A DNA stretch of 39,208 bases. It comes from an uncultured Planctomycetaceae bacterium (GTDB lineage: Bacteria; Planctomycetota; Planctomycetia; Pirellulales; Pirellulaceae). Below the pieces are notes generated by a model that saw only the letters and a list, made by a program, of their open reading frames with translations, had not been told where the DNA came from and searched no databases. The stretch is taken from NCBI GenBank assembly GCA_903927685.1, contig CAIYOB010001304.1, positions 1 through 39,208 of the forward strand, in the 5' to 3' direction. The translations under genes were made by a program, and so were the position numbers. Shown piece after piece: positions 1 through 39,208 of this stretch. Every line of letters begins with the position of its first letter. The stretch's first letter is position 1.

Positions 1-650
1 GACACCTTGTCCTCGGGCCGCTTGAAGTAGATCGGCAGCAGGATTTCGCCGGTGGGCAAATCGAAGCGCTGCGTGCAGCCGGCCCCGGCGTTGGCAAACC
101 GCGGTTCGTCGGGCATTTCCAGCTGCTTCCACGGCAGCCACACCCGCGCCGCGGGATCGTAGACGGCATAGGCTGTGTGCCGCCGGCGAACCGGCATCAC
201 GCGGTTGTTCTCGTACCACACGGTGTGTCCGGTGCCCAACAGCTTGCCGCTGGCCGCGTGCCAGCGCGGCCAGAAGTCGCAGACGGTCATCTCGATTTCG
301 TCGCCCATCTTCTGCCGCTCGAAGACCTTCTGCAGAACCGGCTCGGTCCACGTCTTGCCTCCGTCGTCGGTCCACAGGCTGTGTAACGGATAGAACACGT
401 CCGAGCCGGTCAACAGCAGCTTCTGCATGGTCATCACGACCTGGGCCGTCGTGCCGGAATTCCCGGCTCCTCCCGCCGGGATGACGCCCGCCCGGGCGTG
501 AACCCAGCAGGTCTGACCATCAAAGCCGTCCGCCGCGGCGCTCAGCTCGACGCGGTAGTCCAGCCGTTCGTCGCCGGCTTGCCCGGCTGCGGACACGGCG
601 CAGACGAAGAGGACAAGGAGCAGAACACGGCTGGATGCGGGCGCACGCAT
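1..650 (-). CDS. Sialidase-like (BNR/Asp-box) exported protein, partial
   Basis: The reading frame starts at the ATG at 650 and runs off the left edge, so only about 216 N-terminal residues are visible. A GAGGAG ribosome site lies 7 bases before the ATG. The N-terminus is a signal peptide (MRAPASSR followed by a hydrophobic run ending near AAGQAG), so the protein should be exported. A clear Asp-box (WTDDGGKTWTEP) is present, as in sialidases and related six-bladed propeller exo-hydrolases, and further on there is a typical 'GEILLPIYFK' strand. By family it would remove terminal sugars such as sialic acid or act on a related glycan; the catalytic Arg triad cannot be checked in the fragment. 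It is transcribed away from the sugar-enzyme genes to its right. The Asp-box fold call is fairly safe; the substrate is unknown. Confidence 0.72.
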   Translation of the reverse strand, partial: MRAPASSRVLLLVLFVCAVSAAGQAGDERLDYRVELSAAADGFDGQTCWVHARAGVIPAGGAGNSGTTAQVVMTMQKLLLTGSDVFYPLHSLWTDDGGKTWTEPVLQKVFERQKMGDEIEMTVCDFWPRWHAASGKLLGTGHTVWYENNRVMPVRRRHTAYAVYDPAARVWLPWKQLEMPDEPRFANAGAGCTQRFDLPTGEILLPIYFKRPEDKV

Positions 651-1103
651 GGCGATTCTCCTCATTCGCGACGGCCAACATCCGGAGCATTTCCTCCGGC
701 GTTGTAGACCAACGTAGCGGACTTGACGAGCGCAGGACAGAGGACACGCCGCCGCCAAGGCGTAGGAAATCTGGCAACCGTCTTGCGTCCGCCCCCAGCC
801 GCTCACGTTGAGCAGCGCTGGGATGCGTGGGGCGAATGGCCCGAGGTTATGCGGCGACAGGTTATGCGGCGAAGCCGCTGTTCGCAACCCGACGCGTCAG
901 CGAGGATGAATCGCTTTCCGGCCGGATTCCTCGCTGACGCTTCGGGTTACACCCCCCATTCTCCACCTTCACGAAGCGTTTGTTGCCGGTAAGACTGGAT
1001 GTCGGTAAGCTGGATCTTGCCGCGGCCGCTCCCACATGCGACACTGCGATCGTCGACAGCCGAGGCAATCCGCCCACCCGGGTGCAACTCGAGAGGACCG
1101 CTG
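651..1103. other. Intergenic region between divergent genes
   Basis: This 453-base stretch separates the start of the sialidase-like gene from the start of the Gfo/Idh/MocA gene, so it should hold both promoters. I see no convincing gene in it. It contains an inverted pair of the planctomycete-type repeat at 886-948 (listed separately). No promoter could be assigned with confidence. Confidence 0.5.
886..948. repeat. Inverted pair of the 'AACCCGAAGCGTCAGCGAGGA' family repeat
   Basis: The left arm (886-906) and right arm (928-948) are each 21 bases and reverse complements with one mismatch, separated by a 21-base loop. A transcript would form a long hairpin. The arm is the same core (CCGAAGCGYCAGCGAG) that occurs as three tandem copies at 2641-2730 and once near 10155. 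It may act as a bidirectional terminator or be a mobile REP-like element; the sequence alone does not decide. Confidence 0.8.
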
Positions 1104-2615
1104 ATGAACCACACCTCCCGTCGCAGCTTTCTCCAACGTTCGGCCGCCGCTGCGGCCGCCTGGGTCGGAGCCCACGTCGGCGCCACGCCCTGGTCGCGCG
1201 CCGCCGGCGCGAACGACGATGTGCGGCTGGCCGTGGTCGGCGTCGGCTCGCGGACGAAAATCGGGGGCATGGGCCGCAACGAGATCCGCGCTTTCCGCCA
1301 GGTCCCCGGCGTCCGAATCGTGGCTTTGTGCGACGTGGACGAGGCCAATCTCCGCCCCGAGGTCGAGAACTTTCAGAAGCGTAACGAGCCGGTTGCGGCC
1401 TATTCCGACGTACGCCAACTGCTGGACAGCAAGGACATCGACGCGGTCGTGGTCACCACGCCGAACCATTGGCACGCGCTGGTGACCGTCTGGGCCTGCC
1501 AGGCCGGCAAGGATGTCTACGTTCAGAAGCCGGCCTCGTACAGTATCTTCGAGGGTCGCCAGATGGTCGAGGCTGCCCGCAAGTACCAGCGGATCGTCCA
1601 ATGCCCCAACGGATCGCGGTCTCCCAACGGCCACGCCGAGGCACTCGAGTATGTGCGTCAAGGGAACTTGGGCCGCGTTCAGCTGGTTCGCCACGTACAT
1701 TACTCGCCGCGGTGCAGTATCGGCAAGGTCGGCGGCCCGCAGCCGATCCCCCCGACGCTGGACTACAATTTGTGGTCAGGCCCGGCTCCGCTCCTGCCGC
1801 TGGAGCGGGAGAACATGCACTACGATTGGCACTGGCAATGGCCTTACGGCAACGGCGAACTGGGGAACTGGGGCATTCACCACCTGGACGGCTGCCGCAT
1901 GTTCGTCGGCGGCGGACTGCCGCGCCACGTCATCAGCATCGGCGGGCGATTCGGCTACGACGACGACGGGCAGACGCCCAACACGCTGATCGTGTATTAC
2001 GACTACGAGCCGGCGCCGGTGTTGTCCGAGTTCCGCGCTCTGCCCAAAGACAAGTCGTTCCACGCCAACGCGGTTCCCGGCAAGGACTCGTGGGGCCCCA
2101 ACGCCATGGATTCGTACCAGGGGATCCCCGTCGGCAAAGTCATCCACTGCGAGCACGGCTACGTGCTGAGCACGGTCAGCAGCCACATCGCCTTCGATGC
2201 CGGCGGCAAGGAGATCCGGAAGTTCCAGCCGACCACCCCGCCGCTGAACGAGAATTTCATCCAGGCGGTGCGCAGCCGCCGCGTGGACGACCTGGTCAGC
2301 GATGTGTTGCAAGGCCACCTCTCGGCCGCGCTGGTGCACCTGGGGAACATCTCGCATCGCGTCGGGCGCTCGTTGCCGGATGCCCAAATCCGCGAGCGGA
2401 TCGCAGGCAACCAGGAACTGGCCGCCGCCTACCAGCGATTCCAGTCTCACCTGCTGGCCAACGGCGTGGACCTGGACAAGACGCCCGCCACCCTGGGCGC
2501 CATGCTCACGTTCGATCCCGACAGCGAGCGTTTCGTCGGCGAGTTCAGCGCGGCGGCGAACCCCTTGGTCACGCGTGAATACCGCGCCCCCTTTGTCGTA
2601 CCCGAGCAGGTCTGA
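1104..2615 (+). CDS. Tat-exported Gfo/Idh/MocA family oxidoreductase
   Basis: A 503-residue NAD(P)-dependent sugar dehydrogenase-type protein. The start at 1104 follows a GAGAGGA site, and the N-terminus is a twin-arginine signal (MNHTSRRSFLQRSAAAAAAW), so the enzyme should be exported folded with its cofactor, as in Zymomonas glucose-fructose oxidoreductase. The Rossmann segment (VVGVGS at about 44-49), the TTPNHWHA strand (118-125) and the Lys of the family's E-K-P motif, here Q-K-P at 141-143, are visible. An upstream start at 999 in the same frame would bury the Tat signal and is rejected. The gene heads a same-strand series of sugar genes to 7549. The likely reaction is oxidation or epimerisation of a sugar or glycoside; the substrate is unknown. 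The Gln for Glu change in the EKP motif occurs in many planctomycete paralogues, as far as I recall. Confidence 0.88.
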   Translation: MNHTSRRSFLQRSAAAAAAWVGAHVGATPWSRAAGANDDVRLAVVGVGSRTKIGGMGRNEIRAFRQVPGVRIVALCDVDEANLRPEVENFQKRNEPVAAYSDVRQLLDSKDIDAVVVTTPNHWHALVTVWACQAGKDVYVQKPASYSIFEGRQMVEAARKYQRIVQCPNGSRSPNGHAEALEYVRQGNLGRVQLVRHVHYSPRCSIGKVGGPQPIPPTLDYNLWSGPAPLLPLERENMHYDWHWQWPYGNGELGNWGIHHLDGCRMFVGGGLPRHVISIGGRFGYDDDGQTPNTLIVYYDYEPAPVLSEFRALPKDKSFHANAVPGKDSWGPNAMDSYQGIPVGKVIHCEHGYVLSTVSSHIAFDAGGKEIRKFQPTTPPLNENFIQAVRSRRVDDLVSDVLQGHLSAALVHLGNISHRVGRSLPDAQIRERIAGNQELAAAYQRFQSHLLANGVDLDKTPATLGAMLTFDPDSERFVGEFSAAANPLVTREYRAPFVVPEQV

Positions 2616-2640
2616 TCGCGCCCCCTTTCCCCCCCGTAAC

Positions 2641-2730
2641 CCGAAGCGTCAGCGAGAGGGAAATCGAAACCCGAAGCGCCAGCGAGAGGGAAATCGAAAC
2701 CCGAAGCGCCAGCGAGAGGGTAATCTCAAC
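2641..2730. repeat. Three tandem 30-bp repeats (NPKRQREGN family)
   Basis: Three head-to-tail copies of a 30-base unit lie at 2641-2670, 2671-2700 and 2701-2730, with the last diverging at its end. The core is CCGAAGCGYCAGCGAGAGGG. Because 30 is a multiple of three and the unit lacks stops in several frames, it reads as NPKRQREGNR on one strand and as an S-L-A-L-R-V-S-I-S-L type repeat on the other. It lies between the stop of the oxidoreductase and the start of the TIM-barrel gene. The same core is found inverted at 886-948 and singly near 10155, so it is an interspersed genomic element. Confidence 0.92.
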
Positions 2731-2775
2731 CCGAACCACCCGCAAGGCCATCGCCAAGACATCATGGAGAATCGC

Positions 2776-3681
2776 ATGACCACCAACCACCGAACGACTT
2801 CCCGAAGGAACTTCCTGAGCACCGCGTTCGGCGCGTGCGCCGTGGTCGGCCTCGGACCGTCGCCGCTGTCCGCCGCCCAGTCGCCGGCCGCCCCCGCGTC
2901 GAAACTGCGGTTCGGCCTGGCCACGTACACCTGGGGCAAGGACTGGGGCATCCCGACGCTGATCGCCAACTGTGCCCGGGCAGGGGTCTATGGCGTGGAA
3001 CTCCGCACCTGTTCAAATTACGCCCACGGTGTCGAAGTGGCGCTTACGGCGGCGCAGCGTGCGGAAGTCAAGCAGCGGTTCGCGGCCAGTCCCGTGCGCG
3101 TGGTCAGCATCGCCTGCAGCGAACGCCTGGACTGGCCCGAGCCGGACAAGCTGCGGGCGGCCATCGAGGCGGCCAAGTCGCACCTGCAGCTGAGTCACGA
3201 CGTGGGCTGCGACGTCGTGCGGGTCTTTCCAAACCAGTTCCACCGCGACGTGCCGCGGGAGAAGACGATCGAGCAGATTGCGCGGGCCGTGGACGAACTG
3301 GGCAAGTTCGCCGCTGACTTGGGCCAAGAAGTGTCGCTCGAAGCCCACGGCCCGGCCGGCGAGCTGCCCACGTTGCGGGCCATCATGGATCGCGTCACCC
3401 AGCCCTGCGTGCGGGTGCGACTGAACTGCGATGCCCGCGATACGCAGGGCGCAGGATTCGTCGCGAATTTCAACCTGGTCAAGGACGTCCTGTCGCGAGT
3501 CATCCACCTCCACGACCTGAACGACCCCCAGTACCCGTATCAGCAAATGGTCGAGCTGCTGCGGCAAGCGAACTGGGAAGGCTGGGCGCTGGCCGAACGC
3601 GGCGACGCGGTCCCCGACCGGATCCAGGCGCTGGTCGAACAACGCCAGGCCTGGGAAGCGCTGGTCGAGCGCGCCGGCTAG
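2776..3681 (+). CDS. Tat-exported TIM-barrel sugar isomerase/epimerase family protein
   Basis: A 301-residue member of the xylose-isomerase-like TIM-barrel (AP endonuclease family 2) group. The start at 2776 has GGAG six bases upstream; an in-frame ATG at 2764 would add four residues. The first residues carry a twin-arginine motif (TTSRRNFLSTAFGACAVVG), predicting export. Likely metal-site acids lie in SLEAHG, NCDARD, HLHDLND and LAERGD, spaced as in this fold. The frame is open upstream through the 30-bp repeats, but the Tat motif directly after 2776 argues against a longer protein. Family members interconvert keto- and aldo-sugars or inositol derivatives; I cannot name the substrate. Its neighbour upstream is a Tat-exported sugar oxidoreductase, so both probably act outside the cytoplasm. 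Confidence 0.85.
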   Translation: MTTNHRTTSRRNFLSTAFGACAVVGLGPSPLSAAQSPAAPASKLRFGLATYTWGKDWGIPTLIANCARAGVYGVELRTCSNYAHGVEVALTAAQRAEVKQRFAASPVRVVSIACSERLDWPEPDKLRAAIEAAKSHLQLSHDVGCDVVRVFPNQFHRDVPREKTIEQIARAVDELGKFAADLGQEVSLEAHGPAGELPTLRAIMDRVTQPCVRVRLNCDARDTQGAGFVANFNLVKDVLSRVIHLHDLNDPQYPYQQMVELLRQANWEGWALAERGDAVPDRIQALVEQRQAWEALVERAG

Positions 3682-3857
3682 CGCCACGCCCGGGCGATGT
3701 CGCCGGCGATCTCGGTCAGCACGTCCTCCAACTCGAAACGCAGGTCTCGGCCAAGTCGATCGTGCCGGACGCCGACGGATTTGTCCCAGTGGTTCCGGCT
3801 CCGGCGAGTCCGTAAGCCTGCTTCCGCGTCACGCCCTCCTTCGGCTGCCGCGGTTCG
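3682..3857. other. Non-coding gap, possible gene debris
   Basis: No intact gene is seen. On the reverse strand, the last 38 or so residues of a frame ending at 3678 (ending LTEIAGDIARAWR) have a protein-like composition, unlike the Arg/Pro-rich sequence before them. This could be the tail of a decayed gene. No family was recognised. Confidence 0.3.
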
Positions 3858-4394
3858 ATGCAGGATGTCTACGGCGTTGCGTTCAGTCCCGACGGCATGA
3901 GCCTGGCGTCCGGGGCGAACAATTGGCCGCTGCTCTGGGACGTCGCAAGCGGCGAGCGAACCTGCCAAATCGATCCCGTTGCCAACCGCGTTCTGGCGGT
4001 TGCCTTTTCGCCGGACGGCCGATACGTGGCGGCCCTGTCGCACCGTTGGCAAGTGGGCGTCTGGGCTCTCGCCCCGCCCAGGCTGTTGCACTGCCTGGAC
4101 GTTCCGCCGGGGTACTTCGTGGACAATGCCGATTTCACGTTCAGTCCGGACGGCAAGCGATTCGCTTTCTCGGCCAGCAAATGGGCCACGATGTGGGACA
4201 CCGAGACCGGCGTTCAGCGACGGCAGTTCGAGCTCCCGCCGGGGCTACAGGACTGTTTGATTTTCGACCCGGCGGGACAGAAGCTGCTGCTGCTTCGGTT
4301 TGAGACCGAAGGCGCGCAAACCCCGCCGCGAAAAGAGACTCTCTTGGAACCAGCAAGTTGCGCCGCTCCTGCCCGCGTACCTGGAGCCGATTGA
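3858..4394 (+). pseudogene. WD40-repeat protein fragment
   Basis: The open frame from the ATG at 3858 gives 178 residues with three WD40-type blade motifs: VAFSPDGMSLASG, VAFSPDGRYVAA and FTFSPDGKRFAF, each followed by a W-D or W-A strand end. WD40 proteins in planctomycetes usually carry seven or more blades, often after a kinase or Sigma-70-like domain, so this is only part of one propeller. There is no ribosome site before the ATG and an in-frame stop lies at 3813. Past about 4320 the composition deteriorates, while the frame beginning at 4300 stays open to 4614 with plausible sequence (LEPIDHREQGPFTTYQLESA), suggesting a frameshift. I read it as the decayed remnant of a longer propeller protein rather than a working gene. 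Confidence 0.55.
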
Positions 4395-4511
4395 TCATCG
4401 CGAGCAAGGGCCGTTTACGACATACCAGCTCGAATCAGCTGTTGCCCGCAGGAAACGCATGCTCAGCTCGTCAGAGCGGGAACTCCGGTCCGAGATCACG
4501 CGGTCCCTCGC

Positions 4512-4541
4512 TTGTTTCCCGGGTTGGGCTGCTGGTAGACT
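4512..4541 (+). promoter_or_regulatory. Candidate promoter for the DegT aminotransferase
   Basis: TTGTTT (4512-4517) and TAGACT (4536-4541) are separated by 18 bases, which fits a weak sigma-70-type promoter. It lies about 120 bases before the ATG at 4664. The match is moderate and could be chance. Confidence 0.22.
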
Positions 4542-4663
4542 ACACGGGACTTTCGGCGGTCTTGATCTCTTGTGGCACAGACAAGAGTCGTCTCCGAAGG
4601 CCAGCAAAGTTTGACGACGTTCTGCCACGCAGACTCACCGACCATTTCAGGGAGAAGAAAACC

Positions 4664-5944
4664 ATGGCAGCAGGCAGCGAAAAACTGGCAATTGACGGCG
4701 GCCCCAAGGCGGTAACCAACGCCCTCACCCCGTGGCCCAAGTTCAGCGGCGAAGCGATCGAGTCCGTCGTCCAGACGTTGCGTTCGGGCAAGGTCAACTA
4801 CTGGACGGGCCCCAAGGGAATGCAATTCGAGCGCGAGTTCGCCCAGTGGCAGGGCAGCAAGTACGCGATCAGCGTCGCGACCGGCACCGCCGCGCTGCAC
4901 GTCTCGCTGGCCGCCCTGGGGATCGGGCCGGGCGACGAGGTGATCGTGCCCAGCTATACGTTCATCGCCACCAGTTTTTCGGTCGTGCAAGCCGGCGCGA
5001 TTCCCCGCTTTGCCGACGTGAATCTGGACGACCATTGCATCAGCCTCGAATCGGCGGAAAAGCTGGTGACGCCACGGACCAAGGCCATCATCCCGGTCCA
5101 CCTGTACGGCAACGTCTGCGATATGGACAAGGTCACGGCCTTTGCCAAGAAACATGACCTGTTCGTGATCGAGGACAATGCGGAAGCCTTTGGCGGTTCC
5201 TACAAGGGTCAGAAGACGGGAACGCTGGGCAAGATGGCCGCGTGCAGCTTCTGCCAGAACAAGACGTTTACCACTGGCGGCGAAGGCGGGATGGTCACGA
5301 CCGACGACGAAGAACTGGCGTGGCAGGCGCGCAGTTTTCGCGACCACGGCTACGACGTGCGCAAACGCATGAACCTGCTGGAACTGGAACAGCATCTGCC
5401 CTACATCCACAACCGTGTGGGCTGGAACTACCGGATGACCGAGATGCAATCGGCGATCGGCCTGGCGGAACTGGCCCGCATGGACAACTGGAACATGCCC
5501 GCTCGCCGCCGCAACGGGCGGATCCTGCTGGATGCCCTGGCCCCGTTGCCGCAAGTGAAATTCTGCCCGGTCGACACGCCGGAACGGCAGAACGGCTGGT
5601 ACGTGACCGCGTTCTCGCTGGACATCGAGAATATGAATTGCGACATCCAGCAGTTCGTCAAAGCGGCCGCCGCCGAGGGCTGTCCGTGCTGGAAGGTGTT
5701 CTGGCCGCAGTGCCACACCGAGCGGGCGTTCCTGGAAGGCAACGGTTTCGGCCGCACGGGCTTCCCGTTCACTTCCCGGGAGTACACTGACCCGGCCAGC
5801 GTCGACTACCGCCAGGTCGAAGTCCCCAACGCCCGCTGGCACGAGGCCCACACCTTTACCTGCTTCGCGTTCCCGACGTTCTCGGCTGAGGACGTCAAGC
5901 AAATCGCCGCCGGACTGGTCAAGGTGATCAAGGCGTACAGCTGA
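4664..5944 (+). CDS. DegT/DnrJ/EryC1/StrS family sugar aminotransferase
   Basis: A 426-residue pyridoxal-phosphate aminotransferase. The ATG at 4664 is preceded by AGGGAGAAG; the frame is open further upstream, but that part has no family similarity. The N-terminus (KLAIDGGPKAV) is typical of the subfamily. Cofactor-site elements are present: GTAALHVSLAALGIGPGDEV, the IEDNAEAFGG segment containing the Asp that contacts the pyridine nitrogen, and SFCQNKTFTTGGEGG with the Schiff-base Lys at about 200. Members transfer an amino group from glutamate to a keto-sugar nucleotide or, in some branches, to scyllo-inosose. It has no signal peptide, unlike its exported neighbours, so it acts in the cytoplasm. 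The surrounding genes suggest a sugar or inositol substrate, but the product cannot be named. Confidence 0.9.
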   Translation: MAAGSEKLAIDGGPKAVTNALTPWPKFSGEAIESVVQTLRSGKVNYWTGPKGMQFEREFAQWQGSKYAISVATGTAALHVSLAALGIGPGDEVIVPSYTFIATSFSVVQAGAIPRFADVNLDDHCISLESAEKLVTPRTKAIIPVHLYGNVCDMDKVTAFAKKHDLFVIEDNAEAFGGSYKGQKTGTLGKMAACSFCQNKTFTTGGEGGMVTTDDEELAWQARSFRDHGYDVRKRMNLLELEQHLPYIHNRVGWNYRMTEMQSAIGLAELARMDNWNMPARRRNGRILLDALAPLPQVKFCPVDTPERQNGWYVTAFSLDIENMNCDIQQFVKAAAAEGCPCWKVFWPQCHTERAFLEGNGFGRTGFPFTSREYTDPASVDYRQVEVPNARWHEAHTFTCFAFPTFSAEDVKQIAAGLVKVIKAYS

Positions 5945-6004
5945 GGCCGTTGGAGTTTCACACTACAGCGTGCCCCTCTTGGCTCGATCCCCCAGGAGTT
6001 GCCC

Positions 6005-7549
6005 ATGTGCCAACACTGCCTGAACCGCCGCGAGTTTGGAGTTCTGACCGCCGCCGGCCTGGCCGGCGGAATGCTGGGACTGTCCTCGGCCTTGTCCGCC
6101 GAAGGCACGGCGGTTCAGCCCTGGGATCCGGACAAGCCGCCGGTGGTGACCGGACGGCCGTTGCGCGTCCAGCCCATTCTGGCCCACGCGGTGATGTCGC
6201 CGCGGGACAAGACCTCGTGGCGGTCCTGGAGCGAGATCGTCAACGAGCCCGCGGCGGCCGAGGAACTGCAGCGGATCGCGGGCGAATTGCAGACGCTGCC
6301 CGCCAGGGCCGGATTCCCGCTGGAGATCCTGCCGGTCGCCAAGGTCACGACGCGCGAACAGGCGGCTGAACTGCAAACCGGCGACTTCGACGCCGTGCTG
6401 CTGTACGCCGCCTCGAACGCTGGCCTGTTCCAGCCCTGCTGTGCGGCCGATCCCCGCCGGGACACGGTGGTCTTCGTGCGGCACAGATCGGGACCGACGT
6501 ACTACGGCTACGAGTGCCTGGGCGTGCGGCACTTCAAAGTCCCTTCGCCCGAACTGTGGCAGCAGAACAGCGCCGACTCGCACGGCGGCGTGACGCTGGA
6601 CGACGTCGTGGTCGATGATTACGACGAAGTCCTGTGGCGGTTGCGGGCGCTGTACGGCTTGAAGAACTTTGTCGGCCAGCGCGTCGTGGCCTTGGGCGGC
6701 CCGGCAGGCAAGTGGGACCCGACCGCGCCCGACGTGGCTCGCCAGCGCTACCAGTTCGACCTGGTCGAAGTCAGCTACGACGACCTGGCGGCCCGCCTGA
6801 AGGCGATCGCCACGGACACGGCCCTGCAGACCCAGCTGGCTGCCTGGACGGACCGTTACCTGGCCCTGCCGAACACGCGGTTGGAAACCAAGAAGGAGTT
6901 CATTCACCGGGCGTTCGCCCTGTACGTCGTGTTCCGGCAATGGCTCCGCGAGCATCAGGCCCCGGCGCTGACGATCAACGCCTGCATGGGGACGGCCTTG
7001 GCGGTCTCCGACACCACCGCCTGTATGACGCTCAGCTGGCTGAACGACGAAGGCTACCTGGCGTTCTGTGAATCCGATTTCGTCGCCGTCCCGCCGGGCG
7101 TGCTGCTGCATTACATCGCCGGCAAGCCCGTGTTCCTGCACAACTCGACGTTTCCCCACAAAGCGCTGGTGACCTGTGCCCATTGCACCGCGCCGCGGCG
7201 GATGGACGGCCAGCGATACGAGCCGGCGCGGATCATGACGCATTACGAGTCCGATTTCGGGGCGGCGCCCAAGATCGAAATGCCGCTGGGCCAGCAGGTC
7301 TGCGCGATCAGCCCCGAATACGCCACCGGCCGCTGGGTCGGCCTCCGCGGCCTGGTCCGCGACAATCCCTGCTTTGCCATCTGCCGCAGCCAGCAGGACG
7401 TGGAAATCCAGGGCCAGTGGAAGCGGCTGATCCGCGAAGCCCGCGATTCCCACTGGCTGATGGTCTACGGCGACTACCTGCGCGAAGTCGGCTACGCGGC
7501 CCGCAAGATCGGTTTGACGTGGGACAATATCTCCGAGCCGGACGCGTGA
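6005..7549 (+). CDS. Exported L-fucose-isomerase-like sugar isomerase family protein
   Basis: A 514-residue protein. The ATG at 6005 has AGGAG six bases upstream; an in-frame TTG at 5999 is less likely. The N-terminus (MCQHCLNRREFGVLTAAG) is a Tat-like signal with a hydrophobic stretch to about residue 30. The middle and C-terminal parts resemble the fucose/arabinose isomerase fold: a substrate-loop region ending in FVGQRVVALGG, then CESDFVAVPPGVLLHYIAGKPVFLHN and AHCTAPRRMDG, where Glu, Asp and His would bind metal in characterised isomerases. Canonical fucose isomerase is about 590 residues and cytoplasmic, so the shorter length and export are unusual. It lies 60 bases after the aminotransferase and may share its transcript. 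I am fairly sure of the fold relationship and unsure of the reaction. Confidence 0.6.
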   Translation: MCQHCLNRREFGVLTAAGLAGGMLGLSSALSAEGTAVQPWDPDKPPVVTGRPLRVQPILAHAVMSPRDKTSWRSWSEIVNEPAAAEELQRIAGELQTLPARAGFPLEILPVAKVTTREQAAELQTGDFDAVLLYAASNAGLFQPCCAADPRRDTVVFVRHRSGPTYYGYECLGVRHFKVPSPELWQQNSADSHGGVTLDDVVVDDYDEVLWRLRALYGLKNFVGQRVVALGGPAGKWDPTAPDVARQRYQFDLVEVSYDDLAARLKAIATDTALQTQLAAWTDRYLALPNTRLETKKEFIHRAFALYVVFRQWLREHQAPALTINACMGTALAVSDTTACMTLSWLNDEGYLAFCESDFVAVPPGVLLHYIAGKPVFLHNSTFPHKALVTCAHCTAPRRMDGQRYEPARIMTHYESDFGAAPKIEMPLGQQVCAISPEYATGRWVGLRGLVRDNPCFAICRSQQDVEIQGQWKRLIREARDSHWLMVYGDYLREVGYAARKIGLTWDNISEPDA

Positions 7550-7565
7550 CGGGCGGCGCTGCCCG
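7550..7565. terminator. Small GC hairpin between convergent genes
   Basis: CGGGC (7550-7554) and GCCCG (7561-7565) form a 5-bp stem with a 6-base loop directly after the isomerase stop codon, in a 42-base gap between converging genes. There is no U-run, so it is a weak candidate for a transcription end. Confidence 0.25.
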
Positions 7566-7591
7566 CATCTGATTCGTCATCGGGGACGTCG

Positions 7592-8779
7592 TCATTCGCC
7601 GCGAGCCAGCAGCTGCCGAACCGCGGCGACCAGCCGGTCGATTTCCTGGCTGGTGTTGTACAAGTGGCACGAAACGCGAATCCAGCGGCGGTCGCGCCAG
7701 GCGATGATCGGGACTTCGATTCCGTATTCGGTCCACAGCTGCTGTTGCAGGGTGCGTGCGTCGCCTGGCGGCAGCGGGGCGTGAGCCATACAGCCGTACC
7801 AGTCCGGCGAGTCGGGCGTGATCGGCGCCAGGCCTGTCAAGCCAACGAGTTGCTGGCGAGCGTAGCACGCCAACGCGTGCGTCTGCCGCCGAAAACGGTC
7901 CAGTCCGACCTGGTCGAGAAAGTCGATCGCGGCCGGGACGGCAAAGTAGGCCGACGGATCCCGCGTGCCGGACCAGACGAACTCGTCGCTCCACACCTCC
8001 AGCGGCCCCGGCGGCAGCCGGCCCCAGCTGAGTTGCGGCGTCCGGATCGCGGCCTGGTGTGGCGGCGCGACGTACAGGAACCCGCTGCCGAAGGGAGCGC
8101 ACAGCCATTTGTGACAACTGGCGCAATAGTAGTCGCAGCCCAGCTGATCCAACGCCAGCGGCAATTGGGCGACCGCGTGCGGCCCGTCGATGCAGACCGG
8201 GATGCCGCGGCGTCGGGCCTCGGCCACAATCGGCTCGACCGGCAACGTGACGGCGGTCGCCGACGTGATGTGGCTGACGACCAGTAGACGCGTCCGGTCC
8301 GTGGCGGCCGCGAACACCGCCTGGACGACCTGCTCGGCCGCCTCGATCGGCAACGGCAGTTTCGCTTCCATCAACTTGGCCCCCGGGGCCTGCTCGACCG
8401 CCCGCCGCCAGATCCGCTGCACGGCGCCGTATTCGTGGTCCGTCAACAGGACTTCATCGCCCGGACGCAAGGACAGGCTGGCGGCCAGGACGTTCATCGC
8501 GGCGGTCGCGTTTTCGGCAAACACCAAGTTGCCTTCGGCGGCCCCAATCAACTCGGCCAATCGCCGCCGGGCGTGGAACCAAGCCGGCTCGAACTGCCGC
8601 ACAAAGAAGTCCATCGGCTGGGAGTCCAGCCGCTCCTGCCACGCCCGGCGTGCGGCTTGCACGGGACGCGGAGGCGGCCCGAACGAACCGTGATTCAAGT
8701 AGGACACCCCGGGAGCCAGATTCCATTGGGATCGCCAGTGTGCGGCCTCGTCAGAATCGAAGACGGGGGGAAGAGTCAT
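7592..8779 (-). CDS. Class V aminotransferase, isopenicillin-N-epimerase-like
   Basis: A 395-residue pyridoxal-phosphate enzyme of the class V fold. The N-terminus has YLNHGSFGPPP, the hallmark of the isopenicillin N epimerase/cysteine desulfurase-like group. The pyridine-N Asp lies in VCIDGPHAVAQ (about residue 198) and the Schiff-base Lys in SCHKWLCAPFGSGFLYV (about 224). The C-terminal RVSCHLYNTSQEIDRL segment is also typical. Its length matches the family. No good ribosome site is visible before the ATG at 8779; the upstream bases are two near-copies of a CAGTTG-type motif. The reaction could be epimerisation, desulfuration or transamination of an amino acid; a beta-lactam role is not implied. 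It lies downstream of the MoxR gene on the same strand with a 48-base gap. Confidence 0.87.
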   Translation of the reverse strand: MTLPPVFDSDEAAHWRSQWNLAPGVSYLNHGSFGPPPRPVQAARRAWQERLDSQPMDFFVRQFEPAWFHARRRLAELIGAAEGNLVFAENATAAMNVLAASLSLRPGDEVLLTDHEYGAVQRIWRRAVEQAPGAKLMEAKLPLPIEAAEQVVQAVFAAATDRTRLLVVSHITSATAVTLPVEPIVAEARRRGIPVCIDGPHAVAQLPLALDQLGCDYYCASCHKWLCAPFGSGFLYVAPPHQAAIRTPQLSWGRLPPGPLEVWSDEFVWSGTRDPSAYFAVPAAIDFLDQVGLDRFRRQTHALACYARQQLVGLTGLAPITPDSPDWYGCMAHAPLPPGDARTLQQQLWTEYGIEVPIIAWRDRRWIRVSCHLYNTSQEIDRLVAAVRQLLARGE

Positions 8780-8827
8780 TGGTCAGTTGTCAGTTGCCAG
8801 TGGGCGCTGTTTTGGGCTGAGGCGAGG

Positions 8828-9892
8828 TTAGGCGTTTGGCGGCGGTGGGGGCGTGGGGGCTTTGGGGGCGGCGGCGCTGACGAATTTGGGGATCTCGGGC
8901 TCGGGGATTTCTTTCAGCAGGCGGCGGATCAGGTCGTCCGTGCCCAGGCCCTCGGCCTGCGCTTGGAAATTCGTGCTGATTCGGTGCCGCAGGACCGGAA
9001 CGGCGATCCGGCGGACGTCGTCCACGGAGACGGAGAACCGGCCGTCCATCGCGGCCAGGGCCTTGCCGCCGTTGATCAGGAACTGGCCGGCCCGTGGGCC
9101 GGCTCCCCAGTCGACCAAGTCGCGGACGAATCCCGGGGCCGTGGGGTCCTTGGGCCGCGTGGCCCGCACCACGCGCGCCACATACTTGATGATGTACTCG
9201 CTGACGGCCACGGAATTGACCAGCCGCTGGACGTTGACGATGACCTTGGCGGACATCACCTTCCGCACCTCGACCTTCTCCTGCCGCGTCGTAACCGCCA
9301 GAATCCGCTCCTCCTCCTCCGCCGTCGGATAGTCGACTTTGATGTTGAACATGAACCGATCCAGCTGGGCTTCCGGCAGCGGGTACGTGCCTTCCTGCTC
9401 GATCGGGTTCTGGGTGGCGATGGTGAAAAACGGCTCCGGTAACGGGTACGTGGTGCGGCCGACGCTGATTTCGCGTTCCTGCATCGCTTGCAGCAAGGCC
9501 GCCTGGGTCTTGGGAGGCGTGCGGTTGATCTCGTCGGCCAACAGGATATTGGTGAACACGGGGCCTTCGACAAAGCGGAAATTGCGTCGGCCAGTGCTCT
9601 CCTCTTCCAGGACGTTGGTCCCCGTGATATCCGAGGGCATCAAGTCGGGCGTGAACTGGACGCGTTTGAACGCCACGTCCAGGATCTGCGACAGCGTGCT
9701 GACCATCATCGTCTTGGCCAAGCCGGGGACGCCCTCCAGCAGGCAGTGGCCGCGGGTAAAGATGGCCGCAAACAACTGCTCGATCACCTCGTTCTGGCCG
9801 ACAATCACCTTTTGCAGTTCCTGCTGCATCAGCTGCCGGTGCTGGGCGAACTCCTGGAGAACGTCGCCGATACTGCGTGGTTTGGTGGACAC
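8828..9892 (-). CDS. MoxR-family AAA+ ATPase
   Basis: A 354-residue AAA+ chaperone-like ATPase. The Walker A motif GVPGLAKT (54-61), Walker B ILLADE (116-121), sensor-1 ATQNP (159-163) and LDRF (177-180) are intact, and the MoxR signature GQxEVIEQLFAAIFTRGH is present. The C-terminus ends in a Pro/Ala-rich tail. Translation starts at a GTG at 9892, supported by GGAGGA five bases upstream. MoxR proteins usually act with a DUF58/VWA-domain partner encoded next door to mature or insert metal centres or envelope complexes. Here no DUF58 or VWA gene is adjacent; the downstream gene is a class V aminotransferase. Confidence 0.93.
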   Translation of the reverse strand: MSTKPRSIGDVLQEFAQHRQLMQQELQKVIVGQNEVIEQLFAAIFTRGHCLLEGVPGLAKTMMVSTLSQILDVAFKRVQFTPDLMPSDITGTNVLEEESTGRRNFRFVEGPVFTNILLADEINRTPPKTQAALLQAMQEREISVGRTTYPLPEPFFTIATQNPIEQEGTYPLPEAQLDRFMFNIKVDYPTAEEEERILAVTTRQEKVEVRKVMSAKVIVNVQRLVNSVAVSEYIIKYVARVVRATRPKDPTAPGFVRDLVDWGAGPRAGQFLINGGKALAAMDGRFSVSVDDVRRIAVPVLRHRISTNFQAQAEGLGTDDLIRRLLKEIPEPEIPKFVSAAAPKAPTPPPPPNA

Positions 9893-9927
9893 CGTGTTCC
9901 TCCGCCGGGAAAGCGTCTTCCGTTAGC

Positions 9928-9942
9928 AACGCTCACGAAACA
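9928..9942. repeat. Short interspersed repeat AACGCTCACGAAACA, copy 1
   Basis: The 15-base word AACGCTCACGAAACA occurs here and again at 20769-20783, both in non-coding sequence beside gene ends. Fifteen identical bases are unlikely by chance in a window of this size. Confidence 0.6.
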
Positions 9943-10125
9943 ACTCCCGCGCCCCGGTACTCCGGGGAGAGCATGCGGGTAAGGTGCCAGCAGGCCAATG
10001 GCGGGTTGTCCCTGCAGCGTTGCTGCGAGTTCGAATTCTAACGCCTGGACGCCGGACGAACAACGCCGCAGAGAACGGCCTGTCTGCCGTCGGGTCAGTC
10101 CAAACGTGGCAGACGCGTCCCTGTG

Positions 10126-10146
10126 GGACGGATTGACAATCCGTCC
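10126..10146. repeat. 21-base palindrome GGACGGATTG-A-CAATCCGTCC
   Basis: The two 10-base arms are perfect reverse complements around a single central base. It adjoins the repeat-framed element at 10147-10194. Such a site could be a hairpin in RNA, an operator, or part of an interspersed element. Confidence 0.8.
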
Positions 10147-10194
10147 TACGGTAGCCCGAAGCGCCAGCGAGTGGGAGTGTCAGGAGCTACCGTA
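10147..10194. repeat. NPKRQREG-type repeat framed by a 9-bp inverted repeat
   Basis: TACGGTAGC (10147-10155) and GCTACCGTA (10186-10194) are perfect reverse complements. Between them lies one copy of the core CCGAAGCGCCAGCGAG seen at 2641-2730. This suggests the core can be carried as the loop of a hairpin unit. Confidence 0.7.
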
Positions 10195-10285
10195 TGCGGG
10201 ATAACGCTGCCTGGCAGAAGCGGGCCGCCAGCGAGGGCCGGAACAAGCGGATGATGGCGGTGAAAGAAGTAAATTCCGGCAGCCT

Positions 10286-10471
10286 TCACGCCGCCGCTTC
10301 CAACTCGCCCGTGGGCTCGTCACCCGGATTGCTGCTCTTCATACGATCGATTTCGTACAGGAACAACTTGAGGTCGGGCACGAGCGAGGGCGGCACCTTG
10401 TGGCCTTGCTTGGCCAGCAACTCGGCGATTTCCGCCGCGGACAGGTCTTGAATGTGCAGGGAAATGGGCAT
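10286..10471 (-). CDS. Small hypothetical protein (61 aa)
   Basis: A 61-residue frame starting MPISLHIQDLSAAEIAELL. A good ribosome site (GAGAGGA) lies about nine bases before the ATG at 10471, which favours a real gene. The sequence is soluble and mixed, predicted mostly helical, with an acidic Ala-rich tail (GELEAAA); there is no signal peptide or membrane segment. I do not recognise a family. It lies 179 bases downstream of the sulfatase gene on the same strand and might be a small regulator or an orphan. Confidence 0.55.
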   Translation of the reverse strand: MPISLHIQDLSAAEIAELLAKQGHKVPPSLVPDLKLFLYEIDRMKSSNPGDEPTGELEAAA

Positions 10472-10650
10472 GGGGAACGTCCTCTCGTTCGCGTGACGTT
10501 CTGTTTATCGGTCCGGCCCGGACGCCGATTCACCGGTTGGCGGAAGGAACAGGCGATTGCGGACCAGACCGTGCGTTTCCTGCCGCGCCGGTGAAATGTG
10601 CCGGTTTTGAGTGCCCGGCGGGCGGCGCGAGGCGGGGCGATGGCGAGTCC

Positions 10651-12069
10651 TCAAGCGGCCGCGGCCTGTTTTCGGGCCTTGGCGCCTTTCTTTTTCGCCT
10701 TGGGGGCGACATCCTTCGGGGCGGTGTGGCCCTTGTCGGGAGCGAGCTGGTCGAGCACGGCCTGCAGACGTTGGCGAGCTGCGCCGGCGTCGGGCGACGC
10801 GTCGGCGGCCGTCGGCTTTTCGACGAACGGTGCGTCGCTCATGTCGAACAGCTCGCCGTGATTGTTCAGCTTCCAACCTGGCTCGCGGACGTACCAGTTC
10901 GGGCCGAGCTGCACGAAGATCCAATCCCGCGGCGTTCCTGCCTGGCCGCGCAGCTGCTTCGCAAAGCTCTTGCCGTCCTGCGTCACACCCGCGGGCAGTG
11001 GCGCGCCGGCCAGATCGGCAAACGTGGCGAACAAGTCGCTAAAGTCCACCAGGTTGCGCGTCGCCTGGCCCGCCGGCGTGGTCCCTTTCCAGCTGGCGAT
11101 CAAGGGCACGTGGGCGCCGCAATCCAGCATGCTGCCTTTCTGGCCGCTCAGCGCGCGGCCCTGGAGCGTCCGCGACTGGTGAGCCGTCCCGTTGTCGGCG
11201 CTGAACAGGATCAACGTCTTTTCGCGCAGGCCCAGCCGGTCGATGTGGGCCACCAGCTCGCCGACCTGCTTGTCCAAGTACGCCACGTTGTCCGCGTACA
11301 GTTGCTCGGGAGCGGTCTCGCCTGCCTGGGTGTCCGGCGTCCGCAGGATCGGACCGTGCACCAGGTGCGACGCATAGTAGAAGAAAAATGGCTGCTCGCG
11401 GTGCCGCTGAATGAAATCCAGGGCAAACTCGTGGCAGACGTCGGGATAGTAGATCTCCCGGCCGGCTTCGATCAACTCGCCGTTCTTCGTGTAGTTCGTC
11501 TTCCAGTAGTAGCCGCCCGCCGTCGGATCGGTGATGGATTCGTCAAAGCCCCAGTCGCCCGGCAACGCGCCCATCTGACGCCACTTCCCGCAATGCCCGG
11601 TCGCGTAGCCGGCCTGCTTCAGCGTTCTGGCGACCGACGGCTCGTCCGCCGGCGTCGGGCGACCCGCCGTCTGATTGGTCAGACCGCCGGTGCGGAAGCC
11701 GTACCGTCCGGTGATCAACAAGCAGCGCGTCGGTCCGCACAGCGGGGTGCAATAGGCATTCTCGAACCGCAGACCGTCACGGGCCAAGGCATCGATGTTC
11801 GGCGTCTTGAATGTGTCCGAACCAAAACAACTCACGCCATCCAACCCGTAGTCATCGGCCAGGATCAAGACGATGTTGGGGCGATCGCGAACCGCGGCGT
11901 TGTCGCCTTGATTCTCCGCACAGATCGACCATTCTGCGGGCGCGAGGATCAGAACCAGCGTCGCAAGTTTCGACAGTAGTTGGCCAGCCAAGTGCGGGAG
12001 GCACAGCGATTCGGGCGGATGCAAGCGAGCATTCATCGTGGAGCCTTTTGGTGTAGAGGTCGAGGGCAT
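10651..12069 (-). CDS. Secreted sulfatase (arylsulfatase A-like, Cys-type)
   Basis: A 472-residue sulfatase. The N-terminal metal motif NIVLILADDYG supplies two Asp ligands, and CGPTR (residues 111-115) is the C-x-P-x-R signature whose Cys becomes formylglycine; the flanking LLITGRYGFRTGG fits. A second ATG at 12036 would shorten the protein by 11 residues; both starts place a hydrophobic export signal (LATLVLILAPAEWSICA) before the mature domain. The later motif LFSADNGTAHQ contributes further metal and sulfate contacts. The C-terminus ends in a Lys/Ala-rich tail (KAKKKGAKARKQAAAA), an unusual basic extension. It would hydrolyse sulfate esters from polysaccharides. It lies upstream of nothing else but is downstream of the GH106 genes on the same strand, so it may act on the same glycan. 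Confidence 0.92.
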   Translation of the reverse strand: MPSTSTPKGSTMNARLHPPESLCLPHLAGQLLSKLATLVLILAPAEWSICAENQGDNAAVRDRPNIVLILADDYGLDGVSCFGSDTFKTPNIDALARDGLRFENAYCTPLCGPTRCLLITGRYGFRTGGLTNQTAGRPTPADEPSVARTLKQAGYATGHCGKWRQMGALPGDWGFDESITDPTAGGYYWKTNYTKNGELIEAGREIYYPDVCHEFALDFIQRHREQPFFFYYASHLVHGPILRTPDTQAGETAPEQLYADNVAYLDKQVGELVAHIDRLGLREKTLILFSADNGTAHQSRTLQGRALSGQKGSMLDCGAHVPLIASWKGTTPAGQATRNLVDFSDLFATFADLAGAPLPAGVTQDGKSFAKQLRGQAGTPRDWIFVQLGPNWYVREPGWKLNNHGELFDMSDAPFVEKPTAADASPDAGAARQRLQAVLDQLAPDKGHTAPKDVAPKAKKKGAKARKQAAAA

Positions 12070-12174
12070 GACTTGTCCCTGAATTCGAACAACTCGTCAC
12101 TCACGGAGCAAGATCCGGTTTGGCGTTTCTATGGCTTGCCGTTTCTCCGCAATCCGGCGCTCAATTACGGGACG

Positions 12175-15100
12175 TTACTTATGCTGCCGGATGGTAACCG
12201 GCCCTAGCAGACCGGAGGATGTCAGTTCGGCCGGCCGGCCGGCCTTCTGACGTTCCACGCACTGCTGGCAGCCATACATACCGCTGGTCAACGTGTCGTA
12301 GGTGCGGACATTCGTCACGGTCCGCCGCTGGTCCGGCGGCAGCGTCGCGTCGCCGATCAGCCGGTTGGGCCACAGATTGGCCACTTCGATCTCCAGTTCG
12401 TTCGGGCCGGACTGCAACGCGCCGCTGATCTCCACCTGCCACGGCGCAGTCCACACCACGCCCAGATCGCGGCCGTTCAGCCGGACGCGCGCGACGTTCT
12501 TGACCGTGCCGAGATCCAGGAAGATGGCGGATCGTGGCTGTTCGCTCGGAGCTGGAAACGTCGTCCGGTAGGCCGCGATGCCGGAAAAGTGCTTGATCGC
12601 CTCCTCCGGCCGCTTTGTCCAGTCATCCAACTGGTCGAAGACCACCTTCCCGCCTGTGCCCTGGTCCGGATAGAACCACTGTGGATCGAACTGTACCTGC
12701 CAGGGGCCGCCGATCTGCTGCAGCACTTCCTGCTCTGGAAAGTTCTTGGCGTCTGGTGCGTGTTTCGCGTCTTCCGTTCCCTCCCTGAACACGACGAACC
12801 AGCTCTGCCGCGGGGCGAATTGCAGCGGCACAAGCGTGCGGCCGGCTTCGTCGCGGCAATCCGGCAGGTCGCGAGTTGCGCCGGTGACGGCGTCCCACAG
12901 TTCCGGCTGCCGGCCGCGCACGCGGAACAGGACTCGGGCGGCAGCGTCCTGAGAACTCTGGTTGCTGACAAAGTAGATGTCCGTCTCGCCGCGACGGCGG
13001 TGGATCCAATCGAAACTGGACCCGGCCGAAGTCTCGCGGAACTCAACATCCGGCGCCAGGCCGTCCGCGGCCGCCACGGCGTCCCAGGGCCCTTCACGCA
13101 GTTTCGGGACCGAGCCGGCCAGCGTTTTCGGACCGACAACCGACACGCCGGCTTCCGCCAGCTCGTTGACCTTCTGCAGCGTTGCGGGCGACAGGACGGC
13201 GTCGGGCTGCTGGGGCAGCACCAGATAGCGATAGCTCATCCCGTCCGGCAGCGTCAGCCGGCCGTCGCGGGCTGAAACGCGGGTCAACAGCACTTCGGCG
13301 TTCAGCACGTCATAGTCGAAGCCGGCGGGCCGCTGGCTGGGCCGCGGCGGCAGGAAACCGGGAATCGCTTCGTCCTGCAGGTAGGCCACGTCGGCGACGA
13401 ACAAGCCCTGCCGCAACAGGTGCTGGCAGCGGGCCAGATACGTCAGCCATGCGCCGCTCATCGGCCACCACGTCAAGTGGCAGTCGAAGTGCGTGCCGAC
13501 ATGTGCCCACTGGAATCCGGGCCGGGCGTCCAACCGGGGCTGATGAACCCAGAAACACAGCACGTTCCGCGTCAGCCCTTCGCACAGGGCCGCGTCGCCG
13601 ATGTCCTTCATGCTCCACGGATCGTCCTTCCAGTCGCAGCCGAACGACGTATAAGCTTCGGCCTGGCAGTCCGGTTTTCCATAGATGTGCATGGCACAGG
13701 CCGCCTGCTTCAAACTGGGGTTGTGCTGGTGCGTGATCGGGCCGTCCGGCTCGCGGTTACGTTTCCAGAACTCGCCCATCGGCACGTCGTTGACCCCCAG
13801 GCACTGCAGGGCATCGATCCAATGCGTGAAGAACGGCCCGCCGGATTCCGGGTGGATGCCGCGCAGGCCGCCGGCGACGGTCAGTTCGCGCAGCCGGCCG
13901 TAGTAATTGGCCGCCACCAAGTCGGCCGCCGTGCGGCGATAGTCCTGCAGGAACCGCCGCGTCTCGGCGGCGCTGTCCACGGTCCGCCCCAAGACGGCCG
14001 GCAGCCAGGCCAGGGGATCATAGCCGCGCCGCCGCTGGAACTCGTCCCGCATCGCCGGCGTCCACGTCGGCTGGCCCAGTTCCCAGCTGTCGATGTGAAA
14101 GTACTGCAGCGACTTGCCGGCCAGCGGCCCGGCATCGGCGATCAGCTTGGCGCCCGTCTCGGCAAAATGCGCATCCATCGCCGCGGCGCTCATCGTGTCG
14201 ATCTCCAGGCCGGTGGGCCCCGAGCCGACGCATTTGATCGGATTGCCGTGCAGCGTGCAGCCGATCCGCAGCACCTGCCAGCTGCCTGCGGGGGCTTCCC
14301 AAGCGAGCCGCCCGTCTTGATCCATCATGCGGGTCACATCCACCGCGCGGCGGGCGTCCCACAGGAAGCGCGACGCGGGCTTCGGGTCCGCCAGGCGGTC
14401 CTTGGCCAGCAGGGCGATCTCCGCCACCTGCACATTCCAGTTTTCGCCGCGATAAGGCTGCGACGAGTGGAACAGAACCCGAAAATGCTTGGCCCGGGTT
14501 TCGTCGAACACGAGCGTCCGCTCGGCATGCGGTTCCAGCGTCGCCTGCAGGAGTGACCGAAACGTCGTGCCGTCGTCCGAGCACTGCACCTCGACATCTT
14601 TCGGGCCGCAGTCCGAATACGGCTTGAGGTAGACGCCCGCGGCCGGCCAGGGAGCGGCGAAGTCGAATTGCAGGAATTCCGGCTTCTGGGGCGTCGGGCC
14701 CATGCCGGGCTGGTCGCCGTTGGAGATCCAGCGCGACGCCTCGTCGCCGTCCTCCGCCAAGGCCGGGGCGTAGTCGCGATAGTGGGAACTGGCGACCAGC
14801 GTGCAACGGGCCAGCCCATCGTCCGGCACCGGCGCGGCCAGGACGGCGACATCGCGATAGTAGTCCTGCACGGCCTGCGGCTTGGGCAGCGTCAGAGTGA
14901 CTCGCCCCGGGCCTTGGACCGCGGCCTGGACCGCGACCAGATTCTTGGCCGCGTGCTCCGGCGTCACCCAGGGGCCGCCGCAGTTCCAGCCGCTGCACAG
15001 ATTCACGCCCAGCACGATCCCGCAGCGGTCGGCTTCGAGCACGGCATGCCGGTACAGTTCGCGCCATGCGGGGCTCATGAACGCCGGCCCGCGCGGAGCT

Positions 15101-15345
15101 TCTGCCCCGGCTTCGCCCGCATCGAACAGCAAGGCTCCGGCGATGCCCTGCTTCTTCATCTCCTCCAAGTCCCGAGTGATGCCATCCTGGCTGGCCGCTC
15201 CGTTGAGCCACCACCAATAGCACCAAGCCTTCGCCGAATCGGGAGGCGCGAGGAATTCCTGCCGCAGGGCATCCTCGGCTGCGCGGGAAACCGTGCCAAG
15301 CAGGAGGACCACGCACGCGGTGAGTAGCGTTGCAGATCGAATCAT
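12175..15345 (-). CDS. GH106-family glycoside hydrolase (alpha-L-rhamnosidase-like), copy A
   Basis: A 1056-residue secreted enzyme. The ATG at 15345 begins a signal peptide (MIRSATLLTACVVLLLGTVSRAAE); an upstream TTG at 15366 is less likely. The opening region PPDSAKAWCYWWWLNG, then GITRDLEEMKKQGIAGALLFD, is characteristic of GH106, as are FHIDSWELG and HPESGGPF, which hold the acidic residues expected to be catalytic. The C-terminal part contains a beta-sandwich (LGTVKNVARVRLNGRDLGVVW) ending NLWPNRLIGDATLPPDQRRT. Characterised GH106 enzymes remove L-rhamnose from pectin or flavonoid glycosides with inversion and calcium dependence. It is paralogous to the next gene (15453-18785); the two are tandem on the same strand with a 107-base gap. 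Confidence 0.9.
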   Translation of the reverse strand: MIRSATLLTACVVLLLGTVSRAAEDALRQEFLAPPDSAKAWCYWWWLNGAASQDGITRDLEEMKKQGIAGALLFDAGEAGAEAPRGPAFMSPAWRELYRHAVLEADRCGIVLGVNLCSGWNCGGPWVTPEHAAKNLVAVQAAVQGPGRVTLTLPKPQAVQDYYRDVAVLAAPVPDDGLARCTLVASSHYRDYAPALAEDGDEASRWISNGDQPGMGPTPQKPEFLQFDFAAPWPAAGVYLKPYSDCGPKDVEVQCSDDGTTFRSLLQATLEPHAERTLVFDETRAKHFRVLFHSSQPYRGENWNVQVAEIALLAKDRLADPKPASRFLWDARRAVDVTRMMDQDGRLAWEAPAGSWQVLRIGCTLHGNPIKCVGSGPTGLEIDTMSAAAMDAHFAETGAKLIADAGPLAGKSLQYFHIDSWELGQPTWTPAMRDEFQRRRGYDPLAWLPAVLGRTVDSAAETRRFLQDYRRTAADLVAANYYGRLRELTVAGGLRGIHPESGGPFFTHWIDALQCLGVNDVPMGEFWKRNREPDGPITHQHNPSLKQAACAMHIYGKPDCQAEAYTSFGCDWKDDPWSMKDIGDAALCEGLTRNVLCFWVHQPRLDARPGFQWAHVGTHFDCHLTWWPMSGAWLTYLARCQHLLRQGLFVADVAYLQDEAIPGFLPPRPSQRPAGFDYDVLNAEVLLTRVSARDGRLTLPDGMSYRYLVLPQQPDAVLSPATLQKVNELAEAGVSVVGPKTLAGSVPKLREGPWDAVAAADGLAPDVEFRETSAGSSFDWIHRRRGETDIYFVSNQSSQDAAARVLFRVRGRQPELWDAVTGATRDLPDCRDEAGRTLVPLQFAPRQSWFVVFREGTEDAKHAPDAKNFPEQEVLQQIGGPWQVQFDPQWFYPDQGTGGKVVFDQLDDWTKRPEEAIKHFSGIAAYRTTFPAPSEQPRSAIFLDLGTVKNVARVRLNGRDLGVVWTAPWQVEISGALQSGPNELEIEVANLWPNRLIGDATLPPDQRRTVTNVRTYDTLTSGMYGCQQCVERQKAGRPAELTSSGLLGPVTIRQHK

Positions 15346-15359
15346 GGCTGTCTCGTTTG

Positions 15360-15414
15360 ACGGCAAGCTGAAGGTGTCGGCGGAGGGAATACGCAGTCGC
15401 CTTCGGCTTGCCGT
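15360..15414. repeat. 15-bp inverted repeat between the two GH106 genes
   Basis: ACGGCAAGCTGAAGG (15360-15374) and CCTTCGGCTTGCCGT (15400-15414) are reverse complements with one mismatch, with a 25-base loop. On the reverse strand it lies 38 bases after the stop of GH106 copy B and just before the start of copy A, so it could be an attenuator or an RNA-processing hairpin. No U-run follows. Confidence 0.7.
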
Positions 15415-15452
15415 TCAACGCAGGCGCGCCGCGTATCCGACAGTGTGGGCGT

Positions 15453-18400
15453 TTACTCTGCGAGCTGCAAGGTCACTGGTCCCAGGAGGCCGGACGGCAG
15501 CAGGGGCGAGTCGGCGGTGAACTTGGTGATGTTGGTCGCCGTGCGCCGCTGGTCGGGCGGCAAGGCCGCGTCGCCGATCAAGCGATTCGGCCAGAAGTTC
15601 ACGACCTCGATCTCCAGCGAATTGCCTTCCGGCCGCACCGCCTGGGTCACCTCCACTCGCCACGGCGGGCACCATACGACCCCCAGGTTTTGGCCGTTCA
15701 AGCTCACCTCGGCCAACTCTTTGACCACGCCCAAGTCCAGGAACAGCGGCTTGCCGGCCGCCAAGGCCGCCTGGCCCTGCGGCGGCAGCGCGAAGGCTTG
15801 GCGGTACACGGCGGTGCCGGAGTAGTGCCGGATGCCTTCTTCCGGCCGTTGGGTCCAATCCTCCAGTCGCTCGAACGTCACCGTCGCCGGCCCGCCCCTG
15901 CGCGGGTCGAACGCAATCTGCCACGGTCCGGTGAGTTCCGTGGCCGTGGACAAGACCGCTGGATTCGTCGCGTGTGATGACGGGAAGGCGGTGGACAGCG
16001 GAGCGCGAAAGACAACGAATACGGAGCCATAAGCCGGCAGTTCCAGGGCCACGCTCGTCTGGCTGCCGGATACGGTGAGTACCGGAACGTCGCCGATCCG
16101 GCCGGAGACGGGGTCCCACAGTTCCGGCTGGCGTCCTGCCACACGGAATACGGCCCGAATGCTGGCACTGGTTGCGTCCTGGTTGCTGACGAAATAGATG
16201 TCCGCCTGCTCGGTGCGACGGTGGATGTAATCGATGGCCGGCGCCGGCGTCGGCTCCGCGGCTTGGCTCAGAAACTCCGCATCGGGCGGCACGCCGTCGG
16301 CCGCCAGAACTTCCCGCGCCGTCGAGCCCGAGATTACCCGGCCCCGGCCCACCGGGCGCACGGCCGCCGCTTGCTCTTCGGCGGGTCCCCAGAGTTCCGC
16401 CGCGATGGCCCGGACTTCGTCGTCGCAGCCCGGAAAACCCTCCAGGCCCTTGGCCGTCTGCGGTCGGGGGCCCAGCACCGTTGCCCCCGCCTGGACCAAC
16501 TGTTTGACCTTTCGCAAAACCGGCAGCGAGACGTTGGTGCGGTTCGGCAGGACCAGCAGCCGGTAGCTCATCCCGTCGGGCAGGACCAGACGGCCATCCT
16601 GAACCTCCATGCGCGTCAGCACGACCTCGCCGGTGGCCACGTCGTAGTCGTAACCTGGCAGAACCAGGGCGGGATCGGACTTCTTCAGCTGCGCAAAGTT
16701 CGGCACGTGGTCGCCGTAGTAGTAGCACGCGTCGGCGACGAAATGGCCCTGCTGGAGCAGGTATTGGCAGCGGTTCAGGTAGTCCAGGAACGCGTGCGAC
16801 TTGTCCCACCAGGTCGAGTTCGGATTGAAGTGGGTGCCGGCGAACATCTCCTGACCCGGCAGGCCCTGCTCCACCGGCGAACAAGTGACCAGCGTCCAGA
16901 ACAGCCGGTTCAGGCCCTCGCAGCAGGCCCGATCGAACGACGGCTTCAGATTGTCCCACAGGGTCTCTTGCCAGTGCGGCCCGATGGTGGTGAAGCCTTC
17001 CGCAGCCACCAAGCGCCGTCCATAGGTATGCGCGGCGGAAGCAGGCTGCTTGACGAAGAACCGGCTCTCGTCGCTGACCCGATGCCGCCACGACTTGGCC
17101 CAGAACTCGGACATCGGGATCTCGCTCAGGCCCAAGCACTGCAGCGAGTCGATTGGCGCCCCGTGCGGGCCACCCGACTCGGGGTGAATCCCCAGCCCAT
17201 GCCGCTGTGCCAGTTCCTGCATCACGCCGTAGTGGTTCGCCGCGATGCAGTCGCCGATCGTCCGGCGGAAATCGGCCAGGAAGCGATGGGTGGTTTCCCG
17301 AGTGTCGACGATCTTACCGGCCAACACCGGCAGGAAAGGCAGCAAGTCGTAACCGCGCCGCCGCCGGAACTCGTCGCGGAACCCGGGCGTCCAGTTCATG
17401 CCGCCGCACTCCCAGCTGTCCGTCTGGACGTACTTCCAGGTCTTGCCGACCGCCGGGCCGGCGTCGTCGATCAGCCGTTGCACGACCTCCTGCCAGTACC
17501 ACCGCAGGGCGTCCGCGTCCAGGTAGTCCAGCACCAGGCCGTTCCAGCCCTCGCTGGCTGTGCTGACCTGGGCCCCGGAACCTGTCGCTCCCAGCCGCAG
17601 CACGACCCAGTCGCCCGGCGGCGCCTGCCAGCGGAGCCGGCCGGCCGCGTCCATGTGGGCGGACAGATCGAGGATCTCGGCGCTGCGGCAGTCCTCCTCG
17701 CCGGGCACCGCAGGCACATCCTCCAGCAGCACGCTGCCGTCGGGCGCCGAGCCGCCTAACTCGTGCGCGGCCAGCTTATGTTCCAGCCGTTCAATCGGCC
17801 GATGGCGAGCCAGCAGTTCCCGGCCGTCGTCAGCCAGCAGCCCGATCTCGGCCACCTGGACATTCCGCGGGGCGGCAGCCGTACCGCGATCGTACGCCTG
17901 GTGGAACATGAAGCGAAATGCGGTGCCGCGCACGGCGTCGAAGCGAACCTTGGTTGGCGTGCCGTCCGGGCACGACAGGCTGCAGACCGTCTGCCAGCGG
18001 CCCTCGGCGTCGGCCGCTTGCACTTCGCCCTGCCGCGGGCCGTAGCCCGGCCGGCCGGAGATCCAAACGCCGCTGACGGCGAGCGGTTCGGGGAACGTGA
18101 CTTGGAGCCATTCCGGCCGCTGGGGCGACGGACCCTCGCCCGGCTTGAGACCGCCCGAGACCCAGAAGCTCGCCGCCACGCCGTCGACCGCCAGACGCGC
18201 CGGAAATTCGGTATGCGCTGAGCTGGCAGCGATCTCGTACGCCGGGTCTCGGCCGGGATCGCGGTAGGCCACCACGGCAATGTCCTGATACAAGTCGACT
18301 CGTCGCGGCGGCTCCGGCAAGTCCACCACGACCTCGCCCGGCCCGGCGATCACGGTCTGCGACCAGGTGACCAGCTTGGCCGCGCGGGCAGGGGCCACCA

Positions 18401-18785
18401 GCGGGCCGCCCAGGTTCCAGCCGCTCTGGATGTTCACGCTCAGTTCCAGCCCGACCCGTTCGGCTTCGCGCACGGCGTGCCGGAACAGCTCGCGCCACTC
18501 GGGGCTCAAGAACGCCGGGCCGGCCGACACCCGCCGGTTGCCATCCTGGTTGCTGCCGTCGGCGTCGAACAACAAGACGCCGCCAAACCCCTTGTCCCGC
18601 AGCTCTTCCAGGTCCCGGGTAATAGCCGCCGGGGTGACGTTCCCGTTCAGCCACCACCAGAAAGCACGCGTTCGGGCCTCCGGCGGCGGCTCGGCAAAAC
18701 CGCGGGCCAAATCGTCCTGGGCCGCAGCCCACGAAAGGCCGGGGACAACGAGCAGTACCAGGGTCAAGCGAGTGAAAGCCTGCAT
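15453..18785 (-). CDS. GH106-family glycoside hydrolase (alpha-L-rhamnosidase-like), copy B
   Basis: An 1110-residue secreted enzyme with a signal peptide (MQAFTRLTLVLLVVPGLSWAAAQ) and a GGAGA site upstream of the ATG at 18785. It parallels copy A throughout: TRAFWWWLNGNVTPAAITRDL, GFGGVLLFD, VQTDSWECGGMNWTPGFRDEF, HPESGGPHG, and the C-terminal LFLDLGVVKELAEVSLNGQNLGVVW and NFWPNRLIGDAALPPDQRRT. The mid-region carries a galactose-binding-like or carbohydrate-binding domain inserted before the DSWE motif, as in copy A. The two genes look like an old tandem duplication, as the central portions differ strongly while the ends remain alike. Two diverged copies suggest different linkages or chain positions of the same glycan. 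Confidence 0.9.
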   Translation of the reverse strand: MQAFTRLTLVLLVVPGLSWAAAQDDLARGFAEPPPEARTRAFWWWLNGNVTPAAITRDLEELRDKGFGGVLLFDADGSNQDGNRRVSAGPAFLSPEWRELFRHAVREAERVGLELSVNIQSGWNLGGPLVAPARAAKLVTWSQTVIAGPGEVVVDLPEPPRRVDLYQDIAVVAYRDPGRDPAYEIAASSAHTEFPARLAVDGVAASFWVSGGLKPGEGPSPQRPEWLQVTFPEPLAVSGVWISGRPGYGPRQGEVQAADAEGRWQTVCSLSCPDGTPTKVRFDAVRGTAFRFMFHQAYDRGTAAAPRNVQVAEIGLLADDGRELLARHRPIERLEHKLAAHELGGSAPDGSVLLEDVPAVPGEEDCRSAEILDLSAHMDAAGRLRWQAPPGDWVVLRLGATGSGAQVSTASEGWNGLVLDYLDADALRWYWQEVVQRLIDDAGPAVGKTWKYVQTDSWECGGMNWTPGFRDEFRRRRGYDLLPFLPVLAGKIVDTRETTHRFLADFRRTIGDCIAANHYGVMQELAQRHGLGIHPESGGPHGAPIDSLQCLGLSEIPMSEFWAKSWRHRVSDESRFFVKQPASAAHTYGRRLVAAEGFTTIGPHWQETLWDNLKPSFDRACCEGLNRLFWTLVTCSPVEQGLPGQEMFAGTHFNPNSTWWDKSHAFLDYLNRCQYLLQQGHFVADACYYYGDHVPNFAQLKKSDPALVLPGYDYDVATGEVVLTRMEVQDGRLVLPDGMSYRLLVLPNRTNVSLPVLRKVKQLVQAGATVLGPRPQTAKGLEGFPGCDDEVRAIAAELWGPAEEQAAAVRPVGRGRVISGSTAREVLAADGVPPDAEFLSQAAEPTPAPAIDYIHRRTEQADIYFVSNQDATSASIRAVFRVAGRQPELWDPVSGRIGDVPVLTVSGSQTSVALELPAYGSVFVVFRAPLSTAFPSSHATNPAVLSTATELTGPWQIAFDPRRGGPATVTFERLEDWTQRPEEGIRHYSGTAVYRQAFALPPQGQAALAAGKPLFLDLGVVKELAEVSLNGQNLGVVWCPPWRVEVTQAVRPEGNSLEIEVVNFWPNRLIGDAALPPDQRRTATNITKFTADSPLLPSGLLGPVTLQLAE

Positions 18786-19249
18786 CGATCAGGTCTCCGA
18801 GGAATTCGGCCGTGGGTGTAGATCCGCGAGCGTGGCAGTTCGTTGCGTCAAGCAGGTCGGACACACGAGGGCAAGACGTGGGCCTTGGCGAGTTGTCGAC
18901 AATTCTGTGTTGGGACGAATTCTACCGCGCCGACGGCAGCTGACGCCACCTGCGACGCCTCACATCTGGCACTTGGAGGCTTAACAAAGAGACTCTTGCC
19001 AGCACGGCGGAGCCGTTCCTTGGTGAGCAACGGTGCCAACGGGTGGATGACGGTCATTACGGACGGGGTCGAAACGGGGACTCGCCCTGGACTGACAACG
19101 GAAGGGCATCGAACGCGGCGCGCGGAGTTGCTACGATAGGGAGCAAATAGCGCGGCGCGACTTGCGAGCTGCCGGCGGCGGGTCGTACCAGCAGCCGAAG
19201 TTCCTGCGGGTGTTTCGTCTTCAACTTGCTGCCCCAAGGAGTCTCCCCG
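18786..19249. promoter_or_regulatory. Divergent intergenic region with a TTGTCGACAA palindrome
   Basis: This 464-base gap separates the start of GH106 copy B (-) from the start of the iduronate-2-sulfatase-like gene (+), so promoters for both should lie here. A perfect 10-base palindrome, TTGTCGACAA, lies at 18893-18902 and could be an operator; many LacI/GntR-type sites are of this kind, but no regulator gene is in the window. A weak -10-like TACGAT is at 19132-19137. No gene is seen in the stretch. Confidence 0.35.
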
Positions 19250-20752
19250 ATGCCATCCCTGACTCGCCTTGCCAGTTTGCTTGTGGTGGCCGCGCTCGGC
19301 AGCCACGCTGCCGCGGCCGACGCCGGTCGCCCGAACGTCCTGCTGCTGATGTCGGACGACCTGAATAACATGCTCGGCTGCTATGGCGACCCGTTGGCCA
19401 AAACGCCCAACCTCGACCGCTTGGCGGCGCGCGGCGTACGCTTCGAGCGTGCCTACTGCCAGTTTCCGCTGTGCGGGCCCAGCCGCAACTCGCTGCTGAC
19501 AGGCTTGTACCCGAACAGCACCGGCATCCTGCGGAACGCGGAACTGTTCCGGCAGACCATCCCCGCGCAGATCAGCCTGCCCCAGGCTTTCCGGCTGCAA
19601 GGGTATTTCGCCGCGCGGATCGGCAAGCTGTATCACTATAACGTGCCCAATTCGATCGGCACCAACGGGCACGACGATCCGGGTTCGTGGGAGCTGGAGT
19701 TGAATCCCGCCGGCGTGGACCGGTTGGAGGAGGAGCCCCACATTTTCACGCTGACCCCGGGCCAGTTCGGAGGCACGCTCAGCTGGTACGCTTCGCCCAA
19801 GAGCGATTCGTATCACACCGACGGCTTGATGGCGGCGGACGCCGAGTGGGTGCTGGAACGATGTGCGAAGCAGCGGCAGCGGCCTTTCTTCCTGGCCGTC
19901 GGCTTCTACCGGCCGCACACGCCCTACGTCGCGCCCCGGGAACCGTACTTCGGCTACTATCCCGAAGCGCAGATGCGCGTGGTGCAGGGCGTGGCCGAAG
20001 ACCAGGCCGATCTGCCGCCAGCGGCGATCGGCAGCTACAAGCGGGAGCAGGACAAGCTGACCGACGATCTCCGCCGGCAATGCCTGCAAGCGTACTATGC
20101 AAGTATCAGTTTCATGGACGCCCAAGTGGGCCGCGTGCTGGAGGCGCTGGATCGGCTGGGACTGGCTGATAACACCATCCTCGTCTTCACCAGCGACCAC
20201 GGCTACCACACCGGCGAGCACGGGTTGTGGCAGAAGCTGAGCCTGTTCGAGGAGAGCGCTCGCGTGCCGTTGTTGATCGTCGCCCCCGGCACGAGTCGGC
20301 AGGGGACCGTGGTCGAATCCCCGGTCGGCTTGATCGACGTCTATCCCACGCTCAGCGAACTGTGCCAGGTTCCGGCCCCCGAGAATCTGCAGGGCCAGAG
20401 CCTCGTGCCGATGCTCAAGGACGCCTCCGCTTCGGGCCGCGGCTGGGCGCTCAGCCAAGTCACCCGGGGCGGCAAACCCGGGGCGAAAGAGCCGGGTTTC
20501 TTCGGCTACAGCCTCCGCACTCCACGCTGGCGGTACACCGAGTGGGACGAGGGCCGGCAGGGACGCGAGCTGTACGATCATCGCACCGATCCGCGCGAAT
20601 TGACCAACCTGGCCGCCGTCCCCGCGCACGCCCAGACCGTCGAGGAACTGGCGGCGCAGCTCCGCGCTGCCATCCCGTCCTCGTTCCCCCCGTCGGGCCA
20701 AACGCCGCCGCTGGGCGAAGGCACCTGGGCGCCGAACCTGACCAAGCCCTGA
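19250..20752 (+). CDS. Secreted sulfatase, iduronate-2-sulfatase-like
   Basis: A 500-residue sulfatase with an AAGGAG site eight bases before the ATG at 19250; an in-frame TTG at 19226 is rejected because the signal peptide (MPSLTRLASLLVVAALGSHAAAA) begins at 19250. The metal motif NVLLLMSDDLNN and the C-x-P-x-R signature CGPSR (75-79), with Cys as the formylglycine precursor, are intact. The order NNMLGCYGDPLAKTPNLDRLA, then FTSDHGYHTGEHGLWQK, then YDHRTDPRELTNLA is typical of iduronate-2-sulfatase relatives. In marine planctomycetes these act on many sulfated glycans, so heparin is not implied. It is transcribed divergently from the GH106 pair. Confidence 0.92.
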   Translation: MPSLTRLASLLVVAALGSHAAAADAGRPNVLLLMSDDLNNMLGCYGDPLAKTPNLDRLAARGVRFERAYCQFPLCGPSRNSLLTGLYPNSTGILRNAELFRQTIPAQISLPQAFRLQGYFAARIGKLYHYNVPNSIGTNGHDDPGSWELELNPAGVDRLEEEPHIFTLTPGQFGGTLSWYASPKSDSYHTDGLMAADAEWVLERCAKQRQRPFFLAVGFYRPHTPYVAPREPYFGYYPEAQMRVVQGVAEDQADLPPAAIGSYKREQDKLTDDLRRQCLQAYYASISFMDAQVGRVLEALDRLGLADNTILVFTSDHGYHTGEHGLWQKLSLFEESARVPLLIVAPGTSRQGTVVESPVGLIDVYPTLSELCQVPAPENLQGQSLVPMLKDASASGRGWALSQVTRGGKPGAKEPGFFGYSLRTPRWRYTEWDEGRQGRELYDHRTDPRELTNLAAVPAHAQTVEELAAQLRAAIPSSFPPSGQTPPLGEGTWAPNLTKP

Positions 20753-20768
20753 GGTCTTGGGCCTTGGG

Positions 20769-20783
20769 AACGCTCACGAAACA
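20769..20783. repeat. Short interspersed repeat AACGCTCACGAAACA, copy 2
   Basis: Identical to 9928-9942. It lies in the 38-base gap between the convergent sulfatase and DUF4838 genes. Confidence 0.6.
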
Positions 20784-20790
20784 CCTGCCC

Positions 20791-23076
20791 CTATTTCCGT
20801 TTCACCAGCCAGAACCGATCCACCCAGACGTACTTGACATTGTCCGGGTTCTTCGCCGGCGCGGCCCACAGGTAGACGTCGCCGTGCAGTTTGGCGCTAC
20901 CGAGTTGGTACGTGTGGTAGTGATCGTCGGCGATCTCGGCACACGTGCCGGCGACTTGCCCGAGGCCCGCGCGGTTCTTGCTGTCGTAGATGCCGGCGCT
21001 GAAAGCCTGGCCGGCGCCGCCGGTCTTCTCGACGCGGATCGAGGCGTACACGTCGTACGTGGCGTCCGCCGCCAACGGCTTGCCCAACAGTTGGTGCTGG
21101 ACGGCCCATTCGTAATGGTTGCCCGGCATCCGGGCGGCCATCTTGTCGGACGCCAGGTCGTCCTTTTCCAGGGTCGCCCAAGTGCCTTCGCTGGCCAGGT
21201 TGAAGGTCGCGTCCTGCAAGTCGATCCACTGGTCGCGCGCCAGGGACTCGCAACCGGGCGGGGGCGACGAGCTGGTGCGGCCCATGCCGATCGTCCGGCG
21301 CTCGAATGTCGCCAGGGGACTGCCCTCGGAGATCAGCGTCACACCGGCGGCTTTGGCGACGTCGAGGAACGTCCGGCAATTCTGCACATAGTCCGCTGGA
21401 CCGGGCCAAGCCAGTTGCTCGCCCGCAGCTTGGTCCTGGAACTCGTACCACCGCGTGGCCCAGATGTAACGCAGGGGCAGGCGGGCCAGCTGGACGCGCG
21501 GCAACATGGCCGGCGCGTCTTTCACCGCTGCCTCGGCCTGGTCCAGCAGCCGTTCCGCCTTGGCCAGCATCGCCAGGTTCAAGAACTCGGCTCGCGCGGA
21601 ACTGAAGCAAGTCAGGTACGTCTTTTTCGATTCGGCCTCGTCGTGGATCAACTGGATGTACTCCAGGATCGGCGCGGCGGCCGAGCCGTAGTAGCCGTGG
21701 ACGAACTCGCGTACCAGGGCCTGGTCGTCCAGCTGCGGATTCCACAGCAGCTTGGCCAGCACCCAGGCTTTCAGTTCGGCGAATTCGGCCCCGAGTGAGT
21801 TGTAGCCGCCTTGCTCGAAGATGCCCCGCACGCCGTGTTCGACGAAGAAGCGGACGTTCGGCCCCAGCACGCGCAAATTGGGATGGGGCTGGATGTAGTG
21901 CGCAAAGTTCGTCGTGTAGTCCCAGATGTACATCCGCTGGCACAGCTTGGACCAGCCCCGGATGTCGTCGGCGAACTGCTGGTTGCTCGGGGCGGTCAGC
22001 GGACGAGAGAAATCGCATTCGATGCTGCACAGCCGGATAGTGACGTTCGGCAGCGGCTTGACATGCCGCGGAGGCTTGCGGGTGTACTGGTAGGCCAGGG
22101 TGTCGATGGCCACGTGCGGGTACTGCTTGCCGACTTCGGCCGCGACATAGTTGACCAGGTGCAACAGCGGCCCCGCCGGCGAGCCTTCTTCCTCTTCGAG
22201 CTTCTTGCAGGCGGCGCACAGGCAGTGGTTGTCGCAGTCGTTCTGCGAGACGGAAATGATCTGCGCGTGCGGGTCGTCGCGGAGGTGCGCCAGCACCTTG
22301 TCGGTGATCAGTTTTTTGACAGCTTCGTTGGTGACGCACACCTGGGCGTAGCCGTCGAGGCGTTTGCCGTTGACTTCGCTGAAGTACTCCGGATGCTCCT
22401 TGAAATACGTCTCCGGCGAGACCAGCCCGGCGAAGGTGTGGACGAAGAACGGACCGCCGTAGCGGATCTTGCCGCCGTGTTTTTCCTCCAGGCGTTCGGA
22501 ATTGCCGTTCGACTTGTTGCGGGCGGCCCAATCGCCGTCGAAGGCGTCGGCCCAGAAGGTCTCACGGTACTCCAGCGGCGGGATGTAGCGCACGTGTTGT
22601 TCGGGGACGGTCAGTTCCGGACGCTGGGGGATCGCGCTGACTTTGGAGGACCACCAGCGGCAGCCGACGACGTCTTCGAGGAACGTATAGACGGCGTACA
22701 ACGTGCCGCGCGGCCGATCGCCGGCCAGCAGCAGGTGTTCGCCGACGGATTCGATCACGATCCCGTCGGGCGCCAGGCCTGCCAGTTGCACGTTCGGCGC
22801 GAGTTGACTCGCCACGCGTCCCGGTCCGACCAGCAACAGGGGCCCGGCGGGCGGGTCGGCGGTGGTCTGGATCGGGAACGACGCCCCCGTCACTTGCTGG
22901 AGGAAGGTCGCCAGCTCCCGGGCCGCGTGCTGTTCCGCCGCGAGCGCGCTGGGATCGACGACGATCGAATAGCTGGTCTTGCCTCCGGCGGCCAATGGCA
23001 GGGGGGCGGCCGCAGCCGGCGTGGTGAGGGTGCCGGTCAAAAGAACGAGCAGGCAGAGAGGGGCGGGGCGAATCAT
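20791..23076 (-). CDS. Secreted DUF4838 protein with GH67-like N-terminal domain
   Basis: A 761-residue exported protein; AGGAGG lies nine bases before the ATG at 23076, which also begins the signal peptide (MIRPAPLCLLVLLTG). A frame extension to 23154 lacks support. Residues about 50-150 resemble the N-terminal domain of GH67 alpha-glucuronidases (EQHAARELATFLQQVTG, then GTLYAVYTFLEDVVGCRWW). The middle is DUF4838: EYFSEVNGKRLDGYAQVCVTN, ISVSQNDCDNHCLCAAC, IDTLAYQYTRKPPRHV and NVTIRLCSIECDFSRPL. The Cys-rich CDNHCLCAACKK segment might bind a metal or form disulfides. The C-terminal 150 residues look like a beta-sandwich binding domain. The reaction of DUF4838 proteins is not established to my knowledge; the neighbourhood points to polysaccharide breakdown. 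Confidence 0.85.
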   Translation of the reverse strand: MIRPAPLCLLVLLTGTLTTPAAAAPLPLAAGGKTSYSIVVDPSALAAEQHAARELATFLQQVTGASFPIQTTADPPAGPLLLVGPGRVASQLAPNVQLAGLAPDGIVIESVGEHLLLAGDRPRGTLYAVYTFLEDVVGCRWWSSKVSAIPQRPELTVPEQHVRYIPPLEYRETFWADAFDGDWAARNKSNGNSERLEEKHGGKIRYGGPFFVHTFAGLVSPETYFKEHPEYFSEVNGKRLDGYAQVCVTNEAVKKLITDKVLAHLRDDPHAQIISVSQNDCDNHCLCAACKKLEEEEGSPAGPLLHLVNYVAAEVGKQYPHVAIDTLAYQYTRKPPRHVKPLPNVTIRLCSIECDFSRPLTAPSNQQFADDIRGWSKLCQRMYIWDYTTNFAHYIQPHPNLRVLGPNVRFFVEHGVRGIFEQGGYNSLGAEFAELKAWVLAKLLWNPQLDDQALVREFVHGYYGSAAAPILEYIQLIHDEAESKKTYLTCFSSARAEFLNLAMLAKAERLLDQAEAAVKDAPAMLPRVQLARLPLRYIWATRWYEFQDQAAGEQLAWPGPADYVQNCRTFLDVAKAAGVTLISEGSPLATFERRTIGMGRTSSSPPPGCESLARDQWIDLQDATFNLASEGTWATLEKDDLASDKMAARMPGNHYEWAVQHQLLGKPLAADATYDVYASIRVEKTGGAGQAFSAGIYDSKNRAGLGQVAGTCAEIADDHYHTYQLGSAKLHGDVYLWAAPAKNPDNVKYVWVDRFWLVKRK

Positions 23077-23114
23077 CAGTGTGAACCTCCTGGGGTGCCT
23101 TGTGGAATTCTCCC

Positions 23115-23161
23115 AATATAGCCTCGGCGGCGACTTTTGTTGCCTAGGCATCATCTATAAT
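23115..23161. promoter_or_regulatory. Divergent promoter region (two -10-like boxes)
   Basis: On the plus strand TATAAT (23156-23161) lies 80 bases before the ATG at 23242. On the reverse strand TATATT (23120 to 23115) lies about 39 bases before the ATG at 23076. Both are close to consensus -10 elements in an otherwise GC-rich genome; matching -35 boxes are poor. Confidence 0.4.
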
Positions 23162-23241
23162 GCCTTGCTCCGGCTTGCCCTCGTGGCGAATGACTCCGGG
23201 GAATCTAAGGTCGATGAATCCACTTTTGGGGAGACGAGGAA

Positions 23242-24498
23242 ATGCATCGCAGGCGGTTCACGGGGATGCTGATTGGCGTTGTCGCTGCGGTGGTGTGCGC
23301 GGTGAGCGGCCGGGCCGCCGACTCGGAGGCCACGTGGCCCCAATGGCGAGGGCCGACTCGGGACGGCCTGGTCCAGGGAGCGACTTGGCCGACAGACCTC
23401 AAGGACGAACACTTCCGATTGGCTTGGCATGTCGATCTTGGCCCCGGCTATCCCGGACCGATTGTGGCGGCCGACCGCGTCTTCGTCGCCGAAACCAAAG
23501 ATCAGAAGCAGGAGGTTGTCCGAGCGTTGGACCGCCAGACCGGCGGTACGCTGTGGACAGCGGAGTGGGCGGGGGCGATGTCGGTGCCGTTCATGGCCAA
23601 ACGCAACGGTGACTGGATTCGTGCCACACCCGCCTACGACGGCCAGTCGGTCTACGTGGCCGGGATGCGCGATGTACTGGTCTGCCTGGACGCCGCGACG
23701 GGGGCGGAGCGCTGGCGAGTCGATTTCGTCGACCAGTTCAAGACGCAGCTGCCGGCCTTCGGCTTCGTCTGCTCGCCCCTGATCCTGGGTGACTACGTGT
23801 TTGTGCAGGCGGGCGCGGGATTCTGCAAGCTGGACAAGCGGACCGGCCAGGTCGTCTGGCGGGTCTTGACGGACGACGGCGGGATGTTCGGCAGCGCCTT
23901 CTCCTCGCCCGTCCTGGCCACCCTGGGCGGTCAGGAGCAACTGCTCGTCCAGACGCGTTTGAAACTCGCCGGGGTGCTTCCCGAGTCCGGGCAGGTCCTG
24001 TGGTCGCAGGATATTCCGGCGATGCTTGGCATGAACATCCTGACGCCGACCGTGCGCGGCGACACCATTTTCACCACGGCCTACGGCGGCGGCAGCCGGC
24101 AGTTGAAGATCGAGCGTCAAGCTGACAGCTGGCAGGTCACGACCGTGTGGAAAAACGCGTTGCAAGGGTACATGTCGACGCCAGTGGTCATCGACGGCTT
24201 CGCGTATCTGCACCTCCGCAACCAACGCTTCACCTGCCTGGATCTGACCAGCGGCGAGCAGAAATGGACGACGACGCCCTATGGCCAGTACTGGAGTCTC
24301 GTGGCCCAGGGCGATCGGATCCTGGCACTGGACCAGCGCGGAGAACTGCTCCTGATCCACGCCACGCCGGAGAAGTTCGACCTGTTGGACTCGCGCCGGA
24401 TCAGCGAGCAGGAGACCTGGGGGCATCTGGCCGTGTGCGGCGGACAGGTCTTCGTGCGGGAACTGAACGGAGTCTCCACTTACCACTGGGCGGAGTGA
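23242..24498 (+). CDS. PQQ-type beta-propeller (BamB-like) exported protein
   Basis: A 418-residue protein with GGGGAGACGAGGAA before the ATG at 23242. A signal peptide (MHRRRFTGMLIGVVAAVVCAVSGRAA) precedes WPQWRGPTRDG, a motif that opens a large group of planctomycete PQQ-repeat proteins. Several propeller strands of the type ALDRQTGGTLWTAEW, CLDAATGAERWRVDF and CLDLTSGEQKWTT follow. Alcohol-dehydrogenase catalytic residues are not evident, so a scaffolding or binding role is more likely than PQQ catalysis. The gene lies directly upstream of the copper ATPase on the same strand. Confidence 0.87.
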   Translation: MHRRRFTGMLIGVVAAVVCAVSGRAADSEATWPQWRGPTRDGLVQGATWPTDLKDEHFRLAWHVDLGPGYPGPIVAADRVFVAETKDQKQEVVRALDRQTGGTLWTAEWAGAMSVPFMAKRNGDWIRATPAYDGQSVYVAGMRDVLVCLDAATGAERWRVDFVDQFKTQLPAFGFVCSPLILGDYVFVQAGAGFCKLDKRTGQVVWRVLTDDGGMFGSAFSSPVLATLGGQEQLLVQTRLKLAGVLPESGQVLWSQDIPAMLGMNILTPTVRGDTIFTTAYGGGSRQLKIERQADSWQVTTVWKNALQGYMSTPVVIDGFAYLHLRNQRFTCLDLTSGEQKWTTTPYGQYWSLVAQGDRILALDQRGELLLIHATPEKFDLLDSRRISEQETWGHLAVCGGQVFVRELNGVSTYHWAE

Positions 24499-24551
24499 GG
24501 GCTGGGGTGAATCGCGGAGCAGTTCCTGACGCAATGCCAGGGAGGTTTGTG

Positions 24552-27032
24552 GTGCGACCAACGGCTGACGAGCGGGTTCAGTTGACGGGCGCGCCCGACG
24601 TCCGCTGCACCCACTGCGGACTGCCCGTGCCGTCGGGGTTGGTGGAACCGGGGGCCGACGAGCAGTTCTGCTGTCAGGGCTGCCGGACGGTGTACCAGAT
24701 GATCCACGGCTGTGGGTTGGACCGCTTCTATCGCCTGCGGGAAACGGCAGACGCCGCGTCCGTGCCGGCGCGCACGACCGGGCGACAGTACGGCGAGTAC
24801 GACGACGCCGTGTTTCGCGGCCTGTATTGCCAGACGCTGGCCGATGGCGCGCAGGCGACGGAACTGTATCTCGAGGGCGTGCATTGCGCGGCCTGCGTCT
24901 GGCTGGTCGAGAAGTTGCCGCAGGTGCTGCCCGGCGTGATCGAGTCGCGGCTGGACATGCGCCGCTGCCTGGTGCGAATCCGTTGGCAGGGTGACCGCGT
25001 CAAGCTGTCGCGGATCGCCCAGCTGCTGGACTCGTTGGGCTATCCGCCGCATCCGGCGCGGGATGTGCGAGCCCGCGAATTGCGGCGGCGCGAAGACCAT
25101 CGCTTCCTGATCCGCATCGGCGTCGCGGCCGCCTGTGCCGGCAACGTGATGACCCTGGCCTTTGCCCTGTACGGCGGCATGTTCTCCGGGATCGAAGCCG
25201 AGTACGCGCGGTTGTTCCGCTGGACCAGCATGCTGTTCGGGATCATCGCCCTCGCGTGGCCCGGCAGCCTGTTCTTCCGCGGCGCCTGGGCGGCCGTGCG
25301 GACGCGGACGGCCCACCTGGACTTGCCGATTGCCCTGGGGTTGCTCGCCGGCGGGCTGGCGGGGACCGTGAATGCCGTGCTGGACCGCGGCGAGATCTAC
25401 TTCGATTCGCTGACCATGCTTGTGTTCCTGCTGCTGGTCGGGCGTTGGATCCAGCGCCGCCAACAGCGCTGGGCGGGGGACGCGGTCGAGTTGTTGTTTT
25501 CGCTGACTCCCACGTCGGCGCGCCGGGTCGTCGACGAGCGGATCGAGGAAGTGCCGATCGAGGCCGTGGCGCCCGGAGACCTGGTCGAAGTCCGCGCCGG
25601 CGATTCGGTGCCGGTCGATGGCGTCGTGGTCGCCGGGCACTCGACGCTGGACCAATCGCTGCTGAGCGGCGAATCGCGGCCCGTGTCGGTGGAACCCGGC
25701 CAGGCCGTCAGCGCCGGCACCGTGAACGTGGCTTCGCGGCTGGTCGTACGTGTCCAGTCCGTAGGCGATCAGACTCGCGTCGGGCGGCTGATGCAGCTGG
25801 TCGAAGAATGCAGCCGGCGGCAAGCGCCGATCGTCCAGTTCGCCGACCGAGTTGCCATCCGGTTTGTGGTCGTCGTATTGGCCCTGGCGGCCGCCACGTT
25901 TGCGATCTGGTTGTGGCTCGAGCCGGCCCGAGCCATCGACAACGCGGTGGCTCTGCTGATCGTCGCCTGTCCCTGTGCCCTGGGATTGGCCACGCCGCTG
26001 GCCTTGACGGTAGCCATCGGCCGGGCGGCGCGCCGCGGGATCCTGATCAAGGGTGGCGAAGTCCTGGAGTTGCTGGCCCGGCCGGGGGAACTGGTCCTGG
26101 ACAAGACCGGCACGATTACGGCGGGCAAGACCCGCTTGGTTTCCTGGGTCGGCAGCGATCAGGCCAAACTCTGGGTGGCGGCGTTGGAGGCCCACTCGGC
26201 GCACCCCGTGGGGGTGGCGCTGCGCGCCGCCGTGGACGCGGCGCACGAGTCGCCTGCGGTCGAGGTGCGCGATACCGTACAGACTCCCGGCGGGGGCTTG
26301 ACGGGCCTGGTCGACGGTCGCCGGCTGGCTGCCGGCTCGCCGCGTTTCGTGCGTTCCCAAGGCGTGGCGGTGGGGGCCGACATGGAGGCGGCCGAGCGGG
26401 CCGCGGTGGCCGCCGGCATGACGCCGGTACTGGTGGCCGTCGACGGCCGATGCGTGGCGGTGGCCAGCCTGGGCGATCCGCTGCGCGAGGATGCGGCCAC
26501 GGCGCTGGCGGAACTGAGGCGGCGTGGCTGGACGATCCGCATCCTGTCCGGCGATCATCCGGAGGTCGTCGCGGCGGTCGCCGAGCACTTGCAGATCCCC
26601 GCCGAAGCGGCCACGGGCAGCGCGACGCCGGAAGAGAAGGTGGCTTATGTCGAGCGGCTCCGGGGGCAGGGGCCGGTCGTCATGGTCGGCGACGGAGTGA
26701 ACGATGCCGCCGCCTTGTCCGCCGCCACCGTGGGCATTGCCGTGCACGGCGGAGCGGAAGCCAGCCTGTCGGCCGCCGACATCTACCTTAGCCGCCCGGG
26801 CCTGACGCCGATCGTCGATCTGGTCGGCGCGGCGGACAGCACCGTCCGCGCGATCCGGCGGAGCCTGGTCGCGTCGCTGGTCTATAATGCTGTGGCTGCC
26901 AGCCTGGCCGTCACCGGCTTGATCGGCCCGCTGATTGCGGCCATCCTGATGCCGATCAGCTCCCTCACCGTGCTCACTTTGGCCTTTGCCTCGCGAACCT
27001 TCCGGGATGGAAGAAAGGACTCACAACCATGA
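24552..27032 (+). CDS. Heavy-metal P1B-type ATPase, CcoI/FixI-like copper exporter
   Basis: An inner-membrane copper pump of about 826 residues. The N-terminus has the CcoI/FixI-type metal-binding module (CTHCGLPV at 19-25, then FCCQGCRTVYQ), followed by an HMA domain with HCAACVWLVE at 111-120. The transport motif CPC (473-475), the phosphorylation motif DKTGT at 517, LSGES in place of TGES, AHSAHP and MVGDGVNDAAAL are present. The best ribosome site (GGAGG) supports the GTG at 24552; an ATG at 24534 and a GTG at 24507 in the same frame are alternatives. CcoI pumps copper to the periplasm for assembly of cbb3 oxidase, but no ccoNOPQ, ccoG, ccoH or ccoS gene is here. The stop overlaps the next start as ATGA, so the two are translationally coupled. 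Confidence 0.9.
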   Translation: MRPTADERVQLTGAPDVRCTHCGLPVPSGLVEPGADEQFCCQGCRTVYQMIHGCGLDRFYRLRETADAASVPARTTGRQYGEYDDAVFRGLYCQTLADGAQATELYLEGVHCAACVWLVEKLPQVLPGVIESRLDMRRCLVRIRWQGDRVKLSRIAQLLDSLGYPPHPARDVRARELRRREDHRFLIRIGVAAACAGNVMTLAFALYGGMFSGIEAEYARLFRWTSMLFGIIALAWPGSLFFRGAWAAVRTRTAHLDLPIALGLLAGGLAGTVNAVLDRGEIYFDSLTMLVFLLLVGRWIQRRQQRWAGDAVELLFSLTPTSARRVVDERIEEVPIEAVAPGDLVEVRAGDSVPVDGVVVAGHSTLDQSLLSGESRPVSVEPGQAVSAGTVNVASRLVVRVQSVGDQTRVGRLMQLVEECSRRQAPIVQFADRVAIRFVVVVLALAAATFAIWLWLEPARAIDNAVALLIVACPCALGLATPLALTVAIGRAARRGILIKGGEVLELLARPGELVLDKTGTITAGKTRLVSWVGSDQAKLWVAALEAHSAHPVGVALRAAVDAAHESPAVEVRDTVQTPGGGLTGLVDGRRLAAGSPRFVRSQGVAVGADMEAAERAAVAAGMTPVLVAVDGRCVAVASLGDPLREDAATALAELRRRGWTIRILSGDHPEVVAAVAEHLQIPAEAATGSATPEEKVAYVERLRGQGPVVMVGDGVNDAAALSAATVGIAVHGGAEASLSAADIYLSRPGLTPIVDLVGAADSTVRAIRRSLVASLVYNAVAASLAVTGLIGPLIAAILMPISSLTVLTLAFASRTFRDGRKDSQP

Positions 27033-27841
27033 CGACAGCGCTGCTCCTGACCTGCCTGTTCCTGTCACCGTTGGCCGCCGCCCCGCCAGCGACGGGAGAG
27101 CCGTCCAATGCCGTTGAGGCCGCGGCGAAGAAGGCGGAGGCTGACAAACTCCTGGACGAACGGTACGCCGCCTGGGTCAGCACGCTCGCGCCTGAGCAGC
27201 AAGCCTGGGAGCGCGTCCTGCAGGAGAACCTGGGCAGTTTCTACCTCCCGATCCACAAGCAAGAGAAGGTCGCGGGCCGATCCAATGCTTGGGACTTTGT
27301 GCCGGATGATCCCCGTCTGCCGCGCGTGCTGCTGATCGGCGATTCCGTCTCGCGAGGTTACACGCAGAGCGTGCGGAAGACGCTTGCGGGCAGAGCCAAC
27401 GTGCATCGCGCGCCCGCCAACTGCGGTCCCACGTCCATGGGCTTGCAGAAGTTGGACGTGTGGCTTGGCGCTGGCAAGTGGGACGTGATTCACTTCAACT
27501 TCGGGATCCACGACCGCAACACGCCTGTGGCCGAGTACCGCCAGCGGCTGGAGCAACTCGTCGACCGTCTGAAAAAGACCGGCGCCAAGCTGATCTGGGC
27601 CAGCACCACCCCCATCCCGGACGATCCCGCGAAGCAACAGACCGCCGCGTCGATCGTCGAGCGGAACGAGGCCGCGGCCCAGATCATGGAGAAGCACGGC
27701 GTCGCGACCGACGATCTGTTCACCGCCGTGACCCCGCACCTGGAGACGATGCAGAACCCCCACGACGTCCATTTCAACGCCGCGGGCTACGAGTTCCTCG
27801 GCCAACAGGTGGGCCAAGCCATCGAAGCCCGGCTGAAGTAG
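27029..27841 (+). CDS. Exported SGNH/GDSL-family hydrolase
   Basis: A 270-residue exported protein (signal MTTALLLTCLFLSPLAAAPP). The SGNH blocks are visible: GDSVSRGY with Ser106, the Gly in ANCGPT (133), and DVHFN with the Asp246/His248 pair. Block III, normally G-x-N-D, reads NFGIHDRN, so the oxyanion Asn is displaced or replaced by His, a variant that would need a structural check. Family members are lipases, deacetylases and carbohydrate esterases; with sulfatases and glycosidases nearby, removal of acetyl groups from a glycan is plausible. The start codon overlaps the stop of the copper ATPase, an odd pairing for unrelated functions. Confidence 0.85.
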   Translation: MTTALLLTCLFLSPLAAAPPATGEPSNAVEAAAKKAEADKLLDERYAAWVSTLAPEQQAWERVLQENLGSFYLPIHKQEKVAGRSNAWDFVPDDPRLPRVLLIGDSVSRGYTQSVRKTLAGRANVHRAPANCGPTSMGLQKLDVWLGAGKWDVIHFNFGIHDRNTPVAEYRQRLEQLVDRLKKTGAKLIWASTTPIPDDPAKQQTAASIVERNEAAAQIMEKHGVATDDLFTAVTPHLETMQNPHDVHFNAAGYEFLGQQVGQAIEARLK

Positions 27842-28038
27842 CCGCTGTGTACGGGAGAAACGCCAGACCATGATTAAAGCGGTTCGCGGGCAAGGATCGA
27901 CCGGCGGGTGACGGACGTGATGGTCGGAACCTAGGATGTCCTCGTCGCCGATGGATCAGCGGCAACATTGAAATCCGTCCCGTGTCGCCAGCGGAATGGC
28001 CGTCGGACGGAGCAACTCGCAGAAGACGTGCGACACGC

Positions 28039-28443
28039 TTAGGCCTTGTTCTCCTGCTGTAGTACGGATTTCCCCTGTTCCGTCGTTCGGTACTGCTGGC
28101 TGGAACTGCGGGGTTTGTCGGGAATGGTCATCTCAATCCAGCCTGCCTTCAGCAGTGGCTCCAAATAGGCTTTCCGAAGATGCTTGCGATTCGCCAATCC
28201 GGCTGCTTCCTGCAATTCAGCACGGGTTTTGGCTGTTTGGGCTGCGGCCAGCACTGCTAGTACTTGCGTGGTGACTTGCGTGGTGACTTGCGTGGTGACT
28301 TGCGTGGTGACTTGCGTGGTGACTTGCGTGGTGACTTGCGTGGTAGCCTCCCGTTTTGAGGGGTTTGCGGCAAATGCGACGTTCTTGTCGGTACACAAGT
28401 GGGCCGCGTTGCTGCGGAGCGGGGCGAGCAGAGATGAAGTCAC
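28039..28443 (-). CDS. Winged-helix tail protein with TTQV repeats
   Basis: A 134-residue frame beginning with a GTG at 28443 that overlaps the stop of the AlbA_2 protein (GTGA). After about 33 residues of unclear origin comes TTQV repeated seven times, then a winged-helix domain (VLAVLAAAQTAKTRAELQEA, then AYLEPLLKAGWIEMTIPDKP, then QQYRTTEQGKSVL). The winged helix closely matches the C-terminus of the neighbouring protein, and V-x-x-Q-V linkers of this kind precede winged helices in AlbA_2/RecG-like proteins. It therefore looks like the detached tail of a second such protein, or a small DNA-binding companion. No ATPase or AlbA_2 part is present. It may be non-functional. Confidence 0.6.
   Translation of the reverse strand: MTSSLLAPLRSNAAHLCTDKNVAFAANPSKREATTQVTTQVTTQVTTQVTTQVTTQVTTQVLAVLAAAQTAKTRAELQEAAGLANRKHLRKAYLEPLLKAGWIEMTIPDKPRSSSQQYRTTEQGKSVLQQENKA
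28262..28345. repeat. 12-bp tandem repeat, seven copies
   Basis: Seven consecutive copies of ACTTGCGTGGTG (the last ending in A) span 28262-28345 inside the winged-helix gene and encode TTQV on the reverse strand. Copy-number change by replication slippage would alter the linker by four residues per step and keep the frame. Confidence 0.97.
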
Positions 28444-29912
28444 TTGTCTGCCTCCTGTTCCAATACGTTCCGACCGGCCTGAGTGATGCGATACTGCTGT
28501 TTGGAGCTGCGAGGTTTGTCGGGAATCGTCATTTCGATCAAACCCATTTCAAGGAGTGGGTCAAGAACCTGGTTTCGGAACTTGGTGCGATCGGTTCGTC
28601 CGGTGATTGCGATCAAGTTGGCGATTCCCGCGTTGCTCCGGCATTTTTCGAGAATCTCAACTTGGTGCCGACTTAGTGCCGACTTAGTGCCAACTTGGTT
28701 CCTTTTTGGCACCAAGTCGGGACCAAGTGCGATCTGTGCCCGGAAAGTCACCACGACGGTGTGGCCGCGAAGTTCAAAAGTCGGCGGATCAATGCTGTAG
28801 TTCTGGCACTCGTCGATGACCCGGTTTGTGCCGCGGCCCCAAGCTTCGATCGCCCCGGTTCGATGGAACGTTTGGGCGATCAACGGGTTCCTCAGCACGG
28901 AGGGGTGGGAACCACTGAGCATCTCGGCCGTGAGTCCGGTGGGCAGGCTGCCGTAGCTGCTGATTTCGATCCGGTCGTCGAACACTGCGACCGCGACGTC
29001 GCCGCCCGGATACGAGTAATCGCGATGCATCACGGCGTTGAGGATGATTTCCCGCAGCGCGTCGGCCGGGACCGGCAGACGATCCTCGCGCTGAATGCGG
29101 CCTTTGACAAAATGACCCGATAAGGGCAGCGTTCGGTCCAGGAATGCCATCGCTTCGCGAACCGCAGCGAACGCGTGGTAGTACTCCTGCTTGTTGTCCA
29201 GGATATCGCCGGTGATCTTCGTGCCGCGAAATCGTCCGAGTTTCAGCTTCGCCTGAGGATAGTCGGGCAGGAATCTTGTCCCGTACAGGACCTGGGCCGC
29301 CTGGGTCAGTTCGCCTTCGCGGCGCAGACCCAGCCGGTCAAGAATGTCGCCAACATCCAGGCTCGTACCGGCTGAAATCCGGCGGAAGCGGATTGCATCG
29401 TCGCGCGTGCGGAGGATCTCTTCGTGGTCGAGGTCCTCCAGTCGAACGCCGACCGCAACCTGGTTCTCCCAGCGCCGCCGTGCATGGTCGCGCTGCAGGA
29501 GCAGTTGTTCATAACGCTCCCTCGGCATTCGCGACGTGGTCGTGCCGATTCGCTGATACGGTCGTCCGTCGTACGTGAACGGAATGCCGTCAGCGCTACG
29601 GGGGACGGTGAACACGATGACTGATCGCGAAGTTCCCGACACGGACACCAACTGGAATTCCACGGGCGCGGACGGCTGAATCCGGTCCAGCACTCGGGCG
29701 ATTTCCTGTTGGGTTGTATCGCTGACATCCTGGCCGGCAATGCTCCCGTCCGGCCTGACCCCGACCAGGACCATTCCGCCGCTGCCGTTCAGCATTCCGC
29801 AGAGCGTTTCGCCGGCTCGGGGGAGTTGGGCCGTCGATGTCTTGTACTCAACGGCGACAGATTCCCCACCCGCAGCGATGCTCCGCACCTCGTCGAGAGT
29901 CATCCCCGTCAT
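28440..29912 (-). CDS. AlbA_2 (Schlafen-like) / RecG-like ATP-binding protein with C-terminal winged helix
   Basis: A 490-residue protein with GAGGAGG before the ATG at 29912. The N-terminal part (about 10-140) is an AlbA_2 domain: ESVAVEYKTS, GMLNGSGGMVLVGVRPDGSIAG, YQRIGTTTSRMPRERYEQL. The middle carries a HATPase_c_4-type fold (LREIILNAVMHRDYSYPGGD, then DDRIEISSYGSLPTGLT, then GRGTNRVIDEC). A linker (VGTKSALSRHQV) leads to a winged helix ending EMTIPDKPRSSKQQYRITQAG. Such proteins are annotated as RecG-like helicases, but lack helicase motifs; they are probable transcriptional regulators and are frequent near restriction-modification and defence genes. The start overlaps by ATGA the stop of an upstream remnant. 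Confidence 0.88.
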   Translation of the reverse strand: MTGMTLDEVRSIAAGGESVAVEYKTSTAQLPRAGETLCGMLNGSGGMVLVGVRPDGSIAGQDVSDTTQQEIARVLDRIQPSAPVEFQLVSVSGTSRSVIVFTVPRSADGIPFTYDGRPYQRIGTTTSRMPRERYEQLLLQRDHARRRWENQVAVGVRLEDLDHEEILRTRDDAIRFRRISAGTSLDVGDILDRLGLRREGELTQAAQVLYGTRFLPDYPQAKLKLGRFRGTKITGDILDNKQEYYHAFAAVREAMAFLDRTLPLSGHFVKGRIQREDRLPVPADALREIILNAVMHRDYSYPGGDVAVAVFDDRIEISSYGSLPTGLTAEMLSGSHPSVLRNPLIAQTFHRTGAIEAWGRGTNRVIDECQNYSIDPPTFELRGHTVVVTFRAQIALGPDLVPKRNQVGTKSALSRHQVEILEKCRSNAGIANLIAITGRTDRTKFRNQVLDPLLEMGLIEMTIPDKPRSSKQQYRITQAGRNVLEQEADK

Positions 29913-30210
29913 TCGTCACCCTCCTCGCGCACTACACCCCAAGACTCGCCGGAACCGATCACGAGCCATAACTTGCCGGGCTCCTTGCCTTGGGTCAGTC
30001 GCTGCAGATAACGGTCCTCGAAGGAGGCGCCAGGCAGCTCGCTCCGGTAGGTTCCAGGAGTTCGCGGACAGCAGCCCCGCCTGTCTTGAGTCCCTTCAGC
30101 CACTCGACTATTCTCTTGGGGACGCCCTGGTGGACGACCTCGAACGAAGTCAGCATGTTGGTCCGCAGCCAAGCCGCTTGCGGCCAGCCCGGGACCTTGG
30201 CCGCCTTGCA
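29909..30210 (-). pseudogene. Frameshifted C-terminal remnant of an unknown gene
   Basis: Reading leftwards from about 30210, one frame gives protein-like sequence (AAWLRTNMLTSFEVVHQG, then VPKRIVEWLKGLKTGG, then VRELLEPTG); near 30045 this passes to another frame that continues LPGASFEDRYLQRLTQG, KLWLVIGSGESWGVVREEGDE and stops at 29909. The stop overlaps the start of the AlbA_2 gene as ATGA, the arrangement expected of an intact operon partner. The evidence is compositional only; I do not recognise the family. It is most simply the tail of a decayed gene, possibly part of a defence or restriction-modification operon. Confidence 0.4.
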
Positions 30211-30225
30211 CCACGGCGCCGTGAC

Positions 30226-31839
30226 TTACGCCGTCGGCGTGCGGCGGAAGGCGATGCGTTTCTTCCAGTGCTCGTTGTCCGGCTGGGGAAAATCGGTGCG
30301 GTAATGGACGCCCCGGGATTCCTCGCGTTCCAACGCGGCTTGGGTGATCACCCGAGCGACGGCCAGCATGTTCTGCAGCTCCCAGCCCGCCGGTTCGCTG
30401 AATTGGCGGTACAGCACGTAGCGCTGCCAGGTCGTAATCGTGCTCAACGCTTCGATCAAGTCCGGCTTGCTGCGGCGGACGCCGACGCTCCGCCACATCA
30501 GGCTCTTGAGCGAGTTGCGGATGTCGCCCAAGTCCAGGCGTTCGTTGGGCTCTTCGATCGCGGGGTTCTCCAAGGGCAAGGCGTGGAAATCGTCGTCCGT
30601 CTGACGGGCTGCTTGCGACGCTCCGGACCCGGCATGGGCTCCGTAGACCATGCTCTCCAGCAGGCTGTTCGAAGCCAGTCGATTGGCGCCATGCAGGCCG
30701 GTCGAGGTCGCTTCGCCCGCCGCCCACAGCCCCGGCAGCGTGGTGCGGCCTTCCAAGTCGACCGTCACACCGCCGCCCATGTAGTGGGCTCCCGGCCGCA
30801 CGGGAATCCGGTCCTTGGTAATGTCGATCCCGAATTTGCCGCAGGTATCGTTGATGCCCGGGAACCGTCCGCGCACGAACCGCGGGTCCAGGTGGCTGAG
30901 GTCCAAGTACACGCAGGGATGCCGCGTCTTGTCCATCTGGCTGACGATCGCTTGGGAGACGACGTCCCGCGGCGCCAGTTCGCCTCGCTCGTCGTAGTCG
31001 AACATGAACCGATAGCCGCGACGATCGACCAGGTAGGCGCCTTCGCCGCGGATCGCTTCGGTGATCAAGCTGCGGCTGCTGCCGGCGATGTATAACACCG
31101 TCGGGTGGAACTGCATGAATTCCATGTCCCGCAGTTCCGCGCCGGCGCGATAGGCGACCGCGTGACCATCGGCCGTCGCCACGGCGGGATTCGTCGTTTC
31201 CCGATACAGCTGCCCCGCGCCCCCGGAACACAGGATCGTCTGCTTGGCCCAGACCAGCATGCGGCCGTGCTTCTGGTCGGCGAGCAGCGCCCCGCGGCAG
31301 ACGCCGTCGTGGGTCAGCAGGTCCAGCGTGAAGGTGTTTTCCCAGATCCGCACGTGGCGCAGCTTGCGCGTCCACGCCATCATCGCCCGGATCACTTCCC
31401 GGCCGGTCGCGTCGCCCAGGGCGTGGACGATGCGGTGGTGGCTGTGACCGCCTTCGCGGCCGAGCACAATCTGGCCCTCGTGCGTGTCGAACTGGGTGCC
31501 CCACTGCATCAGTTCGCGGATCCGCTGCGGGGCCTCCTGGATCACCATCTCGACCACCTGCGGATCGCACAGATCGCCGCCTGCGACCAGGGTGTCGGCG
31601 ACATGGTTCTCGAAGCGGTCCGCCGGGTCCATCACGCCGGCGATTCCGCCCTGGGCGTAGGCACTGTTCGATTCGTCCAAGCGGTCCTTGGTGACGACCA
31701 GCGCCGTCTGCGCGGGATCCACGGCGATCGCCGCCCGGAGACCGGCCAAGCCCCCGCCGATGATCAACACATCGGTGAAGAAATGGGGCATCTCCTTGGG
31801 ATGAAAGGGCACGAGGTAACGCGGAATGGGCTCGAGCAT
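30226..31839 (-). CDS. nadB: L-aspartate oxidase
   Basis: A 537-residue flavoprotein that oxidises L-aspartate to iminoaspartate in the first step of NAD synthesis, working in the cytoplasm with NadA. The start at 31839 has AAGAAGG eight bases upstream; a frame extension to 31968 is unsupported. The FAD dinucleotide motif (VLIIGGGLAGLRAAIA), SAYAQGGIAGV, GGHSHHRIVHALGDATG, the substrate-site MEFMQFHPTVLY, DLSHLDPRFVRGRFPGI, PGAHYMGGGVTVD and GLHGANRLASNSLLE are all as in NadB; the absence of a succinate-dehydrogenase FrdB partner supports the assignment. nadA and nadC are not in the window. It lies 44 bases downstream of the Uma2 gene. Confidence 0.95.
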   Translation of the reverse strand: MLEPIPRYLVPFHPKEMPHFFTDVLIIGGGLAGLRAAIAVDPAQTALVVTKDRLDESNSAYAQGGIAGVMDPADRFENHVADTLVAGGDLCDPQVVEMVIQEAPQRIRELMQWGTQFDTHEGQIVLGREGGHSHHRIVHALGDATGREVIRAMMAWTRKLRHVRIWENTFTLDLLTHDGVCRGALLADQKHGRMLVWAKQTILCSGGAGQLYRETTNPAVATADGHAVAYRAGAELRDMEFMQFHPTVLYIAGSSRSLITEAIRGEGAYLVDRRGYRFMFDYDERGELAPRDVVSQAIVSQMDKTRHPCVYLDLSHLDPRFVRGRFPGINDTCGKFGIDITKDRIPVRPGAHYMGGGVTVDLEGRTTLPGLWAAGEATSTGLHGANRLASNSLLESMVYGAHAGSGASQAARQTDDDFHALPLENPAIEEPNERLDLGDIRNSLKSLMWRSVGVRRSKPDLIEALSTITTWQRYVLYRQFSEPAGWELQNMLAVARVITQAALEREESRGVHYRTDFPQPDNEHWKKRIAFRRTPTA

Positions 31840-31882
31840 GGGGCTGGCCTTCTTATGTTCGGGGTTAACGCCCGCAGCGACG

Positions 31883-32512
31883 TCAGTCTCTGTAACGATC
31901 GCAAACGCGGAACAAGTCGGCAAGGGGGAGGCGGAACTCGGGGAGCAGCTTGGTGGCATAGCAGTCACCTTCCCGCAGCACCCGTTTGGACCACCGGGAG
32001 TTGCGCCAAGAATACACGGTCAATACTCGGCGGAAACGGTCGATGATCCAGTACTCTTGGACGCCCAGATCGCGGTATTCGACCACTTTTTCATCGTAAT
32101 CACGGCGCTGATCGGCAGGGCGGGACGACGTGAATTCGACGACCATGGCCGGCACGTCGCGTCGGGCGACGGGACCGCGCGTCTGCGGATGGCGGCCCAG
32201 TCCCGCCCAGATGGCCCGGTCGCAACGCCGGTTGCTGGCCCCGGTCCGCAGATTGTGCTCCGGCAGCGTGAGATCCAGCGAATTGCCCTGCGGGTGATGG
32301 TCCTGGTACGTGCGGAGCCAGTATCCCAACTCCTCATTGGCGTCGCGTTCTTCTTCCAGCGGTGCAGGACTCACGATCAGGACTCCGCGAATCAACTCGT
32401 AGCGGTAGCCAGCTTCAAACGCCGCCGACTCGAATTCGTCCGGCGTGAAAGGCTGACCGGCATCTCGCGGCCCCAGCGGGCTCGCCGCGGGGCTTTCCAA
32501 AACGCTCGTCAT
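31883..32512 (-). CDS. Uma2-family (DUF820) putative endonuclease
   Basis: A 209-residue protein. The C-terminal core holds the PD-(D/E)xK-like pattern of the Uma2 family: PAMVVEFTSSRPADQRRDY, then DEKVVEYRDLGVQEYWIID, giving the acidic and Lys residues expected in the nuclease site. The N-terminal YELIRGVLIVSPAPLEEER strand is also typical. Members are abundant in cyanobacteria and planctomycetes; their biological role is mostly unknown. It lies between the giant membrane protein and nadB on the same strand. Confidence 0.9.
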   Translation of the reverse strand: MTSVLESPAASPLGPRDAGQPFTPDEFESAAFEAGYRYELIRGVLIVSPAPLEEERDANEELGYWLRTYQDHHPQGNSLDLTLPEHNLRTGASNRRCDRAIWAGLGRHPQTRGPVARRDVPAMVVEFTSSRPADQRRDYDEKVVEYRDLGVQEYWIIDRFRRVLTVYSWRNSRWSKRVLREGDCYATKLLPEFRLPLADLFRVCDRYRD

Positions 32513-32551
32513 GGTTGTCTCCGTAAGGCCGGATGCTCCGCCGGCTCTCGG

Positions 32552-35500
32552 TCAGCGTTCGCCGACCCGCCCCGTGCCTTTGCGATAGGCGTCAAACAAC
32601 TCGCTGTACGCGGACGGAGGCTGGCTGCGGTCGCCCAGGTTACGTTCCGTCCGGCGCGTGTCCTGCCGGACGTCCGCACGCCGTGGATCGCGGGCGGCCG
32701 GACGGAGCCCCAGGCTCCGCAGGGCGTCGTCCAATTGCTGCTTGGCCCGTGGATCCTCGCTGGCGGCGCGTTTCAGGTCCGTCCAACGCCGGGCAAACTC
32801 CTGCAAGTCCTCGGGCGTCCAGCCCAGCTTTTTCAACAGCTCCTCGTCCGGGTTGTTTTGCTGGTCCTTCAGGTACTCCAAGACCATGTCCGTCGCTTTG
32901 CGGGCGTAGTCGAGGTTCGGCTGTTCGCCGTTCGGCACCTCGCCGCCCATGTCGCCGCCTTGCAGTTCGGCATTGCCCGGCGAGCCGCCGCCCAGCGGCA
33001 GGCCTTGGCCGCGGTCGGCGGGCGCGCCTTCGGTCGGCGACTTGGGCGCCGACGGGGCCGGTCCGCCTTGTCCCGACGGGTCTTGCGAGCCCGCGCCGGC
33101 GGTTCCCTCGGCGGACGGCCGCGACTTGGCGCCGGCGCCGGGAGCATCGCCCGCCGCGCCGGTCCGTTCCTGCGATTCCTGGCTGGTGCCCGGACGCTGG
33201 GCCAGATCGCCTTGACCGGACTCCTGCGCCGCGCCGGCGCCTTGGTCGCCGGGGCTGGTGCCGCCGGGCTGGTCGTTGCCGGGTTGCTGTCCGCCCTGAC
33301 CGCCGCCCTGCTCGCCGCCGCCGCTCTGGTTCCCGCCGGCGTCGCTCTGCGCGCTCCCGGCTTTCTTGCTGATGCTGGGCGATTGCGGCTCCTGGCTGGA
33401 ACTTGATTCGCCGCCGGAGGACGCTTGCTTCTGACTGGTGCCTTTGGGATTCTGTCCACCGGCCGAACCGCCTTGGCTCTGGTTGGGCTGGCCCGCGCCG
33501 GACTGGCCGCCTTCGCTCTGCCCCGGCTGCTTGGGCTGGCCGGACTTGGCTTGGCTCGGCTGAGGCGAGCCGCCCTGCTGCTCCGGCGGTCCCTGCGGCG
33601 GCGACGTCGAGCCGGTATCGCCCGCTTGCGGTTGGCCTCCGCCCTGGCTCTGGTCCGCGGGCTTCTCGCCGGGCGACGGCTTGGCGCCCCCGTCCTGCTG
33701 GCCGCTCGCGCCGGCCGGAGCATCTTCCGGCTTGGGCGTTTGCGGTTCATCCGGGTTGCCGCTGTCCCCAGCACCCGCGGCTGGTTGCGGCTGGCCGTTG
33801 GGCGCGGATTTCGACGGCTTGCCGGAGCCTGTAGCAGCTTCCTGCTGCGACGCTTCGCCGCCCTGCGCGTCGGACGGTTTCGGGCTGCCCTGGCCGCCCG
33901 TCTGCGCGTCGCTGCCGCCGGACGAAGTGCCCTCCTGCCCCTGATCCCGAGCGGCCTGCTGCATGTGCTGCATGGCTTTTTCAAAAGCCTCGCCGTCGTG
34001 CAGAGGTTCCGCCGACGGGTCCGCACCGCCTTGGCTGCCGACACCGCCTTCGCTGCCGCCGGACTCGGCGCCGTCGGCCGCACCGCCCTGGGTCCCGTCG
34101 GCGCCCGGTTGACCGGACGCGGAGTCATTGCCGCTCTGGCTGCCCTCCGTGCCGCTGGTACTGTCCGAATTGCCATCGCCCGGCATGTTGCCGCCGGACG
34201 GCGGGCTGTCGGGGTTGCTTTCACTGGCGGCCGAATCCGCGTTCTGCCCCGCGCCGCCCGATTGCCCGGACTGGCTGGCATCGCCGCTGCCCTGTTGGCC
34301 GCTGCCGGAACCGCCTTCGCCGCCGCCGCTGGGCTGCTTGGCCGCGCTGCCCTGTTCCGACTGGCCCTGCCCCGCCTCGGATTTCTCCTCGGGCGAGGGC
34401 GGCGGCTGAGCCGCTTGTGAATTCTGCGACTGCTGAGGCGATTGGCTGCCGGGAGGCGGCTTTTCGCCCCCGTTGTCCTTGGGCGCATCCGCAGCCGGCT
34501 TGCCGCCCGGTTCCTGTGGTTCGTCGGCGGGCGGGTCGGCGGGCGTTGGCGCGGCGGACCGCGTGACGACCAGCGTCAGTTCCCGCGACTTGACGACATT
34601 CGGTTCCGGCGAGCCGCTCCGGGGTGACGCGCGGTTGTCCTCGGCCACCACCCAGCACTTGGCTTCCGTGCCGGCACGCATGCCGTGCGATTGCGGCGCA
34701 AAGTCGAAACTGGCGAGTTCCTGGCCGCTGCGGCCGGCCGAGTCCTGCAGCAGATCCCGCTTCAGCACCTGCCGGCCGGCCGCGACAGCCTCCAGTCGGA
34801 TGGCCGTCAGGCCGAAATCGGGATCCATCGCTCGGACCTCGATCTTCTGCCAGCCGTCTTCCGGAATCTCGACGCGATCCTGCGTCGGCGTCAGGATCTC
34901 GACCTCCGGCGGCAGGTCGCGAAGGACTTCGAGCCGATGCAGCACGGGCTGCGGGTTGCGATGGCCGTCGGGCGTCGAGAACCGCAGCTGATACGTGCGA
35001 TGTTTCGGCTCCTGCCGCTGCTCGTCCATTTCGCAGACGAACGAGCACCAAGCTTCCTGCTCGCGAGACTGCATCTCGATCCGGTGCGGCGAGGTCGCCA
35101 AAGGGCCGCGGAGCGAACTGCCGGAGGCTGCGGTCGCCTCGGCATCTTGCGGCGGCGGATCGAATTCCAGGACCGCGGCCAAGATCGGCTGGTTGGTGCG
35201 AGCGCGAATGGTGACGCGCGTGCCCTCGACCGCCTTGACGTCGCCTTGCCGCTCGACGACCCGTTTGGGCAGCTTCGTGTACCCGGGATACTCGTACTCG
35301 ATCGATTCGACCAGGATCACCGGCGCCGGCACCACGCGCACGCGGAACGCCGCCGTGCGCGCGTCGCCCGCCTGGATCCAGTACACCACGTCACGCTGAA
35401 ACCCCTCGTCGCCGGGTGGCAGGCGGCATTCGTGGCGCAGGTTGGCCGCCCCGGGTTGCATGGCGACCGACTGTTGGCCCCGTTGTTCGTCGAGGGCCGT

Positions 35501-36244
35501 ATAGCAGAGCGTCACCGGTTCGTTCGGCCGCAGATCGTAACAGTCGGCCGAGACCGTGATCCGCTCGCCCTGGAACAACTCGACGTTTCCCGGCTGAACT
35601 TCCTCGATCCGCACCCGGCTGGGGCGTTCGATCTCGGCCCAGGGCGCCAGGATCCGGGCAATGCTCTGGAACGGACTCTTCGGAGCCAGGATCGTGTACG
35701 TGGCACAGACGGCCAGGATGCCGGCCAGCAGGTAGCCGATCCGAATCAGCCGCGAATGATCGACGGCTGTATCGACGGGAACGTGCGACAGGTCGGCGGC
35801 CGCCCGCTGCTCGAGCGCCTGGTAGACTCCCGCGCGAACCCCGGCGCGATCCGAGCGGAACAGGAGGAAGTTGATCAGACTGTTTTTCAGCGACGGATCA
35901 CTGTGCTCGATCGTCCGAGCCGCGAATAACGGATTGACACGGCCCAGCAGCACAGGCAGCAGCACACGCACCGAATACCAGCCGGAACCGCACGCGAGCA
36001 AGAGCAGCGCCGTCCAGCGTCCCGCCGGCCCCAGCGATAGGACCCAATGATCGACCACCGTTACAACCAGCAGAAAGCTCAGCACGCCCGCTCCGAGGAC
36101 CATCAGCGAGCTGCCAATGTCCACCCACTTGAGCTGCGCCCCTGTTTTCGCGACCTGCTGGTCGATAAATCGGTCATATCCCGCGCCATCGCCGGGCGCA
36201 ACCGGAGATCGCAGGGAATGGGTTGAAGGACTGCCGTAGGACAT
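32552..36244 (-). CDS. Large membrane protein with a huge low-complexity region (DUF4175-like)
   Basis: About 1230 residues. Three transmembrane segments are visible (about 41-64, 72-96 and 165-185), followed by a roughly 400-residue extracytoplasmic beta-rich part (RVRIEEVQPGNVELFQGERI, VESIEYEYPGYTKLP, LEVLRDLPPEVEILTP). Then about 540 residues are almost pure Gly, Ser, Gln, Pro, Ala and Glu, encoded by 32945-34560. A compact C-terminal domain (YARKATDMVLEYLKDQQ, LLKKLGWTPEDLQEFARRW) ends the protein. It resembles planctomycete DUF4175-like proteins, which often sit in MoxR/DUF58 clusters, though the MoxR gene here is 23 kb away. The ATG at 36244 is preferred; another at 36289 overlaps a TATAAT sequence. 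A cell-surface or envelope role is likely. Confidence 0.75.
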   Translation of the reverse strand: MSYGSPSTHSLRSPVAPGDGAGYDRFIDQQVAKTGAQLKWVDIGSSLMVLGAGVLSFLLVVTVVDHWVLSLGPAGRWTALLLLACGSGWYSVRVLLPVLLGRVNPLFAARTIEHSDPSLKNSLINFLLFRSDRAGVRAGVYQALEQRAAADLSHVPVDTAVDHSRLIRIGYLLAGILAVCATYTILAPKSPFQSIARILAPWAEIERPSRVRIEEVQPGNVELFQGERITVSADCYDLRPNEPVTLCYTALDEQRGQQSVAMQPGAANLRHECRLPPGDEGFQRDVVYWIQAGDARTAAFRVRVVPAPVILVESIEYEYPGYTKLPKRVVERQGDVKAVEGTRVTIRARTNQPILAAVLEFDPPPQDAEATAASGSSLRGPLATSPHRIEMQSREQEAWCSFVCEMDEQRQEPKHRTYQLRFSTPDGHRNPQPVLHRLEVLRDLPPEVEILTPTQDRVEIPEDGWQKIEVRAMDPDFGLTAIRLEAVAAGRQVLKRDLLQDSAGRSGQELASFDFAPQSHGMRAGTEAKCWVVAEDNRASPRSGSPEPNVVKSRELTLVVTRSAAPTPADPPADEPQEPGGKPAADAPKDNGGEKPPPGSQSPQQSQNSQAAQPPPSPEEKSEAGQGQSEQGSAAKQPSGGGEGGSGSGQQGSGDASQSGQSGGAGQNADSAASESNPDSPPSGGNMPGDGNSDSTSGTEGSQSGNDSASGQPGADGTQGGAADGAESGGSEGGVGSQGGADPSAEPLHDGEAFEKAMQHMQQAARDQGQEGTSSGGSDAQTGGQGSPKPSDAQGGEASQQEAATGSGKPSKSAPNGQPQPAAGAGDSGNPDEPQTPKPEDAPAGASGQQDGGAKPSPGEKPADQSQGGGQPQAGDTGSTSPPQGPPEQQGGSPQPSQAKSGQPKQPGQSEGGQSGAGQPNQSQGGSAGGQNPKGTSQKQASSGGESSSSQEPQSPSISKKAGSAQSDAGGNQSGGGEQGGGQGGQQPGNDQPGGTSPGDQGAGAAQESGQGDLAQRPGTSQESQERTGAAGDAPGAGAKSRPSAEGTAGAGSQDPSGQGGPAPSAPKSPTEGAPADRGQGLPLGGGSPGNAELQGGDMGGEVPNGEQPNLDYARKATDMVLEYLKDQQNNPDEELLKKLGWTPEDLQEFARRWTDLKRAASEDPRAKQQLDDALRSLGLRPAARDPRRADVRQDTRRTERNLGDRSQPPSAYSELFDAYRKGTGRVGER

Positions 36245-36287
36245 CGAACTCAGCCTGGAGCGTGGTTTCGTGGTTACATCCTGTTCC

Positions 36288-36293
36288 ATTATA
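36288..36293 (-). promoter_or_regulatory. Candidate -10 box (TATAAT) upstream of the large membrane protein gene
   Basis: On the reverse strand GGGTATAATGG lies in the 76-base gap after glpK. The ATG inside it would be a start codon at 36289; if it is a promoter, transcripts begin past that ATG and translation must start at 36244. No -35 at 17 bases is seen; a TTGACA lies 25 bases upstream. Confidence 0.3.
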
Positions 36294-36365
36294 CCCGAAC
36301 GCCGGCCAGCTCGTGGTTTGTCAAGGCTGAGAATTGGGGTGGGGTGCCCGAAGGCAAGCCGTCAG

Positions 36366-37862
36366 TCAATCACGGTCTTCCCAATCCAGGGAGCGTTGCA
36401 CCGCACGGCTCCAGCGGGCGCAGCGCCGCTGCCGTTCCTCGGGGGCCATCTGAGGCCGGAATTCGCGGTCCAGCGCCCAATTCTTGGCGATGTCGTCCAG
36501 GCCGTTCCAGTAACCGACCGCCAGACCCGCCAGATACGCCGCGCCCAGTGCCGTCGTCTCCGCAACGACCGGGCGGCGGACCACCGTGTCCAGGATGTCC
36601 GCCTGGAACTGCATCAGCAAATTGTTCACCGACGCGCCGCCGTCCACCTTGAGCATGTCCAGCCGAATCCCCGCGTCGCGCTGCATCGCGTCCAGCAGGT
36701 CGCGGGTCTGGAGCGTCATGGACTCGAGCGCCGCTCGCGCCAAGTGCCCGGCCGTCGTGCCGCGGGTGACGCCAAAGATGGCGCCCCGCGCGTACGGATC
36801 CCAATGCGGAGCGCCCAGCCCCGTGAACGCGGGGACAATGACCACGCCGCCGCTGTCCGGCACGGAATTCGCCAACGCCTCGACCTCGCTCGAACTGCGG
36901 ATCAGTCCCAATCCGTCCCGCAACCATTGCACGACCGCGCCGGCGATAAAGACGGAGCCCTCCAGGCAGTAGGTGACTCGTCCGTCCAGCCCCCAGCCGA
37001 TCGTGGTCAATAGATTGTTGTCCGAGCGTTTCGGCTGGTCCCCCGTGTTCATCAGCATGAAACAGCCGGTGCCGTAGGTGTTCTTGGCTTCGCCCGGCGA
37101 GAAGCACGCCTGGCCGAATGTCGCCGCCTGCTGGTCCCCCGCATCGCCGCCGATCATGACCGGCGCGCCGAACCACTCCGCCGCCGTCTCGCCGAAATGG
37201 TGACTGGACGGCAGGACCTCGGGCAGCATGGCTCGCGGAATGTCCAAGATCCGCAACAGTTCGTCGTCCCAGTCCAGGGTGTGCAGATTGAAGATCAGCG
37301 TCCGGCTGGCATTGCTGACGTCGGTCACGTGCCGCCGGCCGCCGGTCAGTCGCCAGATCAAGAAGGAATCCACGGTGCCGAACAGCACCTCGCCGCGTTC
37401 GGCCCGCGCCCGCAAGCCGTCGATCCGGTCCAGCAGGTACTTGATCTTCGTGCCGGAGAAGTAGGCGTCGATCACCAGGCCCGTCTTGTCGCGGAACGTG
37501 GGCTCCAGGCCCGCGGCTTTCAGCCGTTCGCAGATCTCCGCACTGGCCCGGCTCTGCCAGACCATTGCGTTGGCCACCGGCTGGCCCGTGCCGCGGTCCC
37601 AGAGGATCGTGGTTTCCCGCTGGTTGGTGACTCCGACGGCCGCCAAATCCGCGGCCGAGATTCCGGCCGCCTCCAACGCCCGTCGGCCCACCGCCAACTG
37701 GGACGACCAGATGGCCTCGGGATCGTGCTCGACGTGTCCCGGTCGCGGCAGGATCTGCTCGAACTCCTCCTGGGCGGAACCGACGGCCCGGCCATCATGC
37801 CCGAACACAATCGCGCGACTGGAAGTGGTGCCTTGGTCGAGGCCGAGCACGTACCGGGGCAT
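36366..37862 (-). CDS. glpK: Glycerol kinase
   Basis: A 498-residue FGGY-family kinase that phosphorylates glycerol with ATP in the cytoplasm. GGAGAAATGCT precedes the ATG at 37862. The N-terminal [15 protein letters not shown], the substrate site [12 protein letters not shown], the [15 protein letters not shown] strand, [45 protein letters not shown] and [19 protein letters not shown] match glycerol kinase closely, including the family's usual length of about 500. No glpF or glpD gene is adjacent. The last residues diverge from the family. Confidence 0.96.
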
Positions 37863-37895
37863 AGCATTTCTCCAAGGGTGCAGGGATTTCCCGTT

Positions 37896-38876
37896 CTATA
37901 GCCGAAATGCCGGCTGGGAACCAGCCCCCGCTAGGTCCAGCGTGGCGTCCAACGCCAGCCCACCCAGTTCCGGAATCGCCGCCAGCACCTGACGCACGGC
38001 GGCCACCGACAGGCTGTTGCCGACCAGTTGCCAGGCCTTGCGCAGCGGCAACTCGTCCGGCAAACGGAAGCCTGCGGGAAAACACAGCAGCCGCAGGATC
38101 TCGGTCGGCGAGAACCGCCGGACGCCGCGCGGGGTCGCCAGGTACGAGCCGCTACGGACGACGCTCGTGCCGTAGCTGGACGTAAAGCAGTGGGTTTCGG
38201 CGTGCGGGTCGGCGGCATCCACCACGTGGACCGCGCCGCGAAAGCGTTCGTGGAATTCGTCGGACATCCACAGGGTGTCTGCCGGCGCAGAGTCCAGGAT
38301 CTGCCGCACCGGGAACCGCCACGCCGCGGGCCGGGGGACTTCGGACCAGCTCGGACCAGCCTGATCGACGAGGCGCCCTGCTCGGCTGGCCACCAGATAG
38401 AACCGCGGCCGCCGATTGGGAATGCCCAGTTGTATCGGACACAGGATCTGCTCGCGGACTTGATATCCGCACGCGTCCAGCGTCGCGCGCAGCCGCTGGT
38501 GCGACTGCGAGCCCTGAAAGCCGGCGACGTTTTCCAGGCCGACGTACCGCGGCCGCAGTTCGGCGATCCGCTCGATCACCGCGAGCAGCCCTTGCGCGCG
38601 GTCGTCGTGAAGATCCCGTCGTCGTCCCCGGCTCGTGTACGGCTGGCACGGCGGTGACAGCCACCACAGCTCAGCGTTCAGGTCGCCGTACCAGGCTGCG
38701 GGCAAGCTCTCGATCGTCCGGACATGGAGCGGCGGCGACGGGGAATTCCGCCGGTACGCCGCCACAGCGACGGAATTGATGTCCACCGCAGCCACGACGT
38801 GAGCCCGATCGCCCACCGCTGCAGCGCAGCCACCGATGCCGCAAAACAACTCCAGCACGCGCAGACGGTGGGGCAT
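37896..38876 (-). CDS. Dnmt2-type (TRDMT1-like) cytosine-5 methyltransferase
   Basis: A 326-residue cytosine-C5 methyltransferase. Motif I is VLELFCGIGGC (7-17), the catalytic Cys77 lies in SPPCQP (74-79), motif VI is ENV (115-117) and motif VIII is RRPRFYLVA (155-163); the C-terminal segment is AWQLVGNSLSV. Three features point to Dnmt2 rather than a DNA methyltransferase: VVAAVDIN with VAVAAYRRN, the SPPCQPYTSRGRRRDLHDDR segment, and CFT at 230-232 in HCFTSSYG, the Dnmt2 hallmark, followed by FSPTEILRLLCFPAGF. Eukaryotic Dnmt2 methylates C38 of tRNA-Asp; a Geobacter homologue acts on tRNA-Glu. There is no long target-recognition domain and no restriction gene beside it. It lies nine bases downstream of a PIN-domain gene. 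Confidence 0.88.
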   Translation of the reverse strand: MPHRLRVLELFCGIGGCAAAVGDRAHVVAAVDINSVAVAAYRRNSPSPPLHVRTIESLPAAWYGDLNAELWWLSPPCQPYTSRGRRRDLHDDRAQGLLAVIERIAELRPRYVGLENVAGFQGSQSHQRLRATLDACGYQVREQILCPIQLGIPNRRPRFYLVASRAGRLVDQAGPSWSEVPRPAAWRFPVRQILDSAPADTLWMSDEFHERFRGAVHVVDAADPHAETHCFTSSYGTSVVRSGSYLATPRGVRRFSPTEILRLLCFPAGFRLPDELPLRKAWQLVGNSLSVAAVRQVLAAIPELGGLALDATLDLAGAGSQPAFRL

Positions 38877-38885
38877 GGGACGGCT

Positions 38886-39208
38886 CTAGGACGACCAGTC
38901 TGCGATCCGCAGATTCGGGATATCGCGAAAGTCGCGAACGTTGCGAGTGATCAGCGTACCGCCGTGCACGAGGGTAATCGCCGCGATTCGAAGGTCCATT
39001 TTCTTCGTGCCGAGCTTCAGGCTTCGCAGTTGCTCGTAAAGCTCCATCGCCGGTTCGTCAAAGGTGAGGATGCAAAAACGCCCCAGGAAGACGACACAAT
39101 CGGCCAACCGCTTGTAGGCGCGTGCCAGGCGTGCAGCCTCGTTAGCTCGCCGCAGCAGGGTGTACCACCCGGACAGGTGTTCTTCGACGGTGATCACGGT
39201 GGTCGCCA
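38886..39208 (-). CDS. PIN-domain (VapC-like) protein, N-terminus beyond the window
   Basis: The C-terminal roughly 107 residues of a PIN-domain protein; the frame runs off the right edge, and an ATG at 39197 lies inside the conserved TVITVEEHLSGW segment, so it is probably not the true start. The acidic residue in VEE, the Asp in KKMDLRIAAITL and the closing TRNVRDFRDIPNLRIADW are the VapC pattern; the first catalytic Asp should be in the missing part. VapC toxins are ribonucleases, and several cleave tRNA anticodon loops. The gene ends nine bases before the Dnmt2 start. An antitoxin, if present, would be outside the window. Confidence 0.8.
   Translation of the reverse strand, partial: ATTVITVEEHLSGWYTLLRRANEAARLARAYKRLADCVVFLGRFCILTFDEPAMELYEQLRSLKLGTKKMDLRIAAITLVHGGTLITRNVRDFRDIPNLRIADWSS

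What the first reader, a model, noticed from the sequence alone, without database searches (positions are those of the whole stretch)
37896..38876. Bacterial Dnmt2 homologue with CFT motif
The protein matches the layout of the eukaryotic tRNA methyltransferase Dnmt2 segment by segment: D-I-N with V-A..Y, SPPCQPYT, ENVAGF, CG(Y/F)Q, LGIPNRR.R(F/Y), and the CFT motif before the F(T/S)P.EI..LL.FP.(G/E)F ending. Dnmt2 is common in eukaryotes and, as far as I know, patchily reported in bacteria (Geobacter and a few others). A planctomycete copy would be useful for the question of lateral transfer and of which tRNA it modifies.
Basis: partly seen in the sequence, partly recalled or inferred. Interest (0 to 1): 0.85.

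Follow-up and report, generated by a model that had tools for sequence, protein, structure and literature searches.

The report
Bacterial Dnmt2-type tRNA methyltransferase gene
This planctomycete gene encodes a bacterial member of the Dnmt2 family, enzymes known mainly from eukaryotes that methylate one base of transfer RNA, and it belongs to a large bacterial branch that databases mostly label as DNA methyltransferases.

Summary
Confirmed. The 326-aa ORF at 37896-38876 (-) is a full-length Dnmt2-type protein. Its best PDB relatives are human, insect, fission-yeast and Entamoeba Dnmt2 (150-85 bits); M.HhaI follows at 47. A confident model (pLDDT 91.3) ranks Dnmt2 structures first. In a tree it sits in a bacterial clade (98/89) apart from eukaryotic Dnmt2 (100/100), a Geothrix/Holophagaceae clade with CFI for CFT (100/98), and DNA methyltransferases (100/100). 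A 2011 paper knew bacterial Dnmt2 only from Geobacter. Here it occurs in 29 of 297 genomes of one draw (Acidobacteriota), 4 of 392 Planctomycetota and 11 of 196 of one planctomycete order, seed genomes included. tRNA position 38 varies in these phyla. [quoted passage not shown] The nearest genome relative found has A38 in housekeeping tRNA-Asp and C38 in tRNA-Glu, so tRNA-Glu is my predicted substrate. Against this: the carrier/non-carrier contrast vanishes within the order (p=0.57), tRNA-Val also has C38, the host genome is not held, and no activity was shown. New member of a known kind.

The parts
37896..38876 (-). Dnmt2-type cytosine-5 methyltransferase gene, 326 aa
   Evidence: ORF; Pfam PF00145 E 5.6e-31; PDB best hits are Dnmt2; model pLDDT 91.3, pTM 0.90; tree
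38634..38657 (-). catalytic motif SPPCQPYT, residues 74-81, nucleophile C77
   Evidence: C77 invariant
38526..38534 (-). ENV motif, residues 115-117
   Evidence: invariant
38403..38417 (-). NRRPR, residues 154-158, with the RxR pair R156/R158
   Evidence: R156 and R158 invariant
38181..38189 (-). CFT motif, residues 230-232, marker of Dnmt2 according to PMC3227630
   Evidence: paper passage
36366..37862 (-). glycerol kinase glpK, next gene downstream; neighbourhood only
   Evidence: TIGR01311 704.7 bits, above cut-off 590; a homologous gene lies beside Dnmt2 in G001 too
38886..39206 (-). truncated VapC-like PIN ORF directly upstream, ending 9 bases before the Dnmt2 ATG; no link to Dnmt2 shown
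   Evidence: NCBIfam NF047863 E 7.2e-10, 39.3 bits, below its cut-off 140; no Pfam match

Best explanation
The gene encodes a bacterial Dnmt2: an S-adenosylmethionine-dependent enzyme with a DNA-methyltransferase fold and catalytic set (C77 as nucleophile, E115, R156/R158) that methylates C5 of cytosine 38 in a tRNA anticodon loop. Shown: family, fold, intact catalytic motifs, separation from DNA methyltransferases, bacterial clade. Inferred from homology to tested Dnmt2 enzymes: that the substrate is tRNA at position 38. Inferred from relatives: that in this lineage the substrate is tRNA-Glu, because housekeeping tRNA-Asp there carries G37-A38 and has no C38, while tRNA-Glu has C38. I put about 0.9 on C38 tRNA methylation and about 0.5 on tRNA-Glu as the main substrate.
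For: PDB: human DNMT2 8.7e-43, Spodoptera 8.5e-35, S. pombe 7.3e-32, Entamoeba 4.2e-23, M.HhaI 2.4e-11. Reverse control: a bona fide DNA methyltransferase from another planctomycetote (L017) finds M.HhaI at 221 bits and Dnmt2 at 57.6 or less. The curated dcm model TIGR00675 stays below its cut-off, 88.2 against 100.65. Structure: Foldseek ranks 1-9 are Dnmt2 chains, M.HhaI is rank 10. Tree 98/89, 100/100, 100/98, 100/100 for the four groups. The bacterial profile scores Dnmt2-type genes at 253-489 bits and the other C5 methyltransferases seen at 115 or less. No restriction enzyme among 20 scanned neighbours from 13 related loci. [quoted passage not shown] Geobacter Dnmt2 methylates tRNA-Glu (passages).
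Confidence: 0.88

Rival explanations
1. Orphan DNA cytosine-5 methyltransferase: a chromosomal DNA methyltransferase without restriction partner that happens to resemble Dnmt2.
For: Same Pfam family; generic DNA methyltransferase models match; the fold is shared with M.HhaI; source names mostly say DNA methylase.
Against: Much higher scores to Dnmt2 than to any DNA methyltransferase; CFT motif; tree separation 100/100; the reverse control behaves the opposite way.
Confidence: 0.07
2. The main substrate is another C38 tRNA, tRNA-Asp if the host has C38 there, or tRNA-Val.
For: 13 of 56 non-carriers of the same order with tRNA-Asp found have C38 in it; carriers G031 and G204, also Planctomycetota, have C38 only in tRNA-Asp; tRNA-Val with C38 is common and is a Dnmt2 substrate in human and Drosophila (passage).
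Against: Nearest genome relative found, G001, has A38 in its housekeeping tRNA-Asp; Geobacter precedent for tRNA-Glu.
Confidence: 0.4
3. The gene came into bacteria from a eukaryote, as suggested for Geobacter in 2011.
For: The suggestion in PMC3227630 (passage); patchy distribution in Planctomycetota; AU test does not reject nesting (p=0.148).
Against: Eukaryotes 100/100 one clade, bacteria outside; nested tree 32 log-likelihood units worse; two deep bacterial clades, one widespread in Holophagaceae/Geothrix.
Confidence: 0.07

Closest known systems
Eukaryotic Dnmt2 / TRDMT1 (human 1g55 and 9hgm, Spodoptera 4h0n, S. pombe Pmt1 6fdf, Entamoeba EhMeth 3qv2)
   Same: Fold, length, PPCQ, ENV, RxR, CFT and closing motifs
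   Different: Separate clade; LWWLSPPC context and SGSYL after CFT are typical of the bacterial clade; likely different tRNA preference
Geobacter sulfurreducens Dnmt2 (GSU0227)
   Same: Bacterial Dnmt2; methylates tRNA-Glu according to papers whose passages I saw, the substrate I predict here
   Different: Sequence not obtained here, so kinship within bacteria untested; delta-proteobacterial host (recalled)
Geothrix/Holophagaceae proteins named DNA cytosine methyltransferase
   Same: Dnmt2-type by profile (253-276 bits) and tree
   Different: CFI instead of CFT in 111 of 120 listed proteins (9 not matched by the motif); 37-39% identity to the window protein
M.HhaI and type II DNA C5 methyltransferases
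   Same: Fold, catalytic residues, Pfam PF00145
   Different: No CFT motif, far lower score (47 bits), outgroup in the tree

Membership tests
Dnmt2 (TRDMT1) | CFT motif beside motif IX | tested here: met
   CFT 38181-38189; stated as the Dnmt2 marker in PMC3227630 (passage); also CFT in 117 of 120 hits of the eukaryotic Dnmt2 search
Dnmt2 (TRDMT1) | Closer to Dnmt2 than to DNA C5 methyltransferases in sequence and tree | tested here: met
   split from four DNA methyltransferases 100/100
Dnmt2 (TRDMT1) | Catalytic Cys of PPCQ, Glu of ENV, RxR | tested here: met
   C77, E115, R156, R158
Dnmt2 (TRDMT1) | Dnmt2 fold | tested here: met
Dnmt2 (TRDMT1) | m5C38 methylation of tRNA | not testable with these tools
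   Needs bisulfite sequencing or an in vitro assay
Dnmt2 (TRDMT1) | A C38 tRNA-Asp or tRNA-Glu in the host | tested here: inconclusive
   Host genome not held; met in 24 of 24 related carriers with both tRNAs found, of 32 examined
Restriction-modification DNA methyltransferase | Restriction endonuclease or other R-M gene nearby | tested here: not met
   None among window neighbours tested nor 20 neighbours from 13 related loci; upstream side of the window is cut after 332 bases
Type II DNA C5 methyltransferase (TIGR00675 dcm) | Score above curated cut-off | tested here: not met
   88.2 bits against 100.65

The most novel reading that the evidence does not exclude
A large bacterial Dnmt2 family, older than and not derived from the eukaryotic one, follows whichever of tRNA-Asp and tRNA-Glu keeps C38: in planctomycetes whose tRNA-Asp changed to G37-A38 it works on tRNA-Glu, in others with A38 tRNA-Glu it works on tRNA-Asp, so the substrate swap known from one Geobacter enzyme has happened repeatedly (at least 4 changes on the tree). 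Eukaryotic Dnmt2 would then have come from bacteria.
Probability: 0.3. Interest if true: 0.72.

Novelty: new member of a known kind. Interest (0 to 1): 0.5.

Why it matters
Bacterial Dnmt2 was described as confined to Geobacter and possibly taken from eukaryotes (PMC3227630, passage). A wide bacterial family, with a culturable genus (Geothrix, named), makes its origin and its job testable. Genomes in which only one of tRNA-Asp and tRNA-Glu has C38 are natural experiments for which tRNA the enzyme uses. It also flags a systematic misannotation: most named members are called DNA methyltransferases.

Tried and rejected
Viral contigs: 2 loci, 36% identity over 88 residues, not Dnmt2. Phages: 390 records match, all under 60% identity, the ten listed 24-28%; plasmids: 271 records, all under 60%, the ten listed 23-26%. 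So no mobile carrier seen; only the top ten of each list were read.

Conserved neighbour or toxin-antitoxin pair: the PIN ORF beside the window gene is not next to Dnmt2 in G001, the nearest genome relative found; no neighbour family recurs across lineages, only glpK in window and G001 and synteny inside close groups. Six of 23 loci had no Dnmt2 call in that script and dropped out. Of 60 non-window neighbours within two genes, 20 were scanned; 3 had no Pfam family.

Specificity residues: no alignment column separates 8 Glu-only from 7 Asp-only enzymes with conserved letters. One RNA model served only to find tRNA-Asp. A looser tRNA pattern gave mostly chance hits. My first motif count of CF-loci used a wrong pattern; one search replaces it.

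tRNA survey limits: 32 of 49 known carriers examined; 17, all from the draw, were not. Non-carriers: 34 Planctomycetota and 21 Acidobacteriota (both tRNAs found in 16 and 16), 67 of the order of G004 (both found in 47). Bases were transcribed by hand into. Where several tRNA-Asp matches differed I coded the housekeeping-looking copy: G001 and G005 carry array tRNA-Asp with C38, G838 a second odd match with C; G032 was coded as having C; G745's only match was left out as not tRNA-like. G038, with a 95-bit hit, was left out of the non-carriers. The phylum-level p=0.007 rests on 7 carriers, several found as close relatives of the query, and is confounded by order.

Literature: search listings for Dnmt2 with Planctomycetes (1 paper, PMC9051087, listing only), Geothrix (0), m5C38 with Acidobacteria (0) and bacterial Dnmt2/TRDMT1 (54) showed no report of this family; the library lacks most subscription journals, and Shanmugam 2014 is not held, seen only as a reference title.

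Full report
Observation. Pfam gives PF00145 at 5.6e-31; the curated dcm model stays under its cut-off.

Bacterial spread. The query finds 1255 proteins at E<=1e-3. Of the 120 listed, 113 have CFT, 6 CFA and 1 is partial. A profile of 31 of them separates Dnmt2-type genes (253-489 bits) from other C5 methyltransferases (115 bits or less). Genomes: 4 of 392 Planctomycetota at 300 bits or more, the seed G001 included; three further hits at 95-115 bits are DNA methyltransferases without CFT. The draw of G012's phylum gave 29 of 297, G012 and G002 included: 22 with CFI, 3 with CFT, 3 not matched by the motif and 1 not read. The order of G004, which contains G005 titled Pirellulaceae, gave 11 of 196, with G004, G005, G009 and G286 already known. 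The CFI group is named Geothrix or Holophagaceae where a name is given.

Tree. 77 rows: 47 bacterial, 11 Holophagaceae-type, 15 eukaryotic (9 animal, 3 fission yeast, 3 Entamoeba-type), 4 DNA methyltransferases. Supports: 98/89, 100/98, 100/100, 100/100. The order of the three Dnmt2 lineages is unresolved (bacteria plus eukaryotes 95/67; alternatives p 0.6 and 0.53). A tree with the bacterial clade nested among eukaryotes is 32 log-likelihood units worse but not rejected (p=0.148). Geobacter Dnmt2 and plants are missing, so the origin stays open; the bacterial copies do not look like recent gifts from eukaryotes.

Substrate. In the carriers G001, G004, G005, G009 and G286 ARAGORN reads housekeeping tRNA-Asp with loop CTGTCGA, that is G37-A38. 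tRNA-Glu has C38 in G004, G005, G006 and G286 by ARAGORN and in G001 and G009 by pattern. In G031, G204, G008 and G012 the reverse holds: Asp C38, Glu A38. Over 32 of 49 carriers, both tRNAs were found in 24: 8 Glu only, 8 Asp only, 8 both, none without C38. Non-carriers keep at least one C38 in 6 of 16 Planctomycetota, 13 of 16 Acidobacteriota and 41 of 47 of the order of G004. The first contrast is nominally significant (p=0.007) but disappears within the order (9 of 9 against 41 of 47, p=0.57), so it is largely taxonomy. What remains is the logical point: where tRNA-Asp has no C38, a C38 methylase must use something else, and tRNA-Glu is the natural candidate given Geobacter (passages). tRNA-Val with C38 is not excluded.

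Context. Gene order on the minus strand: truncated PIN/VapC-like ORF, Dnmt2, glpK. glpK lies near Dnmt2 also in G001; the PIN ORF does not. Twenty neighbours from 13 related loci include no restriction enzyme; one is an integrase (L009) and one a helicase (L012). Phages and plasmids gave only distant methyltransferases.

Verdict. A true bacterial Dnmt2; new member of a known kind. The interest lies in the size of the bacterial family, its probable misannotation, and tRNA genes that make the substrate question testable.

Noticed in passing
window 38886-39206: Truncated VapC-like PIN ORF ends 9 bases before the Dnmt2 start; a tRNA-cleaving type of protein beside a tRNA methylase, but not seen beside Dnmt2 in the nearest genome relative found (G001).
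   Followed up: partly
window 32552-36289: 1245-aa protein with a long Q/S/G/P-rich low-complexity part and no Pfam match.
   Followed up: no
window 12175-18785: Two adjacent GH106 rhamnosidase genes, a sulfatase at 10651-12069, and a DUF4838 protein at 20791-23154.
   Followed up: no
L068 (G005:C334) and L075/L176 (G001:C339): Arrays of more than 20 tRNA genes with a tRNA-Asp of the C38 type, unlike the housekeeping A38 copy of the same genomes.
   Followed up: no
L159-L161, L164, L166; tRNA-Asp with G37-A38 and a TGGTT-type variable loop is widespread in Planctomycetota, although C38 is described as a bacterial AspRS identity element (passage).
   Followed up: partly
L002 / G002: MAG titled Acidimicrobiia falls into the phylum draw of G012, an Acidobacteria-titled genome.
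   Followed up: no
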